Origin: Iodidimonas sp. SYSU 1G8
GTDB taxonomy: Bacteria; Pseudomonadota; Alphaproteobacteria; SMXS01
DNA: 64,000 nt
Direction: 5' to 3'
Assembly (NCBI RefSeq): GCF_039655775.1
Contig: NZ_JBBYXJ010000002.1
Coordinates: 1,302,001 to 1,366,000, forward strand
Shown: in pieces, positions 1 through 64,000 of the stretch
Layout: each line of letters begins with the position of its first letter
Numbering within the stretch: position 1 is the first letter of the stretch
Position numbers and translations under genes: made by a program
The notes under the pieces: generated by a model
Seen by the model: only the letters and a program-made list of their open reading frames with translations
What the model was told of the DNA's origin: nothing
The model's database searches: none

Positions 1-2064
1 GTCGATGAAGACCTCGAACGCGACCACGGGACCCTTCACGTCCATGGCCTTCAGCACTTTGGGGTGCAGCTCGCCGAAGCGGGCAAGGCAGTTCTTCGGG
101 CCGAGCATCAGCCGGCCGCTGCGGCCCGGATGGTACCAGGCCGGCGCGTCGGTGGTGATGCGCAGGTTCGCGGTCGCCGCGCCGAGCGCGTCGAGCAGGG
201 CGAGTGCATCGGCCTTGGCGTCGAAGACGGTCACGGGGGCGGTCGCTTCCGACCAGTGCCGGCCGTGGTTGATGCCGGCGCGGACGCCGCCCGCGACGGT
301 GGTCTGGTCCTCGGGCGCGTCGCCGGCGTACTGGGCGCCGACCTCGAACAGGGCGACCGAGGTGAAGCCGCGATCGGCGTTGCGGCCAGCGGCGTCCACC
401 AGGTTCGGAAGCAGGCTGGGGCGCATGGCGTCCAGTTCCGAGCTGATCGGGTTGACCAGCTTCAGGCTGTCCGGCACGCCGCCGAACAGCTTGGCCAAGG
501 CGGACGAGGTGAACGACCAGGTGACCGCCTCGTTCATGCCGCGCGCGGCCAGCGCCCGGCGGGCGATGCGGACCTGGCGCTGGCGGGCATTGACCGCCGG
601 CTTGATGGTCTCGGTGAGGCGGGGCAGGACGGTCGATGGAATGGCGTGGTAGCCGTGAATACGGGCCACTTCCTCGACCAGATCGGCTTCACCCTCGATA
701 TCGGTGCGCCAGCTCGGAACCTGGGCGACGATGACGCCGCCCATTTCCTCGGCCTTGAAGCCCAGCGATTCCAGGCGCCGCACGGAGTCGGCGGCGGGAA
801 TGTCGATCCCGGTCAGGGTGCGCACCCAGTCGGGGCGCATTTCGGCGGTTTTGCTCCACTCGGGCACCGCGCCGGCGATCACCAGCTCGCTGGCTTCGCC
901 GCCGCAGATCTCTTGGATCAGGCGGGTCGCTTCCTCGGCGCCGCCGATGACGAACTGGCTGTCCACGCCGCGCTCGAAGCGATAGCGGGCGTCGCTGTTG
1001 ATGCCCAGCGTGCGGCCCGTATAGGCGATGCGCAGCGGGTCGAACAGGGCCGATTCCAGCACGATTTCGGTGGTCTCTCCCGTGCAGCCCGAGGCTTCGC
1101 CGCCCATGATGCCGCCCAGGCCCAGCGCCCCGGCATCGTCGGCGATGACGCAGGCGGCTTCGGGCAGGTCGTAGGTCTTGCCGTCCAGCGCCGCCAGCTG
1201 TTCGCCGGGGTTGGCGACGCGCACATGAATGCCGCCGGTCAGTTTGGCGGCGTCATAGACATGCAGCGGGCGGGCGCGGTCGAAGGAGAGATAGTTGGTG
1301 ATGTCGACCAGCGCCGAGATCGGACGCAGGCCAATGGCCTTCAGGCGGCGCTGCATCCAGGCCGGGCTGGGGCCGTTCCTGACGCCGCGAATGGTGCGGC
1401 CGACGAAGACCGGGCAGGCGGGGGCGTCTTCCGGGGCCAGCTTCAGACTGATGCCGACCGGGCTCGCGAACGTGCCCTTCACCGGCGTGACCGGCGCGGG
1501 CTTCAGCGTGCCGATGCCGGCGGCGGCCAGATCGCGGGCGATGCCGCGCACGCCCAGGCAATCCTGCCGGTTGGGCGTGATGTTGATCTCGATGACCGGA
1601 TCGTCCATGCCCAGCACCTTGGCGAAGGGCACGCCCAGCGGCGCGTCCTCGGGCATCTCGATGATGCCGTCATGGGCTTCCGACAGACCCATCTCGCGCT
1701 CGGACACCAGCATGCCGTTGGAGGCGACGCCGCGAATCTCGCTGGGCTTCAGCACCAGGCCGGTGGCCGGCACGGTCAGGCCGCTGTGCGCGAACACCGC
1801 TTTCAGACCGGTGCGCGCATTGGGCGCGCCGCACACGACCTGGACGGTCTCGCTGCCGGTGTCCACCTGGCAGACCCGCAGCTTGTCCGCATTGGGGTGC
1901 GGCTCGGCCTTGATGACATGGGCGACCGTGAACGGCGCCAGCACCGAGCCATTGTCCTCGACGCCTTCGACCTCGAGGCCGATGGCGGTCAGGGTATCGG
2001 TGATGGTCTTCAGGTCGGCCGCGGTGTCGAGATGATCCTTCAGCCAGGACAGGGTGAATTTCAT
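1..2064 (-). CDS. pheT: Phenylalanine--tRNA ligase beta subunit (3' end off the window)
   Basis: Beta subunit of the cytoplasmic (alpha-beta)2 phenylalanyl-tRNA synthetase, which charges tRNA-Phe. Reading the minus strand from 2064 gives an open frame of 688 codons that begins [14 protein letters not shown] and is still open at base 1. The tRNA-binding (EMAP-like) domain lies at about residues 40-150, the B3/B4 editing domain at about 205-375, B5 at about 400-470 and the catalytic-like core after that. The family is normally near 800 residues, so roughly the last 110 (the ferredoxin-fold anticodon-binding domain) lie outside the window. The ATG overlaps the pheS stop by four bases (ATGA), implying translational coupling of the two subunits. 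No frameshift is seen. Confidence 0.97.
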
Positions 2065-3137
2065 CGGCTCACTCCCTGGCCCAGGGTCGGTACATTCAGC
2101 GACGAGAAGCCGTAATGGCGCAGCCAGCGCAGGTCGCTGTCGAAGAAAGCGCGCAGATCGGGGGCGCCATATTTCAGCATGGCGATGCGGTCGATGCCCA
2201 TGCCGAAGGCGAAGCCCTGGTATTTGGCGGGGTCCACGCCGCAATGCTCCAGCACCTTGGGGTGCACCATGCCGCAGCCCATGATCTCCAGCCAGTCGTC
2301 GCCTTCGCCGATGCGCAGCTCGCCGCCGTCGCGGCGGCAGCCGATATCGACCTCGGCCGATGGCTCGGTGAAGGGGAAATAGCTGGGGCGAAAGCGCATC
2401 TTCACCTCGTCCACCTCGAAGAAGGCGCGGCAGAACGCCTCGATGCAGCCTTTCAGATGACCCATGTGAGTCGATTCGTCGATCACCAGCGCCTCGATCT
2501 GGTGGAACATGGGCGTGTGGGTCTGGTCGCTGTCGCAGCGGAAGGTGCGGCCCGGCGCGATGATGCGCAGCGGCGGCTTGGTGTTCAGCATGGTGCGGAT
2601 CTGGACCGGGCTGGTGTGGGTGCGCAGCACGCGGCGCGTCCCGTCCGGCCGCTCGGGAAGGTAGAAGGTGTCGTGCATCTGCCGGGCAGGGTGCTCGGGC
2701 GGAATGTTCAGCGCGGTGAAGTTGTAGAAATCTTCCTCGATGTCCGGGCCTTCAGCGACGGTGAACCCCATCTGGGCGAAGATTTCGGTCACCTCGTCGA
2801 TCACCTGGCTGACCGGATGGATGCTACCGCGCGCTTCGGGCAGGACCGGCAGGGTGACGTCGATCCGCTCGCTGACCAGCCGGGCGTCCAGCAGCGCGTC
2901 CTCCAGCGCCTCGCGGGCGGCGCGGATGGCGCTGTCCACGTCGTCCTTCAGGCCGTTGAGGGCGGGGCCGGCGCTCTTGCGCTCCTCCGGGCTCATCTGG
3001 CCCAGGCCGCGCATCAGTTCGGAGATGGCGCCCTTTTTGCCGAGGGCGGCGACGCGGATCTGCTCAAGCGCCGCGGAATCGGCGGCGGCGGCGATCCGGG
3101 CCAGAAGGTCTTCGCGAAGGGTGTCGATGTCCTGCAT
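2061..3137 (-). CDS. pheS: Phenylalanine--tRNA ligase alpha subunit
   Basis: Catalytic alpha subunit of phenylalanyl-tRNA synthetase, 358 residues, normal for bacterial PheS. The N-terminal coiled coil (about 1-85) contacts tRNA; class II motif 2 is seen as [18 protein letters not shown] and motif 3 as [17 protein letters not shown] near the C terminus. It is followed by pheT with a four-base overlap and preceded by rplT with a 72-bp gap holding a terminator hairpin, so the pair can be expressed partly apart from the ribosomal protein genes. The start has only a weak purine stretch (GGAAAAAG). An out-of-frame ATG lies 13 bases upstream. Confidence 0.98.
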
Positions 3138-3151
3138 CAGCTTTTTCCATG

Positions 3152-3178
3152 AAAAAAGGGGGCACGGGGCCCCCTCTT
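3152..3178 (-). terminator. Rho-independent terminator or attenuator between rplT and pheS
   Basis: On the minus strand a seven-base-pair stem (AGGGGGC / GCCCCCT, plus coordinates 3157-3163 and 3169-3175) with a five-base loop is followed at once by six Ts. It ends only about 15 bases before the pheS ATG, so it must leak, be regulated, or be bypassed for pheS to be transcribed from upstream. Confidence 0.8.
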
Positions 3179-3209
3179 CCGAAACGGTATCAAGGCAAGG
3201 AGACCTGGA

Positions 3210-3575
3210 TCAGGCGGCCTTCGCCAGCGCGTCCTGCGCCTGCTTGACCAGCGAAGCGAAGGTTGCGGGCTCGTGGATGGCGATATCCGACAGGACCTTG
3301 CGGTCGAGTTCGATGCCGCTCAACAGGAGCCCGTTGATAAAGCGGGAATAGGTCAGGCCGTGTTCACGGACGGCGGCGTTGATGCGCTGGATCCACAGGG
3401 CGCGGAAGGTGCGCTTCTTCGCACGGCGGTCGCGATAGGCGTACTGACCGGCCTTCTCCACCGCCTGATTGGCGATGCGGATGGTATTCTTGCGGCGGCC
3501 GTAATAGCCCTTCGCCGCGTCGAGGATCTTCTTGTGACGGGCGTGCGTCGTCACACCGCGTTTTACGCGAGACAT
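3210..3575 (-). CDS. rplT: 50S ribosomal protein L20
   Basis: Large-subunit ribosomal protein L20, 121 residues, needed early in 50S assembly and in many bacteria also a translational repressor of the rpmI-rplT mRNA. The sequence is highly basic with the family start [18 protein letters not shown] and the internal block [19 protein letters not shown] strong AAGGAG lies eight bases before the ATG and overlaps the end of rpmI 12 bp upstream. infC, which often precedes rpmI, is not here. Confidence 0.98.
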
Positions 3576-3587
3576 GCTGCGAGCTCC

Positions 3588-3785
3588 TTAGCCGTAGGGA
3601 AGGAATTTTTTGACGATACGGGCATCGGCATCACACAGGATGGTGGTGCCGCGCTGATTGCGGATCTGCTTGTTGGTCCGCTTGATCATGCCGTGCCGCT
3701 TGTTCGCCTGGTTGGAGCGAACCTTTCCCGACGCCGTCAGGCTGAAGCGCTTCTTAGCGCCCGATTTGGTCTTTAGCTTGGGCAT
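3588..3785 (-). CDS. rpmI: 50S ribosomal protein L35
   Basis: Small basic ribosomal protein L35, 65 residues, the usual size. Family signatures [14 protein letters not shown] and [18 protein letters not shown] are visible. It is the first gene of the minus-strand rpmI-rplT-pheS-pheT cluster. An AGGA motif lies seven bases before the ATG and a good sigma70-type promoter about 80 bases upstream. Confidence 0.97.
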
Positions 3786-3866
3786 TTCGCTTTCCTTTTG
3801 GTCGAATGTTGTTCAGCGATGAAGACCGCCGCGGCATGCCCTGCCGGCCGGGCGATCAAGGCGCGC

Positions 3867-3895
3867 TTTATAGCGTCGGCCTTTCCCGGTTGCAA
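3867..3895 (-). promoter_or_regulatory. Sigma70-type promoter for rpmI-rplT(-pheST)
   Basis: Minus-strand hexamers TTGCAA (3890-3895) and TATAAA (3867-3872) are separated by exactly 17 bases, near consensus. The predicted start would be near 3860, giving a leader of about 75 bases before rpmI. Confidence 0.65.
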
Positions 3896-3956
3896 GCGCT
3901 GTGGCGGCGCATGCCCGCCGATGCTTATGATGGGCGTCTGACAAGGGGAGAATGCC

Positions 3957-4862
3957 ATGTTGCTGCGCCGCGCCGCGAGAGGATTCCTGCTGCTGGGCCT
4001 GTTGCTCGCGTCGGGCTGGCAGTCCGCCGCCGCCATACAGCTGAGCCTGCCGCAGCCCGCCGGCCCGGCCATGTGGCGCCTCCAGGCCGAGGGTGCCACG
4101 GTGTATTTCCTGGGCTCGTTCCATCTGCTGCCGCCCACCCTGGCCTGGCGGGACGAGCGGGTGACGGGCGCCATGCGCGAGGCGCGGACCGTGGTCTTCG
4201 AGGTCGATATGCCCGACTCACAAGAAGGCGCGGTGAACGCCATGATGATGCGCCGCGCCGCGCTGCCCGCCGGGCGCACCTTGCAGGACGAACTGGATGT
4301 CGAGACCTACGCCCACCTGACGCGCGTGGTGGCGCGCACGCCGCTGCAGATGCCGGTGCTCGAGCGGACCAAGCCCTGGTTCGTGGCGACGGCGCTGGTG
4401 GTCGGCTACATGATGCAGCAGGGCGCCGATCCGGCGCTGGGCGTCGATGCCGTCCTGGCGCGCGAGGCCCGCGCCAGCGGCAAGACCATCGCCGCCTTCG
4501 AGACCATCGAGCAGCAGCTGGACCTGCTGGAGTCCATGTCGCGCGAGGAGCCGAACTTCCTGGTGATGGACACCATCCGGTTCATCGAGAATCCCGAAGG
4601 GCTGCTGGCCCGCACCATCGACGCGTGGAAGAGCGGCGACACGGACACTCTGGCCCGGGTGATGGAAGACGATCTGGACGGTTACGAAGGCGCCTATGAC
4701 CGCTTCATCGCCGACCGCAACGCGGCCTGGGTGCCGGAGATCGAGGCGATGATCCGGAAAGGCGGGGTCTATTTCGTGGTGGTCGGCGCGGGCCACCTGG
4801 TTGGCGACCGGAACGTCATCGGCCTGCTGGAAGCCAAGGGATACCAGATCGAGCGGTTCTGA
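3957..4862 (+). CDS. TraB/GumN family protein, exported
   Basis: A 301-residue TraB/GumN family protein (the Tiki/PrgY superfamily of putative metalloproteases; bacterial function mostly unproven). It begins with a basic start and a hydrophobic signal peptide ending about AAA at residue 26, so it is probably periplasmic or lipid-anchored outside the cytoplasm. The two family GxxH elements are present: GSFHLLP near residue 53 and GAGHLVGDRNVIGLL near the C terminus. A GGGGAG lies six bases before the ATG. It is divergent from rpmI and converges on the thiolase; no operon partner is seen. Confidence 0.85.
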   Translation: MLLRRAARGFLLLGLLLASGWQSAAAIQLSLPQPAGPAMWRLQAEGATVYFLGSFHLLPPTLAWRDERVTGAMREARTVVFEVDMPDSQEGAVNAMMMRRAALPAGRTLQDELDVETYAHLTRVVARTPLQMPVLERTKPWFVATALVVGYMMQQGADPALGVDAVLAREARASGKTIAAFETIEQQLDLLESMSREEPNFLVMDTIRFIENPEGLLARTIDAWKSGDTDTLARVMEDDLDGYEGAYDRFIADRNAAWVPEIEAMIRKGGVYFVVVGAGHLVGDRNVIGLLEAKGYQIERF

Positions 4863-4908
4863 TCAGGGTCGCTGCTCGCGCCGTGACGCTCTTCAATGAC
4901 GGAATGGG

Positions 4909-6054
4909 TTAGACCTGAAGCACGGTGCAGGCCGACAGGCCCGGGGCGCCGTGGACGTGGGTGAAGGCGGTCTTCGGGGTGCCGGGCACCTGGCGGTCGC
5001 CGGCGTCACCGCGCAGCTGGGCGATCACCTCGCAGACCTGGCGCAGGCCCGAGGCGCCGATGGGCTCGCCATTGGCGATGCAGCCGCCATCGGTGTTGAC
5101 GGGCATGCGGCCGCCGATTTCGGTGTCGCCATCGCGCAGCAGTTTTTCCTGCTCGCCATCGGCGCAGAAGCCGCATTCGGCCAGATACATGATCTCGGCT
5201 CCCGCCTCCGTATCCTGCACTTGGACGATGTCGACGTCCTCGGGGCCGAGGCCGGCCATCTCGAAGGTGGCGCGGCTGGCGATGGTCGACGGGCTGGCGG
5301 CGCGCTCAAGGCCGAGATAGGGGCTGAACACCTCGAACGAGCCGTAATGGCGGGTACGCAGCGCGGCGGCGCGCAGGAACACCGGCCGGTTGGTGAAGCG
5401 GCGCGCCACCTTCTCGCTGGCCAGGATCAGCGCCGCGCCGCCCTCGGCGGGCGAGCAGAACATGTATTTGGTCAGCGGATAGGACAGCATGTCCGAGTTC
5501 ATGATGGTGTCCATGGTCACCGGCTCGCGGCGCCACGCATTGGGATTCCTGGCGCCGTTGCGGAACGCCTTGTTCGCGACCATGCCAAGCGCGTCGCGCG
5601 AGATGCCGTGTTCCGACAAATAGCGGTTGATCTTCATGCCGAAGAACTGGGTGGTCAGCATCAGGCCGGTCTCGCCGTACCAGGTCTCGAGGCCGGAATT
5701 GCGCGGGTCCGAATTGAACGCGCCGCGCGGGTGCTTGTCGAAGCCGACGGCGAGGCCGAGATCGTACTGCCCGGCCTTGATCGCGGCATAGGCCGAGAGA
5801 AGGGCCGAGCCGCCCGTGGCGCAGCCATTCGAGACATTGACGAACTGGATGCCGGTCAGGCCCAGCTCATTGACCAGCGAATCCGCGCTGCCCGCCGCGG
5901 CCGAGCCACCGAAGGCGAACTGCATGTCGGTCCATTCCAGCCCGCAATCCTTCAGCGCCTGCCGTACGGCGTAGGCGCCCTGCTGGCGGCCGCTCACGCC
6001 GTCGGTGCGGCCGAACGGATGCAGGCCGATGCCGATGATGCACACTTCGGTCAT
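4909..6054 (-). CDS. SCP2-type (lipid-transfer) thiolase, copy 1
   Basis: Thiolase-superfamily enzyme, 381 residues, of the SCP2/lipid-transfer branch, which cleaves or condenses acyl-CoA chains. The nucleophile Cys78 sits in SNGCATGGSAL. The usual GHP histidine motif is replaced by GEP at 329-331 in TDGGCIANGEPIGASG; a histidine (366) and a cysteine (376) remain near the C terminus. It is followed by a second, very similar thiolase in the same orientation, about three quarters identical by eye. A GGGGAG Shine-Dalgarno lies seven bases before the ATG inside a small hairpin. No hotdog or DUF35 partner is adjacent. Exact substrate unknown. Confidence 0.88.
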   Translation of the reverse strand: MTEVCIIGIGLHPFGRTDGVSGRQQGAYAVRQALKDCGLEWTDMQFAFGGSAAAGSADSLVNELGLTGIQFVNVSNGCATGGSALLSAYAAIKAGQYDLGLAVGFDKHPRGAFNSDPRNSGLETWYGETGLMLTTQFFGMKINRYLSEHGISRDALGMVANKAFRNGARNPNAWRREPVTMDTIMNSDMLSYPLTKYMFCSPAEGGAALILASEKVARRFTNRPVFLRAAALRTRHYGSFEVFSPYLGLERAASPSTIASRATFEMAGLGPEDVDIVQVQDTEAGAEIMYLAECGFCADGEQEKLLRDGDTEIGGRMPVNTDGGCIANGEPIGASGLRQVCEVIAQLRGDAGDRQVPGTPKTAFTHVHGAPGLSACTVLQV

Positions 6055-6062
6055 GGATGGTC

Positions 6063-6078
6063 TCCCCGGTTAAGGGGA
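6063..6078 (-). promoter_or_regulatory. Hairpin covering the thiolase 1 ribosome-binding site
   Basis: On the minus strand TCCCC, a six-base loop and GGGGA form a five-base-pair hairpin whose 3' arm is the GGGGAG Shine-Dalgarno of the thiolase that starts at 6054. It could limit translation initiation. A similar arrangement precedes the acyl-CoA ligase at 47.7 kb. Confidence 0.4.
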
Positions 6079-6149
6079 AGAGTTTATACCGCGATATAGT
6101 AAAGGGCGAGTCCCTTGCCCTGAATTATCGTCATGGCGAGCGGACGGCT

Positions 6150-7295
6150 TCAGACCTGCAGCACGGTGCAGGCCGAGACGCCCGGGCCGCCATAGACGTG
6201 GGTGTAGCCGGTCTTGGGGCTGTTCGGTACCTGCCGCGCGCCCGCGTCGCCGCGCAGTTGCAGCACGACCTCGTAGACCTGGCGCAGGCCCGAGGCGCCG
6301 ATGGGTTCGCCATTGGCGATGCAGCCGCCATCGGTGTTGATGGGCATCTTGCCACCGATCTCGGTGTGGCCTTCCTGGATCAGCTTTTCCTGATCGCCGT
6401 CCCTGCAGAAGCCGTTCTCGGCCATGTGCATGATCTCGGCGCCCGATTCCGTGTCCTGGATCTGGATCACGTCCATGTCCTCCGGTCCAACGCCGGCCAT
6501 CTCGAAGGCGACCTTCGAGGCGAACACGGTCGGGCTGGGCGCGCGCTCCAGCGCCAGATAGGGGCTGAACACCTCGAAGGCACCGTAGTGGCGGGTGCGC
6601 AGGGTGCAGGCGCGCAGATGGACGGGGCGGTTGGTGTAGCGGCGGGCCGCTTCCTCGCTGGCCAGGATCAGCGCGATGCCGCCTTCGGCCGGCGAGCAGA
6701 ACATGTACTTGGTCAGCGGATAGGACAGCATGTCCGAATGCAGCACCGTGTCCAGGTCGACCTCATCCCGGCGCCAGGCGTTGGGGTTCAGCTTGCCGTT
6801 GCGGAACGCCTTCTGCGCCACCATGCCCAGCGTCTCGTGCGAGATGCCATGTTCCTGCATGTAGCGGTTGATCTTCATGGCGAAGAACTGGGTGGTCAGG
6901 CTCAGGCCGGTCTCGCCGTACCAGCGCTCAAGGCCGCGGCTGGCGGGGTCGGAGTTGAACGCGCCCCGCGGATGCTTGTCGAAGCCCACGGCCACGCCCA
7001 GATCGTACTGGCCGGATTTGATCGAGGTGTAGGCCGAGATCAGCGCGCTGCCGCCGGTGGCGCAGCCATTGGAGACGTTGACGAACTGGATGCCGGTCAG
7101 CCCCAGCTCGTTGACGAGGGAATCGGCGTTGCCCGAGGCGGCCGAGCCGCCATAGGCGAACTGCATGTCCGACCATTCCAGCCCGGCGTCCTTCAGCGCG
7201 TCGCGCACGGCGTGCGCGCCCTGCTGGCGTCCGGTCTTGCCTTCGGTCCGGCCGAATTTGTGAATGCCGATACCGATGATGCAGACTTCCGTCAT
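6150..7295 (-). CDS. SCP2-type (lipid-transfer) thiolase, copy 2
   Basis: Paralogue of the downstream thiolase, also 381 residues and colinear with it from end to end without gaps. Cys78 in SNGCATGGSAL, the GEP variant at 329-331 and the C-terminal ACTVLQV are all kept, so both copies belong to the same subfamily and are probably active. Differences are scattered, as expected for an old tandem duplication with separate substrate ranges or a heteromer. An AAGGA and GGAAAG stretch precedes the ATG. The 95-bp gap between the copies has no strong terminator, so co-transcription is likely. Confidence 0.88.
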   Translation of the reverse strand: MTEVCIIGIGIHKFGRTEGKTGRQQGAHAVRDALKDAGLEWSDMQFAYGGSAASGNADSLVNELGLTGIQFVNVSNGCATGGSALISAYTSIKSGQYDLGVAVGFDKHPRGAFNSDPASRGLERWYGETGLSLTTQFFAMKINRYMQEHGISHETLGMVAQKAFRNGKLNPNAWRRDEVDLDTVLHSDMLSYPLTKYMFCSPAEGGIALILASEEAARRYTNRPVHLRACTLRTRHYGAFEVFSPYLALERAPSPTVFASKVAFEMAGVGPEDMDVIQIQDTESGAEIMHMAENGFCRDGDQEKLIQEGHTEIGGKMPINTDGGCIANGEPIGASGLRQVYEVVLQLRGDAGARQVPNSPKTGYTHVYGGPGVSACTVLQV

Positions 7296-7355
7296 CTTTC
7301 CGATCCTTCAAAACAAGCTTGGGTGCAGAAAACCCTTATGCCTGATTCCGGCGGC

Positions 7356-8540
7356 TCAGTCGAGTTGCAGGACGATGGCTTTCAGATAGGCGCTTTCCGG
7401 CAGCAGCGGGTGCACCGGATGGTCGGGACCGGCGCCGGACGAACGGAGGATGCGGCCCGACCGGCGGGCATCGCCCAGGCCGCGCGCCACTTCCTCGGCG
7501 AAGGCCTCGGGGCTGACATTGTGGCTGCACGAGGCGGCGAGCAGGATGCCCCCCGGCGCGACCAGCGGCGCGGCCAGCTTGACCATCTTGCGGTAGCCCT
7601 TCAGTCCGGGCTTCAGGTCCTTCTTCGACTTCACGAAGGCGGGCGGGTCGGCGATGACCACATCGAACTTGCGGCCGCCCTGGCCCATGCTTTCCATGGC
7701 CTCGAACGCCTCGGCCCGGCGCAGATCCATGATCCCCGCCACGCCGTTCGCCTCGGCGGCCTGCTTCGCCAGCGCCAGCGCGGGCTCCGACCGGTCGATG
7801 GCGACCACTTCCCTGGCGCCCGCCGCCGCGCACTGGACGCCGAAGGCGCCGGCGAAGGTGTAGAGATCGAGTACCTTGCCGCCGCGCGCGAAGCGGGACA
7901 CGAAGGCGCGGTTGTCGCGGTGATCATAGAACCAGCCGGTCTTCTGGCCGCCGGCCAGGTCGGCGAGGAAGCTGACGCCGTTCTCCTCCAGCGCGACCGG
8001 CCCGTCGACGGCGCCGTGCACGACGCGCACGTCCGAGGCGAGGCCTTCGGTCTGGCGCGCGGGCGTGTCGAGCCGCAGCACGATGGCGTCGGGTTGCACG
8101 GTGTGCTTCAGCGCCGCGACGATGGGCTCCAGCAGCGCGTCCATGCCGGCGGTGTTGGCCTGCACCACCAGCACGCCGCCGAACCGGTCGACGATCAGGC
8201 CCGGCAGGCCATCGGCCTCGGCATGGACCAGCCGGTAGAACGGGCGGTCGTAGAGGCGCTCGCGCAGCCGCAGGGCCGCGCCGATGCGGGCGCGGAAGAA
8301 GGCGGCGTCGATCTTCTCGTCCGGGTCGCGGCTCAGGATGCGGCCGGCGATCAGGGTGTGGGCGTTGAACATGCCCGTGCCCAGCGCGCGGCCTTCGCCG
8401 GACTGGAAGCGCACCAGCGCGCCGCGCGGAATCGCCCGTGCTTCGGCGTCCATGGGAATCTCGTTGGAATAGATCCAGGGATGGCCGAACAGCACCCGCA
8501 TGTGCATGCGGGGATTGAGACGGATGGCGGGAAGGCTCAT
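7356..8540 (-). CDS. RlmI-like 23S rRNA (cytosine-C5) methyltransferase
   Basis: A 394-residue class I SAM-dependent methyltransferase of the RlmI (YccW) family, which makes m5C in 23S rRNA (C1962 in E. coli). An N-terminal PUA-like domain (about 1-75) precedes a central region and a Rossmann domain with motif I LDLYTFAGAFG, acidic motif II AIDRSEPAL and the catalytic DPPAFVKSK. The ASCSHNVSP block follows. The family also has uncharacterised members, so the exact cytosine is inferred. It lies 60 bp upstream of thiolase 2 in the same direction but is probably a separate function. Confidence 0.85.
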   Translation of the reverse strand: MSLPAIRLNPRMHMRVLFGHPWIYSNEIPMDAEARAIPRGALVRFQSGEGRALGTGMFNAHTLIAGRILSRDPDEKIDAAFFRARIGAALRLRERLYDRPFYRLVHAEADGLPGLIVDRFGGVLVVQANTAGMDALLEPIVAALKHTVQPDAIVLRLDTPARQTEGLASDVRVVHGAVDGPVALEENGVSFLADLAGGQKTGWFYDHRDNRAFVSRFARGGKVLDLYTFAGAFGVQCAAAGAREVVAIDRSEPALALAKQAAEANGVAGIMDLRRAEAFEAMESMGQGGRKFDVVIADPPAFVKSKKDLKPGLKGYRKMVKLAAPLVAPGGILLAASCSHNVSPEAFAEEVARGLGDARRSGRILRSSGAGPDHPVHPLLPESAYLKAIVLQLD

Positions 8541-8666
8541 GACATGGGGCTTTCGGTCGGAAGCGGTGGGGCAGACCTACCCCCAAACGCGGCCCGCCGC
8601 CAAATTATAAGTGCTCGCCGCGTCCGGCCATGCGACATACGACCGATTGTTCACGGAGATATGGCC

Positions 8667-9359
8667 ATGGCGCTCACCCTCTACATGCATCCGCTCGCCT
8701 CGTTCTGCCACAAGGTGCTGATCGCCCTGTACGAGAACGCGACCCCGTTCACGCCGCGCATCGTCGACTTCGCGGACCCGCAGGACGCGGCCCAATTTCT
8801 GGCCGTCTGGCCGGTGGGCAAGATTCCCGTGCTGCACGACAGCGCCAAGGACCGGACGCTGCCGGAGACGACCATCATCATCGAGTATCTGGAGCAGTTC
8901 TATCCGGGCGCCCGGCCGCTGCTGCCGCGCCACAAGTCGCAGCGGCTGGAGGCGCGGTTGTGGGACCGGTTCTTCGACCTTTACGTGCAGGTACCCATGC
9001 AGAAGATCGTCGGCGACCGGCTGCGGCCCGAGGGCGCGCGCGACCCGCACGGCGTGGCCGAGGCGCGCGCCGGACTCCGCACCGCCTATGACATGATCGA
9101 GCGCCAGCTCGACGGCAGGGAATGGGCGCTGGGCGACGGCTTCGGCATCGCCGATTGCGCGGCGGCCCCGGCGCTGTTCTATGCCGGGTTCGTCGAGCCG
9201 TCTCCGGCCGGCCATGTCCATCTCGCCGCCTATGTCGAGCGGCTGATGGCGCGCCCGTCGGTCCAGCGGGTGCTGGCGGAGGCGAGGCCCTACTTCCGGA
9301 ATTTCCCCTATCGCGAGGCCATGCCGGCCCGCTTCCTGGAGGATGCCGATCCGGCCTAG
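8667..9359 (+). CDS. Glutathione S-transferase family protein
   Basis: A 230-residue cytosolic glutathione transferase-like protein. The thioredoxin-fold N-terminal domain (about 1-80) contains SFCHKVLIALYE, GKIPVLHD with the cis-proline, and TIIIEYLEQ (glutathione gamma-Glu contact). The helical C-terminal domain contains GDGFGIADCAAAPALFYA. I chose the second of two in-frame ATGs because GGAG lies eight bases before it and only two before the ATG at 8661. It stands alone, divergent from rlmI-like, and its stop overlaps the stop of the next minus-strand gene by the CTAG palindrome. Substrate unknown. Confidence 0.88.
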   Translation: MALTLYMHPLASFCHKVLIALYENATPFTPRIVDFADPQDAAQFLAVWPVGKIPVLHDSAKDRTLPETTIIIEYLEQFYPGARPLLPRHKSQRLEARLWDRFFDLYVQVPMQKIVGDRLRPEGARDPHGVAEARAGLRTAYDMIERQLDGREWALGDGFGIADCAAAPALFYAGFVEPSPAGHVHLAAYVERLMARPSVQRVLAEARPYFRNFPYREAMPARFLEDADPA

Positions 9360-9592
9360 TCGTTCGCGGGCAGGGCGAGGCGCGCGCCCTTGACGCTGGC
9401 GATGATGCGTCCCAGCGTGGCGCGCACTTCCGGGCTCAGGCGCTCGTCATCGGCGGCGGCGCGGACCTCGCCGCTCCACTGGTCGCGGTCCAGCACGCCT
9501 TCGCGGATCAGCTGGCGGACGAGGATGTTGTGGGCCAGCAGCAGCGCCTCGAAGCCGTCATAGAAGTCGTCCATTTCCTGTTCGGTCCACAT
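9356..9592 (-). CDS. Small conserved hypothetical protein
   Basis: A 78-residue protein beginning MWTEQEMDDFYDGFEALL, acidic at the N terminus and predicted mainly helical, with no signal peptide or recognisable catalytic motif. A GGAAGGA Shine-Dalgarno lies about eight bases before the ATG, and its stop overlaps the GST stop in the CTAG palindrome, so this is a real gene boundary. The longer reading of this frame upstream of 9592 has no family-like sequence and was not used. I do not recognise the family. Confidence 0.7.
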   Translation of the reverse strand: MWTEQEMDDFYDGFEALLLAHNILVRQLIREGVLDRDQWSGEVRAAADDERLSPEVRATLGRIIASVKGARLALPAND

Positions 9593-9710
9593 CCGCCGGT
9601 CCTTCCTGTGCGATCCTCGGGCGGCGCAGCCTAGCGGCGGCGCGTTACGGTTCAACGCGTCCGGCCAGGGCGGGTTTCGGGTACGGGACAGGTTTCGGGA
9701 AAATATCCGG

Positions 9711-10115
9711 TCATGCCGGATGGTGGCAGACCGCCTCGATGTGATGGCCGTCCGGGTCGAGCAGGAAGGCGGCGTAATAATCCGGGTGATAGTCGGGCCG
9801 TAGGCCGGGCGCGCCATTGTCGGCGCCGCCGGCGGCCAGTCCCGCCGCGTGGAAGGCATCGACCGCGGCCCGGTTCGGCGCCCGGAACGCGATGTGTTGT
9901 CCCTCTGGCGCCACCGGTGGCGGCGCGCCCTCGACCGTCGGCCCGCCGATCCAGAACGGCGGCTCGCCATCCGGGTCGTCGCCGAAGCCGAACGCGGAAT
10001 AGCCGTCGAACACCTGCGCCTGCAGCGACAGATAGCCCAGCGCGCCGAGCACGGCCTCGTAGAAGGGCTTGGACTTGCGCAGATTGCTGACGGGGAGGGA
10101 GAAGTGGTCGATCAT
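9711..10115 (-). CDS. VOC family (glyoxalase/bleomycin resistance-like) protein
   Basis: A 134-residue vicinal-oxygen-chelate protein with two beta-alpha-beta-beta-beta modules. The start MIDHFSLPVSNL carries the first metal-ligand histidine, HIAFRAPN gives the second-module histidine and HHIEAVCHHP near the end gives the glutamate ligand. GAGGAG lies nine bases before this ATG, so the longer in-frame reading upstream was rejected. An 8+8 inverted repeat lies about 40 bp upstream and may be its operator. Enzymatic role unknown; many members act as small-molecule isomerases or lyases. Confidence 0.85.
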   Translation of the reverse strand: MIDHFSLPVSNLRKSKPFYEAVLGALGYLSLQAQVFDGYSAFGFGDDPDGEPPFWIGGPTVEGAPPPVAPEGQHIAFRAPNRAAVDAFHAAGLAAGGADNGAPGLRPDYHPDYYAAFLLDPDGHHIEAVCHHPA

Positions 10116-10156
10116 GGGGCCGTGCTCCTCTGTGGGGGCAATTTCCGGGGAGTCTC

Positions 10157-10179
10157 TTTGCGATCCGTATAATCGCAAA
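10157..10179. promoter_or_regulatory. Inverted repeat, candidate operator of the VOC gene
   Basis: TTTGCGAT and ATCGCAAA form perfect eight-base arms around a seven-base spacer (ccgtata). On the minus strand the spacer includes TATACG, a possible -10 element, about 50 bp before the VOC start. This geometry suits a dimeric HTH repressor such as ArsR or TetR types; none is encoded next to it. Confidence 0.45.
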
Positions 10180-10194
10180 TGGATCGGTTGAGTC

Positions 10195-10833
10195 CTAGAG
10201 AAGCGGTTCTTCACCCCTTACCGCACACACTACATAAAGTGGGTCCGAGCGGCCCGGGAACGGTGACAGGTCGAGAAATTCGGTTTCGCCGAAACCGCCG
10301 GCCAGCCGGAAATACATGTCGACCACGCCGCCATGCTGCTCACTGCCCAGTGCGCGCCAGATGGCGACGGCCTTGGTGGGGAACATGCGGTTGGAGAAGG
10401 ACAGGATGAAGGGCGCGCCGGGCCGCAGCACGCGGGCCACCTCGCGGAAGATCTCCAACGGACGGGTCATGTACTGGACCGACACGGCCACGGTGCAGCC
10501 GTCGAAACTGGCGTCGGCGAAGGGCAAGGCGGGGCTGGCGTTGAGGTCCTGGACGAAGCCGCCGGTCAATTGGGGGTTGGCCCTCAGCTCCTCCACGTTC
10601 ATGCCGTGGCCGATCAGCCGGTCGAAGCGCACATCCTCGGGCATGTGGGACACGCAGGAGGACATCAGGTCGAGGATGCGGCCGCCCGCCGGCAGGCGCT
10701 CCTTGTAGAACAGCGCCAGCGAGGCGCGGGCCGGGTCGTCGATATGGGTGACGATGCGCGCCGGGCGGTAGAACCAACCATCGGGCGTCTCGTCGATGCG
10801 GGCGAAATGTTCGGGCCTGAACGGGTTTTCCAT
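10195..10833 (-). CDS. Class I SAM-dependent methyltransferase
   Basis: A 212-residue Rossmann-fold methyltransferase. The glycine-rich SAM loop is represented by GGRILDLMSSCVSHMP (a variant form), followed by LPFADASFDG and the motif VLRPGAPFILSFSNR. It resembles small-molecule methyltransferases of the Methyltransf_11 type; no substrate can be inferred. It is downstream of the Nudix gene in the same orientation with a 40-bp gap, so the two may be co-transcribed. Confidence 0.82.
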   Translation of the reverse strand: MENPFRPEHFARIDETPDGWFYRPARIVTHIDDPARASLALFYKERLPAGGRILDLMSSCVSHMPEDVRFDRLIGHGMNVEELRANPQLTGGFVQDLNASPALPFADASFDGCTVAVSVQYMTRPLEIFREVARVLRPGAPFILSFSNRMFPTKAVAIWRALGSEQHGGVVDMYFRLAGGFGETEFLDLSPFPGRSDPLYVVCAVRGEEPLL

Positions 10834-10873
10834 GAAGCGAGCCTAGCGCGGGCCGCCGGGGCCGGGAAGACGC

Positions 10874-11284
10874 TCAGTGGCTCTCGAGGTAATCGCGCAG
10901 GCGCTGGCGGTAGTGGGAGATGAAATCCTCGCGCTCCAGCAGTTCGGCCATGTCCACCAGCGCCCATTGCTGGCCTTCGTCGCCGAAGACGATGGCGTCC
11001 ACGTGATGGGGCTGGAGGCGGGCGACGAAGAAGTGCGCGGTCAGGCCACTGAAGTCGGCCGAGGGATAGGCGCGGTGCCAGAGGATGGAGGCGGGATCGA
11101 GCCGCAGGGCGAATTCCTCCTCGGTCTCGCGCAGGGCGCATTCCAGCGGCGTCTCGTCGCCCTCGCGGCCGCCGCCGGGCAGGTCCCACAGGCCGGCGTA
11201 GCGCAGGCCGGGGAAATCGTCGCGCTGGTAGACCAGGACCTTGCCGTCCAGCAGCAGGGCGATCTTCGATCCGCTGAAGCTCAT
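10874..11284 (-). CDS. Nudix hydrolase
   Basis: A 136-residue Nudix-fold pyrophosphohydrolase, acting on nucleoside diphosphates linked to another moiety. The Nudix box GGREGDETPLECALRETEEE is intact apart from alanine for the last glycine, so metal binding should be kept. I start at the ATG at 11284 because GGAGG lies five bases upstream; an in-frame TTG at 11296 contains that Shine-Dalgarno and is unlikely. It lies just downstream of the trxA terminator. Substrate unknown. Confidence 0.87.
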   Translation of the reverse strand: MSFSGSKIALLLDGKVLVYQRDDFPGLRYAGLWDLPGGGREGDETPLECALRETEEEFALRLDPASILWHRAYPSADFSGLTAHFFVARLQPHHVDAIVFGDEGQQWALVDMAELLEREDFISHYRQRLRDYLESH

Positions 11285-11299
11285 GCTGGCCTCCAAACG

Positions 11300-11323
11300 A
11301 AAAAGGGCGCCCGCGGGCGCCCT
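11300..11323 (-). terminator. Rho-independent terminator after trxA
   Basis: On the minus strand AGGGCGCCC and GGGCGCCCT (plus coordinates 11304-11312 and 11315-11323) pair around a very short loop and are followed by five Ts. It lies between the trxA stop and the Nudix start. Confidence 0.85.
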
Positions 11324-11348
11324 CTCCAGATCCGTGCGCGGCCGCGCC

Positions 11349-11669
11349 TCAGATCGACTCGTTGATCCACTGCAGGATCTTGCTCTTGGGCTGGGCGCCG
11401 ACCTTGGTCGCGCGCAGCTCGCCGTCCTTGAACAGCATCAGGGTGGGAATGCCGCGCACGCCATAGCTGGTCGGCGACACGGGATTCTCGTCGATGTTGA
11501 GCTTGGCGATGGTCAGCTTGCCGCCCATCTCCTCGGCGATCTCGTCGAGCGCCGGGGCGATCTGCTTGCAGGGGCCGCACCATTCGGCCCAGTAATCGAC
11601 GACAACCACGCCAGAGGCCTGGAGGACGTCGGCTTCGAAGCTGTCGTCCGTGATCTTCTTCGTGCTCAT
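11349..11669 (-). CDS. trxA: Thioredoxin 1
   Basis: Cytoplasmic thioredoxin, 106 residues, the general protein disulfide reductant. The active site WCGPC has its cysteines at 31 and 34, and the cis-proline loop reads [13 protein letters not shown] use the ATG at 11669 because AAGGA lies seven bases upstream; the in-frame ATG at 11684 sits within that ribosome-binding region. It is downstream of addA by 72 bp, a common alphaproteobacterial arrangement, and is followed by a strong terminator. Confidence 0.97.
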
Positions 11670-11741
11670 AGAAAATTCCTTCATCGCATGAAGTGCTGGC
11701 CTACGAAGGTAGGGTGACCCAGGGGGCAGGTCAAGGGCACG

Positions 11742-14700
11742 TCACGGCGCCGGGGCGTGGGGGTCGAGCAGCGCGTCGGGCAAGGTCATCAGGCTGGGGC
11801 CGTCGGTCCACAAAAGAGCGCAGCGCACCGGCCTGCCGGGATAGATCCGGCGCAGCAGATCGCGATAAGCGGCCATCTGTCCCAGATAGAGTGGCGGCAC
11901 GTCTTCGGCGCACAATGGCGGCGGCCGGTTGGTCTTGTAGTCGACGATCATCACCGCGTCCTCGGTGACGGCGAGCCGGTCGATCTGGCCGCTGATGGCG
12001 CGGGTGCCGAGCAGGCCGGTGACCGGCACTTCCGCCGCGCTGCCGGGGCCGAACAGGGCGGCGCAGGCCGGATCGTCCAGGATGCGCAGCACTTCCTCCG
12101 TCCAGGCGGCGACGACGGCGGAGGAAAGGCCGTGGCCGGGCTGGCCGAGGAAGCGGCGCGCGGCGCCGGGGCGTTCGGCGGGCGCCACGTCGGGCAGCCA
12201 TTGCAGCAGGCGGTGCATCAGCGTGCCGCGCAGGAAGCGCTCGCGGTCGCCGGCCTCCATGGGGCTGCGCACCGGCATTTCCGGCAAGGTGGGGCGCGAC
12301 GGCGCCAGCGGCCGGACGGGCGCCGGTTCCTCGGGCGGCGGCGCGGCAAGCCATAGTGGCGCGGGCGCTGGTCCGGCCGGCGTTGGCAGGGTCACCTCCT
12401 GTTCGACGACCTCGCCGCCCATGCGCAGCCGGCGCACCGGATTGCCGGCGAAGTCCTTGGCTTCGGCCGCTCCGAGCCGGTCGAACGCCTCGGCGGTAAG
12501 GTCGTACCAGCAATTGGCGGGGCGGCCGCGCGCCGTCTCGTAGCCGCAGACGTAAAGCCGGTCGCCGGCCCGGGTCAGCGCCACGTAGAGCTGGCGGTTG
12601 TATTCCTCGTCGCGCTTGCGCTTGCCGGCGTCGCGCGCCTCGGCGATGGCGCCGACCACGTTCTCGGCCCTGACCGGCCAGGCGAGCACCGGTGCGCCGG
12701 TGTCCTCCTCCAGCCAGTAGAGCGAGCGGGCATCCTGCGGGATGGTGCAGGTGTCGGGCAGGAAGACGATGGGCGCCTGCAGGCCCTTGGCGCCGTGGAC
12801 GGTCATGACGCGGACCTGGCCATTGCCCTGTTCCAGCTCGCGCTTGACCTCGGTCTCGGCGGCCTCGATCCAGTGGATGAAGCCCTGCAACGACGGCGCG
12901 TGGTTGCGCTCGTAGTCCAGCGCGAGGGCGAGGAACTCGTCCATGGGATCGAGCGCGTCGAGCCCGAGCCGCTTCAGCATGGCACGGCGCCGGCCGGTAT
13001 CCAGCACCTCGGCATAGAACTCGTAGGGCGGCACGAAGTCGGCCCGGGCGAGGCAGTGGCCCAGGAACGCCCAGGCCGGCGCGAAGGCGGGCTCCTCGCG
13101 CCGGGCGGTCAGCGCGGGCCACAGGCGGCCCTCGCGCTGATAGGCCAGCCGGAACAGATCGTCCTCGGACAGGCCGACCAGCGGCGATTTCAGCACCACG
13201 GCCAGGGTCAGGTCGTCCTCGGGCATCAGCACGAAGCGGCCCAGCGCCAGCAGGTCCATCACCGCGAGCTGTTCGGTCAGCACCATGCGGTCCACGCCGG
13301 CGACGGGCACCTGCGCGGCCTTCAGCTCGCGGACCATGGCGGTAAAGAAGCTGTTGCGCCGCCGCACCAGCACCATCACGTCGTCCGGTCGGATCGGGCG
13401 GCCTGCGGACTCCAGCGGCGCGCCCGTGTCGAGCCAGTGCCGGATCTGGCGGGCGATGCGCCGCGCCAGCCGGGTTTCCGCCGGCTCGATGGGCCGGCGC
13501 CGGACGGGCGGCTCCCAGTTGCCGGGCGCCTCGACTTCTGGCGGGCGCTCCACCGGCCATAGTTCCACCTCGCCCGCGACGCCCTTGCGGTAGGCCTTGT
13601 GCTCGATCCGTTCGATGCGGCCGGGATCGCCCGGTTCGCCGAACACCAGCCCGTTGCGGGCGACGTCGTTCTGGAACACGGCGTCGACCAGGGCGAGAAC
13701 CGCTTCCGTGGAGCGGAAGGAGATTTCCAGGCTGGCGTCCAGGAACCGCTTGTCTACCAGATCGGCCCGGCGGCGGAAGGTGCGGCGCATGCGCTCGAAC
13801 TCGGCCGGTTCGGCGCGCTGGAAGCTGTAGATGGATTGCTTGGCATCGCCCACGGCGAAGATGGTGCGCTCGCCATCGCGCGCGCCTTGGCCGGTGAAGA
13901 ACTCGGCGGCGAGGGCGTCGATCACCGCCCACTGGTCGGGATTGGTGTCCTGCGCCTCGTCGACCAGGATGTGGTCGAGACCTTCGTCCAGCTTGTAGAG
14001 CACCCAAGCCGTGCTGCCGGTGACCAGCGCCCGCGCCTTGGCGATCAGGTCGTCATAGTCCAGCACCGCGCGCTGTTCCTTCAGCGCGGCATAGGTCCGG
14101 CTGAGCGCGCGGCCGAGGACAGCGAGGGCGCTGCTGGCCGTCGCGGCGCGCACCGCCTTGATCCGGGTGGCGACATCGAGCAGGCGCGCGCCCTCGCTTG
14201 CCAGTACGTCGGTCGCGTCGGGATGCGTCTTGGTGATCTTGGCCGTGACCAGCCGCTCGCGGATCTTCGCGGGCGCGCTCGCCGTGAGGAACAGGGCGGC
14301 ATACTCGGCGAACCGCCCAGCGCGGTCGCTTTCACTCGCCGCCAGCCAGTCGGCGATGCCCGCGCCGCGCGTCTGATCGGTGGTCGATCCGCCCGTCATG
14401 GCCGCGCAGATCCGCTGCAGCCCGGCATGCTCGAAGACGCCGTCGCGGCAGGCCGCCGCGATGATGTCTCGCTCGGTCGTGCCCGGTTCGAGGCCGAGCA
14501 GGCGGTAGAGGCGGCTGTCGTCGTTGCCGGCAAAGGCCGCCGGACGCGCCGTCAGCTCGCGCAGCAGGCCGGTGAACTGGAAGTCGGTGAGATGGGCCGA
14601 CACGAAGTCGAGCGCCTCGGTCAGGTCCGGATCGCGGCCGGCATGGGCGCGGGCCAGCACACGGGCGACGGCGTCCATCATCAGTTCGGCGGCGGAGCGG

Positions 14701-15149
14701 TCATCCATCACCTGAAAGTGCGGCGCGATGCCGGTTTCCAGCGGAAAGCGCGACATCAGCGACTGGCAGAAGGCGTGAATGGTCTCGATCTTCAGGCCGC
14801 CGGGGACGTCCAGGACCTCGGCGAACAGCCGCCTGGCCTTGGCGATGCGCACCGCGTTGGGCGGAATACCCTCTTCCAGCGTGGCCAGAGCCTTGTAGAG
14901 AACGTCGTCGTCCGCCGTCGCCCATTCGGCAAGGCGGCTGTTCACCCGGTTCGCCATTTCGGCGGCGGCGGCCTTGGTGAAGGTCAGGCACAGAATGCCC
15001 TGCGGCCGCGCGTCCGCCAGCAGCAGGCGCAGCACGCGGTTGGTGAGCATGTACGTCTTGCCGGTGCCGGCCGACGCGCCGACCCAGGCCGATGTGCCCG
15101 GATTGGCGGCGAGGTCCTGCTTGCTCGGCTCGCGGAGCAGGGTGCTCAT
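11742..15149 (-). CDS. addA: Double-strand break repair helicase-nuclease AddA
   Basis: AddA subunit (1135 residues) of the AddAB helicase-nuclease that resects DNA double-strand ends for RecA loading; it replaces RecBCD in alphaproteobacteria. UvrD-type superfamily 1 motifs: Walker A ASAGTGKT at about 25-32, motif II VDEAQDTNPDQW, motif III GDAKQSIYSFQ and motif V/VI MTVHGAKGLQAP / YVALTRAGDRLY. The C-terminal PD-(D/E)XK nuclease shows GQIDRL and IVDYKTNRP. The ATG at 15149 overlaps the addB stop as ATGA and has AAGGAG eight bases upstream. Confidence 0.97.
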   Translation of the reverse strand: MSTLLREPSKQDLAANPGTSAWVGASAGTGKTYMLTNRVLRLLLADARPQGILCLTFTKAAAAEMANRVNSRLAEWATADDDVLYKALATLEEGIPPNAVRIAKARRLFAEVLDVPGGLKIETIHAFCQSLMSRFPLETGIAPHFQVMDDRSAAELMMDAVARVLARAHAGRDPDLTEALDFVSAHLTDFQFTGLLRELTARPAAFAGNDDSRLYRLLGLEPGTTERDIIAAACRDGVFEHAGLQRICAAMTGGSTTDQTRGAGIADWLAASESDRAGRFAEYAALFLTASAPAKIRERLVTAKITKTHPDATDVLASEGARLLDVATRIKAVRAATASSALAVLGRALSRTYAALKEQRAVLDYDDLIAKARALVTGSTAWVLYKLDEGLDHILVDEAQDTNPDQWAVIDALAAEFFTGQGARDGERTIFAVGDAKQSIYSFQRAEPAEFERMRRTFRRRADLVDKRFLDASLEISFRSTEAVLALVDAVFQNDVARNGLVFGEPGDPGRIERIEHKAYRKGVAGEVELWPVERPPEVEAPGNWEPPVRRRPIEPAETRLARRIARQIRHWLDTGAPLESAGRPIRPDDVMVLVRRRNSFFTAMVRELKAAQVPVAGVDRMVLTEQLAVMDLLALGRFVLMPEDDLTLAVVLKSPLVGLSEDDLFRLAYQREGRLWPALTARREEPAFAPAWAFLGHCLARADFVPPYEFYAEVLDTGRRRAMLKRLGLDALDPMDEFLALALDYERNHAPSLQGFIHWIEAAETEVKRELEQGNGQVRVMTVHGAKGLQAPIVFLPDTCTIPQDARSLYWLEEDTGAPVLAWPVRAENVVGAIAEARDAGKRKRDEEYNRQLYVALTRAGDRLYVCGYETARGRPANCWYDLTAEAFDRLGAAEAKDFAGNPVRRLRMGGEVVEQEVTLPTPAGPAPAPLWLAAPPPEEPAPVRPLAPSRPTLPEMPVRSPMEAGDRERFLRGTLMHRLLQWLPDVAPAERPGAARRFLGQPGHGLSSAVVAAWTEEVLRILDDPACAALFGPGSAAEVPVTGLLGTRAISGQIDRLAVTEDAVMIVDYKTNRPPPLCAEDVPPLYLGQMAAYRDLLRRIYPGRPVRCALLWTDGPSLMTLPDALLDPHAPAP

Positions 15150-18088
15150 TCGCTCCACTCCTTCACGCGGGCCAGATGATCGTATTCGCCGAAGCCGGTC
15201 TCCAGCGGGTTGGGCTGCGACACATAGGGCGTCTCTGGGAGGTCGAAGGTGGCGATGAGGCGGCGCAGGCCCGCTTCGGCCTCCTCGACCAGGGTATCCA
15301 GCGTCGCGTGGTCCTCGATCAGGGCGCTGGCCAGCTTGATCTGGTTGGCCTTGCCTTCACCCTTCAGCGTCCACCAGGCCAGCTCGGCGACCAGGCCGGT
15401 GAGGCTCTCGAACGCGCCCCGGCGCAGCATCATCGCCTGCAGCGGCATCTGGGCGGCATAGCCGGCGAGCAGGCGGGCGGCATTGGGCGCGCCGCCGGTC
15501 TTGTAGTCGATGATCTCATAGGAGCCGTCGGCGCGCCGGTCGATGCGGTCGGCCTTGGCGGACAGGATGAAATCGCCCTGCTCAAAGCCGGACAGGACCA
15601 GTTCGCCGCGCCGCTCCAGCAAGGCGGGGGAAGACTTCGCGGCCGTGCGCTCTTCCTGCTGGGCAAGAAACCAGCGCGCGATCTGCTGGAACCGGGGCCA
15701 CCAGAACGAGCGGACCAACGGCTTGTCCATCAGCGGCCCGAACGCGGCCCGGCCATGCTCGATCAGCCGCTCGAAGGCATCGGGCGTAAGCGCGGGATGG
15801 GCTTCCAGATACTGGTGCAGGGCGTCGTGGATCAGATTGCCCCGGTCGGCCGCGCCCGGGTCCGCGTCCAGCGGGTCGAGCGGATCGAGCCTGAGGATGC
15901 GCTGGGCGTACAGTGCGTAGGGATCGCGCAGCCACGCCTCGATCCGCGTCACCGACAGCTTGCGCGGCCGGGCTTCCACGGGCGGGCGGGGCTCGGGCGG
16001 CGGGCAGGGCGAGGGATCGCCCGGGACATGATCGAGCAGGCCGTGCCAGTCCAGATGCGGCGGACGCGGCCAGCGATCGTGGCCGACCAGCGCGTCGAGC
16101 CGCAGCAGCCAGCGGGACGGCAGGGTCGGCGATCCGCCGACCTTGTCGGCGCGGGTCAGGTAGACCAGCGGCGCGGCGGCGCCCTGGACGAAATCATGGG
16201 CCGACAGGCCGATCCGGCGCTCGGGCAGCGGCAGGCCGAAGCGCTGCTTCATGGGCCGGCTCATCCACGGATCGGCGCTGGCCTGCGGCGGCCAGCTGCC
16301 TTCGTTCAGGCCGCCCAGGATCATCACGTCGGCATGATGCAGGCGCGCTTCCAGCGGACCCAGGATGGACAGGCGCGGATGACGGCCGAAGGCGGGCCGC
16401 ACCACACGGTCCTGCATGGCGGCATCCAGCAAAGCGGGGTAATGGCGCGCGTCGATGGCCAGATTGTCGGCGGTGTGGATGAACTCCTCCAGGAACGCGG
16501 CGGCGGCCTCGCCGGCGGCCTCCACCCAGAGCCGGGCGGCGCCCTTTTCGTCATCGGTATCCGCCAGCGCTTCGGCGGCGGCGATGTGCGCGCGCACCAT
16601 TTCCGGCAATGGCGCGGGACCACCCTCGACCATGTCCATGAACGGCTCGAGCAGCGTGCGGACGCCCTGCCACCAAGCCAGAAGCGTGTCCTGACCCGGC
16701 GACTCCGACGTCTCGATCGCCTGCGCGATCCCCGCGAGACCGGGCAGGGGCCGTGGGCCGCGCAGCACGGTACGCTCCAGCCGCCGGACCCTGGATCGGA
16801 AGGCGCCCGGCGATTGCCCGCCCGCGGCGAGGGGATGTTTCAGGGCGGCCAGCAGGGGAACCGGGGCGGCAGCGGTCAGGGCCATGTCGGCGGTCAGGCG
16901 CAGGAACGAGGCCGTCGGCGTCTGCGACAGTGGCGTGCCGGCGGAATCGTCGATCTCGATCTCCCAGCGGCGCAGCGCGGCGGCGACCCGGCGCGCGAGA
17001 TTGCGCTCCGGCGTCACCAGCGCGGCGGTGCGCCCTGGCGTCTCCAGCACCTCACGCAGGATAACGGCAATGGCGCCGGCCTCGTCCTGCTCGATGGGCG
17101 CGTCGATCCGGTAGATCCCGGCCAGCGCGGCGCGGCGGTCCAGCTTCAGGCCGCGCCATTCCGTGGTCGTCCGTGCCGGGCGCATGGCCTCGTTCAGCAG
17201 GCGCACGCGCTGCGGCGACTCCGGCGCGGCACCGTGCCAGAGATCGACCTCCTCCCGGTCGACGGCCATGCGCGACAGAAGCTGCTTCATGCCGAATTGC
17301 GGGTGGCTGGGCTCCAGCGCCTCCCAGCTTTCGGTATCCATGCCGGTCTGGAAACCGGGCAGAACGACGGCGCCCTGCGGCAGCCGCGCGATGATGCCGA
17401 TCAGTTCGGCGCTGGCGGGGATGGAGCCGGTCGAGCCGGCGGCGATCACCGGGAAGGGCGGCGGCTGGTCGCGCCAGTTCGCCGCGAGCAGGCGCAGCAG
17501 CCGGTCGCGCCGGGCGGCGGGGTCGAGGTAGCCGCGCTCGGCCAAGATCGCCGGCCAGGCCTCGCCGACGATCTTGAGGAACTCGATGGTGACCTGCCAG
17601 TGGCCGGCGAACTCCTCGGGGACCAGTGTATGCAGGTCGGACAGGCTGCAGCCTTCGGTCTGGACCTGGTCGAGGAAGCCGGCGAGTTCGGCGGCGAGCC
17701 TGAAGGCCTGCGCGGGATCGTCGCTGTCGTCGCCCTGGGCGCGGCGCCATGCCAGCACCAGATTGGACAGCAGCAGCGTCCGCTCCAGCGGCGGGATCGC
17801 GGGCGGAACATCGAGCGCCGCCGCGCCGTCGCCGACCACGCCGGTCAGACTCAACTCGCCCTCGTCCACGTCGCCCAGCGGCTGCATCACCGGCAGGATC
17901 AGCGCCTTGCCGTCGGACAGGCGCAGGAACGCCTCGCGCAGGGTCCGCGCCGCCCGCCGTGTCGGCAGCAGCACGCGCACGCGGCCAAGGGATAGCGGGT
18001 CGCCACCATGTCGCTCCAGCAGCCCGCGCGCCAGCGCGTCGACGAAGGACGTGCCGGCCGGAATGGTGAAAATGGCGGGTTTGCTCAT
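15146..18088 (-). CDS. addB: Double-strand break repair protein AddB
   Basis: AddB subunit (980 residues), partner of AddA. The N terminus has a UvrD-like but inactive helicase fold (VRVLLPTRRAARTLREAF), and the C-terminal nuclease domain has AKADRIDRRADGSYEIIDYKTG, so the complex would carry two nuclease sites. Length and sequence style fit the alphaproteobacterial AddB family. It overlaps addA by four bases and lies 77 bp downstream of murU with no clear terminator between, so the tsaE-amgK-murU-addB-addA-trxA series may be one long transcript. Confidence 0.95.
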   Translation of the reverse strand: MSKPAIFTIPAGTSFVDALARGLLERHGGDPLSLGRVRVLLPTRRAARTLREAFLRLSDGKALILPVMQPLGDVDEGELSLTGVVGDGAAALDVPPAIPPLERTLLLSNLVLAWRRAQGDDSDDPAQAFRLAAELAGFLDQVQTEGCSLSDLHTLVPEEFAGHWQVTIEFLKIVGEAWPAILAERGYLDPAARRDRLLRLLAANWRDQPPPFPVIAAGSTGSIPASAELIGIIARLPQGAVVLPGFQTGMDTESWEALEPSHPQFGMKQLLSRMAVDREEVDLWHGAAPESPQRVRLLNEAMRPARTTTEWRGLKLDRRAALAGIYRIDAPIEQDEAGAIAVILREVLETPGRTAALVTPERNLARRVAAALRRWEIEIDDSAGTPLSQTPTASFLRLTADMALTAAAPVPLLAALKHPLAAGGQSPGAFRSRVRRLERTVLRGPRPLPGLAGIAQAIETSESPGQDTLLAWWQGVRTLLEPFMDMVEGGPAPLPEMVRAHIAAAEALADTDDEKGAARLWVEAAGEAAAAFLEEFIHTADNLAIDARHYPALLDAAMQDRVVRPAFGRHPRLSILGPLEARLHHADVMILGGLNEGSWPPQASADPWMSRPMKQRFGLPLPERRIGLSAHDFVQGAAAPLVYLTRADKVGGSPTLPSRWLLRLDALVGHDRWPRPPHLDWHGLLDHVPGDPSPCPPPEPRPPVEARPRKLSVTRIEAWLRDPYALYAQRILRLDPLDPLDADPGAADRGNLIHDALHQYLEAHPALTPDAFERLIEHGRAAFGPLMDKPLVRSFWWPRFQQIARWFLAQQEERTAAKSSPALLERRGELVLSGFEQGDFILSAKADRIDRRADGSYEIIDYKTGGAPNAARLLAGYAAQMPLQAMMLRRGAFESLTGLVAELAWWTLKGEGKANQIKLASALIEDHATLDTLVEEAEAGLRRLIATFDLPETPYVSQPNPLETGFGEYDHLARVKEWSE

Positions 18089-18165
18089 GACGCGCGGGCG
18101 CTTCTCAAGCCGCGGGGATGGCGGTGCGGCATCATGGACGGGGTGCGCGGCAGCGGGAACATGCC

Positions 18166-18894
18166 CTAACTATCGCAAAGTTCCTTCAGGAACGCTTCCG
18201 CTTTGTCGCGGCCGTCCACCGTGCCGGCGTCGAGCCACCAGCCTTCATGTTCGAGGCCGAACAGCCGGCCGCTCGCCAGTGCGCGGTCCCAGATCAGATT
18301 GTTTGAAAAGGGACCTTCCGGCACGTTCGCGAACGCGGCGGCGCTGGCGATCTGGATGCTGGCATAGATCATCGGCGCCTCGGGCGCGGGCTTGCGGCGG
18401 CGCAGGCGCCCGTCCGGCTCAAGAAAGAAATCGCCCGCCCCGCCGAAGCCGACCGTGCGTTCCTTCGGCGCGACCAGCAGCAACGCGTCCATGCGCGCGG
18501 GGTCCCACGTGGCGGCCATTCGGTGCAGGGTATCCTGCCCGCCATCGGTCCAGACCACGTCGGCATTGATGATGAAGAAGGGCTCGTCGCCCAGCAGCGG
18601 CAGGGCCTTGACCACGCCGCCGCCCGTGTCCATCAGCAGCGCGCTCTCGTCGGACAGGGTCACGCGGGGCGGCGCCGTTCGCGCGGCCAGATGCTCGACC
18701 AGCATGCCGCCGAAATAGTGGTGATTGACCACCGCGTCTTCGACGCCGGCTTGCGCAAGCGCGTCCAGCGTCCAGTCCACCAGCGGCTTGCCTGCCACGT
18801 CCACCAGCGCCTTGGGCCGGTCACTGGTCAGCGGCAACAGCCGGGTGCCCAGTCCGGCGCAGAGGACCATGGCGCGCCTGGGAAGATCGCTCAT
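18166..18894 (-). CDS. murU: N-acetylmuramate alpha-1-phosphate uridylyltransferase (MurU)
   Basis: A 242-residue nucleotidyltransferase that, in the MurU family, makes UDP-MurNAc from MurNAc-1-phosphate in the peptidoglycan recycling route that bypasses fosfomycin-sensitive MurA. The NTP motif AGLGTRLLPLTSDRPKAL is at about 13-30, with metal-binding NADVVW and the C-terminal WLDAGTVDG. Its ATG overlaps the amgK stop (ATGA), and that kinase supplies its substrate, which supports MurU over a general sugar nucleotidyltransferase. Confidence 0.88.
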   Translation of the reverse strand: MSDLPRRAMVLCAGLGTRLLPLTSDRPKALVDVAGKPLVDWTLDALAQAGVEDAVVNHHYFGGMLVEHLAARTAPPRVTLSDESALLMDTGGGVVKALPLLGDEPFFIINADVVWTDGGQDTLHRMAATWDPARMDALLLVAPKERTVGFGGAGDFFLEPDGRLRRRKPAPEAPMIYASIQIASAAAFANVPEGPFSNNLIWDRALASGRLFGLEHEGWWLDAGTVDGRDKAEAFLKELCDS

Positions 18895-19919
18895 GCCCGA
18901 TGTCCGGCCAGCGGCAGCCGGCGGGTGTCCGCCGGGCAGTGGGTGTCGAACCACAATTTCAGGTCTTCCAGCTCCGGATGTTCCAGCCCGCGCTCCAGCA
19001 GCGTCCACAGATTGGGGATCATGGTGGGATAGCGGGGCTTGCCGTCGCGCTTCCACAGCCGGGTGAAGATGCCGATGATCTTGGTGTTGCGCTGGGCGCC
19101 CAGCACCCAGTAGGCGGTCATGAAGGCCTCGCGGTCCACATCCGGCCGGGCGGCCAGATAGCGCTCCAACATCGCCTCTTCCAGCGCGGCGGAGACGCAG
19201 CGGCGGCAGTCCTGCAGCAGAGAGACCAGATCGTAAGCGGCCGGGCCGACCCGGCCATCCTGAAAGTCCAGCAGCCCGATCCCGGCGGTGCCGTCGCGGC
19301 CGGGCAGGGCCATCAGATTGTCGGCGTGGTAGTCCAGCAGAACCAGCGTATCCGGGCCGCCGCGCACCAGCGGAAAAACCGCGCGCCACAGCGCCTCGAA
19401 CTCGGCTCCGGCATCGCCCGGTGTCGCATGTCCGGTGCGCGCCGGCAGGTACCAGTCCGGGAACAGCAGCACCTCGCGCGTCAGGGTGTCGTCGTCGTAG
19501 ACGGGCAACTCGAACGGCGCCGCGCCGCGTACCGGCAGGAGCCTGGGCGGCGCGATGCGGTGCAGGTCGGCCAGCACGTCGATGGCGGCGGCATAGAGCG
19601 CCCTCTCGGTGGCGGGATCGCGCGCGATCAGGCGGGTGAAGGTGTCATCGCCCAGGTCCTCCAGCAGCAGGAACCCCTCGGCGATGTCGGCGGCGATGAC
19701 GCGCGGGGCGCTGAAGCCGTTCTCGACCAGATAGTCGCCGATGGCCATGAAGGGACGCACGTCCTCCTTGTCCGGCGGCGCATCCATCAGCACGGCGCGC
19801 GGCTCGCCCTCGATCCGGAAATAGCGGCGGAACGAGGCGTCGGCGGCCAGCGGGCGCCAGACGGCGCCGGGCGTCCAGACGCGCGCCAGGAAAGCGTCGA
19901 TCTCGGCTTCGCGGCTCAA
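18891..19919 (-). CDS. amgK: N-acetylmuramate/N-acetylglucosamine kinase (AmgK)
   Basis: Aminoglycoside-phosphotransferase-fold kinase of about 342 residues that phosphorylates the anomeric hydroxyl of MurNAc (and GlcNAc) in cell-wall recycling. The catalytic loop is LLDYHADNLM and the metal loop LLDFQDGRVGPAAYD. I place the start at TTG 19919, which overlaps the tsaE stop as TTGA and has GGAGGA nine bases upstream; longer readings would run deep into tsaE and do not look like the family. murU follows with an ATGA overlap, giving a complete two-step MurNAc to UDP-MurNAc module. Confidence 0.88.
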   Translation of the reverse strand: MSREAEIDAFLARVWTPGAVWRPLAADASFRRYFRIEGEPRAVLMDAPPDKEDVRPFMAIGDYLVENGFSAPRVIAADIAEGFLLLEDLGDDTFTRLIARDPATERALYAAAIDVLADLHRIAPPRLLPVRGAAPFELPVYDDDTLTREVLLFPDWYLPARTGHATPGDAGAEFEALWRAVFPLVRGGPDTLVLLDYHADNLMALPGRDGTAGIGLLDFQDGRVGPAAYDLVSLLQDCRRCVSAALEEAMLERYLAARPDVDREAFMTAYWVLGAQRNTKIIGIFTRLWKRDGKPRYPTMIPNLWTLLERGLEHPELEDLKLWFDTHCPADTRRLPLAGHRA

Positions 19920-20383
19920 TTCGGTTCTTCCTCCAGTTGCCGGAGGCGGTCTGTCCAGGACGGGCCGCCGGAAAGGGTCATGCGGCGCCGATCCTCCACC
20001 AAACTCAGATGGATGGAAAGCCTGTCCTCGGGCAGGGCGGCGCCCATGCGTTCTGGCCATTCGATGAGCGTGACGCCGGTGTCGAAGGCTTCGTCCATGC
20101 CCAGTTCCGGCACGTCGTCCGGGTCGTCGATGCGGTACAGGTCGAAATGCCAGATGGCGTCGAAATCGCGGTCCGCCACGTCATAGGTCTGGACCAGGGT
20201 GAAGGTCGGGCTCGGCACCTCGTCCTCGACGCCCAGCGCCTGGATGAGAAAGCGGGCGAACGCGGTCTTGCCCGCGCCCAGATCGCCGAACAGGGCGATC
20301 ACGTCACCCCGGCGCAGCAATGGCGCGAGCCGTCCCGCGATGCGGGCCGTGGTGTCGATGTCGGGCAGGTCGAGGGTGATCAT
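19916..20383 (-). CDS. tsaE: tRNA t6A37 biosynthesis ATPase TsaE
   Basis: A 155-residue ATPase that cycles the TsaD-TsaB complex in N6-threonylcarbamoyl-adenosine formation at tRNA position 37. Walker A is GDLGAGKTAFAR, followed by the family signatures PSPTFTLVQTY and HFDLYRI, and LIEWPER. The ATG at 20383 gives the normal length, though no clear Shine-Dalgarno precedes it. It heads an overlapping series with amgK and murU and lies downstream of an ahcY hairpin. Confidence 0.95.
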   Translation of the reverse strand: MITLDLPDIDTTARIAGRLAPLLRRGDVIALFGDLGAGKTAFARFLIQALGVEDEVPSPTFTLVQTYDVADRDFDAIWHFDLYRIDDPDDVPELGMDEAFDTGVTLIEWPERMGAALPEDRLSIHLSLVEDRRRMTLSGGPSWTDRLRQLEEEPN

Positions 20384-20419
20384 GGATGACAAGCTTATTG
20401 GCGATGGCGCCAGAAATGA

Positions 20420-20441
20420 CAACCCCCGCGCAAGGCGGGGG
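20420..20441 (-). terminator. Probable terminator hairpin after ahcY
   Basis: On the minus strand CCCCCGC and GCGGGGG (plus 20423-20429 and 20435-20441) form a seven-base-pair stem with a five-base loop, followed only by TTGTCATT. It is a strong hairpin with a weak T tract between the ahcY stop and tsaE. Confidence 0.55.
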
Positions 20442-20465
20442 CTGCCGTCCGGAATGCCGGAAATC

Positions 20466-21761
20466 CTAGTAGCGATAATGATCGGCCTTGTAGGGGCCTT
20501 CCGGAGTGATGTTGATATAGGCCGCCTGATCGGGGCGCAGCACGGTCAGCTTGGCGTTGAGGCGTGCGAGGTGCAGGCGGGCGACCTTTTCGTCCAGGTG
20601 CTTGGGCAGCACATAGACCTTCTTTTCGTAATTGGCGTGGTTCTGCCACAGCTCGATCTGCGCGATCACCTGGTTGGTGAACGAGGTGCTCATGACGAAG
20701 CTGGGGTGACCGGTGGCGCAGCCCAAATTCACCAGGCGGCCCTTGGCGAGCAGGATGATGCGCTTGCCGTTGGGGAATTCGATCTCGTCCACCTGCGGCT
20801 TCACTTCGTGCCACGAGAAGTTGTGCAGACGCGACACCTGAATCTCGCTGTCGAAATGGCCGATGTTGCAGACGATCGCCCGGTCCTTCATCTCGTGCAT
20901 GTGGTCGAGCGTGATGATGTCGATATTGCCGGTCGCGGTGACGAAGATGTCGCCGATGGCGGCGGCTTCTTCCATGGTCACGACCTGATATCCTTCCATG
21001 GCGGCCTGCAGGGCGCAGATCGGGTCGATCTCGGTGATCAACACCCGGGCGCCCTGGCCGCGCAAGCTGGCGGCGCAGCCTTTGCCCACGTCGCCATAGC
21101 CGGCGACGACGGCGACCTTGCCGGCGAGCATGACGTCGGTGGCGCGCTTGATGCCGTCGATCAGGCTCTCGCGGCAGCCATACAGGTTGTCGAACTTGGA
21201 CTTGGTGACCGAATCATTGACGTTGATGCACGGCACCGGCAGGCCGCCCTGCTTCTCCAGCTGGTAGAGCCGCAGCACGCCGGTGGTGGTTTCCTCGGAA
21301 ATACCGCGAACGTCGGGCATCAGTTCCGGGAAGCGGTTGATCATCATGGCGGTCAGGTCGCCGCCATCGTCCAAGATCATGTTCGGGCGCCAGCCATCGG
21401 GACCGAGGATGGTCTGTTCGATGCACCAGTCGAATTCCTGCTCGTTCTGGCCCTTCCATGCGAACACGGGCACTCCGCTGGCGGCGATGGCCGCGGCGGC
21501 CTGGTCCTGGGTCGAGAAGATATTGCACGAGCTCCAGCGGATCTCTGCGCCCAGCGCGGTGAGCGTCTCGATGAGAACGGCGGTCTGGATCGTCATGTGC
21601 AGGCAGCCGGCGATGCGGGCGCCTTTCAAGGGCTGGGCGGCGCCATATTCGGCGCGCAGGGCCATCAGGCCGGGCATTTCGGTTTCAGCAATGGTGATTT
21701 CCCGGCGGCCCCAGGGCGCCAGCGACATATCGGCGACTTTGAAATCGGTAAACGCGTTCAT
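20466..21761 (-). CDS. ahcY: Adenosylhomocysteinase
   Basis: S-adenosyl-L-homocysteine hydrolase, 431 residues, splitting the product of SAM methylations into adenosine and homocysteine; NAD-dependent and cytosolic. The substrate domain begins with [15 protein letters not shown], the NAD-binding loop is [10 protein letters not shown] and the C terminus is the typical [10 protein letters not shown] start at [12 protein letters not shown] because AGGA lies just before it; the ATG at 21779 lacks a ribosome-binding site. An 18-bp perfect palindrome about 60-80 bp upstream is a likely operator. It follows the HPr gene on the same strand by about 100 bp but is probably separately regulated. Confidence 0.98.
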
Positions 21762-21821
21762 CGGTATCCTGCCATCCATAACACGGGGGAGCGGACCCCT
21801 TCAGGTCCGTGCGACGGCAAG

Positions 21822-21839
21822 TATAAAGATATCTTTATA
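21822..21839. promoter_or_regulatory. Perfect palindrome upstream of ahcY, SahR-like operator
   Basis: TATAAAGATATCTTTATA is an uninterrupted 18-bp palindrome in the 106-bp gap before ahcY, in an AT-rich island within GC-rich DNA. ArsR-family SahR regulators control SAM-cycle genes including ahcY in proteobacteria, and from memory their sites have this AAAGAT-ATCTTT core. The regulator gene is not in the window. Confidence 0.6.
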
Positions 21840-21867
21840 TATTTCTATCGATATTTCCTGACAGCGA

Positions 21868-22161
21868 TCAGTCCTCGTCAAACTTGGCTTCCACCAACGC
21901 CGCCAATGCGTTAACCGCCTCGTCGGCTTGTGGTCCGGTTGCCTCGATCTGAATTTTCGTGCCGGGGCCGGCGGCCAGCATCATCAGTCCCATGATGGAT
22001 GTGCCGACAACACGTTCTTCCGCGCGGCCGTCGCTGGGGCCGGTGACATAGACCGTGGCGTCATACTGAGCGGCCACATTGACGAACTTCGCCGACGCGC
22101 GCGCGTGGAGCCCGCGGCGGTTGGTGATCATCACGGTCTTGCGAGGCGTTTCCCCTGGCAC
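21868..22161 (-). CDS. HPr family phosphocarrier protein (regulatory PTS)
   Basis: A 97-residue HPr. The phosphoryl-accepting histidine is His19 in RRGLHARASAKFV and the regulatory serine is Ser55 in GTSIMGLMMLAA, the site that HprK (encoded upstream) would phosphorylate. In alphaproteobacteria this protein acts with EI-Ntr in a nitrogen/carbon regulatory PTS without sugar transport. The start is GTG, which directly follows the EIIA stop and has AAGGA just upstream; an internal ATG at codon 11 lacks one. It ends the hprK-rapZ-EIIA-HPr chain. Confidence 0.92.
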   Translation of the reverse strand: MPGETPRKTVMITNRRGLHARASAKFVNVAAQYDATVYVTGPSDGRAEERVVGTSIMGLMMLAAGPGTKIQIEATGPQADEAVNALAALVEAKFDED

Positions 22162-22566
22162 TCAGTCCTTGCCCGTCAGCAGTTTGGACGCGACGTTGAT
22201 GTATTTTCGCCCAGATTCCTGTGCGGAAGCAACAGCATCTTCCAGGGAGCAGGACAGGCGGACGCTCGCCAGCTTGATCAGCATGGGAAGGTTGATCCCG
22301 GCGATGACCTCGACCTTGGCCTTGTCCATGATGGAAATCGCCAGATTGGACGGGGTACCACCGAACATGTCGGTCAACAGGACGACGCCCTTGCCGGAAT
22401 CAACCGACGCGACGGCATCGAGGATATCCTTGCGGCGTTGTTCCATGTCGTCCTCGGGGCCGATCGAGATCGCCCGGACCTGCTTTTGCGGCCCGACCAC
22501 ATGCTCCATGGCGGCGACGAACTCTTCAGCCAGACGGCCATGGGTAACCAGAACCAACCCGATCAT
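22162..22566 (-). CDS. PTS EIIA component, mannose (ManX) family
   Basis: A 134-residue EIIA-Man-type protein. The phosphorylatable His9 lies in MIGLVLVTHGRLAEEF and the family block LLTDMFGGTPSNLAIS is intact. No EIIB, EIIC or EIID gene accompanies it, so it is a regulatory rather than a sugar-transport EIIA, as usual in alphaproteobacteria. Its ATG overlaps the rapZ stop (ATGA) and its stop abuts the GTG of HPr, giving tight coupling. Confidence 0.92.
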   Translation of the reverse strand: MIGLVLVTHGRLAEEFVAAMEHVVGPQKQVRAISIGPEDDMEQRRKDILDAVASVDSGKGVVLLTDMFGGTPSNLAISIMDKAKVEVIAGINLPMLIKLASVRLSCSLEDAVASAQESGRKYINVASKLLTGKD

Positions 22567-23480
22567 GTATCGCTATCCTGACGACTTGGCGGGGGCGAGC
22601 CAGACTCCATAACGGCATCGCGGTGCACGGTGGTAACCCCGAAGCCACGGTCACGCAAGAGAGTGCTGAGACTTTCGGCGATGAAAACCGACCGGTGACG
22701 TCCGCCGGTACAGCCGAAGGCAATGGTCAGATAGGCTTTTCCCTCGCGGTGGTAATTTGGCAGCAGAGACAGGACAAGGTCGCCGATACGCTGGAAGAAT
22801 CCGGGAAACTCCGGGTCCTGGCGGATGAATTCGGCCACGCCGGGATCGCGTCCCGTCAGCGGCCGGAGTTCCGGTGTGTAATGAGGGTTATGCAGAAAAC
22901 GCACATCGATCACCATGTCCGCGTCCCGCGGCAGGCCCCTCGGAAAGGAGAACGAGGTGACGGTGATGGCCAGAGTGTCGGGGCGGTCCAGATGGAACTG
23001 TTTGCGCATCAGGCGGCGCAGATCATGGCCGGTCAGGTCGGAACTGTCGATCAGATGGTCCGCGATGCCCCGGATCGGGTTCATCAATTGCCGTTCATGA
23101 TCGATTCCATCCTGTACCGGACGATCAATCGCCAGTGGATGCCGCCGGCGCGTCTCGGTAAAGCGCCGGTTCAGGACCGTGTCGTTCGCGTCGAGGAACA
23201 GCAGCGCCGGATCGAGATCCTCGCGTGCCCGCAGCGCCGCCATGAGCCGGCCGAATCGCTCGGCGCTGAACGCGCGGGTGCGGCAGTCCACTCCGACGGC
23301 GACGGCACCGGGCGCTTCATCGTCGCCCGTGGGCTGGACCAGGTTGGGCACCAGCGACAGCGGAACGTTGTCCACTGCCTCGTATCCCAGGTCTTCCAAT
23401 GCCTTGAGCGCCGAGCTCTTGCCGGCCCCGGACAATCCCGTCACCAGCACGACGCGCGTGTTTCCCGTTGGTCCGGTCAT
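22563..23480 (-). CDS. rapZ: RapZ/YvcJ family nucleotide-binding RNase adapter
   Basis: A 305-residue RapZ-family protein. In enterobacteria RapZ senses GlcN6P and directs RNase E to a small RNA; in other phyla the role is less clear. Walker A reads TGLSGAGKSSALKALED at about 14-30, and the C-terminal substrate-binding domain contains FGCTGGRHRSVF. The ATG at 23480 overlaps the hprK stop as ATGA, which fixes the start. It sits between hprK and EIIA, the conserved alphaproteobacterial order. Confidence 0.93.
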   Translation of the reverse strand: MTGPTGNTRVVLVTGLSGAGKSSALKALEDLGYEAVDNVPLSLVPNLVQPTGDDEAPGAVAVGVDCRTRAFSAERFGRLMAALRAREDLDPALLFLDANDTVLNRRFTETRRRHPLAIDRPVQDGIDHERQLMNPIRGIADHLIDSSDLTGHDLRRLMRKQFHLDRPDTLAITVTSFSFPRGLPRDADMVIDVRFLHNPHYTPELRPLTGRDPGVAEFIRQDPEFPGFFQRIGDLVLSLLPNYHREGKAYLTIAFGCTGGRHRSVFIAESLSTLLRDRGFGVTTVHRDAVMESGSPPPSRQDSDT

Positions 23481-23911
23481 GAACCAGACTCGCGGCACCG
23501 CCGGACGGCCAGCCTTATCTTGGCGGCTGCCGACACCTCGAACGGCGCAACCCTGATCACGGGCAGTCTGATGGCGCCGGCCCCGTCGATCAGCGCGGTT
23601 TCCGGCTCGGGCATCCTCTCGATGGCCGACGGCTCGACCAGATCGACGATCAGGCCGACCGCGGAGTCCGAACTGCAGGGCAATCGCACGAGGCCGAGCC
23701 CACGGACTTCCATCATGCCCCGAATAGTCGACGGCGCGCTGGCCAGAACACGCCCGTCCTGGATTTCGATATGGGTGTAATCGTCGCTGACCAGCGCCGC
23801 GCCTTCGTCGATCAGACGCAGCGCCAGATCCGACTTGCCGCCGCCCGACGGTGCCCGGAGCAATACTCCAATGCCGTCGATCGAGACACACGTGGCGTGG
23901 ACCGTGCTCAT
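23477..23911 (-). CDS. hprK: HPr kinase/phosphorylase, short alphaproteobacterial form
   Basis: A 144-residue HPr kinase with only the C-terminal catalytic domain; Gram-positive enzymes are near 310 residues. The P-loop is APSGGGKSDLAL (Lys26) and the HprK signature MMEVRGLGLVRL is present. It would phosphorylate HPr on Ser55 and may feed back on carbon and nitrogen control. The start overlaps the chvG stop (ATGA), so it is translated from the two-component system transcript. Confidence 0.95.
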   Translation of the reverse strand: MSTVHATCVSIDGIGVLLRAPSGGGKSDLALRLIDEGAALVSDDYTHIEIQDGRVLASAPSTIRGMMEVRGLGLVRLPCSSDSAVGLIVDLVEPSAIERMPEPETALIDGAGAIRLPVIRVAPFEVSAAAKIRLAVRRCRESGS

Positions 23912-25632
23912 GCGATTTCTGTTGGCGTCTTGTCTGGACGCGCGGCCCGCTGCTGAATCCCGACCGCAGGCAGGGTAATGGTGAAGCGCGCGCCCATGCT
24001 GGGGCCGACCGGTCCTTCGGGGCTGTAGCGGTTTTCCGCGCGGATCGACCCGTCATGGACGGCGACGATCTGGCGGCAGATGTTGAGGCCCAGACCCGAA
24101 TGGCTTCCGAACGCCTCTGTTTCCGGCCGTTCGGAATAGAAACGCTGGAATATCTCCTCCACGCGTTCCTCTGGAATGCCAGGACCTTCGTCATCCACAT
24201 AGATGAAGATGGTGTCGCGGTTCCGGCGGACGGTGATGGTGATCAGGCCCGCGGGCGGGCTGAAGGAGATGGCATTGTCGATCAGGTTGCGCATGACCTG
24301 CCCAAGATGGCTCTCGATCCCGTATACCACCAGATTGGACCCGTCCACGTCCAGTTGGATCCGCGGCGTTCCCTTGCGGAGCGTCTGGCCCTTTTCATCG
24401 GTGGTCTGGTAGATGCCGATGATCGCCTTCATCATCTTGGGGATGTCGATGGGCTCCATGTCGGCGCGGAGCAGTTCGGCATCGAGGCGCGATGCGTTCG
24501 AGATGTCGCTGATCAGGCGGGTGAGCCGGTCGATATCATGCTTGATGATGTGCAGCAGCTTCGCCTTGTGATCGGGGTTCTGTGTGCGCTCCATGGTCTC
24601 GACCGCGCTGCGTAGCGAGGTGAGCGGGTTCTTCACCTCGTGCGCCACGTCGGCCGCGAAACCCTCGATGGTATCGATGCGCCGGTAGAGCGCCTGGGTC
24701 ATGTCGCGCAGGGCACGCGACAGGTCACCGACTTCGTCCCGGCGCCGGGTAAAATCGGGCACCACGGCATCCCGGCCGCGTCCCTGCCGGACCGTGTGCG
24801 CGAAGGCGGCCAGCCGCTGGACGGGCCGCGCGATGGTGCCGGCCAGCAGGAAAGACAGCAGCACGGTGACCGACAGGGCGACGAGGAAGATTTCCAGGAT
24901 CGCGAGCCGTTCCTGCCGGACCACTTCCTCGATCTCGGTGGTCTCCGCCGACACCAGCAGGGCGGCCAGCACATGCCGGAAATGCTCGACGGGGACGGCC
25001 ACCGTCAGCACGAGCGAGCGGTCGGCCTTCACCCTGACCGCCTGCGAGGCTTCTCCCGTCAGGGCCGTGAGGACTTCGGGATAGTCGGCGGCCGTCTGGT
25101 CGTAGCGCTCTTCATAACGCGGGTAATTGGGGTCCGATGACATGGCGCGGATCATCATCGCCTTGAGGCGGGACCACGCGGCCTTCAGGCTGAAACCCTT
25201 GTCCTGTTCACCTGGCGGTGGCAGGGGGATGGTGACGACCTGGGTCGACGGATTCAGCTTGCGGGTGTCGAGGGCCATGGTGCCGTCGACCTGAAACAGC
25301 CGGACGCGGTCGGTCCGGTCCGCGGACAGCCGGCGCAGCAGAGACGCGGCATCTTCCATGGCCAGCTGGCCGGTCTCGGTCTCACTCCCCGCCGTTTCGC
25401 CGAGCGCGCCCGCCAGCATCTCGGCCTGGCTGCGCAGCGCCGACATGCGGGTCTCGATCAGTCCCGTGCGATACTGGTTCACATAGAGAATGCCGCCGAC
25501 CAGCACGGCCAAGCCGATAACGTTGAGGAGCAGGATTCTGCCGGTAAGCCCCGAAAACGGCAGCCGCCGGTAGCCATGCGACGGCGTCGCCACGCGGCTC
25601 CTGGAGCGCCAGTTGAATTTTCGGATCCGCAT
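23908..25632 (-). CDS. chvG: ChvG/ExoS-type sensor histidine kinase
   Basis: Membrane sensor kinase of 574 residues, the ChvG (ExoS) partner of ChvI, which senses acid or envelope stress in alphaproteobacteria. Two membrane segments, about 33-52 and 244-265, bracket a 190-residue periplasmic sensor. A HAMP region (about 265-318) leads to HisKA with phospho-acceptor His331 in DVAHEVKNPL, then HATPase with the N box MRNLIDNA and G box GSHSGLGLNI. It lies 24 bp after chvI and overlaps hprK, tying stress sensing to the regulatory PTS. Confidence 0.93.
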   Translation of the reverse strand: MRIRKFNWRSRSRVATPSHGYRRLPFSGLTGRILLLNVIGLAVLVGGILYVNQYRTGLIETRMSALRSQAEMLAGALGETAGSETETGQLAMEDAASLLRRLSADRTDRVRLFQVDGTMALDTRKLNPSTQVVTIPLPPPGEQDKGFSLKAAWSRLKAMMIRAMSSDPNYPRYEERYDQTAADYPEVLTALTGEASQAVRVKADRSLVLTVAVPVEHFRHVLAALLVSAETTEIEEVVRQERLAILEIFLVALSVTVLLSFLLAGTIARPVQRLAAFAHTVRQGRGRDAVVPDFTRRRDEVGDLSRALRDMTQALYRRIDTIEGFAADVAHEVKNPLTSLRSAVETMERTQNPDHKAKLLHIIKHDIDRLTRLISDISNASRLDAELLRADMEPIDIPKMMKAIIGIYQTTDEKGQTLRKGTPRIQLDVDGSNLVVYGIESHLGQVMRNLIDNAISFSPPAGLITITVRRNRDTIFIYVDDEGPGIPEERVEEIFQRFYSERPETEAFGSHSGLGLNICRQIVAVHDGSIRAENRYSPEGPVGPSMGARFTITLPAVGIQQRAARPDKTPTEIA

Positions 25633-25656
25633 CGGCCGCCCCCTCGGCCGACGCCG

Positions 25657-26355
25657 TCAGGTCTTTTCCTCGGCGTACCGGTACCCGATACCGTACAGGG
25701 TCTCGATCCCGGAAAAGTTGTCGTCGATCTCGCGGAATTTCTTGCGCAGACGCTTGATGTGGCTGTCGATGGTCCGGTCATCCACATAGACCTGGTCGTC
25801 ATAGGCCGCGTCCATCAGCTGGTCGCGGGTCTTGACGTGGCCCGGCCGGGTCGCGAGCGCCTGCAGGATCAGGAATTCGGTTACGGTGAGCGTCACCTGC
25901 TTCTCGTCCCAGGTGCAGCTGTGGCGCCCCGGATCCATCACCAGCTTGCCGCGCACCATGACCTTGTCGCTGGCCGGAGCGACCGAGCGGCCCTCGGCGC
26001 GGCGCAGGATGGCGCGAATACGTTCGATCAGAAGCCGCTGAGAGAATGGCTTGCGGATATAGTCGTCGGCGCCCAGCTTGAGGCCGAGCACCTCGTCGAT
26101 CTCTTCGTCTTTCGACGTCAGGAAGATGACGGGCATGTCGGTGACGCGGCGCAGCTTCTGCAAAAGCTCCATCCCATCCATGCGCGGCATCTTGACGTCC
26201 AGCACGGCGAGATCGGCCGGCTGCGTTGTCAGCGCGGCGAGCGCCGACGTGCCGTCCGTATAGGTCCGGACGGTCAGTCCTTCCGCCTCCAGCGCCATGC
26301 CGACGGAGGTCAGAATGTTGCGGTCGTCATCAACCAGTGCGATTGTCGGTGCCAT
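25657..26355 (-). CDS. chvI: ChvI-type response regulator
   Basis: A 232-residue OmpR/PhoB-family transcription regulator. The receiver domain has the acidic pocket VDDD, phospho-acceptor Asp53 in [12 protein letters not shown] and Lys102 in IRKPFS; the C-terminal winged helix has [12 protein letters not shown] and [16 protein letters not shown]. In this class ChvI controls exopolysaccharide, motility, acid response and envelope genes. It is first in the chvI-chvG-hprK-rapZ-EIIA-HPr series and divergent from the HugZ-like gene. Confidence 0.95.
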
Positions 26356-26487
26356 TCAATTCCCCAGTCCGTACCCTGCGGCGCGGACAGCCCAGTTGTT
26401 CCGAGACTCTTGTATCTTGACGTTATGCGCGATTTTACAACCTTCGCAACCAATCGTGACCAGATAAGGGCGAGCACGCACGTGACG

Positions 26488-27213
26488 ATGTCGGAGCCTG
26501 ATACCACGAACGCCGGCAGTCAGATAAGGTTCCTGGCGCGCCGAGCCGTCCGTGCGGCGCTCGGGACCGTGATGGCCGATGGCTCGCCCTATGTGTCGCT
26601 CGTCGAGATGGCGACGGACGGCGCCGGGGAACCAGTGCTGCTGCTGTCCGGCCTGGCTCAGCACACCATGAATCTGCGCGCGTCCCCGTCGGCGAGCCTG
26701 TTGCTGGACGGGACGGATGGATTGGGCCTCGACGGCCCGCGCGCCACCCTGGTCGGCCACGTCGAGCCCGCGGCAGACGAGGCGGCCCGCGACCGCTATC
26801 TGGCGCGCCATCCGCACGCCGCGGCGTATGCCGCGTTCGCCGATTTCGGCCTCTACCGCTTCCGGGTAGCGCGTGGTCATCTCGTTGCCGGCTTCGGACG
26901 AATCGCATGGGCCGACCGCGCCGATATCGTGCTGGATGACGGCCTGTGGCAGGGCTTGCAGGCGGCCGAAGCGGGCATCGTCTCGCATATGAACGAGGAT
27001 CATGCCGATGCGCTGGAGCTGTATGCGACAGTGTTGAAGGGCGCCGGGCCCGGCCCGTGGCGCATGTGCGGAATCGATGCCGAAGGTTTTGATATCGCCG
27101 AAGGTTCGCGGCGCGAACGTCTCATTTTCGACACACTGGTCGGGTCCTCTGGCGAGGCGCGGTCGGCGCTGGTCGATCTGGTGAAACAGGCACGCCGTGC
27201 AGCTATCGCATAA
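26488..27213 (+). CDS. HugZ-like pyridoxamine-phosphate-oxidase-fold protein with DUF2470
   Basis: A 241-residue two-domain protein. The N-terminal FMN-binding split barrel (about 10-135: LARRAVRAALGTVMADGSPYVSLVE is its core, read in pieces) is followed by a DUF2470 domain with the HMNEDHADALELYA signature. HugZ and related proteins with this fold bind or degrade heme. The start is uncertain: I use ATG 26488, but the frame also has ATG 26425; neither has a good Shine-Dalgarno. It is divergent from chvI. Confidence 0.8.
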   Translation: MSEPDTTNAGSQIRFLARRAVRAALGTVMADGSPYVSLVEMATDGAGEPVLLLSGLAQHTMNLRASPSASLLLDGTDGLGLDGPRATLVGHVEPAADEAARDRYLARHPHAAAYAAFADFGLYRFRVARGHLVAGFGRIAWADRADIVLDDGLWQGLQAAEAGIVSHMNEDHADALELYATVLKGAGPGPWRMCGIDAEGFDIAEGSRRERLIFDTLVGSSGEARSALVDLVKQARRAAIA

Positions 27214-27367
27214 GGGCCTTGAGATACGTTGTCATATTCCCGTCAATTCTCTCGTTGCCAGCGAAACGCGACTATGCCTATACCGTTCGCGAACCTGTGC
27301 GGACCCTTGAAGACAGCATTCTGCGCATCCACCACAGACCATGACAGTGCAACTGGGAGATAGGCCC

Positions 27368-28972
27368 GTGGGAACCAACGACCCTCGCGTCAGCAGCTTC
27401 GGCTTGGACAAACACGGCATCAGGCCGCAGCGCCCGGTCCACTGGAACCTGGGATCGGCGACCCTCTACGAAGAGGCCGTCCGCCGCGGTGAAGGCAAGG
27501 TGTCGGCCGGCGGCGCTTTCGTCGTCGAGACCGGCCAGCACACCGGCCGTTCCGCCAAGGACAAGTACATCGTCCGCGAGCCCGGCTCGGAAGAGCATAT
27601 CTGGTGGGCGAACAACACCGAGATGAGCCCGGCCCAGTTCGCCCAGCTCGAGCAGGAAATCACCGACTATCTCGGCGGCCGTGAACTGTTCGTCGCCGAC
27701 CTCTATGCCGGCGCCGATCCCGACTACCGCCTGAACGTGCGTGTGGTCAACGAGCATGCCTGGCACAATCTGTTCCTGCGCCACCTGCTGATCGAGCCGA
27801 AGATCGAGGAATTGCCTGCCTTCGCGCCCGGCTTCACCATCCTGCACGCGCCGAACTTCCTGGCGGATCCCGCCCGTCACGGCGTGCGGTCTGAAACGGT
27901 GATCGCGCTCGATTTCACGCGCGGCGTGGTGCTGATCTGCGGCACTTCCTATGCCGGCGAGATGAAGAAGTCGGTGTTCTCGATCCTCAACTACATCCTG
28001 CCCGGCAAGGACGTCATGTCCATGCATTGCTCTGCCAATGTGGGCGAAGCGGGCGACGCGGCGATCTTCTTCGGCCTGTCCGGCACCGGCAAGACGACCC
28101 TGTCGGCCGATCCCAAGCGCACGCTGATCGGCGATGACGAACATGGCTGGAGCAACACGTCGCTGTTCAATATCGAGGGCGGCTGCTACGCCAAGATGAT
28201 CCGCCTGTCGGCCGAAGCGGAACCAGAAATCTACGCGACCACCAAGCGCTTCGGCACGGTGCTGGAGAATGTGGTCATGCACCCGGTCACGCGCGAGCTG
28301 GACCTGGACGATGACAGCCTGGCCGAAAACAGCCGGGGCGCGTATCCGCTGTCGTTCATTCCCAACGCCTCGGACACTGGCGTCGCCGGACATCCGAAGA
28401 ATATCATCATGCTGACCTGCGACGCGTTCGGCGTCATGCCGCCGATCGCCAAGCTGTCGCCGGAACAGGCCATGTACCACTTCCTGTCCGGTTACACCGC
28501 CAAGGTCGCCGGCACGGAAAAGGGTCTGGGCAACGAGCCGCAGGCGACCTTCTCCACCTGTTTCGGCGCGCCGTTCATGCCGCGTCACCCGTCGGTCTAC
28601 GGCAATTTGCTGAAGGAAAAGATCGCCAATCACGAGGTCGATTGCTGGCTGGTGAACACGGGCTGGACCGGCGGCGAGTTCGGCACCGGCCGCCGCATGC
28701 CGATCAAGGTCACCCGCGCCCTGCTGAACGCCGCGCTCGATGGCTCGCTCGCCAACGCGCCGACCGTGATCGACCCCAATTTCGGTTTCGAAGTGCCGAC
28801 CGCCTGCGACGGCGTGCCGGCGGAGATCCTCAACCCGCGCGAGACCTGGGCCGACAAGGCGGCATACGACGCCAAGGCGCGTCACCTGGTCGACCTGTTC
28901 ATCAAGAACTTCGCCAAGTTCGAGGACTACGTCGACGAGAAGATTCGCGCGGCGGCGCCCAAGGCGGCCTGA
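27368..28972 (+). CDS. pckA: Phosphoenolpyruvate carboxykinase (ATP)
   Basis: Gluconeogenic enzyme converting oxaloacetate and ATP to phosphoenolpyruvate and CO2; about 534 residues. The kinase P-loop is [13 protein letters not shown], with PEPCK signatures [10 protein letters not shown] and LNTGWTGG-like [12 protein letters not shown] prefer the GTG at 27368, which has GGGAG eight bases upstream and matches rhizobial lengths; an ATG nine codons earlier (27341) has no ribosome-binding site and remains possible. It lies beside chvI/chvG, a conserved alphaproteobacterial neighbourhood, and is followed by a strong terminator. Confidence 0.96.
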
Positions 28973-28999
28973 TCAGTCGAAATCACCGTGTTATGTGGA

Positions 29000-29028
29000 A
29001 CGGCGGGCATGGCCCGCCGTTTCTTTTT
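29000..29028 (+). terminator. Rho-independent terminator after pckA
   Basis: ACGGCGGGC and GCCCGCCGT form a nine-base-pair stem with a three-base loop, followed by TTCTTTTT, about 30 bp after the pckA stop. Confidence 0.9.
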
Positions 29029-29062
29029 GGCGCGGGGTCGCCGGAACCCTATAACTGAAGTC

Positions 29063-30517
29063 ATGAGGCTAGGACTGCACCGCAGAACACTGCTGAAGCT
29101 TGCCGCCGCCGCTCCCGCGTTCGGGATGCTGCCGCAATGGGCGCGCGCCGACGGGTTCGAGCCGCCGATGACCTTCGCGCCCGACCGCTTGCTGCCGCCG
29201 GAGCTGGTGAAGGGGACCGATTTCGAGGTGGTCGGCGAGGTCACCGCGCAAGGCTTCACCAACCGCTACGTGCTGTCGACCACCTATGCCGCCTACGATG
29301 TGCTGACCCGTGACCTGCTGGAGAAGTACATCGCGGAAACCCGGGCCATCAATGAGCTGAAGAAGATCAAGAGCACCAAGGCCTTCGCCTCGGGCTTTGC
29401 TTCGGCGCTCAAGAGTCCCTACAAGGGCGTCAAGGCGCTGGTCACCGAACCGATCAGCACCATCAAGGGCGTTCCCACCGCCTTGTGGAAGTTCGGCAAG
29501 CGGGTCGGCGAGATGGCCTCCGGCAGCCGGGGCGAGAAGGAAGACAGTTATCCGGCCGAGCTGCTGGGTTTCTCCACCCTCAAGCGCAAGATCGCCTACA
29601 AGCTGGGCGTCGACGTCTATAGCGCGAACGTGACGCTGCAGAAGGAGATCAACGATGTCTCCTATGCCGGTTTCGCTGGCGGTCTCGCCTTCAAGGGCGC
29701 CATGATGCCGGTTTCGCTGCCGGCGGCGGCGGGCAAGGCGCTCAGCGCGATCCAGTACACAAGGCAGGCGAACCAGATCATGCGTGACATGACGCCTGAA
29801 GACCTGAGGATACGCAATCGCAGGGCGTTGAAGGACATGTGGGCGGAAGACGCGGAAATCGACGCCTTCATGGACAGCAACTACTTCACCCCGCGTCACG
29901 AGACGATCATCACCATGGCGCTCGAAGGGATGAACGGCGTGATGAACCGTCAAGCGGTGGTGCGGCGGGCAAGTCTCGTCGATTCCGACCTCGCGGCGCT
30001 GCTGATGCAGCGTTCGGTGGAGATGATGCGCACCTATCACGCGACGGTACATCCCGTCGCGCGGATCGAGGAGCTTGGCGGAAATCTGGCGCTCATCACC
30101 AATGATGGCGGCATTGCCATGACGATGCCGGCCGACAGGCTGCACTGGACCGAATGGTTCTCGGGTGCGGCGCGTTCGCTCGCGGAGTTTCCCGCGCCCG
30201 GCATCAAATGGCGCAGCGTCGTCGTGGCCGGGCAGATCTCCGACCGTGCGAAGGCCGAGGCGGAGCGGCTCGGTTTGCTGGTCGAAGCCAATGCGCGGGA
30301 CTATCTGCTGCCCAAGGAGGAGTGGGAGCCCGTTGAATCGCTCGAGCCCGAAGATGATGGGACGCCGGACATGACGGGGTCGCCGGCCCCGGCGGATGCT
30401 TCCGTGCCGGCCGATGTCGCGCCTGTCGATGGCGTGCCGATGACCGATCCCGCGACACCGCCGCCTGGTGAAGGTCCCGAATGGCGCGATGTGCCGTCGT
30501 CCGACAGCGTGTTGTGA
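29063..30517 (+). CDS. Hypothetical exported protein with a Tat-like signal
   Basis: A 484-residue protein I do not recognise. It opens with a twin-arginine-like signal: HRRTLLKLAAAAPAF with the arginines at 7-8 and a likely cut after ARA at 29, so it is probably exported folded. The body is mostly alpha/beta without a clear catalytic motif; a Lys/Gly-rich stretch at about 105-165 and an acidic, proline-rich tail (about 415-484) stand out. It begins 35 bp after the pckA terminator and precedes the J-domain gene by 64 bp. Cofactor-binding motifs are not visible. Confidence 0.75.
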   Translation: MRLGLHRRTLLKLAAAAPAFGMLPQWARADGFEPPMTFAPDRLLPPELVKGTDFEVVGEVTAQGFTNRYVLSTTYAAYDVLTRDLLEKYIAETRAINELKKIKSTKAFASGFASALKSPYKGVKALVTEPISTIKGVPTALWKFGKRVGEMASGSRGEKEDSYPAELLGFSTLKRKIAYKLGVDVYSANVTLQKEINDVSYAGFAGGLAFKGAMMPVSLPAAAGKALSAIQYTRQANQIMRDMTPEDLRIRNRRALKDMWAEDAEIDAFMDSNYFTPRHETIITMALEGMNGVMNRQAVVRRASLVDSDLAALLMQRSVEMMRTYHATVHPVARIEELGGNLALITNDGGIAMTMPADRLHWTEWFSGAARSLAEFPAPGIKWRSVVVAGQISDRAKAEAERLGLLVEANARDYLLPKEEWEPVESLEPEDDGTPDMTGSPAPADASVPADVAPVDGVPMTDPATPPPGEGPEWRDVPSSDSVL

Positions 30518-30581
30518 GCGGCATGCTGCCGGCCTGTCACCGCTTCGTGCTAGAACGGCCCTCCCATGAGTCGGGAAAGTC

Positions 30582-31082
30582 ATGACACGTTCGAAAAGCT
30601 GGGGATTTCCGCGCTGGGGCGGCTATGGCAATACGCGGCGGGAAACCGTGTCCGTGCGCATGTGCGACTGGCATGGCTGCGACGAGCCGGGTGATTGCCC
30701 GGCCCCGAAGTTTCGCGATTCACCGGAGCGGTTCTGGTTCTGTCAGGAACATGCCGGCGCCTACAACCGCAACTGGAATTACTTCAAGGGCCTGACCCAG
30801 GAAGAAGCCGAGCGGGTCCAGCGCGAGGAAATGAAGCGCGCCCGCGGCTACCAGGACTCGGGCGCCTGGCGCGACACATCGAGCGGCGTCACCAAGGAAG
30901 AACGCGAGCGCGACGCCGCCCTCGAGGTGCTGGGGCTCGATGGCACGGCCGATCAGGCCGAGATCAAGGCCGCGTTCCGCGACATGGCCAAGAAGCACCA
31001 CCCCGACGCCAATCAGGGCGACGCTAAAGCCGCGGAACGGTTCAAGAGCATCATGGCGGCTTACGAGTTGCTGCGAGAGTAG
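30582..31082 (+). CDS. J-domain protein with N-terminal zinc-binding-like cluster
   Basis: A 166-residue DnaJ-class co-chaperone-like protein. The J domain is at the C terminus (about 111-166) with the DnaK-stimulating HPD at 140-142 in KKHHPDANQGD. The N-terminal third has Cys28, Cys33, Cys39, Cys54 and His57 in an arrangement that could bind zinc, plus an aromatic run WNYFKG. J-at-the-end proteins of this type recur in alphaproteobacteria but their clients are unknown. No DnaK gene is near. Confidence 0.85.
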   Translation: MTRSKSWGFPRWGGYGNTRRETVSVRMCDWHGCDEPGDCPAPKFRDSPERFWFCQEHAGAYNRNWNYFKGLTQEEAERVQREEMKRARGYQDSGAWRDTSSGVTKEERERDAALEVLGLDGTADQAEIKAAFRDMAKKHHPDANQGDAKAAERFKSIMAAYELLRE

Positions 31083-31194
31083 CGGCCGCTCGGCGTCGAG
31101 CGCTTTCTATCCCTTCCCAGATATTCGGGTTTCCGTTCGGTCGGCGCAGCCGAACCGCCATTGCGTGGCGCCCATTTTTTCTCGGGCCTCATTG

Positions 31195-31222
31195 TTGACA
31201 GCGAGGAACAAGCCTTTTAGAA
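31195..31222 (+). promoter_or_regulatory. Sigma70-type promoter of the iron-uptake genes
   Basis: TTGACA at 31195-31200 and TTAGAA at 31217-31222 are separated by 16 bases, upstream of the TonB-dependent receptor. A Fur-like box follows within ten bases of the -10 element. Confidence 0.6.
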
Positions 31223-31229
31223 CCCGTAT

Positions 31230-31244
31230 TGCAACTAATTATCA
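31230..31244 (+). promoter_or_regulatory. Fur-like box
   Basis: TGCAACTAATTATCA fits a 7-1-7 Fur site: the right half is the exact ATTATCA half-site and the left half matches four of seven positions. It sits where transcription of the receptor would begin, as expected for iron-dependent repression. Confidence 0.5.
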
Positions 31245-31266
31245 AGAACATTTATGGGAGGGGCTG

Positions 31267-33480
31267 ATGCCGCTATCGGCACGAAACATTACCGTTCTGG
31301 CCTGCATGCCCTTGGCAGGTTTCTTCGGCGAAGCCGGGGCAGTGGAACGAGACGTGGAAACAATCGTGGTAACGGGCACCGACCAGAGCCGTTATCGGGT
31401 GGGCGAAAAGGCATCCTTGACAGGCTTTCCGCTCGACTATCTGGAGTTGCCCCGCGTCGTGGACGTCATTCCGGAACAGATTCTGCTCGACCAGAAGGTG
31501 ACGGAACTGGAGGAAGCGCTGCGCAACGTTCCCGGCATCAGCTATTCCGACGGGTTCGGGGGCAGCAACAACGACTTTCTCCTCCGGGGTTTCCGTCGCA
31601 ACACCGTCTACCGTGACGGATTGCGCGTGGCGTCGAACTTTCGGGTCAACACGACCAATCTGGAAAGCGTGCGCGTCATCAAGGGACCGGCGTCGATCAC
31701 CTATGGTCAGGTGGAGCCGGGCGGCCTCGTCGACATCGTTACCAAGAAGCCGCTCGATGAACGGCGCATCTATGGCGAGGCCCGCGGCGGATCGTTCAAC
31801 GACTATCTCTTTCTGATCGACTGGTCTCAGCCGATAGGAGACCGCGCGGCGGTCCGGCTCAACGTATCCACTCAGGATTCGGATTCCTTCCGGGAGTTCT
31901 TCGATATCAGCCGCGATGCGATCGCCCTTTCGGGCGTTTACCATCTCTCCGACAACACCCGGATCGACGTCTCCTACGAGTACCGCGACGAGTTCCGCTC
32001 TTTCGACCGGGGCACCATCACAATCCCGACGCCGGAGGGGCGGGCGATCGTGAACCGGGTGCTGGACATCCCGATCGAGCGGCGCTTCGGCGAAGCCTAC
32101 GAGGAGATCGATACAGAAATGCACTTCGCCACCGTCGCGATCAGCCACGACATGGGCGATGGCTGGAACGCCAGCTTCATGGGCGCCTGGGAGAAGTCGC
32201 ATTCGGACGATTTCCAGGCGCGGCCGCGCGCCGTCCGGATCTATGACGAGGATGCGCCGATCGAGAATGGCTTCTTCACCGGTCCCGCAACGCCCAAGGC
32301 GGTTTTCGATGACCCTTCCGATCAGGTCTATATGGTGCGCGGCTCGGACGGCAGCCGCGACCGAAACATCGAGGCCTATTACGTGCAGGGCAAGGTGACC
32401 GGCGACTTCCAGACTGGCGCGATCCGCCACCGTGTCGCCGTTGGCGGTGACTTCCGGACCACCGACGAAAGCCGTTACTTCGTCACCTTCCCCGATACCA
32501 ACGGTATCCCCGTGGAAGAGGGCGGTCGCGGTCCGCTCTTCGATGTGCAAAATCCCGTCTACGGGGTACTGCCCGACGAACTGCCCACGACTGGCTTTCC
32601 CCTCCTCACCGCGCAGGCAACCGACTACGGCTTCTTCGTGAACGACTACGTCAATCTGACGGACCGTGTCGGCGTTTTGCTGGGCGGCCGCATGGATTTC
32701 TCCGATCCGGACGGCAGTGGCCCGGCGGAAACCGTGAACGCCTTTTCTCCTCAGGCGGCCGTCAACTACCGCGTGCTCGATACCTTGTCCTTGTTCATGA
32801 GCTATTCCGAGGCGTTCGAGCCGAATACCACCTTCGCTATCGATCCGGATGGAAGCACTTCCGAGACCGAGCTGTTCGACCCCGAGGACTCGCGGCAGTA
32901 CGAGTTTGGCGTCAAGGCGCAGTTGTTCGACCGGCGGCTGAGCGCCGATGCGACGGTCTACAAGATCAAGAAGTCGAATGTGGTCACCGTCGTTGATGGC
33001 ATCCCCCAACTCGTCGAGGGACAACAGGCCCAGGGCCTTGAGATATCCCTGCGCGGACAGCCTGTGCCGGGCATGAACATCCTCGCCGGCTACGCCTACA
33101 CCGACGCCGAGATACTCACAGGCGCAGAGGCGGGCAATCGCCCGACGAACGTCGCGAAGCACACTTTCAACGTCTGGGGGAGCTACGAGGTCCAGGCGGG
33201 CCCGTTGCGGGGGCTTGGCGCCGGCGCGGGCGTCTTCCACCTTGCCGATCGCTTCGGCGACAACGCCAATTCCTGGAAGCTGGGGAGCTACACCCTCGTG
33301 GACCTGTCTCTCTGGTATACGCTTCCGGCGCGCGTGTTCGGCGCGCCAGGCGGTGTGCGTCTGCAGGTTTCGGTGAAGAACCTTCTCGACACGGAGTATT
33401 ACCCGGCGAGCGGTGGTGACCTGCGGGTTTCTATCGGTGCGCCGCGCACGGTGCTCGGTTCCATATCGGCGACCTTCTAG
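31267..33480 (+). CDS. TonB-dependent siderophore receptor
   Basis: Outer-membrane TonB-gated receptor of 737 residues for a ferric siderophore. After a short export signal come a TonB-box-like ETIVVTGT, the plug domain (VPGISYSDGFGG, FLLRGFRRN, VIKGPASITYGQVEPGG) and a 22-strand barrel ending in the aromatic phenylalanine ISATF. The plug resembles the FhuA/FpvA-type siderophore group; ligand unknown. The ATG has GGGAGGGG just before it. It is followed after 9 bp by a PepSY membrane protein, and a Fur-like box lies upstream. Confidence 0.93.
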   Translation: MPLSARNITVLACMPLAGFFGEAGAVERDVETIVVTGTDQSRYRVGEKASLTGFPLDYLELPRVVDVIPEQILLDQKVTELEEALRNVPGISYSDGFGGSNNDFLLRGFRRNTVYRDGLRVASNFRVNTTNLESVRVIKGPASITYGQVEPGGLVDIVTKKPLDERRIYGEARGGSFNDYLFLIDWSQPIGDRAAVRLNVSTQDSDSFREFFDISRDAIALSGVYHLSDNTRIDVSYEYRDEFRSFDRGTITIPTPEGRAIVNRVLDIPIERRFGEAYEEIDTEMHFATVAISHDMGDGWNASFMGAWEKSHSDDFQARPRAVRIYDEDAPIENGFFTGPATPKAVFDDPSDQVYMVRGSDGSRDRNIEAYYVQGKVTGDFQTGAIRHRVAVGGDFRTTDESRYFVTFPDTNGIPVEEGGRGPLFDVQNPVYGVLPDELPTTGFPLLTAQATDYGFFVNDYVNLTDRVGVLLGGRMDFSDPDGSGPAETVNAFSPQAAVNYRVLDTLSLFMSYSEAFEPNTTFAIDPDGSTSETELFDPEDSRQYEFGVKAQLFDRRLSADATVYKIKKSNVVTVVDGIPQLVEGQQAQGLEISLRGQPVPGMNILAGYAYTDAEILTGAEAGNRPTNVAKHTFNVWGSYEVQAGPLRGLGAGAGVFHLADRFGDNANSWKLGSYTLVDLSLWYTLPARVFGAPGGVRLQVSVKNLLDTEYYPASGGDLRVSIGAPRTVLGSISATF

Positions 33481-33489
33481 GGAGGCGAC

Positions 33490-34866
33490 ATGTCTACCGA
33501 AGCGTTGGCGAATGGAAACGGCGAAGGTGCGAAGGGCAGACGTCGCTGGTTCAACTGGCATAGCTGGACCGGCATCGTCGGGGGGCTGCTGCTGTTTATC
33601 ATCTGCTGGAGTGGTTCCTTCGCCACCATCTCGTCCGAACTCGACTGGGCGGTAAACCCGGCCCTGCGGGTCCAGCCGTCCGGGCAGCCGGCGGATATGA
33701 CAGCTATCCATGATTCAGTGGCGATGGCCATGCCGGATACAGAAATCCGGGAAGTGTCGAAGCCTCTGTACGCCAACTTCGCCGCGGACGTGATTGTATC
33801 GACCCGCGAGGGCGAACGTCGGCACGTCTACGTCGATCCGTACACGCTCGAGGTGACAGGCAGCGCATCCTATTTCACGCTGCAACGCTTCTTTCGCGAT
33901 TTCCACATGAGTTTCTATGGTCTTCTGGGCGTCGGCAAATACGCCGTGACGATCATGGCGGTGCCGCTGCTGGTGTCGTTGGTCAGCAGTCTCGTCTTCT
34001 ACAAGCGATGGTGGCGCCGCTTCTTTGACCTGAAAACCGGCAAGGGGGGCCGGGCCCTTTGGAGCAGCCTGCACAAGACGTTAGGCCTCTGGGCGATCTG
34101 GTTTTTCGTCATTATCGTAGTGACCAGCCTCTGGTACCTGTTCGAGGCGTCCAGGGCGGACTTCATCGACCAGAAGTTCTCCTATGTGGACGTTGCCGCG
34201 AGCGCCGTGCACCCATTGCCGAACCTGGAAGGCGAAAGTGGCGGAACGCTCGGATTTGCGGAACTGCTGGCCCGGGCCCGACAGGTCCGGCCCGATCTGG
34301 ATATCACTCACGTCTCCCTCGATCGAAGCGGCTACTTCTATGTCATCGGGCAGGCAGACGACATGCTGGTCAGGGACAGGGCGAACAAACTCTTCCTGGA
34401 CCCACGCGATGGTTCGGTGGCTTATTCGCAGTCGGCGGAGGACCTTAGCGCCTACTGGCGCTGGTCAGAAATGGCGGACCCGCTGCATTTCGGGACTTTC
34501 GGCGGCCTTGCCACCAAGCTTGTCTGGTTCCTCTTTGGTCTGATCATGTCCGCGCTGGCGGCGACCGGAGCATGGCTGCATCTCAAGCGGCTGCACCGAG
34601 ACGCGGGCCGGACCTACTGGACCGGCGCGACTGGGGCAGCCGCCGTCTCGACCGCCGTCCTTGCGTATTGCACGGTATCGGCCGTGCAATACGCGGTGGA
34701 AAGCAGTGGCGGCGAAGGTCTGCCCTTTACCGGCGTCGGTGTGCCGCCGGGGGTGGCGCTGGTCGCCGCGCTCTGGAGCATCGCGACCCTGGGCGTCGCC
34801 ATCCTGTGGCTGTGGTCCCTCCGCCGTGTATCGAAGCAGAACGTCATTCCCGCGCGGCCTGCCTGA
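33490..34866 (+). CDS. PepSY-associated membrane protein (siderophore-iron reductase type)
   Basis: A 458-residue inner-membrane protein with a PepSY-associated TM architecture: membrane helices at about 24-46, 150-172, 205-227, 345-367 and a terminal pair around 380-445, with PepSY-like periplasmic regions between. Conserved histidines flank the helices (NWHSWTGI, FHMSFYG, SLHKTLGLWA, DPLHFGTFGG), consistent with heme b binding and a role in reducing ferric siderophores in the periplasm. It is co-transcribed with the receptor (9-bp gap, GGAGG ribosome-binding site). Confidence 0.88.
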   Translation: MSTEALANGNGEGAKGRRRWFNWHSWTGIVGGLLLFIICWSGSFATISSELDWAVNPALRVQPSGQPADMTAIHDSVAMAMPDTEIREVSKPLYANFAADVIVSTREGERRHVYVDPYTLEVTGSASYFTLQRFFRDFHMSFYGLLGVGKYAVTIMAVPLLVSLVSSLVFYKRWWRRFFDLKTGKGGRALWSSLHKTLGLWAIWFFVIIVVTSLWYLFEASRADFIDQKFSYVDVAASAVHPLPNLEGESGGTLGFAELLARARQVRPDLDITHVSLDRSGYFYVIGQADDMLVRDRANKLFLDPRDGSVAYSQSAEDLSAYWRWSEMADPLHFGTFGGLATKLVWFLFGLIMSALAATGAWLHLKRLHRDAGRTYWTGATGAAAVSTAVLAYCTVSAVQYAVESSGGEGLPFTGVGVPPGVALVAALWSIATLGVAILWLWSLRRVSKQNVIPARPA

Positions 34867-34897
34867 CGTTTGTTGCCGTCGAGAACGGGCCGCGACG

Positions 34898-35911
34898 TCA
34901 GTTTGGCTCGTGGCCGACCTTCACGATCAGTTTGCCGAAATTCTCGCCGTGGAACAGGCCAACCAGGGCCTTGGGCATGTTCTCGATGCCCTCGACCACG
35001 GTTTCCCGGTACTTGATCTTCCCCTCGGCCAGCCAGCCGGCCATGTCGGCGGCGAATTGCGGCATCATGTCGAAATGGTCAGAGACGATGAAGCCCTGCA
35101 TGCGGACCTTGTGGTTGACGATGCGGAAGATGTTCTTCAGGCCGGGGCCGGGCGTGCTGTATTCGGAGATCGTCCCGCACATGATGATGCGGCCGTGGTG
35201 ATTGATATGATCGAGCACGGCCTGCAAGGTCGCGCCGCCCACATTCTCGAAATCGATGTCGATGCCCTCGGGACAATGCTCGGCGATGGCCGCGTCCATG
35301 GAGGCGACCGTCCGATGGTTGAACGCGGCGTCGAGGCCCAGTTCATCCTTCAGCCAGGCGACCTTGTCATCGGTGCCGGCCGAGCCGACCACGCGGCAGC
35401 CCATGATCTTGCCCATCTGGGCGGCGATGGAGCCGACCGCGCCCGAGGCGGCGGAAACGTAAAGGGTCTCGCCGGCCCTGGGCTCGCCGATCAGTTTCAT
35501 GCCCACATAGGCGGTCAGCGAGGCGCCGCCCAATACGCCAAGATAGTCCTTCCATGGCGCGATGCCCGGCGCGATCTTGCGCATGAAGCCGCCCGGCTCG
35601 GCGGCCTGATATTCGGCCCACTGCACCATGCCCATGACCACGTCGCCGGGCGCGTAATCGGGATGGCGCGATTCGACCACCACGCCCATGCCGCCGCCGT
35701 CCATGATCTGCCCGATCTCGAAGGCGGGGACGTAGCTGTCCATTTCCGTCATACGGGGGCGCATGTAGGGATCGAGCGAGTGATAGAAGTTCCGCAGCAG
35801 GATCTGGCCTTCGCCGATGGTCGGCATGGCCGCTTTTTCCATGGCGAAGCTGGATTCGTCCACGAAGCCTTCGGGCCGCTTGATGAAGCGGATCACGGTG
35901 TTCTCGGTCAT
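34898..35911 (-). CDS. NADP-dependent MDR-family oxidoreductase (CurA-like)
   Basis: A 337-residue medium-chain reductase of the zinc-free quinone oxidoreductase/leukotriene B4 dehydrogenase type, reducing alpha,beta-unsaturated carbonyls with NADPH. Features are LDPYMRPRM, the dinucleotide-binding ASGAVGSIAAQMGK loop and GCRVVGSAGTDDK for NADP phosphate. No zinc-ligand cysteines are seen. It converges on the PepSY gene and stands alone. Confidence 0.88.
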   Translation of the reverse strand: MTENTVIRFIKRPEGFVDESSFAMEKAAMPTIGEGQILLRNFYHSLDPYMRPRMTEMDSYVPAFEIGQIMDGGGMGVVVESRHPDYAPGDVVMGMVQWAEYQAAEPGGFMRKIAPGIAPWKDYLGVLGGASLTAYVGMKLIGEPRAGETLYVSAASGAVGSIAAQMGKIMGCRVVGSAGTDDKVAWLKDELGLDAAFNHRTVASMDAAIAEHCPEGIDIDFENVGGATLQAVLDHINHHGRIIMCGTISEYSTPGPGLKNIFRIVNHKVRMQGFIVSDHFDMMPQFAADMAGWLAEGKIKYRETVVEGIENMPKALVGLFHGENFGKLIVKVGHEPN

Positions 35912-36008
35912 GCGACATCCCCGTTCAGTTGTTCTGAATCATCGATGGGAATTTTTAGCCGAACGCCGCGCCCCGCGATAGCGCCGCAAGCGCTGAATGC
36001 AGGGATTG

Positions 36009-36440
36009 TTACGTGAGCAGGAAATTCACGTTCGCGGCGGCGATGGGCTTGGCCGGATCGTCCTGCCAGGCTTCAACCCTCACATTGGCGACGCGGCGGC
36101 CGATGCGTGTCGCCCAGGCGCGGGCATGGGTGTCGCGGGCGGCGCCGGAGCGCATGTAGTCGATGGTGATGGTGATGGTCTTGGGCATGATCTCGGTTTC
36201 AGCCTCGTAGGCGGTCTGGAAGATCGCCGCCATTTCCAGCAGGGCCGCGATGGTGCCGCCGTGCAGCGCGGGCAGGGCGGTGTTGCCGATCAGCCGATCC
36301 GCATAGGCCATGGTGGTGATGACACGACCGTCCCTGACATCGGCCGAGATGCCGAGGAATTTCGCGTAAGGTACGGCATCCTGCAGGGCCGAGAAGTCGT
36401 TGGCGGCCTTCATGGCCTGAAAGCGGTCGTGGAAGCTCAT
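36009..36440 (-). CDS. PaaI-family hotdog thioesterase, second of a pair
   Basis: A 143-residue single-hotdog acyl-CoA thioesterase. The catalytic region is ALHGGTIAALLEMAAIFQ and the CoA-side strand ITITIDYMRSG. The ATG at 36440 shares one base with the upstream stop (TGATG), so the two thioesterases are translationally coupled and could form a heteromer. Substrate unknown; the nearby CoA-ligase and thiolase genes suggest a supply of CoA esters. Confidence 0.87.
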   Translation of the reverse strand: MSFHDRFQAMKAANDFSALQDAVPYAKFLGISADVRDGRVITTMAYADRLIGNTALPALHGGTIAALLEMAAIFQTAYEAETEIMPKTITITIDYMRSGAARDTHARAWATRIGRRVANVRVEAWQDDPAKPIAAANVNFLLT

Positions 36441-36901
36441 CACGCGTCCTTCGCCTGGGGCAGTTCGCCCTTGCCAGTGAACATGAATGTGGCCGTGGCA
36501 TTGGCGATGGGCTTGGCGCGGTCGTCGTGATAGGCGTAGCCGCGCACGAAGGCGACGCGGCGCGTGACCTTGTAGCATTCCGCGAAGGCGAACACGTCGC
36601 GCCCCGGCTCGGCGGGCCGCATGTAATCGATGCGCAAATCCAGCGTGGCGAACGCCTCGGTCTTGACCACGCGCGCCACGACCGCCGATCCGCAGACATT
36701 GTCGAGCACGGCGGAAATGGCACCGCCCGCGAGCACGCCCGTATCCGGATTCCCGATCAGCGCTTGGTTATACGGAAGGCGAATGGTCACCTGGCCGGGC
36801 GCGAAATCGACCAGCTGGACGCCGAGGGCGCCCATATGGGGAATCCGGTCCAGGAACTTCTGGCTCTGGATCATGCGGAGGAATTTATCGTCTTGGGTCA
36901 T
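36440..36901 (-). CDS. PaaI-family hotdog thioesterase, first of a pair
   Basis: A 153-residue PaaI-like thioesterase, distant paralogue of the next gene. It has the longer N-terminal helix, LAGGAISAVLDNVCGSA in the catalytic position and DLRIDYMRPAE at the CoA strand. The HGG of many PaaI proteins is AGG here, while the partner keeps HGG. It lies only 8 bp after the fused ABC permease stop on the same strand, so it could also ride on that transcript. Confidence 0.87.
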   Translation of the reverse strand: MTQDDKFLRMIQSQKFLDRIPHMGALGVQLVDFAPGQVTIRLPYNQALIGNPDTGVLAGGAISAVLDNVCGSAVVARVVKTEAFATLDLRIDYMRPAEPGRDVFAFAECYKVTRRVAFVRGYAYHDDRAKPIANATATFMFTGKGELPQAKDA

Positions 36902-36909
36902 GGGCGGGA

Positions 36910-38388
36910 TTATGCACCGCCGGATCGGGGCGACAAGCGCAATCCCCGAGGCACCACCGCGCGTTCGAGCAGGCTGAACAGGCCTTGCGTCGCGAGCGCC
37001 AGCAGCGCGGCCGGGACGGCTCCTTCCAGTATCAGGCCTGTGTCGTTGAGCCGGATGCCGGTCAGGATCGGCTGGCCATAGCCGCCCGCGCCAATCAGCG
37101 CGCCCAGCGTCGCCGTGCCCACATTGATGACGGCGGCTGTCTTGATGCCGGCGAGGATGGACGGCGCGGCGAGCGGCAACTCGATGCGCCGCAGGATGAC
37201 CGCGCGGGGCAGGCCGAGCGCCGTGGCGGAATCGCGCAGGCCCGGCGCGATCCCGGCCAGCCCGGCATGGGTGTTCCGGACGATGGGCAGCAGGCTGTAG
37301 AGGAAGAGGGCGATCATGGCGGGCGGACCGCCGATGCCGACCAGCGGGATCATGAAGACGAACAGCGCCAGTGACGGGATGGTCTGGGCCATGCCGGTGA
37401 CGCCGAGGATCACGGGGCCGGCGCGCCGCCAGCGATAGGCGGCGATACCCAGCGGTATGGCGACGGCGATGGCGGCGGCCAGCGAGATTCCGACCAGGAC
37501 CAGATGATCGAGGGTCGTGCGCGCAAGACGCTGCCAGAGCGCATCGCGTTCGGTTGGTCCGCTTTCCTTGCCCGACAGGAAGGCGCTCGCGACGGCTTGT
37601 TCGCTTTCGCGCTGCAGCGTCACGCGCGCGTTCATCTCGCGCATGGCCGTGACGTCGATCCTTCCGGCCAGCGATTCCAGCGCGGCGACCGCATCGGCGG
37701 GAAGGTCGAGACGATAGACGATCACCGCGTCGTAATCCGGGAACACACCAAGATCATCCTCAAGCACGGTGAGGTCGTAGGCGGGAATGTTCGCGTCCGT
37801 CGTGTAGACGTCGGTGGCGTCGATCGATCCCGCGCCCAGCGCGCGGTAAGCTAGCTCGTGCTCCATGCCCCGCACGTCGGTATGGCCAAGACCGTAGCGG
37901 TCGCGCAACAGGGGCCAGCCATCCTCGCGGTCGAGAAACTCGTTGCTGAACACCAGGCGCAAATCCGCATGGTCCCGCAGGTCGGACAGCCGCGCGATGG
38001 CGAGGCGCTCCACCTCGCTCCGACGCATGGCGATCGCATAGGTGTTCTCGAAGCCCAGCGATTCCGTGATGCCGACGCCAAGCGGCGCGAGCCCGGTCCT
38101 GAGACCGTCGTCACCAGCCGGAGCCCGGCCTGCGAGAATTTCAGCGGCGAGCGTGCCCGTGTAGTCCACATAGGCGTCGATATCTCCGTTGCGGAGCGCC
38201 TCGAACACGATCCGCGTGCCGCCCAGCCCGGCGCGGTGCTCGGCATCGATCCCGGCCGCGCGCAGCGTCTGCGTAGCGATCTCGCCCAGGATGACGCCCT
38301 CGGTGAACGCCTTGGAGCCGATGGTGACCGCCGATGCGCCCTGGGGCGCCGTCAGGATCAGCAGCACTGCGAGCAGCACGCGGATCAC
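36910..38388 (-). CDS. Fused substrate-binding protein-permease of a quaternary-amine-type ABC transporter
   Basis: A 492-residue fusion. Residues 1-20 are a signal peptide (cut near GASA), about 21-285 form an OpuAC/ProX-type periplasmic binding domain opening TIGSKAFTEGVILGE, and about 290-480 form a BPD permease with several membrane helices and the ATPase-coupling loop SATALGLPRAVILRRIELP. OpuF and EgtU transporters also fuse these parts but with the permease first. Ligands of this family include glycine betaine, choline and ergothioneine; which applies here is not visible. The GTG start overlaps the ATPase stop (GTGA). Confidence 0.88.
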   Translation of the reverse strand: MIRVLLAVLLILTAPQGASAVTIGSKAFTEGVILGEIATQTLRAAGIDAEHRAGLGGTRIVFEALRNGDIDAYVDYTGTLAAEILAGRAPAGDDGLRTGLAPLGVGITESLGFENTYAIAMRRSEVERLAIARLSDLRDHADLRLVFSNEFLDREDGWPLLRDRYGLGHTDVRGMEHELAYRALGAGSIDATDVYTTDANIPAYDLTVLEDDLGVFPDYDAVIVYRLDLPADAVAALESLAGRIDVTAMREMNARVTLQRESEQAVASAFLSGKESGPTERDALWQRLARTTLDHLVLVGISLAAAIAVAIPLGIAAYRWRRAGPVILGVTGMAQTIPSLALFVFMIPLVGIGGPPAMIALFLYSLLPIVRNTHAGLAGIAPGLRDSATALGLPRAVILRRIELPLAAPSILAGIKTAAVINVGTATLGALIGAGGYGQPILTGIRLNDTGLILEGAVPAALLALATQGLFSLLERAVVPRGLRLSPRSGGA

Positions 38389-39116
38389 AGCGGCAGCTCG
38401 CTGCGCTGGGCGCGGATGAACTCGGTCACGAATGGATCGGCCGGGCGCTCCAGCAGGTCCGGCAAGGTGCCGGACTGGACGATCACCCCGGCGCGGAGCA
38501 GCACGATGGTGTCGGCGAAGAAGGCGGCCTCGTTCATGTCATGGGTGACGAGCACGATGGTCTTGCCGAGACGCCGGAAAATGTCGCGCAAGTCGTCCTG
38601 CAACTCACGGCGGATCAGCGGATCGAGCGCGCCAAGCGGTTCGTCGAGCAGCAGCAGGTCGGGATCGAGCGCCAAGGCGCGCATCAGGGCGACCCGTTGC
38701 CGCTGCCCGCCCGACAGTTCGGCGGGAAAGCTGTCCAGCCTGGTTTCGGGAAATCGCGTAAGCGCGCAAAGCCGTGACACTGTCTCGCGCCGCCGGGCGA
38801 CGTCCCAGCCTAGATGTCGCGGCATCAGGCCGATATTGTCGGCGACACTGAGATGCGGGAAGAGACCTCCTTCCTGGATGACGTAGCCCGCACGGCGCCG
38901 TAATTCCCTGACCTGCGGCGACAGCGGCATCCCTTCGAAGAGAAGCTCGCCGGAATCGGGGTTTATCAGGCCGATCATCATGCGCAGCAGGCTGGATTTG
39001 CCGCAGCCGCTGGGGCCGATCAATACGGTGGTCTGTCCCTCGGGCACGGCGAAATCCACCGGGCCGATAACCGTCTCTCCGGCAAATCTCTTGGTGACCC
39101 GGTGCAATTCGAGCAT
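38385..39116 (-). CDS. ABC transporter ATP-binding protein (quaternary-amine type)
   Basis: A 243-residue ABC ATPase that powers the fused permease encoded next. Walker A GPSGCGKSSLLRM, signature LSGGQRQRVAL, Walker B LLLLDEPLGALD and the H-loop VTHD are all intact. It lacks the CBS domains found on OpuCA-type ATPases, so osmotic gating by CBS is not expected. First gene of the two-gene unit. Confidence 0.93.
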   Translation of the reverse strand: MLELHRVTKRFAGETVIGPVDFAVPEGQTTVLIGPSGCGKSSLLRMMIGLINPDSGELLFEGMPLSPQVRELRRRAGYVIQEGGLFPHLSVADNIGLMPRHLGWDVARRRETVSRLCALTRFPETRLDSFPAELSGGQRQRVALMRALALDPDLLLLDEPLGALDPLIRRELQDDLRDIFRRLGKTIVLVTHDMNEAAFFADTIVLLRAGVIVQSGTLPDLLERPADPFVTEFIRAQRSELPL

Positions 39117-39167
39117 GCGGAGAAGTCTAGGCCAAGCGATGACCGCGGGCCACGGCGAATGACCGCT

Positions 39168-41414
39168 TCAGCTCTTATCCATCGCCGCGGCTTCGTCGAG
39201 CACCTCGCGCACCTTGTGCCCCAATTCCTCCCGCCGATAGGGCTTGGCCAGGAGATGAACGCCGGGATCGAGCCGCCCGTGATGGATGATGGCGTTCTCG
39301 GTATAGCCCGAGGTAAAAAGCACCGGCAGGTTGGGGCGTAACATTCTGGCCTGGGCGGCAAGCTGCCGTCCGTTCAGCCCCCGCGGCATGACCACATCGG
39401 TGAACAGCAGGTCAAAATCCGCCATCTCCTGCAGTGCTTCCAGTGCGTCCGGTCCATTGGCCACGGCGACGACCCGATAACCGAACGTCTTCAGCTGGTC
39501 GCTGACGTGATCACGGACCAGATCGTCGTCCTCGACGAGCAGTATGCATTCCGTCCCCCCTCTCGCCAGAGCGCCCGTCGGCGCGCGGACCTCCGGTTGC
39601 GGCTGGAGGGTTCGCGGCAGGTAGAGCTTGGCAACCGTGCCCTGACCAAGTTCAGAGTAAATCTTGATATGCCCGCCGGACTGTTTGGCGAAGCCATAAA
39701 CCATGCTCAGCCCAAGTCCGCTGCCCTTGCCGACGTCCTTGGTGGTGAAAAATGGCTCGAAGGCGCGGGCCATGACCTCCGGGGTCATGCCGGCGCCCGT
39801 GTCGGCGACGGCGATCATGACATATTGGCCAGCCACTACCTCGTCGTGCAGTGCAGCGTACGCGCGGTCGAGATGGGTATTGGCCGTCTCGATGGTCAGT
39901 CGTCCACCCTGGGGCATGGCGTCGCGGGCATTGAGGCAAAGGTTCAGCAGGGCCGCTTCGAGCTGGGCTGGATCCACCAGCGCACGCCATAGGCCACCGC
40001 CACGGACGGTTTCGATCTCGATGTGCTCTCCCAGGGTCCGGCGCAGCAGGGGATCCATGCCTCCAATGAGCGTGTTCACCTCGGTGACCTTGGGCTCGAG
40101 GGCCTGGCGCCTGGCGAAAGCGAGCAGGCGATTGTTGAGCGCGGCACCCCGTTCGGCGGCGTGCTGGATCGATAGCGCCAGACCGCGAAGGTCGGCTGCG
40201 GTGTCCAGCTCCTCCGCAAGAAACTCGGCATTGCCTAGGATGACGGTCAGCAGATTATTGAAGTCATGCGCCACGCCTCCGGTGAGTTGACCCAAGGCTT
40301 CCAGCCTCTGGGCCTGACGCAGTCTTATCTCGGCATCCACCTGGTTGGTGACGTCACGGGCCACGTTGAAGAAGAGCTGGTCTTCTTCCGACCAGGTGGA
40401 TGACCATTCTACGTGAACGGCGCTTCCATCCTTGCGCAGTATCCTGTTGCGGAAGCCCATCGACGGCCGGCCCGAGACGATCAGTGCGGTTTCCGCTCGG
40501 GTGGCGACCAGGTCATCGGGATGGACGAGGTCCCTGAAAGTGCGTCCGACCAGTTCATCCTGCCTGTACCCCCATGCCGCCAGGGAGCGAGCGTTGATCT
40601 CGACCATGACGCCCTTGGTGTCGATGGCGCAGATCACGTCCATGGTGTTGTTCAGAAACCGCTGGAGGCGCGCGACAGCCAGCTCCAACGCCTGCTGCTT
40701 CTGCGCCAGCTGGTCATCCTGCTCGACACGGGCCGTGATATCATTGAAATACACGGAGAGCCCGGTGCTGTGGGGGAAGGTCCGGATCTCGAACCAGCGT
40801 GCCATGGGCGGATAATGGAATGGAAAGCGAACGGACTCTCCGGACGTGCGGGAGTACCTGTAGCGCTCCTCCAGAGTGGTGCCGGCCGTCTCCGGAAATG
40901 CTTCCCAGATGGTGCGGCCGATCATATCCGCGCTACTCCGTTCCAGCATCCTTTCCGTAGAACTGTTCACGTAGGTGAATCGCCACTGGTCATCGACGGC
41001 GTAGAAGCCGTCCGAAATACTGTTCAGGATCCTGTCGTTTTCGCGGATCAGCCGTTCTTGGGCTTCGCGGCTTTCGTTGATGTCGATCGCGGAGCCAAAC
41101 CAGTGATCGATACGGCCGTCGGCGTCGGTCACCGGCAGGATGCGCGTCCGAAACCAGCGATAGACATCGTCGGAACGTCGGATGCGAGCCTCGGTCTCAA
41201 AAGAGGATGAGGTTTTCAGGGCCTGCCGCCACCCGTCAACCATCGCCTGACGGTCGCTCGGATGGACGACGTGGGACAATGCGGCGGGTACCGACAGCGC
41301 GACCCCTGTATAGCGGCTCACCTGATCGTTCAGGAAGTCCACGACACCGTCCCGATCGGCTGTCCACGCAAGATCGGGCATCGCGTTGGCCAGACGTTGC
41401 GATCCCGCTTTCAT
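39168..41414 (-). CDS. Hybrid histidine kinase with three PAS domains
   Basis: A soluble hybrid kinase of about 748 residues. Three PAS/PAC modules (about 5-115, 125-235 and 250-365) precede HisKA with His383 in GGVAHDFNNLLTVILGNAE, HATPase with NLCLNARDAM and GSGLGLSMVYG, and a receiver domain (about 625-740) with LLFTDVVMP. There is no membrane segment. The HisKA and receiver type resembles the FixL/LOV-HK-like group. The start is the ATG at 41414 with weak GAGCG before it; an in-frame TTG at 41423 is possible. No DNA-binding partner is adjacent. Confidence 0.87.
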   Translation of the reverse strand: MKAGSQRLANAMPDLAWTADRDGVVDFLNDQVSRYTGVALSVPAALSHVVHPSDRQAMVDGWRQALKTSSSFETEARIRRSDDVYRWFRTRILPVTDADGRIDHWFGSAIDINESREAQERLIRENDRILNSISDGFYAVDDQWRFTYVNSSTERMLERSSADMIGRTIWEAFPETAGTTLEERYRYSRTSGESVRFPFHYPPMARWFEIRTFPHSTGLSVYFNDITARVEQDDQLAQKQQALELAVARLQRFLNNTMDVICAIDTKGVMVEINARSLAAWGYRQDELVGRTFRDLVHPDDLVATRAETALIVSGRPSMGFRNRILRKDGSAVHVEWSSTWSEEDQLFFNVARDVTNQVDAEIRLRQAQRLEALGQLTGGVAHDFNNLLTVILGNAEFLAEELDTAADLRGLALSIQHAAERGAALNNRLLAFARRQALEPKVTEVNTLIGGMDPLLRRTLGEHIEIETVRGGGLWRALVDPAQLEAALLNLCLNARDAMPQGGRLTIETANTHLDRAYAALHDEVVAGQYVMIAVADTGAGMTPEVMARAFEPFFTTKDVGKGSGLGLSMVYGFAKQSGGHIKIYSELGQGTVAKLYLPRTLQPQPEVRAPTGALARGGTECILLVEDDDLVRDHVSDQLKTFGYRVVAVANGPDALEALQEMADFDLLFTDVVMPRGLNGRQLAAQARMLRPNLPVLFTSGYTENAIIHHGRLDPGVHLLAKPYRREELGHKVREVLDEAAAMDKS

Positions 41415-41654
41415 GTCGCTCAAAATCGATCATCCCCAAGCAATTGATTTCAATATGAACGCACCATGCTTACTTGGGCAATAGTCTTGTTGGAACTGAT
41501 AAACATTGCAAATGCAAGCATATTTTCCGACGCAGGCAATCTGTGAAGGCCGAAAAGATCCGGCTATTCTTGCGCTTCAGAAGCCTGCTCCAGGGGACGC
41601 CGACGCCGTATCCGGAAATATATAAGTATTCACTTGGTTATTTGCTGCGAGTGC
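41415..41654. other. AT-richer non-coding gap
   Basis: This 240-bp gap between the histidine kinase and the upstream hydrolase is markedly AT-richer than the flanking DNA. It contains short inverted elements such as TTGCA-AA-TGCAA near 41507-41518 and probably holds the kinase promoter, but no confident hexamer pair, terminator or small gene is seen. Confidence 0.4.
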
Positions 41655-42608
41655 CTATCCGCGGGCGAACCGGTCGATAAACCGGTTGACGTCCTCGGCG
41701 ATGCCGGCGCGCCAGCGAAACATGTGCGCCAGCGCCAGTACCGTGCCGGCATGGCTGATGTTGGGATAGGTCTTGTATTCGGCGTGCACGCCAAGCTCCG
41801 TCAGCCGGTCGCGCAAACTCTCGGAATTGATCGGCCACACGATGGGATCGTCCTGCCCGCTCAGCAACAGGGTCGGAGGTGCTTCCGCGTGCGCGTAAGT
41901 GATCGGCTGACTGAGGTCGGAATCGATGTGATTGCGGAAAATAGCGCCCAGTTCCGCGTCCTTCTTCAGCATGGGCAGGAAATCATACGGGCCGGAGAGG
42001 CCGATGAAGCCTTTCAGCTTACGGGCGTCATAGCCGCGCTGGTCGAGATATTCCAGGTTGAACGCCAGTTTCGCCGCCATGAAGGCACCGGCGGAATGGC
42101 CCATGACGAAGATTCGATCGGGATCGCCGCGATAGCCGTGAACATGCGCCGCAGCCCAGGCGACGACGGCGGCCGCGTCATGCATGAAGGTGGGGAAACG
42201 GACTTCGGGATAGAGCCGGTAGTCGGCGACCACGACCACATAACCCATGGATGCCAGTCCCTGACCGGCGAACAGATAGTCTTCCCGGTGCCCAAACGTC
42301 CATTTGCCGCCATAAAAGAACACGACCACAGGCAGAGGGCCTGGAATGTCCGAGGGGCGGTAGACATCCAGCCGCTTCCGCTTGTGCTGGCCATAGACGA
42401 TGTTGCGGGTGATGGCGATGCGGTTGGTGGGGACCGAGGCATTGAGCACGTTCAGCGGCGTGCAGACGAGCAGCTGCCGGCGCAAATAGCGCAGGCTATC
42501 CTTCAGCGAGATCGATGATTGCGCGCCCTTCTGCAATCCTGTGCCAGCCCTAACGGCCAGCCGCCATGAATATGGAAGGCGCCGGCCTTTGCGCCCTTGC
42601 CCGGGCAT
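41655..42608 (-). CDS. Alpha/beta hydrolase (BD-FAE/HSL-like)
   Basis: A 317-residue alpha/beta-hydrolase. The nucleophile Ser172 is in the elbow MGHSAGAFMA, the oxyanion-loop region reads VVVFFYGGKWTFG (HG replaced by YGG), and the likely acid and histidine are in SGQDDPIVWP and ISHAGTVLA. This resembles the BD-FAE/hormone-sensitive-lipase group acting on small esters. The N-terminal 60 residues are basic without a clear signal. A GAGG lies very close to the ATG. Substrate unknown. Confidence 0.85.
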   Translation of the reverse strand: MPGQGRKGRRLPYSWRLAVRAGTGLQKGAQSSISLKDSLRYLRRQLLVCTPLNVLNASVPTNRIAITRNIVYGQHKRKRLDVYRPSDIPGPLPVVVFFYGGKWTFGHREDYLFAGQGLASMGYVVVVADYRLYPEVRFPTFMHDAAAVVAWAAAHVHGYRGDPDRIFVMGHSAGAFMAAKLAFNLEYLDQRGYDARKLKGFIGLSGPYDFLPMLKKDAELGAIFRNHIDSDLSQPITYAHAEAPPTLLLSGQDDPIVWPINSESLRDRLTELGVHAEYKTYPNISHAGTVLALAHMFRWRAGIAEDVNRFIDRFARG

Positions 42609-42798
42609 AACCTCAAGTTCGCACAGCGATTTCGGCCGGGTGATTGGCCTCGCACCCCTGCGCTCTTCAGATATGAGGCATCTTCCGCGTTAATGAAAGG
42701 TCTTTGGGTTCTTTCAGTGAATTTGATCGGGAAAAGTCATATTTGACCGAGCTCCCTTCGCACCCCATCATCATGACCGGGGAGAAAAGGGGATTTCG

Positions 42799-44760
42799 AT
42801 GGCGCTCGATCATGTGTTCAGCCCGCTGGTCATCAACGGGCTGGAAATCAGGAACCGCGTGCTGCGCACGGCGCATGGCACCAATCTGGGCGCCGATCTG
42901 TCCGATGACCTGATCGCCTATCACGAGGCGCGGGCGCGCGGCGGCGTGGGCCTGTCGCTGATCGAGGCGTCCAGCGTGCACAGGACCGGTCCCATGACCA
43001 TGCACGCCTGGAGCGATGACATCATTCCCCGGTACCGGAAACTGATGCAGGCGGTGCGGCCGCACGGTATGCGCATGTTCTCGCAGATCAACCACATGGG
43101 CTATCTGCAGGGGTCGCCCTGGGCACAGCCATGGTCGGCGTCGGAAATCCTGGTCAATCCGCTGACCGGCCTGACGTCCCACGCCATGACGAAAGAGGAG
43201 ATCGCCGAGGTCGTCGACGCTTTCGCGCAGGCGGCGCGCAGGGCGGTGGAAGGCGATCTCGACGGGGTCGAGTTGCATGCCGCCCACAACTTCATTTTCC
43301 AGCAATTCATCTCCGAACAGTTCAATCATCGCACCGACGAATATGGCGGCAGCTTCGAGAACCGAATGCGGCTGTTGCTTGAGACACTGCGGGCTGTGCG
43401 GGCGATGGTCGGCCCGGACTATCCGTTCGGGCTGCGGGTCGGGCCTAACAACGCGCCGGGCGCGCTCAATGTGGCGGAGCATCAGCAGATCGTCGCGCGG
43501 GTGTTGCAGGAAGACCTGATCGATTTTCTCGACGTGTCCCATGGAGCATCGGGCGCCGCCAGCGCCAAGATCATCGGCGCCATGCACGAGGAGACGGGGT
43601 ACGAGCTGCATATGAGCGTGCCCGTGACCGAGCTCGCCAAGGGACGCATCCCGCGTTTCGTCACCGGCCGTTTCCGCACTCTGCAGGATGTGGACGAGGC
43701 CATCGCGCGCGGTGACGCCGACATGGTCGGCATGACCCGGGCTCACATCGCGGATCCGGACATCGTGCGCAAGACGCTGGCGGGGCGCGGCCACGAGATC
43801 AGGCCGTGCATCGGCTGCAATCAGGGCTGCCTCGGCGGGCTCATGCAGGGCCGCATAGCCTGCACGGTCAATGTGGTGGCGGGCCGCGAACTCACCCTCG
43901 GCGAGGCACTGTCGCCGGCCGCGCCAGTGAAGGACGTGCTGGTCGTCGGCGGCGGACCAGCGGGCATGGAAGCCGCCCGTGTCGCGGCCTTGCGGGGTCA
44001 CAAGGTGACCCTGGTCGACGCCGGCTCGCGGCTTGGCGGCACCGTTCAGGTGGCGCGGCTCGCGCCCAAGCATTCGGGCATCGGCGATCTGGCCGACTGG
44101 CTGGAGGAGGAGATGGACCGGCGCGGCGTCGAGGTGCGGCTCGACACCTGGGCGAGCGCAGAGCTCATCGCATCGCGCCGCCCGGATGTGGTGATCCTGG
44201 CGACGGGAGCGTCGCCGCGCATGGATGCCCGGCAGACGCCGGTGCCCGAGGTCGAAGTGGGCGGCGTATCACAGGATCATGTGGTTTCCACGGCCCAGTT
44301 ACTGACCGGCCGGCACAATCAGGTCGGCGGCACCGCGCTGGTGCTGGACGATGTGGGCGGCTACGAAGCCATCGGCGCCGCCGAGTTCCTGGTCGAGAAG
44401 GGCGCCAGCGTCACCTTTGTCACCACGAAGGAGATGTTCGCGCCGCGCATGATCGTACCGGGCGTCGCCGCGCCCGCGCTCGAGCGTCTGACCAAGGACG
44501 GGCGCTTCAGGCTGATCACGAGAGCCTATCTGAAGGAGATCGGCGTGGACGAGGCCGTCGTGGGTTCACTGGAAGGCTGGCCGGATATGAGCGTGCCGGC
44601 CGAAACCGTGGTTCTCGTGACGCCGAACCGTCGCAATGATTCCCTTGCCGCCGAGATCGAAGCGCTTGGCATTCCGGTCCATGTGGTCGGCGACGCGCTG
44701 TCGCAGGAATTCCTGCCGCACGCCATGCGCACGGCCAATCTGGCTGCCCGGTCGCTCTAG
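42799..44760 (+). CDS. Old-Yellow-Enzyme/2,4-dienoyl-CoA reductase family flavoprotein
   Basis: A 653-residue iron-sulfur flavoprotein. An FMN TIM barrel (about 1-330) carries the family blocks LHAAHNFIFQQFISEQFN and TDEYGGSFENRMR; cysteines 337, 340 and 344 plus one further downstream (CIGCNQGC) bind a 4Fe-4S cluster; the C-terminal part has an NAD(P)/FAD-binding VLVVGGGPAGMEAARVA. The family includes dienoyl-CoA reductases, trimethylamine dehydrogenase and bile-acid reductases. GGGG precedes the ATG at six bases. It converges with the MFS gene one base away. Confidence 0.92.
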   Translation: MALDHVFSPLVINGLEIRNRVLRTAHGTNLGADLSDDLIAYHEARARGGVGLSLIEASSVHRTGPMTMHAWSDDIIPRYRKLMQAVRPHGMRMFSQINHMGYLQGSPWAQPWSASEILVNPLTGLTSHAMTKEEIAEVVDAFAQAARRAVEGDLDGVELHAAHNFIFQQFISEQFNHRTDEYGGSFENRMRLLLETLRAVRAMVGPDYPFGLRVGPNNAPGALNVAEHQQIVARVLQEDLIDFLDVSHGASGAASAKIIGAMHEETGYELHMSVPVTELAKGRIPRFVTGRFRTLQDVDEAIARGDADMVGMTRAHIADPDIVRKTLAGRGHEIRPCIGCNQGCLGGLMQGRIACTVNVVAGRELTLGEALSPAAPVKDVLVVGGGPAGMEAARVAALRGHKVTLVDAGSRLGGTVQVARLAPKHSGIGDLADWLEEEMDRRGVEVRLDTWASAELIASRRPDVVILATGASPRMDARQTPVPEVEVGGVSQDHVVSTAQLLTGRHNQVGGTALVLDDVGGYEAIGAAEFLVEKGASVTFVTTKEMFAPRMIVPGVAAPALERLTKDGRFRLITRAYLKEIGVDEAVVGSLEGWPDMSVPAETVVLVTPNRRNDSLAAEIEALGIPVHVVGDALSQEFLPHAMRTANLAARSL

Positions 44761-44761
44761 A

Positions 44762-46108
44762 TTATTCAGGCAACTCGCGGCGGGCACGCTCGTAGAAAGG
44801 GCGTCCGATCAGGGCGAGGACGAGCGCCAGGATCAGCAGGGTGGGCAGGATGATCAGCAGCGACTGGCGCAGGCCGCCGTCGACGAAGAGATAATCCGTC
44901 CCCAGCGCGATCAGCAGCGGCCCGAAGGCGACCCCGAACAGGCCGTTCACCAGATAGAGAACGGCGGTCATCTGACCGCGATACTGGTTCGGCACGATGG
45001 CCTGCAGCGCGCTCGGAATGCTCGCCACTATCAGCGGCATGATGAACATCAGGGCGGCGAGACAGGCGAAACTGAGCAGTGGAGATCCCGCCATCGGCCA
45101 CAGGATCTGGACGGGAAGACAGATCAGGATGCCAACGCACATGACGTTCATGCGCCCGCCGCGCATGCGCCGGGTCGCGAAAAAGTCGCTGAGATAGCCG
45201 CCGAGCATCCCGCCGGGCAATCCCGCGATGATGTTGATGAGACCCAGCGTGGTGCCGATGGTGGCGACCGTGTAGCCGAAATAGCGGACATAGAGCGCCG
45301 TCATCCAGGCGACGATGGCGTAGGACACCAGCGCGACCAGCCCGGCGCCGATGATGAAGCAGACCAGGACCACGCGATGGCGGGCGGCGTAGGACCAGAT
45401 GGTCATGCCCGAGGACGGGGTTTCCGCGGCGCTGGGTGCCGGCGCGGTGTCACGTCGCGGCGGCTCGCCGATGAACAGCAACATGACGGCGATCAGAAAG
45501 CCGGGCAGGGCGGCCGCGAAGAAGGTGAGCTGCCAGCCATAGGTCGCGCCCAGCAACGGCAGGTCAACCTGCTCGGCGCCGGGGACGAGGCGCGCCATGC
45601 CGGCGCCGATCAGATATGAGCATCCCGAGCCCAGGGTGATCGACATGACGATGCAGGCCATGGCCCGTCCTCGCAGCCGGGGCGGGAAATAGTCCGCGAT
45701 CATGGAGAAAGCGGCGGGCGCAAGGCACGCCTCGCCGATACCGACGCCGGCCCGGGCCGCCGCCAGGGTCCAGAAATCTGTGGCCAGGCCACAGGCAATG
45801 GTCATCAGGCTCCAGGCGATGACGCCGGCGATGACGATGTTGCGCCGGTTCCTGCGGTCCACCAGCCGGCCTATGGGCAGGCCAAACAGGGCATAGAACA
45901 CCACGAAGGCCATGCCTTGCAGCAGGCTGATCTGGGTGTCCGTGATCTCCAGCGTCTGCTTGACCGGCTCGCTGAGAATATACAGAAGGTGGCGGTCAAC
46001 GAACGCGAACACGGTGGCGATCGCCAGGACGCCGACGGCCTGCCAACCTTGCGACAGGCGAGGATAGGGCTGGTCGTCGACGGAAGGCTGGGTGCCGGAG
46101 TGGGTCAT
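44762..46108 (-). CDS. MFS transporter (spinster-like)
   Basis: A 448-residue major-facilitator protein with about 12 membrane helices. The cytoplasmic A-motif-like loop is GLPIGRLVDRRNRRNIV, and the region AGVGIGEACLAPAAFSMIADYFPP is typical of the spinster/hexuronate-like MFS group often found with aromatic or lipid catabolic genes. Its ATG overlaps the upstream acyl-CoA ligase stop (ATGA), so it probably imports the acid that the ligase activates. Substrate not evident. Confidence 0.88.
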   Translation of the reverse strand: MTHSGTQPSVDDQPYPRLSQGWQAVGVLAIATVFAFVDRHLLYILSEPVKQTLEITDTQISLLQGMAFVVFYALFGLPIGRLVDRRNRRNIVIAGVIAWSLMTIACGLATDFWTLAAARAGVGIGEACLAPAAFSMIADYFPPRLRGRAMACIVMSITLGSGCSYLIGAGMARLVPGAEQVDLPLLGATYGWQLTFFAAALPGFLIAVMLLFIGEPPRRDTAPAPSAAETPSSGMTIWSYAARHRVVLVCFIIGAGLVALVSYAIVAWMTALYVRYFGYTVATIGTTLGLINIIAGLPGGMLGGYLSDFFATRRMRGGRMNVMCVGILICLPVQILWPMAGSPLLSFACLAALMFIMPLIVASIPSALQAIVPNQYRGQMTAVLYLVNGLFGVAFGPLLIALGTDYLFVDGGLRQSLLIILPTLLILALVLALIGRPFYERARRELPE

Positions 46109-47745
46109 GATCGTGCCGCCGCCTGCGCCGCGACGAAATCTTCGCGCAGCCTGAATTTCTGGATCTTGGTCGACGACATGGGCCAGTCGTTGATGAAGCG
46201 CACATGGCGCGGCACCTTGAAGCTGGCGATGCGTCCCTTGCAGAACTCGATGATCTCCTGCTCGCTGGCCTGGGCGCCGGGTTTCAGCTCGATGAAGGCG
46301 GCCGGCACTTCCAGCAGCCGGGCGTCCGGCACGCCGACGACCTGCGCCAGCTTGACCGCCGGATGGTTGGACAGGAAGGACTCGATCTCGACGGCGCCGA
46401 CGTTCTCGCCGCCCACCTTCAGCATGTCCTTCAAGCGGCCATGGAAGAAGATCTGGCCATGTTCGTCGACCGCGCAGAGATCGCCCGTGTGCAGCCAGCC
46501 GCCGCGCAGCGTGTCGGCGGTTTTCCCAGCGTCCTTGTAGTAACCGTCGAAGACGGCATAGCCACGGATGGTCATTTCGCCTTTTGCGCCGGTGGGCACC
46601 TCGTCGCCGGTTTCGGGATCGATCACGCGCACCTGGATGCCCGGGAAGGTGGTGCCGCAGGCGTGAGACCGATGATGTTCGCTGTCGTCGGGATGGCCGA
46701 AGGCGATGACGCCGCCGACCTCCGTCAGGCCGTACGCGGCGGTTTGTATCGCCTGCGGGAAGGCGGCCTGGAATTGGCGCATGGTATCGGGCGGCGCGAC
46801 ATTGTTGATGCGCCGGACCCGGCTCATGTTGCGCGCGCCGAAGTCGGGGTGATTGATCAGGGCGGCCATGATGGTTGGAAAGGCCGGGAACAGGACCGTC
46901 GCGCCTTCCTCCTCGATCATGCGCAGCGCTTCGCTCGCCTCGAAATGGCTCATGGACAGCATGGCGGCGCCCGCGTCGAACAAGGCCGTCAGGGGCAGGA
47001 TCGCCGACATGTGGAACAGGGGCAGCGGGTCCCAGAGGCGGTCGCCGGGAACGAGGGCGTATTTCTCCCGGTTCATGTTGATGCCGTTGCGCACCAGGTT
47101 TTCATGAGAAATCGGGCAGCCCTTCGGGTTCGCCGTCGTCCCCGACGTGTACATCATCATGCACGGTTCTCTGAGGGAGACAGCGACCCGGCGGGCGTCC
47201 ACGGCATCCACGGTCGCCCGGTCTTTCAGCGCCTCGAACGCCTCCATGCCCATGAAACCCGCCGGCGCCGCGCCGCCGTGCATCACGACGGTGCGCAATC
47301 GCGGGGCGCCGGCAAGGGCGAGCGCGGTGACATCGGACTGGCGCGGCAGATCGGGAAAAGCATCCGTCAGGACGGCAGCGAAGTCGGCATATTCGGAAAT
47401 GATGTCGCTGGTGAACAGCGCGACCAGATCGGCATTCTCGATGACGTAGCCCATCTCGTGCGCCTTGAAGCGCGCATTGATCGGCACGGAGACGATGCCG
47501 GCCAGGGCGCAGCCCAGGATCAGTTCCACATAGGCCATGCAGTTGGGCATCAGGATGCCGACATGCTCGCCCGGCCGCACGCCCAGTCCCACCAGCGCGC
47601 GCGCCATGTCGTAAGCTCGGTCGGTCAGGCTTCGGTAGGTGTGGCGCGCTTCGGAAAAAACGACGGCGTCGTTGTCGGGCCAGCGGTCCGCCGCCTTCAG
47701 CAGCAAATCGCCCAGGCTCGTCGCATCGATACGATGACGGTTCAT
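46105..47745 (-). CDS. Acyl-CoA ligase (AMP-forming)
   Basis: A 546-residue ANL-superfamily enzyme forming an acyl adenylate and then an acyl-CoA. The P-loop is MMYTSGTTANPKGCP, A5 is AAYGLTEVGG, A7 is GWLHTGDLCAVD and A10 contains the catalytic lysine region near STKIQKFRLRED. I start at MNRHRIDATSLG because GGGAG lies five bases before that ATG; longer upstream readings are not family-like. The gene overlaps the MFS gene. A ribosome-site hairpin and a 7+7 inverted repeat upstream suggest regulation. Confidence 0.9.
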   Translation of the reverse strand: MNRHRIDATSLGDLLLKAADRWPDNDAVVFSEARHTYRSLTDRAYDMARALVGLGVRPGEHVGILMPNCMAYVELILGCALAGIVSVPINARFKAHEMGYVIENADLVALFTSDIISEYADFAAVLTDAFPDLPRQSDVTALALAGAPRLRTVVMHGGAAPAGFMGMEAFEALKDRATVDAVDARRVAVSLREPCMMMYTSGTTANPKGCPISHENLVRNGINMNREKYALVPGDRLWDPLPLFHMSAILPLTALFDAGAAMLSMSHFEASEALRMIEEEGATVLFPAFPTIMAALINHPDFGARNMSRVRRINNVAPPDTMRQFQAAFPQAIQTAAYGLTEVGGVIAFGHPDDSEHHRSHACGTTFPGIQVRVIDPETGDEVPTGAKGEMTIRGYAVFDGYYKDAGKTADTLRGGWLHTGDLCAVDEHGQIFFHGRLKDMLKVGGENVGAVEIESFLSNHPAVKLAQVVGVPDARLLEVPAAFIELKPGAQASEQEIIEFCKGRIASFKVPRHVRFINDWPMSSTKIQKFRLREDFVAAQAAARS

Positions 47746-47751
47746 ATCCGC

Positions 47752-47765
47752 TCCCCAGTTGGGGA
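47752..47765 (-). promoter_or_regulatory. Hairpin covering the acyl-CoA ligase ribosome-binding site
   Basis: On the minus strand TCCCC, a four-base loop and GGGGA form a five-base-pair hairpin whose 3' arm supplies the GGGGAG Shine-Dalgarno of the ligase. The same design precedes thiolase 1 near 6.07 kb. Confidence 0.4.
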
Positions 47766-47778
47766 AACTGTACGGGTG

Positions 47779-47800
47779 GCCCGTTTGGATGACAACGGGC
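47779..47800. promoter_or_regulatory. Inverted repeat, candidate operator of the ligase-MFS unit
   Basis: GCCCGTT and AACGGGC are perfect seven-base arms around an eight-base spacer, 34-55 bp upstream of the ligase start. This would suit a TetR- or GntR-type regulator; none is encoded nearby. Confidence 0.4.
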
Positions 47801-47911
47801 GTGCACAGGGCGGCTGGAATACCCATCTTCTGTGGCAGGTGGCGCCCGGAAGCCGTACAAGGATTCGGGCCGTCCATTCGAGGTCAGATGCCAGCATGGA
47901 ATGAGGGAACA

Positions 47912-48916
47912 GTGATCCGCCGCGGAATGATGTTTGTCTGTGTCGCCGCCCTGATGGCCGGCGCCGCCTGGGCGCAGCCTATCAGCAGCCAGCAGCTTGG
48001 TCCGCCTCCGGGCGGCGCCGATGAGGGCTACCAGCCCTATTCCCCGGGGTCTGATCAGGCCCCGTCCTCCGGCGACGATCCCTATGCCGATCCAGAGCAG
48101 GGCGGCGCGTACGATCCCTACGCGGACCCGGAGAAGGGCGGCGCCTACAACCCTGACGCCGCGCGCTCGGCGCCCGCACCTTACCGGTCAGCGCCGCAAC
48201 GGACCGTGCCAGAGGGCTACAGCGCGCCGCCGCGCGGTGCCGCGCCCTATGATCCCTATGCGCCTGCCCAAGCACCCGGCGAGACGCCCGCGCCGGTCGC
48301 TACATCCTGCGATACGCTATTGGCGGAGCTGGAGCGCTATTACGGTCCGCCGGAGAACCCGATGAAGCCGCGCGACGAAGCCTGCGCGGGAGCGCGCGGC
48401 GCGAATACGGGCGGCGGCCCGAACGCCGCGTTTCGTCAGTGCTCGGATGATTTCTTCAAGGGATACGAGGCCAAACGCACTGAATACCGGGCGTGCATGG
48501 ACCGGGATCTGAACAAGGCGCAGGAGCGCCTCGACCAGCGCCGGACCACGGCCGAAGCCGCCCGCAGCGGCTATACCGGCACCGCGCCGCAGGCGACGGG
48601 ACCCTATGCGCGTGCCGGCGCACCCGGCTGGCTGGGCGTCCAGGTCGCCCCGGTCTCGCCGCAGAGTGCCTACAGGCTCGGCGTCGAGGGCATGGACGGC
48701 GCGCTGGTGCAGAACGCCGTGCAGGGCAGTCCGGCGCACAAGGCCGGTATCCGGCGCGGCGATGTCATCGTCGGCTTCGATGGCGAACCCATCTCGCGCC
48801 CGCAGGACCTGCAATATCTGGCCGAACGGATCGTCGCGGGCCAGCAGGTTCAACTGGACGTGCTTCGGGGCGGCCGGCGCGAAAGCTTTACCATCGAGAT
48901 CGAGGCGCGGCGCTAG
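47912..48916 (+). CDS. Exported PDZ-domain protein with a Pro/Tyr-rich repeat region
   Basis: A protein of about 334 residues with a signal peptide (RR, hydrophobic MMFVCVAALMAGAAWA, cut near AQP at 22). Residues 30-130 are low-complexity Pro/Gly/Tyr with two tandem 12-residue repeats DPYADPEQGGAY and DPYADPEKGGAY at 56-79. Residues 130-215 carry four cysteines (133, 158, 177, 195), perhaps two disulfides, and a coiled-coil-like stretch. A DegP-type PDZ domain (about 238-334) contains GWLGVQVAPV, AGIRRGDVIVGFDGEPI and lacks a protease partner. The start is GTG with GAGGGA upstream; an earlier ATG at 47888 is possible. Confidence 0.82.
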   Translation: MIRRGMMFVCVAALMAGAAWAQPISSQQLGPPPGGADEGYQPYSPGSDQAPSSGDDPYADPEQGGAYDPYADPEKGGAYNPDAARSAPAPYRSAPQRTVPEGYSAPPRGAAPYDPYAPAQAPGETPAPVATSCDTLLAELERYYGPPENPMKPRDEACAGARGANTGGGPNAAFRQCSDDFFKGYEAKRTEYRACMDRDLNKAQERLDQRRTTAEAARSGYTGTAPQATGPYARAGAPGWLGVQVAPVSPQSAYRLGVEGMDGALVQNAVQGSPAHKAGIRRGDVIVGFDGEPISRPQDLQYLAERIVAGQQVQLDVLRGGRRESFTIEIEARR

Positions 48917-48923
48917 CCTCGGC

Positions 48924-50297
48924 CTACTTCTCGCCGCGGACGTAGCGTTCCAGCTCGTTGTGCCAATGGCGCAGTTGCTGCTCCTGATCGGAGTATCGCG
49001 CGCCCTTGTAGCCGCGTGACTGCACACCTTGATGGACATAGCCCATCATGGTCGCATCCTGGTTGATGACGTAGCCCAAGCCTGGCGCGCCGTATTCGAT
49101 GTGCATCCGCTCGGGCCGGACTTTCCCCGAAAGATCTGTCCCATCCTCCACGCCCATATAGGCGGGAACCTTGTAGTTCGGATCATCGACGGGACGGATC
49201 AGCACCATCAGGTCATAGGTCATCTTCTCCGGGTCAGACCGGTGCGGCCGGAAGCGCTGAATCAGCAGGCCTTCGGGATGGGCGTTGAAGGTGATGTTGG
49301 GGAAGATGGAATAGTTCCAGTCGTCGGTCAGCTGGTTGTCGGTGAACGCGCTGTAATCGATACCGCGCTTGTCGGCCCAGGCGCGTTTCGCCTCCTGCAG
49401 GACGCGGCGCGCATCGTTGGGGCGGCCGACGAATTGCTCCGGCGTGACGTCCACTTCCGACAGCAGGTATTTCAGGCCCTCGTTCAGCGTCTCGTGGTCG
49501 TCCACCTTCGGGCTGATCTCGCCGAACTTCAGAAGCTGGCGGCTCATGCCGTTGGGATAGGTGTCCCATTGCACCTCGCGGTCGTTGAAAAATGACAGGA
49601 TTTCCGGGTGCACCGCGTGCACGTGGTAGACCTCGATGAATGCGTCGTGGCCGATCTTCCAGTTGCAGGGCCACGCGGTCTCCAGATCCTTCACCACATG
49701 CATGTCGGCGAAGCGGTACGCCTTCAGGTGATCAACCACGGGACCGAGGAAGTCCAGCAAAGGCTCGGCCTCCATGTCCATATTGATGAAGATGAAGCCA
49801 TCCCAGATTTCGCAGCGCACGGGCGTCAGCGGCGGATCGTCCTCGACCACCGGCGCGCGAAAGGTTTCGCGGTCCTGGATGTTCTTCAGCGTTCCGTCCA
49901 GATTCCACTCCCAGGAATGAAACGCGCACTTGAACGAGCTGGCATGGCCGAACTCGCTCATCACCAGCCGATTGCCGCGATGGTGGCAGACATTGTAGTA
50001 GGCGGCGATATCTCCGGCGCCTTCGCCGAAGCGCGTGACGATGAAGCTCTCCGGGCCCAGATCATATCTGAACCAGTCGCCGACCTCCGGAATGTCCTTG
50101 GCGACGCCGGCCAAGGTCCAGATCCGCGTCCACATGTTGTCCCATTCGCGCGAGGCCCAGTCGCGGGAGACGTAGCGGTCGGTGGAATACAGCCGGTCGC
50201 CGTAATCCTGATAGGGCGCCAGCGCCTCGGGCGAGCTTGGCTCGGCGGCTGGATTGAGCGCGAAACTGCGGGCGGCCGGAAAATCCATCTTGTTCAT
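48924..50297 (-). CDS. Aromatic ring-hydroxylating oxygenase, Rieske alpha subunit
   Basis: A 457-residue Rieske non-heme iron oxygenase. The Rieske cluster ligands are Cys104/His106 (NVCHHRGN) and Cys124/His127 (KCAFHSWEWNLDG), spaced as usual. The mononuclear iron histidines are His225 and His230 in IEVYHVHAVHPE; the bridging acid at the aspartate position is Glu222. No beta subunit, ferredoxin or reductase gene is adjacent, so electrons must come from elsewhere. The group resembles oxygenases acting on aromatic, terpenoid or quaternary-ammonium substrates; which applies is unknown. Confidence 0.9.
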   Translation of the reverse strand: MNKMDFPAARSFALNPAAEPSSPEALAPYQDYGDRLYSTDRYVSRDWASREWDNMWTRIWTLAGVAKDIPEVGDWFRYDLGPESFIVTRFGEGAGDIAAYYNVCHHRGNRLVMSEFGHASSFKCAFHSWEWNLDGTLKNIQDRETFRAPVVEDDPPLTPVRCEIWDGFIFINMDMEAEPLLDFLGPVVDHLKAYRFADMHVVKDLETAWPCNWKIGHDAFIEVYHVHAVHPEILSFFNDREVQWDTYPNGMSRQLLKFGEISPKVDDHETLNEGLKYLLSEVDVTPEQFVGRPNDARRVLQEAKRAWADKRGIDYSAFTDNQLTDDWNYSIFPNITFNAHPEGLLIQRFRPHRSDPEKMTYDLMVLIRPVDDPNYKVPAYMGVEDGTDLSGKVRPERMHIEYGAPGLGYVINQDATMMGYVHQGVQSRGYKGARYSDQEQQLRHWHNELERYVRGEK

Positions 50298-50403
50298 CGT
50301 GCGTCCCCGTTGGTCTTCCCCGGGGCGAGCATGGCAAATTTCGTCCGGCGATTCCAGTCAGTCGCGCTGGAAATGGTCGTTCCTGTCGGTCTGACGGGCG
50401 GGA

Positions 50404-51384
50404 TCAGTCCCTAACCCAATATTTCCGTCGCAGAAACCACACTTCCAGAACGCCGATAATGGCGAGCAGCACGCACACCCAGAAGAACGCGCTATCGTCG
50501 TGCGCGCCCGGAATCCCGGCGACATTGATGCCGAGCAGTCCCGTCAGCAGGGTGAGCGGCAGGAAGACGATGGAGACCATGGACAGCAGATACATGTTGG
50601 TCTGCATGCGGTCGGACACCCGCGCGACCAGTTCTTCATGGATCAGCACCGCCCGTTCCCTGATCGAATCCAGATCGGCGACGAAGCGCCCGGCATCATC
50701 GGCGGTATCGCGGAGGCGGCCCCGGTCGCGCTCGTCGATGTCCACGACGCGTTCGTTGGCCAATCGCGACAACGCCGTCTGCTGCGGCGAGATGTAACGG
50801 TGCAGCGACACGGCCCGCCGGCGTAGCGTGCTCAACCGTTCCCGACTCTCCCGGCCGCCTTCCGACACCATGTCGTGTTCCAGCTCATCCAGTTCGTCGT
50901 CGATGGCGTTGACGGCCGGTTGGACGCGGTCGATCAGCTTGTGGGTCAATTCGGCAAGCAGCCCACCCACCGAACGTGGCGTGAAGCCGGCGGCGATTTG
51001 TTCGCGGATGTCGCGTGTGGCCAGGATCTTGTGCAGCCTGACGCTGATGATACGGCGCGCATCGACCCACAGGTGCAGGGACGCCATCTCCTCGTCGGCC
51101 CGCAGCGGGTCGAGGTTGACGCCGCGCAAGTCCAACAACAGTCCGTTCAGGAACTCGGTGCATCGGGGCCGCGATTGCCTTGCGAGCAGGGCCTCGCTCA
51201 CGACCGGATCGAGGCCGCTGCGCGAGATCAGCCAGTCGCGCGTGCGCAGACCGTTCTGCTGCAGGTGAATCCATAAGAAGCCGGGTTGCTTTTCGGCCGC
51301 CTCGAAATCGCCCCAGCCAATGGCTCGCGCGTTGCCGATACCGTCGAAATGATAGGCGCAGATCAAGCCAGTATGATCGATCAT
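50404..51384 (-). CDS. CorA/ZntB family divalent-cation transporter
   Basis: A 326-residue CorA-family protein of the ZntB type. A large cytoplasmic domain (about 1-260) precedes two C-terminal membrane helices; the loop after the first has GIN (LLTGLLGINVAG) in place of CorA GMN. ZntB of enterobacteria moves zinc, CorA magnesium or cobalt. The start is the ATG at 51384. A 28-bp imperfect inverted repeat begins 30 bp upstream and may be a leader hairpin or operator. Confidence 0.87.
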   Translation of the reverse strand: MIDHTGLICAYHFDGIGNARAIGWGDFEAAEKQPGFLWIHLQQNGLRTRDWLISRSGLDPVVSEALLARQSRPRCTEFLNGLLLDLRGVNLDPLRADEEMASLHLWVDARRIISVRLHKILATRDIREQIAAGFTPRSVGGLLAELTHKLIDRVQPAVNAIDDELDELEHDMVSEGGRESRERLSTLRRRAVSLHRYISPQQTALSRLANERVVDIDERDRGRLRDTADDAGRFVADLDSIRERAVLIHEELVARVSDRMQTNMYLLSMVSIVFLPLTLLTGLLGINVAGIPGAHDDSAFFWVCVLLAIIGVLEVWFLRRKYWVRD

Positions 51385-51413
51385 GTCCGGGTCATATCAG
51401 CAGTTTGTTGCGC

Positions 51414-51441
51414 TTCGGTGACAGCGGCCGCCGTCACCGAA
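51414..51441. repeat. 28-bp inverted repeat upstream of zntB-like gene
   Basis: Nine-base arms TTCGGTGAC and GTCACCGAA flank a nearly self-complementary core (one A/C mismatch, then GCGGCCGC). As RNA it would make a 13-base-pair stem with a GGCC tetraloop; as DNA it is a palindrome of operator size. It lies in the 214-bp divergent gap between the ZntB-like and DUF1344 genes. Confidence 0.55.
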
Positions 51442-51566
51442 CGGGACCTACCCTTGTTTCAGCGCTCATGCAGAAATCTTCACACGCGCATAAATGCAAA
51501 CCTGCGTTGCAGCCTTGATGGGTGGCGGAAGAACTACACCCGGATATAAAGCTCGCCGACATAATG

Positions 51567-51578
51567 CCGTAATTACGG
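51567..51578. promoter_or_regulatory. Palindrome in the DUF1344 leader
   Basis: CCGTAATTACGG is a perfect 12-bp palindrome 20 bp before the DUF1344 start and downstream of TATAAA (51545-51550) and CATAAT (51560-51565), either of which could be a -10 element. It may be an operator or a small leader hairpin. Confidence 0.35.
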
Positions 51579-51598
51579 TTACACAACGAGGTAGGAAC

Positions 51599-51865
51599 AT
51601 GAACAAGCTGCTCTCGCTCGCCGTCGCGGGCATCATCGCCGTCGCCGCCACCAGCGCCGCCCAGGCCGCCGACATCCGTGGCCGCATCGAGAAGGTCGAC
51701 ACCGACAAGAACATCATCAAGCTGAAGAACGGCGTCGAACTGCACTATGGCGACGACGTGAACGAAGCCGATCTGACGCCGGGCACCTCGGTAAAGGCCA
51801 AGTACGAGTCCGTGCGTGGTTATTTCCAGGTCAGCAAGCTGACGATCACGTCCAAGAAGGACTAA
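51599..51865 (+). CDS. DUF1344 family small secreted protein
   Basis: An 88-residue protein with a clear signal peptide (MNKLLSLAVAGIIAVAATSA, cut after AQA at 23), leaving a periplasmic domain of about 65 residues. The mature part is a small beta fold, RGRIEKVDTDKNIIKLKNG and GTSVKAKYES, matching the DUF1344 family of unknown function. A GAGG/TAGGA stretch precedes the ATG. It is monocistronic: a strong terminator follows, and the promoter region is shared with the divergent zntB-like gene. Confidence 0.85.
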   Translation: MNKLLSLAVAGIIAVAATSAAQAADIRGRIEKVDTDKNIIKLKNGVELHYGDDVNEADLTPGTSVKAKYESVRGYFQVSKLTITSKKD

Positions 51866-51889
51866 GCTCTCGCTATTGGCGAGTGCAGA

Positions 51890-51916
51890 AAGGGCGCCTC
51901 CGGGCGCCCTTTTTCG
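51890..51916 (+). terminator. Rho-independent terminator after the DUF1344 gene
   Basis: AAAGGGCGCC and GGGCGCCCTTT form a long GC stem with a short loop and end in TTTTTC, 25 bp after the stop. A smaller hairpin (CTCGC-TATTG-GCGAG) lies just before it. Confidence 0.88.
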
Positions 51917-51925
51917 TGACTGGCA

Positions 51926-52282
51926 TCAGCCGGTCTGATCGCGTGCTTCGGGTGGATACGGCTTGAATTCGTTCATGCTCATGGGCTGGTCGAACGCGGC
52001 GATCAGCACCACCGGGCCATCCGCGCGCGCGGCATGCAGCGTCCGGCTGGGAATGACGCAGATATCGCCCCGGTGGAGGTCGAAGCTCTGGCCGTTTTCC
52101 TCGTCATAGAAGGTGGCTGTGCCCTCGACCACGAAGATCTGGTTGTTCTGAGCATGCCAGTGCGGCGCTTCCCTGTGCATGGACTGATGCACCGCCATGA
52201 CCGGCCACAGCTTGCGGGCCTTCAACTGGTCGTAAACGCCGTCCATGTCTGAAAAACAGTTCCGCTCGATCGTCACGCCCAT
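51926..52282 (-). CDS. Cupin domain protein
   Basis: A 118-residue single-cupin protein. Motif 1 is HWHAQNNQIFVVEGTATF with histidine metal ligands, and motif 2 is GDICVIPSRTLHAA. Such cupins act as small dioxygenases, isomerases or ligand sensors; the function here is unknown. GGGGAG precedes the ATG at a good distance. It is divergent from the MaoC pair with a 140-bp gap and lies in the catabolic neighbourhood. Confidence 0.82.
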   Translation of the reverse strand: MGVTIERNCFSDMDGVYDQLKARKLWPVMAVHQSMHREAPHWHAQNNQIFVVEGTATFYDEENGQSFDLHRGDICVIPSRTLHAARADGPVVLIAAFDQPMSMNEFKPYPPEARDQTG

Positions 52283-52362
52283 GTCACTCTCCCCGTTTGC
52301 GCAGCGCCAAGCCTAGACCGGATCGGCAGCCGAGAAAACCTTCAAGGGTGCCGATATGTCAT

Positions 52363-52390
52363 TTGACGCCGGGGCCGCCGTCTTCATAAG
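52363..52390 (+). promoter_or_regulatory. Possible sigma70-type promoter of the MaoC-pair operon
   Basis: TTGACG (52363-52368) and CATAAG (52385-52390) are 16 bases apart, 34 bp before the first MaoC-like start. The -10 match is modest. Confidence 0.4.
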
Positions 52391-52423
52391 GTAATGGCGT
52401 ATGGTCCGGGGAGGGGCCTGAAC

Positions 52424-52876
52424 ATGGCGGCACCAATACCACCCGAGAGCGAGATTCTCGGTATCGTCGGTCACACTTTTCCAGGCGGGGTCTACACGGT
52501 CGAGCATTGGGAGAATTTCCTGCTCACCGAATGTACGGGCGCCGATCTCTTGCCGGGCGGCATGGTTCATCCGGTCGTGCTGTTCCATATGCCGATCCTG
52601 GGCAGCGGCACCACCATTGGCGAGATGTTCGCCCTGGGTCAGGCCGAGTCGGACTTCTCCATCGGCATTGAAAGCTATGATTGGGAAATGTTCGTGCCGA
52701 TGCACGAGGACGTGCCGTACAGCATTTCCGGCAAGATCATCTCGGCCGAGCGGCATCAGCCGCCGGGCAAGCGGCTCTACGACCGTATCCAGTTTCAGTT
52801 CGAGGTCGCCCAGCCGGACGGCGTGCTGGCGGCGCGGACCACCATCACCTGGCATTACCGGAGGGGCTTGCTGTGA
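52424..52876 (+). CDS. MaoC-like hotdog protein, subunit without the catalytic motif
   Basis: A 150-residue protein of the MaoC/N-terminal-dehydratase hotdog fold. The helix region shows ESEILGIVGHTFPGGVY and the strand region VPYSISGKIISAERH, but the catalytic D-x-N-P-x-H motif is not visible. GGAGG lies nine bases before the ATG. Its stop overlaps the GTG of the next gene (GTGA), and the partner has the intact motif, so the two probably form a heteromeric enoyl-CoA hydratase, as in steroid side-chain hydratases. Confidence 0.78.
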   Translation: MAAPIPPESEILGIVGHTFPGGVYTVEHWENFLLTECTGADLLPGGMVHPVVLFHMPILGSGTTIGEMFALGQAESDFSIGIESYDWEMFVPMHEDVPYSISGKIISAERHQPPGKRLYDRIQFQFEVAQPDGVLAARTTITWHYRRGLL

Positions 52877-53280
52877 GCGTGAAGGCAGGCGACACAATTC
52901 CCGACTGGCTGATGGAGAGCGTGCGTCCCGAGCGCATGCGCACCATGGCCGCGATCCTGCGCGACCCCAATCCCGTGCATTGGGACCGCAAGTCGGTCGC
53001 GGCGCTGGGGTTTGGCGAGCGGACCATCAATCAGGGGCCGCTCGGGCTGAGCTACATGATCAACATGCTGCATGAATGGGCCGGTCCCGGCTCGATCCGG
53101 CGCATCGTGATGACCTTTCCCATGGCGGTGCTGGACGGGGACCGCATCACGGCCAAGGGTGTCGTCACCGCCATCCGCGAAGAGTCGGGGCAACGTCTGG
53201 CCGATTGCGACATCTGGCTGGAGCGCGAGGGTACCGATCCGCCGCTCAAAGGCACCGCGACGGTCGTTCTTCCGGGGTGA
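52873..53280 (+). CDS. MaoC-like hydratase, catalytic subunit
   Basis: A 135-residue hotdog hydratase. The catalytic DPNPVHWD motif gives Asp31 and His36, the residues that add water to an enoyl-CoA. The GTG start overlaps the stop of the preceding MaoC-like gene. Together with a VOC, SRPBCC and SDR gene just downstream it forms a short plus-strand set likely acting on CoA-linked intermediates. Substrate unknown. Confidence 0.82.
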   Translation: MSVKAGDTIPDWLMESVRPERMRTMAAILRDPNPVHWDRKSVAALGFGERTINQGPLGLSYMINMLHEWAGPGSIRRIVMTFPMAVLDGDRITAKGVVTAIREESGQRLADCDIWLEREGTDPPLKGTATVVLPG

Positions 53281-53374
53281 CGGCGAAAAAATTCACCCAT
53301 GCATGTTCAGCCTCTTCCAATCGGGGGCGTTTTGCCGCAAGACTCCGGCGACTGACAAAACGAGGGAAGAGACG

Positions 53375-53905
53375 ATGGTAGATTATCGCCCCAAGGGTTA
53401 TCCGCTGTTCCAGGAAGCGTACCTGGTGAACAATCTGGAGGAGTCGATCCAGAAGTGGAGCAAGGTCTTCGGCGCCGGTCCGTTCCGCATCGCGGCGCAC
53501 CACAAGACCGACAAGTTCGAATATCGCGGCACCGACACCGAAGCCGACGTGTCCTATGCCTTCGGCTATCTTGGCGACATCATGATCCAGTTCATCGAAC
53601 AGCATGACGAGAAGCCGTCCATCTACCGCGACATGTACCAGCGCGGCCAGGAAGGCTTCCACCATGTCGCGACGCTGGTTCACGACTTCGAGGCCGAGTT
53701 CAAGCGCTTCCAGGACCTGGGCTATGAATGCGCCTGCCGCCTCTATGCCGACGGCGTCGACGCTGCCTATTTCGACACGCGATCGCTGAATGGCTGCTTC
53801 ACCGAAGTGCATGGCGATCCGCCCTACATCCTGCAGCGCTGGGCGCAGATGCGCCGGGCGCACGAGCTGTGGCGGCCGGGCGACAGCCCGTTCCTGACGC
53901 TTTAA
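53375..53905 (+). CDS. VOC family protein
   Basis: A 176-residue glyoxalase-fold protein beginning MVDYRPKGYPLFQEAYLV. The second module shows GFHHVATLVHDFEAE with a metal-ligand histidine, and FTEVHGDPPYI near the end with a glutamate ligand. GAGGGAAG lies eight bases before the ATG. It resembles methylmalonyl-CoA-epimerase-like and extradiol-like VOC proteins found in aromatic or steroid catabolic clusters; activity unknown. It follows the MaoC pair by about 95 bp and precedes the SRPBCC gene by 10 bp. Confidence 0.83.
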   Translation: MVDYRPKGYPLFQEAYLVNNLEESIQKWSKVFGAGPFRIAAHHKTDKFEYRGTDTEADVSYAFGYLGDIMIQFIEQHDEKPSIYRDMYQRGQEGFHHVATLVHDFEAEFKRFQDLGYECACRLYADGVDAAYFDTRSLNGCFTEVHGDPPYILQRWAQMRRAHELWRPGDSPFLTL

Positions 53906-53915
53906 GGGGGCCGGA

Positions 53916-54341
53916 ATGGGCACGGTCAGGGTTACAAGGGAGCTGGCCGTGCCCGCCTCGGCGGTCTGGGCGGTGCTGGCCGATTTCGGCGGCTTCCTCG
54001 ATTGGGCGACCGGCGGCGCCGGGACGATCCGGATCGAGGGAGACGGCGAGGGCATGGTGCGCCACCTCAGCCTGCCCGGCGTCGGCGAGATGGCCGAGCG
54101 CCTCGACAGGCTGGATCATCAGACGCGAATCCAGTGCTACAGCCTCGCCGCGGGCACGCCGATCGGCATGGGCTCGTACAATGCGACGGTGGTCGTCAGC
54201 GAGACGGCGAGCGGCTGCCGCCTCGACTGGACCGGCGAGTTCGAAGCGGCTCCCGGCGCCGATGCGGAAATGATCCGACAGGGCCTCGAAGGCTCGTATG
54301 ACGGCATGTCCCGATCGCTGGCCGCGGCGGCTGTCCGCTAA
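53916..54341 (+). CDS. SRPBCC (polyketide cyclase/START-like) family protein
   Basis: A 141-residue START-fold protein. The N terminus GTVRVTRELAVPASAVWAVL and the pattern FGGFLDW are typical; the long C-terminal helix is about 115-141. These bind hydrophobic ligands and include plant and bacterial cyclases and transporters. No catalytic residue can be assigned. It lies 10 bp after the VOC gene and 5 bp before arfB. Confidence 0.8.
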   Translation: MGTVRVTRELAVPASAVWAVLADFGGFLDWATGGAGTIRIEGDGEGMVRHLSLPGVGEMAERLDRLDHQTRIQCYSLAAGTPIGMGSYNATVVVSETASGCRLDWTGEFEAAPGADAEMIRQGLEGSYDGMSRSLAAAAVR

Positions 54342-54346
54342 CGGCG

Positions 54347-54772
54347 ATGGCCGTTATCCAGGTCACCGACAGCATTGCCATCGACGATAGCGAGATCGAG
54401 GAAAGCTTCATCCGCGCGGGTGGACCTGGCGGTCAGAACGTCAACAAGGTCGCGACGGCCGTCCAGTTGCGGTTCGATGTGCGCGGCTCGCCCTCTCTGC
54501 CCAATGCCGTGGCGCTGCGCCTGATGAAGCTGGCGGGCAAACGCCTGACCCAGGACGGCGTGCTGGTCATCAGCGCGCAGAATTTCCGCACCCAGGAACG
54601 CAACCGGTCCGATGCGCTTGAACGGCTGCTGGAGCTGATCCGCGAGGCGGCGGTGCCGCCGGTGGCGCGGCGGCCGACCAAGCCGAGCAAGGCTTCAAAG
54701 GTCAAGCGTCTCGAAAGCAAGGTGAAGCGGTCGGGCGTAAAAAGCATGCGCGGCAAGGTCCGCGACGAATAA
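54347..54772 (+). CDS. arfB: Alternative ribosome-rescue factor ArfB (peptidyl-tRNA hydrolase)
   Basis: A 141-residue release-factor-like protein that rescues stalled ribosomes. The catalytic GGQ (28-30) lies in RAGGPGGQNVNKVAT, and the C-terminal tail is highly basic (KASKVKRLESKVKRSG), as needed to enter the empty mRNA channel. It is 5 bp after the SRPBCC gene. The tail distinguishes it from RF1/RF2 fragments. Confidence 0.93.
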   Translation: MAVIQVTDSIAIDDSEIEESFIRAGGPGGQNVNKVATAVQLRFDVRGSPSLPNAVALRLMKLAGKRLTQDGVLVISAQNFRTQERNRSDALERLLELIREAAVPPVARRPTKPSKASKVKRLESKVKRSGVKSMRGKVRDE

Positions 54773-54832
54773 CTCTTGCCGATCAGCGCCGCGCCCTCAG
54801 TTCTTGTCTGTACGGGAATAAGGGGATGGCGA

Positions 54833-55567
54833 ATGAGCCTGGCTGGTCTGGGAAGCGGTCTTCGGACGGTGGTGATCGGCGCCTCGGGCGGCATCGGCGG
54901 CGCGCTGGCCGCCGCGCTCGAGGCGGATCCTGCGGTGGCGGCCATCCATGCCTGTTCCCGCGCGGGCAGCGGTGAGGCGGGCGGCAAGCGCGGTGTTCAT
55001 GCGGTAGATGTCACCGACGAGGACTCGATCGCCGCCGCCGCCGCGCGCATCGGCGCGGAGGGGCCGCTCCATCTGGTGGTCGTCGCGACGGGCATGCTGC
55101 ACCAAGACGGGCAGGGGCCGGAAAAGACCTACCGGCAACTGGACGCTGCCCAGATGATGCGCGCCTTCCAGGTCAACACTATCGGACCGGCGTTGGTCGC
55201 CAAGCATTTCGTGCCGCTGCTCGATCGCTCCGATCCCGCCATCTTCGCGGCCCTGTCGGCGCGGGTCGGCAGCATTTCCGACAACCGCCTGGGCGGCTGG
55301 TACAGCTACCGGGCGTCGAAATCCGCGCTCAACATGCTGATCCGCACCCTGTCCATCGAACTGGCGCGGACCCACAAGCAGGCGGTCTGCGTCGGACTGC
55401 ACCCGGGCACGGTCGATACCGGACTCTCCCGCCCGTTCCAGCGGGCGGCGAAGCAGTTGCTGACCCCGGAAGAATCGGCGGCCTATCTTGTCGATGTTCT
55501 GGGAGCCCTGACGCCCGCCGCCAGCGGATCGGTGCTGGCGTGGGATGGCAAAATGGTGCCCGTCTAG
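54833..55567 (+). CDS. Short-chain dehydrogenase/reductase (C-factor-like)
   Basis: A 244-residue SDR. The cofactor loop is VVIGASGGIGGAL, the structural motif is VVVATGML and the catalytic Tyr-x3-Lys is in WYSYRASKSALN, with a serine in SARVGSIS. The C terminus resembles C-factor-type SDRs without an established substrate. AAGGGG lies seven bases before the ATG. The stop overlaps the stop of the convergent aldo-keto reductase in a CTAG palindrome. Confidence 0.88.
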   Translation: MSLAGLGSGLRTVVIGASGGIGGALAAALEADPAVAAIHACSRAGSGEAGGKRGVHAVDVTDEDSIAAAAARIGAEGPLHLVVVATGMLHQDGQGPEKTYRQLDAAQMMRAFQVNTIGPALVAKHFVPLLDRSDPAIFAALSARVGSISDNRLGGWYSYRASKSALNMLIRTLSIELARTHKQAVCVGLHPGTVDTGLSRPFQRAAKQLLTPEESAAYLVDVLGALTPAASGSVLAWDGKMVPV

Positions 55568-56556
55568 GCGCTCTTCTCGCTCTGAGCCAGCTTGCTCATT
55601 TGGGCGGGATAGCGTTCGCCGACGGCGGCGCCGATGGGAAACAGCCGGTCCAGCTCGTCCAGCGTGGCCTGATCGAGCGACACGTCCAGGGCGCCGACGT
55701 TCTCCTCCAGAATATTGACGCGCTTGGTGCCGGGGATGGGCACGATGTCATCGCCCTGCGCCACGACCCAGGCGAGCGCCAGCTGGGCCGGCGTGCAGTT
55801 CCTCGCGCGGGCGATCTCTTCCAGACGGGTCACCAGCGCGCGGTTCTTTTCGAAATTGCCTTCCTGGAAACGCGGCATGCGGGCGCGCATGTCGCCCTTG
55901 CCGAACTCGGGCGTGCTCAGCGTCCCGGTCAGCATGCCCCGGCCCAGCGGGCTGAAGGGCACGAAGGTCACGCCCAGTTCGCGGCATGTTTCGATGATCC
56001 CGGTCTCGGGCTCGCGGTTCCACAGCGAATATTCGGACTGCACCGCCGAGATGGGGTGAATGCGGTGGGCACGGCGCAGCGTGTCGGAGTTCACCTCTGA
56101 CAGGCCGATGGCGCGCACCAGCCCGCTGGTCACCAGCGCGCCCATGGCCGCGACCGTGTCCTCGACGGGAATTTTGGGGTCGACGCGGTGGGCGTAGTAG
56201 AGGTCGATGTAGTCCGTTCCCAGGCGCTTCAGACTTTCCTCGCAGCGCGTGCGCACGATCTGCGGGCGGCCGTCGACCGACAGTGCGCCGCCCTCGCCGG
56301 GGACGAAGCCGAACTTGGTGCCGATCTGGATCTTGTCCCGGACCGGGCCGAGGACGCGGCCGATCAGTTCCTCGTTATGCCCCATGCCATAGACATTGGC
56401 GGTATCGAGGAAGGTGACGCCCAGCTCGACCGCCCGCTGCAGCGTCGCCTCGGCCAGCGCTGCGTCCGGCGTGCCATAGGCAGCTGACATGCTCATGCAG
56501 CCCAGCCCCAGGCGCGAAATCTCGACATCGGAAAATGGCAGTTTGCGGCGGTCCAT
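55564..56556 (-). CDS. Aldo/keto reductase
   Basis: A 330-residue AKR with a TIM barrel and NADPH use. The catalytic tetrad is visible: Asp and Tyr in FLDTANVYG, Lys in IGTKFGFVP and His in YYAHRVDPK. C-terminal cofactor-binding region IPIPGTKRVNILEENVGA. The ATG at 56556 has AAGGGGAG upstream. Close to the AKR13/YghZ-like group of general aldehyde and methylglyoxal reductases; substrate unknown. It stands alone on the minus strand. Confidence 0.9.
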   Translation of the reverse strand: MDRRKLPFSDVEISRLGLGCMSMSAAYGTPDAALAEATLQRAVELGVTFLDTANVYGMGHNEELIGRVLGPVRDKIQIGTKFGFVPGEGGALSVDGRPQIVRTRCEESLKRLGTDYIDLYYAHRVDPKIPVEDTVAAMGALVTSGLVRAIGLSEVNSDTLRRAHRIHPISAVQSEYSLWNREPETGIIETCRELGVTFVPFSPLGRGMLTGTLSTPEFGKGDMRARMPRFQEGNFEKNRALVTRLEEIARARNCTPAQLALAWVVAQGDDIVPIPGTKRVNILEENVGALDVSLDQATLDELDRLFPIGAAVGERYPAQMSKLAQSEKSA

Positions 56557-56645
56557 GACGTGCTCCCCTTCGACGCGGTGGCGTGAACGGTAAGACAGGT
56601 GGACGGTCACGTGCAACTTTTTGGATGTGCGGGTTACCGGTATGC

Positions 56646-56969
56646 CTAACGCGTCTGGATCGTCTTCAGATAGGCGATGAGAAGGGCGATGTCCTCGGGG
56701 CTCCATGGATCGTCCGGCATCTCGGGATGGCCGGCGAAGATACCTTCGGCTAGTGCCTCCTCCAGGTTCTCGACAGGATAGTTCTGGCCCAGCGTGCGGA
56801 AGGGCGGTGCCTGTGTCATCGGGCTGGCGCCGTCGGCATCGATGGCATGGCATCCGCCGCAGCGGGCCGTGGCCAGCGCATGCCCGGCATCGGCGTCATC
56901 GCCGCCGGCGGCCATCACTGGCGACGCGAGGAGAGCGAGAAGGGCGGCGATGGGAAGGTGTCGCGGCAT
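56646..56969 (-). CDS. Small periplasmic c-type cytochrome
   Basis: A 107-residue class I cytochrome c. The signal peptide (PRHLPIAALLALLASPVMA, cut at 20/21) is followed by the heme-binding motif CGGCH with cysteines 37 and 40 and His41, and a methionine ligand candidate in GHPEMPDDPW. A single heme. It is monocistronic, 90 bp downstream of the AKR start on the same strand, and its oxidase partner is not in the window. Confidence 0.9.
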   Translation of the reverse strand: MPRHLPIAALLALLASPVMAAGGDDADAGHALATARCGGCHAIDADGASPMTQAPPFRTLGQNYPVENLEEALAEGIFAGHPEMPDDPWSPEDIALLIAYLKTIQTR

Positions 56970-57058
56970 GGATCACTCCTTTCCGACAAGCCTAGGCCGG
57001 TCGGTACTTCGGCACAAGGCAGGTGGGCGCCGGCGGGGGTCGACGGAGGCGGCGCAGC

Positions 57059-58429
57059 ATGGTTATGGTAGCGGATGTCCTCCCTCCGAATGCCTCGCCG
57101 CTAATCGTGCGCCTGGACGCCACAAGGCGCTCGCGGCGCATCCGGGTCCTGAGCGGGCGATGGTTCCATCGCCTGCTGTTCATCGTCGGCGGTGTCGCGG
57201 TCGGCGGTGTCGCCGTTCTGATGGCGATCTGGGGCGACGTGGCCAACGAGGCCTTTCACGGCCTGGTCGAGCGCTGGCGGTTCGCGCCATTGCTGGTGAC
57301 GCCTGTCGGCTTTGCCGTGGCGGTCTGGCTGACGCGCCGGTTCTTTCGCAATGCTCAGGGCAGCGGCATTCCCCAGGCGATCGCCGCGCGCCAGCTGAAG
57401 GACCAGGAGCAGCGCGGGGCGCTGGTCTCGCTTCGCATCGCGGCGGCAAAGGTTGTGCTGACCCTGTTCGGGATGCTGTGCGGCGCCTCGATCGGACGCG
57501 AGGGGCCGACGGTCCAGGTCGGGGCGTCCATCATGTACGCCGCCGGCCGGCTGTCGCCGCGCCGGCAGGCCGGGCTGATTCTCGCGGGTTCGGCGGCCGG
57601 GGTGGCCGCCGCGTTCAACACACCGCTGGCCGGCGTGGTCTTCGCCATCGAGGAAATGAGCCGGTCCTTCGAGGTGCGCACCAGCGGCCTGATCATCGGC
57701 AGCATCATCGTTGCCGGCCTGACGTCGATTTTCTTCCTGGGTAACTACACCTATTTCGGCGTCACCCATGCGCGGCTCGCCGGGCCGGAAACCTGGCTCG
57801 CCGTGCCGGCCTGCGGTCTGGTCGGGGGCCTGTTGGGCGGCGGCTTCAGCCGGTTCATCGTCGCCATGGCGCGGGGCCTGCCAAACCGTGCTGGCGGATG
57901 GATCAGAAAGCGGCCGGTGGCTTTCGCGGCGCTGTGCGGCCTGCTGGTCGCGGTCTGCGGCATCGTCTCCGGTGGAGGCACCTACGGGACAGGTTACGAA
58001 CAGGTGCGGCACATGCTCGACGATGGCGCCGCGACGGCATGGTACTTCGCGCCGCTGAAACTCGCGGCGACGGCATTGTCGGCGGTCAGCGGCATACCCG
58101 GCGGAATCTTCTCGCCCTCGCTGGCGGTCGGCGCCGGCATCGGCGGCAATCTGGCGTGGTTTTTTTCCGCCGACGCGGGCGGCGCGGTGGTTCTGCTGGG
58201 CATGGTCGGCTATTTCGCCGGGGTGACCCAAGCGCCGATCACCTCGTTCGTCATCGTCATGGAAATGACCGACAATCACGACCTGCTGCTGCCGCTGATG
58301 GCGGCGGCTTTCGTGGCCCACGCGGCGTCGCGCCTGGTATGCAGGGAAGGCATTTATCACGCGCTGAGCCGCGGGTTTCTCACTGCGGCGCGGTCACCCG
58401 CCGGACAGGACAAGGAAGGGAAACAATGA
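57059..58429 (+). CDS. ClC-family chloride/proton antiporter
   Basis: A 456-residue ClC protein with about 18 helical segments. The selectivity-filter motifs are present as GSGIP, GREGP and GGIFSPSL. The gating glutamate in GREGP and the internal proton glutamate in FAIEEMSRSF are both kept, so it should be a Cl-/H+ exchanger rather than a channel. No C-terminal CBS domains. GGAGG lies nine bases before the ATG. It overlaps the next gene by four bases. Confidence 0.92.
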   Translation: MVMVADVLPPNASPLIVRLDATRRSRRIRVLSGRWFHRLLFIVGGVAVGGVAVLMAIWGDVANEAFHGLVERWRFAPLLVTPVGFAVAVWLTRRFFRNAQGSGIPQAIAARQLKDQEQRGALVSLRIAAAKVVLTLFGMLCGASIGREGPTVQVGASIMYAAGRLSPRRQAGLILAGSAAGVAAAFNTPLAGVVFAIEEMSRSFEVRTSGLIIGSIIVAGLTSIFFLGNYTYFGVTHARLAGPETWLAVPACGLVGGLLGGGFSRFIVAMARGLPNRAGGWIRKRPVAFAALCGLLVAVCGIVSGGGTYGTGYEQVRHMLDDGAATAWYFAPLKLAATALSAVSGIPGGIFSPSLAVGAGIGGNLAWFFSADAGGAVVLLGMVGYFAGVTQAPITSFVIVMEMTDNHDLLLPLMAAAFVAHAASRLVCREGIYHALSRGFLTAARSPAGQDKEGKQ

Positions 58430-59088
58430 GCCTTACAGTCGATCTCTACTGGTCGTTTCGAAGCCCCTATTCCTATCTGGCCACCCGGCGGCTGTTCGAG
58501 CTGCAGCGTGACCGGACCGTCGAGATCCGGTTTCGCCCCGTCTATCCGCTCGCGGTCCGGAGCGAGAATTTCTTCGCCACCGTCAATCCGAAATGGGTGA
58601 AGTACGTCCAGAAGGACGCGCCGCGTCTGGCGGAATATCTCGGGCTCCCGTTCCGCTGGCCCAAGCCCGATCCCATCGTGCAGGACATGGCGACGCTAAC
58701 GGTGGCCAAGGATCAGCCCTACATCCGTCGTCTGACCCGCATGGGGCAGGCGGCGGCCGATCTGGACCGGGGCATGGCTTTCGCTCACGAAGTCTCGTCC
58801 ATGCTGTGGAGCGGGACGCGCGGGTGGCACGAAGGGGATCATTTGCGCGATGCCGCGGCACGGGCTGGTCTCGACATCGACGTTCTGGACGCGGCGATAG
58901 AGGCCGATCCAGACGGGTTCGATGCCCGCATCGCGGCCAATCAGGACGCGCTTGAGGCCGCCGGCCATTGGGGTGTGCCGACCATGGTGTTCGATGGCGA
59001 AGCCTTCTTCGGCCAGGACCGGATCGATCTTCTCGAATGGCGGCTCATGCAGTCGGGGTTGGCCGACCGGGCATCAGCCGGCGCCTGA
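58426..59088 (+). CDS. DsbA-family/2-hydroxychromene-2-carboxylate isomerase-like protein
   Basis: A 220-residue thioredoxin-superfamily kappa-GST-like protein. The family start is [12 protein letters not shown], where serine replaces the DsbA cysteine, and [19 protein letters not shown] near the end carries the cis-proline. This fits glutathione-dependent isomerases such as 2-hydroxychromene-2-carboxylate isomerase. The ATG overlaps the ClC stop (ATGA). Its last 44 bases overlap the convergent DoxX gene. Confidence 0.85.
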
Positions 59089-59542
59089 TCAGATAATCCA
59101 GCGACAGTGCTCCGGGACCGCGAAACAGGATGAAGGCCAACGCCGCCGCCCAGCCCAGATGAGTCATCCAGGCTTCGGGATAGACGAAGATCTGGATCAC
59201 GGCGGTCATGCCCAGCAGCGCCGCGGCGCTGAGCCGGGACGCCAGGCCCATGAGCAGCAGGACGGGAAACAGATGCTCGGCATAGGTCGCCAGATGGGCC
59301 GCGACCTCGGACGGGATCAGCGGCAGGGCGTATTCGTATTCGAAGAGAACGTAGGTGCTGTCCTTGACGGTCAGTAGGCCCTCGACCTTCGTGCGGCCCG
59401 ACAGCAGAAACACCGTGGCGATGAAGAGACGGGCCGGTGTCGATACGACGGTGGCCAGGGAAACGCTGTCGAGATTGTCGAGCAGCCGTGCCGCAAGCCA
59501 GGTGAGTTGGCTGGGCCGCAGGGAGAAGGAAGGGGCGCTCAT
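59045..59542 (-). CDS. DoxX family membrane protein of the bufferin-type operon
   Basis: A 165-residue DoxX-fold membrane protein with about four helices (first near 38-57 in [18 protein letters not shown], others around 85-145). DoxX proteins are thought to act in quinone or thiol redox steps. It is the last gene of the bufA-bufB-bufC-doxX operon and overlaps bufC by four bases. The same position and family occur, from memory, in the gigPABT operon of Cupriavidus metallidurans. Its 3' end overlaps the DsbA-like gene by 44 bp on the other strand. Confidence 0.85.
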
Positions 59543-60306
59543 GGGGCTGGATCCGTCTGTGGCAGGGTGAAAACGCCGGATGAAATCAATTGGGCGAGGT
59601 CCATGGTCAGATCCTGTCCGCCCTCCTTGTCCGCGCTGACGGCGAGGGCGTCGCCGACCGAAAGACCGTCCCGGATGGCGGCGAGCAGGACAAAGGCGGC
59701 CTCGCTGAGGCGGAAAACCGTCACCTCGGCCTCGGGCCGCACGATCAGCAGGCGTTCGCCGCCCGCCGCCAGTTGCAAGGATGGCGGACTGTCGGCCAGG
59801 TTCGCCCGCCAGAGTTCAAGGACACGGTAGCGGGTCTCGAGCAGACGGCCTGACGCATGCAGCGCCACGCGCAGGGCGTCGCCGTCGCGGGCCGCCATTT
59901 CATGCAGCGCTAGGGCATCCAGCGCCGGCGTGTCGGCGGCGTGATAGGACTCCCGATGCAGGAATTCCAGCGCCGCGACGTCGGTTAGGTACGCAAGGGC
60001 GTGCGCGGGTTCGAAGTGCCGAAGGAAGCCCGGGAATTCACGGCCATAGCCGATCAGTGTCCCGCTGCGGCAGGGATGCGCGTCAACGAATTCCAGCGCG
60101 GCGAAGCGGAAAAAGTCGGCTCCGACAATCCGCTGGGTGGCCGGGAAGGTGTCGGCCAGCGCATCGACGAACCGCGCGTACATATTGTTGCGATAGATGG
60201 CAATGGACGCCTCGGCCGGAATGCCCGGTGTCAGCATGGGGGCGATGACGCCGCCATTTCGGATGGATGCGCTCAGGCGCGCCTGGACTTCAGCCAGCTC
60301 GTGCAT
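59539..60306 (-). CDS. bufC: DUF2063 (BufC-type) RiPP maturation partner
   Basis: A 255-residue DUF2063 protein. The N-terminal half (about 1-100: [41 protein letters not shown]) is the DUF2063 helical domain, once called DNA-binding, and the C-terminal half holds a RiPP-recognition-like region in this family. It is the obligate partner of the DUF692 iron enzyme in modifying the DUF2282 peptide. AAAGGG lies nine bases before the ATG. The start overlaps bufB by 17 bases and the stop overlaps doxX. Confidence 0.88.
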
Positions 60307-61171
60307 GGACCGGTACCCTTTGTATCATGGCCGCGGTCTGGGCCTCGGCCAGCAGGACCGGAAGCGGCGGCACGTCCGTATCCCATTCGATCAGCGTCGG
60401 CCGCCCTCCGATACGGTCGACGGTTTCGGCGTAGAGCGTCCAGACAGTGTCCGAGACGCGGCTGCCATGGTCGTCGATCAGAATCCGGCGACCGCCAGCT
60501 TCGATGGCGGTATGGCCCGCGAGATGAATCTCGCCGACCAAGGCGCCGGGAATGGACGCTAGCCAATGGCGCGGATCGAAGCCGTGATTGTGGGCCGAGA
60601 CGACCACGTTGTTGATGTCCAGCAGCAGCAGGCAGCCTGTCCTGCGCGCTAGTTCGACGAGGAATTCGGGCTCGGGAATGGTAGAATGGGCAAAGCGCAG
60701 ATAGGTCGAGGGGTTCTCCACCATGATCTGGCGTGACAGCGCGTCCTGCATTTTCGCGACATGACCGGCGACGACGCTCAGGCTCTCTTCGGTGTATGGC
60801 AGGGGCAGGAGATCGTGATGCGCGATGCCCGCATGCACCGACCAGGCGATATGTTCCGACACCAGCACCGGCGTGTAGGCGTCCACCAGATGCCGCCAGA
60901 GGGCGAGATGGTCACGGTCGAGCGGGTCGGCGCCGCCGAGCGACATGCCGACGCCGTGAAACGATAATGGATAATGCGCGGCGAGGGCCTTGAGATAGCG
61001 ATGGGGCGGTCCGCCTGCGCCCATGTAGTTTTCAGGGTGCACTTCCAGAAAAGGCAGCGCCGGCCGCGTCTCGAGCAGCGCCGCATAGTGCGAGGCCTTG
61101 AGTCCGATGCCGGCCGAAGCCGGCACCGGACCGGTGCCACAGGAAGCTGTGATGCCGTGGCGGCCGGGCAT
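60290..61171 (-). CDS. bufB: DUF692/MNIO (BufB-type) multinuclear iron oxidase
   Basis: A 293-residue DUF692 enzyme, the same superfamily as MbnB and TglH, using two or three irons to turn peptide cysteines into thiooxazole or related groups. TIM-barrel ligand residues are all visible: His72 (FHGVGMSLGG), Glu106 (VSEHIAWS), His118 (AHHDLLPLP), Glu152 (MVENPSTY), Asp185 (LLDINNVVVSAHNHG with His194), His216 (EIHLAGH), Asp234/His235 (IDDHGS) and Glu262 (LIEWDTDVP). The ATG is three bases after the bufA stop. Confidence 0.92.
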   Translation of the reverse strand: MPGRHGITASCGTGPVPASAGIGLKASHYAALLETRPALPFLEVHPENYMGAGGPPHRYLKALAAHYPLSFHGVGMSLGGADPLDRDHLALWRHLVDAYTPVLVSEHIAWSVHAGIAHHDLLPLPYTEESLSVVAGHVAKMQDALSRQIMVENPSTYLRFAHSTIPEPEFLVELARRTGCLLLLDINNVVVSAHNHGFDPRHWLASIPGALVGEIHLAGHTAIEAGGRRILIDDHGSRVSDTVWTLYAETVDRIGGRPTLIEWDTDVPPLPVLLAEAQTAAMIQRVPVHARAG

Positions 61172-61174
61172 GGA

Positions 61175-61474
61175 TCAGGCGCTGGGCACGCGGGCTTCGG
61201 ACGGCGCCAGGCTGCCCTTGCCGTGGGGCGTTTCGATGCCGGCGCAGGTGCCCTTGGGGACCAGCTTCCAGGCATTCGACTGATAGTCGATCTTGGAGGT
61301 TCCGGCGCAGCTGGTGCCTTCGCCTGCCTTGCAGTCGTTCTTGCCGGCCATGGAGACACCGTAGCATTTCTCCATGTCGGCCTTGTCGCCGGCCAGGGCC
61401 GAACCGGCGCTGCCGAACGAGACGGCCAGCGCGGCCGCGGCGAGGAGGGTCGAGGTCGTGATTTTGGCGGTCAT
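61175..61474 (-). CDS. bufA: DUF2282 (BufA-type bufferin) precursor, secreted copper-binding RiPP
   Basis: A 99-residue precursor of a DUF2282-type bufferin, a periplasmic copper-buffering peptide in related systems. A Sec signal ([19 protein letters not shown]) is cut near residue 28. The mature part has four cysteines, 37, 48, 56 and 77, in [26 protein letters not shown] and [10 protein letters not shown]; in this family inner cysteines are changed to thiooxazoles by the MNIO enzyme. First gene of the operon with an ECF-type promoter candidate 60-90 bp upstream. Metal and modified residues are inferred from the family. Confidence 0.9.
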
Positions 61475-61535
61475 GTGTGTATTTCCCTATGAGGTCTGGA
61501 CAGGACGTCGTCGGCTTGCGCGTCCGACAAACTTC

Positions 61536-61563
61536 ATTTCGGCGCGGGACCGGTTCGGGTTAC
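61536..61563 (-). promoter_or_regulatory. Candidate ECF-sigma promoter of the buf operon
   Basis: Minus-strand GTAACC (61558-61563), 16 bases, then CGAAAT (61536-61541). An AAC core in the -35 element is typical of ECF sigma factors, and as I recall Caulobacter SigF, an ECF factor controlling this gene family, uses such a site. The start would be near 61529, about 55 bases before bufA. It was found by eye and lies inside the divergent promoter region of the thiol peroxidase gene. Confidence 0.5.
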
Positions 61564-61593
61564 GCTCGCGGAATGAAAAAAGGGAGTAAGACC

Positions 61594-62106
61594 ATGCGGA
61601 TCATGCCAGGCCAGCCTGTACCGTCGCTGTCCCTGCCTCTGGCCGGCGGCGGCACGTTCACGCTGGGAGGGAATGCGCCCGCATCCTTCACCATGCTGGT
61701 GATCTATCGCGGCCTGCATTGTCCAATCTGCAAGGGCTATCTGAACACGTTGCAGGACAAGCTTGCTGATCTGGAGGCTTTGGGGATCGCCACGGTCGCG
61801 GTCAGCAGCGACGACCAGGACAGGGCCGAGCGCGCCAAGGCGGACTGGAAGCTGGACCGGCTGGATATCGCGTACGGCATGTCGATCGATGAGGGCCGTC
61901 GCTGGGGGCTCTACGTTTCCAAGGCGATTTCCGACAAGGAACCGCCATATTTTCTCGAGCCCGGGCTGTTTCTCGTCCAGCCTGACGGCACGCTCTATTG
62001 CGCATCGATCCAGACCATGCCGTTTACCCGCCCGGACCTGGACGGCATCATCGGCGCGGTCCGGTTTATAAACGATAAGGGGTATCCGGCACGGGGTGCG
62101 GCCTGA
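61594..62106 (+). CDS. AhpC/TSA-like thiol peroxidase-type protein
   Basis: A 170-residue thioredoxin-fold protein of the peroxiredoxin-like group. The active-site region is GLHCPICKGYLNTL with Cys43 and Cys46 in CPIC, a CxxC form that resembles resistive or reductase-like Prx relatives more than classical AhpC. GGGAG lies seven bases before the ATG. It is divergent from bufA with a 119-bp shared control region, so it may be part of the same metal or redox response. Confidence 0.83.
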   Translation: MRIMPGQPVPSLSLPLAGGGTFTLGGNAPASFTMLVIYRGLHCPICKGYLNTLQDKLADLEALGIATVAVSSDDQDRAERAKADWKLDRLDIAYGMSIDEGRRWGLYVSKAISDKEPPYFLEPGLFLVQPDGTLYCASIQTMPFTRPDLDGIIGAVRFINDKGYPARGAA

Positions 62107-62109
62107 GCC

Positions 62110-63048
62110 TCATAGCCGCGTGCGGGAGGCGAGGTTGAGCGCGTCGACAATGCGGAAGACGATTCCGATCTCGGCGACGAAGCGCTCCAGTTCCTGGTTC
62201 ACCTGCAGGCTGGAATAGCCTTTCACCTCGAAGCGGTTCTCGTTGTTGTTCGCCGCGAGATAGAAGCTGTCGCCATGGAACGCGGCCTGAACTTTGTGGC
62301 CGAGCAAGGCGCGCAGGCTCAGCAACTGTTCCATGAAGCCCGGCGTCAGCAGGTAGCGGGCCTCCACCTGATCGGTGCCGTAGACCTCGAAGTGCTTCTC
62401 GAATTCTGGGTCTTCCAGCCTGACCCTTTCATTGTCGCCCATGCCGAAGCCGCCCAGCCAGTTGCCAAAGGCGCTGCCGTCCGTCTTGATGATTGTGGTT
62501 CCAGAGAAATTTTTCGGAAATGAGAAATTAAAAACAGGGCCGCGGAAGACCGTGACATCGCGCCGGTTTTTTCCGGACCCACTTACTTGGCGCAGGTGCA
62601 GCTCCGTCATCTCGACGCGCACCTCCTTGTATCGGCCACTGATCTGATCTTCCAGGCCGGTCCGGTTGTGACTGGGCAGCAACTTGACCTGCGACAAGGA
62701 GGGTATCGGATTACGCGTCGGCGTGACCGAAAACTCAAGGCCGAAGAAGCCGCAGAGCCGTGTGACCAGCCTTTCCTTGACCTTCTTCTGATGCTTGACG
62801 ATGGGATGCTGCACATAGGCCCATGCGGCGCCGAACGCCAGGAACCCGGCGAAGAAGCCAAAATCGGACGGGAGGAACAGGAACACGGCGCCGACGACGC
62901 CGGTCGCCAGCGGTATCGCCCAGATCGCCCGCTTCATGGCCATTTCGCGCGCCTGCAGGCGTGCGGCTTCCAGATCACCGATCATGGGATCGATCTCACG
63001 CGCGCGAAAAGCGTCGAAGCCTTCCAGCCAGGGCGCGTCTGAGGTCAT
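62110..63048 (-). CDS. DUF3137 family membrane protein
   Basis: A 312-residue protein of the DUF3137 family, function unknown. Two membrane helices at about 38-55 and 60-80 (GVVGAVFLFLPSD, FFAGFLAFGAAWAY) precede a large cytoplasmic domain with DVTVFRGPVFNFSFPKNFSG. It follows the lemA gene in the same direction with a 9-bp gap, a recurring pairing. It converges with the peroxidase gene 3 bp away. Confidence 0.82.
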   Translation of the reverse strand: MTSDAPWLEGFDAFRAREIDPMIGDLEAARLQAREMAMKRAIWAIPLATGVVGAVFLFLPSDFGFFAGFLAFGAAWAYVQHPIVKHQKKVKERLVTRLCGFFGLEFSVTPTRNPIPSLSQVKLLPSHNRTGLEDQISGRYKEVRVEMTELHLRQVSGSGKNRRDVTVFRGPVFNFSFPKNFSGTTIIKTDGSAFGNWLGGFGMGDNERVRLEDPEFEKHFEVYGTDQVEARYLLTPGFMEQLLSLRALLGHKVQAAFHGDSFYLAANNNENRFEVKGYSSLQVNQELERFVAEIGIVFRIVDALNLASRTRL

Positions 63049-63057
63049 GACAGACCC

Positions 63058-63630
63058 TTACTTCATGAAATCGGCGACATTGACGGGCTGGCGCGCGGCG
63101 GCGTCCTCGATCTCGTAGAAGGGCATGGCCTTCACGCCGATCATGCCCGCGATCATGCTGCCGGGCCAGATTTCCACCGCGTTGTTCAGGTCGGTCACGG
63201 CCGAATTGTAGAAGCGGCGCGCGGCGGCGATGTGACCTTCGACCTCGTTCAGCGTCTGCTGCGCCGTCACGATGGTGTCGGCGGAGCGCAATTCGGGATA
63301 GGCTTCCGCCACGGCGAACAGGCGGCTCAGGCCGGCGCTCAGCTGCTTCTCGGCCTCGATATGCTGGCGCACGGCGTCAGGGTCGTCGCGCTTGTAGGGG
63401 GCCTGCGCCTGATTGCGGGCGGCGACGACACTCTCCAGTACATCGCGTTCATGGGTCATGAACTTCTGCGCCAGGGTGACGACATTCGGGATCAGATCGT
63501 GGCGCTGACGCAGCTGGACGTCGATGGACGACAGGGCCTCGCGCGCCTGATTCCGTTTGGTGATCAGGCGTGCGTACAGGATGTAGAAAATCACCGCCAG
63601 GACGGCGACGACGATGATCGCGGCGAGCAT
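63058..63630 (-). CDS. LemA family protein
   Basis: A 190-residue LemA-family protein. One N-terminal membrane helix (about 2-22) leads to a long helical, coiled-coil-like domain with the family blocks RQRHDLIPNVVTLAQKFMTHE, read in pieces, and RFYNSAVTDLNNAVEIWPGSMIAG. The family is linked to membrane and stress signalling but has no fixed role. First gene of the lemA-DUF3137 pair; the start is the ATG at 63630. Confidence 0.9.
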   Translation of the reverse strand: MLAAIIVVAVLAVIFYILYARLITKRNQAREALSSIDVQLRQRHDLIPNVVTLAQKFMTHERDVLESVVAARNQAQAPYKRDDPDAVRQHIEAEKQLSAGLSRLFAVAEAYPELRSADTIVTAQQTLNEVEGHIAAARRFYNSAVTDLNNAVEIWPGSMIAGMIGVKAMPFYEIEDAAARQPVNVADFMK

Positions 63631-63719
63631 GGACCCCTCCTTGCCAAGCCATCGGACGGATGGCCGTGTGCGCGGATCATCCGCTATAGTGGCGGCGAAC
63701 TCAATGCGGGGACACCGAA

Positions 63720-64000
63720 ATGCGCTATCTTCACACCATGTTGCGGGTCCAGGATCTGGACCGGGCGCTGGATTTCTTCGTCGGCAAACTGGGGCTCGAG
63801 GAGCTGCGCCGGCACGAGGTGCCGCAGGGGCGGTTCACCCTGGTTTTCCTGGCACCGCCCGGGCAGCCGGACGCCCAGGTGGAACTCACCTATAACTGGG
63901 ATACCGAGGAGTATGGCGGCGGCCGCAATTTCGGCCATCTCGCCTACGAGGTGGATGATATCTACGGCTTATGCCAGCGCCTGATGGACAAGGGCGTCAC
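63720..64000 (+). CDS. gloA: Lactoylglutathione lyase (glyoxalase I), 3' end off the window
   Basis: The first 93 residues of glyoxalase I, which isomerises the methylglyoxal-glutathione adduct. The start MRYLHTMLRVQDLDRALDFF carries the first metal histidine, VELTYNWD the glutamate and GHLAYEVDD the second-module histidine, all as in GloA. The frame is still open at the window end; about 40 more residues are expected. Confidence 0.93.
   Translation, partial: MRYLHTMLRVQDLDRALDFFVGKLGLEELRRHEVPQGRFTLVFLAPPGQPDAQVELTYNWDTEEYGGGRNFGHLAYEVDDIYGLCQRLMDKGV

Follow-up and report, generated by a model that had tools for sequence, protein, structure and literature searches.

The core of bufferin clusters has been described as genes for a precursor, an MNIO, a DUF2063 protein and a DoxX protein, and precursors of the Buf1 and Buf2 types have been collected in thousands (PMC12452194). 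In Buf1 the central cysteines are reported to be modified and the outer cysteines to form a disulfide (PMC12452194), and copper is bound by peptides carrying 5-thiooxazoles (PMC13097082). A 2012 study of Caulobacter already contained the four-gene order DUF2282-DUF692-DUF2063-DoxX, and it also gives GTAACC-N16-CGAA as the sequence bound by sigma-F in that organism (PMC3511200). The sigma-F regulon of Caulobacter is induced by copper, and it has already been published that in this organism a single sigma factor links a copper-related peptide operon with the repair of methionine sulfoxide (PMC8224329). The cluster type, gene order, modification, copper function and link to sigma-F have all previously been published for relatives of the locus described here, which lies within a window of 64,000 nucleotides (the whole stretch of DNA that was analysed) from Iodidimonas sp. 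SYSU 1G8. With high confidence it can be assigned as a complete Buf1-type bufferin operon, of the captophorin class, under probable sigma-F control.

Gene content and class of the operon

The locus comprises the following features:

61563-61538, minus strand: predicted sigma-F (ECF16-type) promoter, GTAACC-N16-CGAA, an exact match to the Caulobacter consensus, 63 nt before the bufA ATG
61474-61175, minus strand: bufA, bufferin precursor with a DUF2282 domain, 99 amino acids (PF10048, 89 bits, cut-off 22.4; four cysteines; hydropathy)
61171-60290, minus strand: bufB, MNIO (DUF692) maturase, 293 amino acids (PF05114, MbnB_TglH_ChrH, 346 bits, cut-off 25; NF050167)
60306-59539, minus strand: bufC, DUF2063 partner with an RRE-like part, 255 amino acids (PF09836, 83.9 bits, cut-off 27.2; fold match)
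59542-59045, minus strand: doxX, inner-membrane DoxX-family protein, 165 amino acids (PF07681, 54.4 bits, cut-off 23.6; synteny)

All four genes start with ATG, have intact frames and lie on the minus strand, spanning 61474 to 59045. They are as closely packed as the first-pass annotation had described, with a gap of 3 nt between bufA and bufB and overlaps of 17 nt between bufB and bufC and 4 nt between bufC and doxX. Profile searches with DUF2282, DUF692, DUF2063 and DoxX models matched all four proteins, none being left without a hit. With the NCBIfam models only BufB scored above its cut-off, the MNIO_BufB model (NF050167) giving 376.9 bits against 310, which together with the Pfam match places it among MNIO enzymes of the BufB type. 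No NCBIfam model exceeded its cut-off on BufA, the best being BufA2 with 19.4 of 60 bits; the HvfC model gave 36.1 bits on BufC, below its cut-off of 142, and HvfX (NF050144) gave 44.4 bits on DoxX, below its cut-off of 80, although the broader Pfam DoxX model was matched. Since these scores fall under the cut-offs, the assignments of BufA, BufC and DoxX rest on Pfam, gene order and fold. The whole genome yielded a single match to MNIO and a single one to DUF2282.

BufA contains exactly four cysteines, Cys37, Cys48, Cys56 and Cys77, each of which is conserved in 79 of the 80 rows of the alignment (the window and relatives from the best 80 of 562). Their spacing, 11-8-21, is shared by the window and 22 of 79 relatives from the same best 80 of 562, with 11-7-21 seen in 51 of the 79. 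The hydrophobic N-terminus, with hydropathy of up to 2.16 over residues 9-20, ends in A26-L27-A28, and from it a Sec signal peptide is predicted, as judged by eye. The earlier description of the first gene product as a four-cysteine DUF2282 peptide bearing a signal peptide holds good.

In sequence BufB matches 3bww, with weaker matches to MbnB and to the DUF692 chain of TglHI. HvfB is reported to require N175, D242 and H244 for activity (PMC13419390). The counterparts of these residues in BufB, read from the 3bww alignment, lie in the N187-N188 pair and at D233 and H235, all kept in 81 of 81 BufB rows (relatives from the best 80 of 562). For BufC the only match in a sequence search against solved structures was to an unrelated enzyme (E 0.066). 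A model of BufC, for which 41 sequences were used (all but one drawn from the best 80 loci of 562), has a pLDDT of 92.2; its closest folds are TglHI chain A (E 1.6e-7) and NGO1945 (E 1.2e-4), both described as MNIO partner proteins (PMC12452194). Taken with the Pfam match, this fold agrees with the DUF2063 partner that had been proposed.

Relatives were found by scanning genome contigs with BufB alone; 562 were confirmed, and the best 80 of them supplied the 80 loci in which the partner genes were sought by tblastn with the window proteins. In these best 80 of 562, bufA was found at 79 of the 80 loci, bufC at all 80 and doxX at 71. Because the three partners recur so often at loci fetched with bufB alone, the gene arrangement is judged to be beyond chance. 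Judged by domain content, gene order, cysteine pattern and the MNIO_BufB equivalog, the bufferin (Buf1) class is the right one, in agreement with the bufferin set recognised by the first-pass annotation. A methanobactin cluster was considered and rejected: the MbnB model scores 60.5 of 325 bits on BufB and the partner is a DUF2063 protein.

The sigma-F-type promoter motif and its distribution

The genome, of 3.9 Mb, contains two exact GTAACC-N16-CGAA sites, one before bufA and the other at C2:712910-712935, directly upstream of an ECF sigma gene that is followed by an NrsF gene. This sigF-nrsF operon (C2:712974-714297; Sigma70_r2 57.9 bits, r4_2 33.8 bits, NrsF 82 bits) lies on the same contig as the bufferin operon, approximately 650 kb away. 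The first-pass annotation placed the end of the bufferin locus at 61563, which is the first base of the motif, without mentioning the motif in its text. A further site, with one mismatch (CGTA in place of CGAA), stops 33 nt short of the msrP ATG, with msrQ next after msrP; the two proteins were recognised by NCBIfam with 478 bits (cut-off 207) for MsrP and 188.5 bits (cut-off 130) for MsrQ. An msrA gene is also present in the genome, at C1:1120873.

Genome-wide, exact sites are not enriched (2 versus 4 for the backwards pattern), nor are sites with at most one mismatch (148 versus 151) or those with spacings of 15-17 allowed (14 versus 17 for the control). The site count was therefore rejected as a measure of enrichment, there being no excess over the backwards pattern, and position and cross-species data were used instead. 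The msrP site is the weaker evidence, since this genome has many sites with one mismatch or none.

The promoter was looked for at the 79 loci with bufA from the best 80 of 562, except for one that lacked enough upstream sequence. At 20 of the 78 loci used, the exact motif occurs no more than 300 nt from bufA, and at 26 a site with at most one mismatch does so; for 200 letter-permuted motifs the means were 0.015 exact matches (maximum 2) and 0.575 at up to one mismatch (maximum 8). When the spacing was varied from 12 to 20 at the same 78 loci (best 80 of 562), 20 exact matches were found at 16, two at 15 and none elsewhere. Of the 26 loci at which sigF or nrsF is matched, some of the sigF matches perhaps being other ECF factors, 15 have the exact motif, versus 5 of the 52 at which neither is matched (best 80 of 562; p = 1e-5, with kinship ignored). 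No exact site was found within 300 nt of bufA at 58 of the 78 loci (best 80 of 562), so sigma-F control would be one option among several in the family.

A comparison of 41 related genomes, the window's included, points in the same direction. MNIO is found in 17 of them and NrsF in 10, and comparison of coordinates across the 17 MNIO genomes places the exact motif before MNIO in four of the six that have NrsF (G000, G001, G002 and G019) and in none of the 11 that do not (p = 0.006); loci L012 and L013 of the preceding set apparently come from the MAGs that are the congeners G001 and G002 here, so that these genomes and loci are not independent of each other. The two exceptions are G013, where a one-mismatch site lies upstream of bufA, and G028, whose two fetched loci yielded no site below two mismatches. 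Taken together, position and conservation suggest that the operon is probably under sigma-F control, and the predicted regulon, consisting of the bufferin operon, msrPQ and sigF-nrsF, resembles that of Caulobacter.

Within the genus, MNIO is present in three of seven genomes, the window's included. Three of those without it (G003, G005 and G006, which are 100, 100 and 84% complete) retain nrsF and a sigF match and have two back-to-back exact sites upstream; in G005 the paired sites have a cytochrome b561/MsrP-like/sigF/nrsF unit on one side and a secreted msrA-msrB on the other. The fourth, G004 (78% complete), has neither an MNIO nor an nrsF/sigF match. Since congeners without MNIO keep nrsF, the sigF match and the exact sites, the bufferin operon seems, in this genus, to be an optional part of a regulon for methionine repair.

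Proposed working, target metal and the part of DoxX

By analogy with the characterised relatives, the system is proposed to work as follows. Envelope stress, which in Caulobacter is copper, would inactivate the membrane anti-sigma factor NrsF, and the freed sigma-F would read the promoter at 61563-61538 so that the four genes are made together. BufC would hold pre-BufA for BufB, a multi-iron oxidase, which would convert the central Cys48 and Cys56 to 5-thiooxazoles in the cytoplasm. The peptide would then be exported by Sec, after which the outer Cys37 and Cys77 would form a disulfide, and the mature product would bind excess copper in the periplasm. The likeliest part for DoxX, an inner-membrane protein free of cysteine, is in a linked step at the envelope, perhaps one coupled to quinone; this is the weakest step of the proposal.

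Some published results count against it. As reported, sigF and MNIO-gene mutants of Caulobacter are no more sensitive to chromate or cadmium (PMC3511200), peroxide, cadmium and chromate all fail to induce rpoE7 of S. meliloti and its target (PMC6180224) and, in earlier work cited in PMC8224329, gig alone had no effect on the copper resistance of C. metallidurans. It may be asked whether the main target of the operon is an oxidant or a soft metal other than copper (gold, cadmium, chromate or hypochlorite), with copper incidental. The Caulobacter regulon is induced by chromate and cadmium too (PMC3511200), gig is induced by gold as well as copper (PMC10304878) and here a sigma-F-type site also precedes the methionine sulfoxide repair genes msrPQ. 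However, disruption of sigF makes Caulobacter sensitive to copper (PMC8224329) and not to chromate or cadmium (PMC3511200), and 5-thiooxazole peptides bind copper (PMC13097082), which makes a main target other than copper unlikely.

The operon is flanked directly by two genes with redox domains:

61594-62106, plus strand: AhpC/TSA-type protein
58423-59088, plus strand: DsbA-domain protein

Their position might suggest that they belong to the bufferin system, but both lie on the strand opposite to the operon. Among the best 80 loci of 562, some of which stop at contig ends, the AhpC/TSA-type protein has a match at two, neither of them upstream of bufA, and the DsbA-domain protein at two, both in MAGs of the same genus. 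On this synteny the two genes were rejected as parts of the operon, and their membership is highly improbable.

The place of doxX in the unit, for which the first-pass annotation had pointed to the four-base overlap, is supported by its near-constant adjacency to bufC among the relatives: at 67 of the 71 loci with doxX, its start lies between -20 and +30 nt from the bufC stop, and the overlap is of four bases at 38 of the 71 (best 80 of 562). The window DoxX contains no cysteine, and nor do 31 of the 71 relatives (best 80 of 562). In an alignment of 47 sequences, the window's and 46 of the 71 relatives' (best 80 of 562), the invariant residues are R38, E89, G99, R103, W131, G142, G144 and D149. 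The predicted model has a pLDDT of 93.6. Foldseek gave no match to it at E <= 0.001, and a second structural comparison gave weak matches to NACHO (Z 11.2, rmsd 3.6 over 115 residues) and to vitamin K carboxylase (Z 9.0 and below); these likenesses are a lead only, because helical bundles may reach Z of about 13 through their common arrangement.

One suggestion is that the cysteine-free DoxX is a quinone-linked or assembly-type membrane partner of the bufferin pathway, linking the respiratory quinone pool with the copper peptide after export or with the export step itself, a speculative reading with a small chance of being correct. It cites the likeness of the bundle to the transmembrane part of the vitamin K-dependent carboxylase and to NACHO, and the invariant Arg38, Glu89, Arg103, Trp131 and Asp149. 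In the literature, a quinol link has been proposed for GigT (PMC10304878), protection from other stresses has been suggested as the role of DoxX (PMC12452194) and HvfX is called uncharacterised in a preprint of July 2026 (PMC13419390). That DoxX might instead be a membrane thiol-disulfide enzyme acting on the cysteines of BufA could be argued from the disulfide that the outer cysteines would need by analogy with Buf1, and from the position of doxX, which almost always adjoins bufC. As neither the window protein nor 31 of the 71 relatives (best 80 of 562) has any cysteine, no cysteine position is general, and DoxX is unlikely to exchange disulfides itself; a dithiol enzyme was rejected, and a direct thiol mechanism is close to excluded. 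Finally, the patchy presence of the operon in the genus (two of the four genomes without MNIO are the incomplete ones) might hint at a remnant, either decayed or silent, but this is scarcely credible given four intact frames with GC3 of 0.76-0.88, retained invariant residues and an intact promoter.

Comparison with known systems

The oxazolin (hvfABCX) and fontiphorin systems, also of the captophorin class, resemble the present locus in that an MNIO and a DUF2063/RRE partner are described as forming 5-thiooxazoles on a precursor (PMC13097082, PMC13419390), and the hvf operon likewise includes a DoxX-like protein, HvfX. Their precursors differ, having EGKCG repeats instead of the four-cysteine DUF2282 domain. 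Another known system is gigPABT of Cupriavidus metallidurans (PMC10304878), where GigB has a DUF2063 domain, GigT is related to DoxX and, judging by gene order, GigP would be the precursor and GigA the MNIO. It is induced by copper and gold and, unlike the operon here, adjoins its own rpoQ-rsqA pair. In Sinorhizobium meliloti, SMb20530-SMb20527 with rpoE7-ecfR7 is similarly a four-gene unit that includes DUF692 and DUF2063 genes and is ECF16-controlled, and it is called orthologous to CC3254-CC3257 of Caulobacter (PMC6180224). There, however, the operon is divergent from its own sigma factor gene, and the study reports that an inducer was not found.

There is also a close likeness to Caulobacter crescentus CC3254-CC3257, which shares both the order DUF2282-DUF692-DUF2063-DoxX and the promoter consensus (PMC3511200, PMC8224329). 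In Caulobacter msrPQ and sigF-nrsF are under the same sigma factor (PMC8224329), as is predicted here, where the msrP site has one mismatch. The two differ in that sigF (CC3253) and nrsF (CC3252) are numbered beside the Caulobacter operon, whereas here they are distant on the contig, and in that Caulobacter has a second operon, CC2907-CC2905, in contrast to the single MNIO and single DUF2282 match of this genome, where deletion tests should accordingly be simpler. To judge from the congeners, the sigma-F regulon may include the bufferin operon as an optional module, and the genome offers one clean alphaproteobacterial example in which a predicted sigma-F regulon, of bufferin operon, msrPQ and sigF-nrsF, is legible from the DNA.

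Genes flanking the operon

Two redox-related genes border the bufA-bufB-bufC-doxX operon in the window:

58423-59088, plus strand, DsbA-domain gene, convergent with doxX
61594-62106, plus strand, AhpC/TSA-type redox protein, divergent from bufA

The DsbA-domain gene also adjoins the operon in two MAG loci of the same genus, L012 (82% identical) and L013 (78%), so the operon's chromosomal place is common to close relatives. The AhpC/TSA-type protein scored below the cut-off of the NCBIfam SelL-related model and has matches in two of the loci of the best 80 of 562 BufB relatives, neither being upstream of bufA.

Sigma-F-type sites elsewhere in the genus

In the window's own genome, a sigma-F-type site with one mismatch lies 33 nt upstream of the start of msrPQ (G000:C2:1026216-1026683, locus L096). 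In three congeners with no MNIO detected, two exact GTAACC-N16-CGAA sites stand back-to-back upstream of sigF-nrsF:

G003:C43, locus L153
G005:C2, locus L154
G006:C19, locus L155

One 26-base sigma-F-type site, identical including its spacer, is separately common to three species of the genus:

G002:C24:48584-48609
G003:C14:59935-59960
G004:C42:1507-1532

The paired sites of G005 are flanked on one side by a b561/MsrP-like/sigF/nrsF unit and on the other by secreted msrA-msrB.
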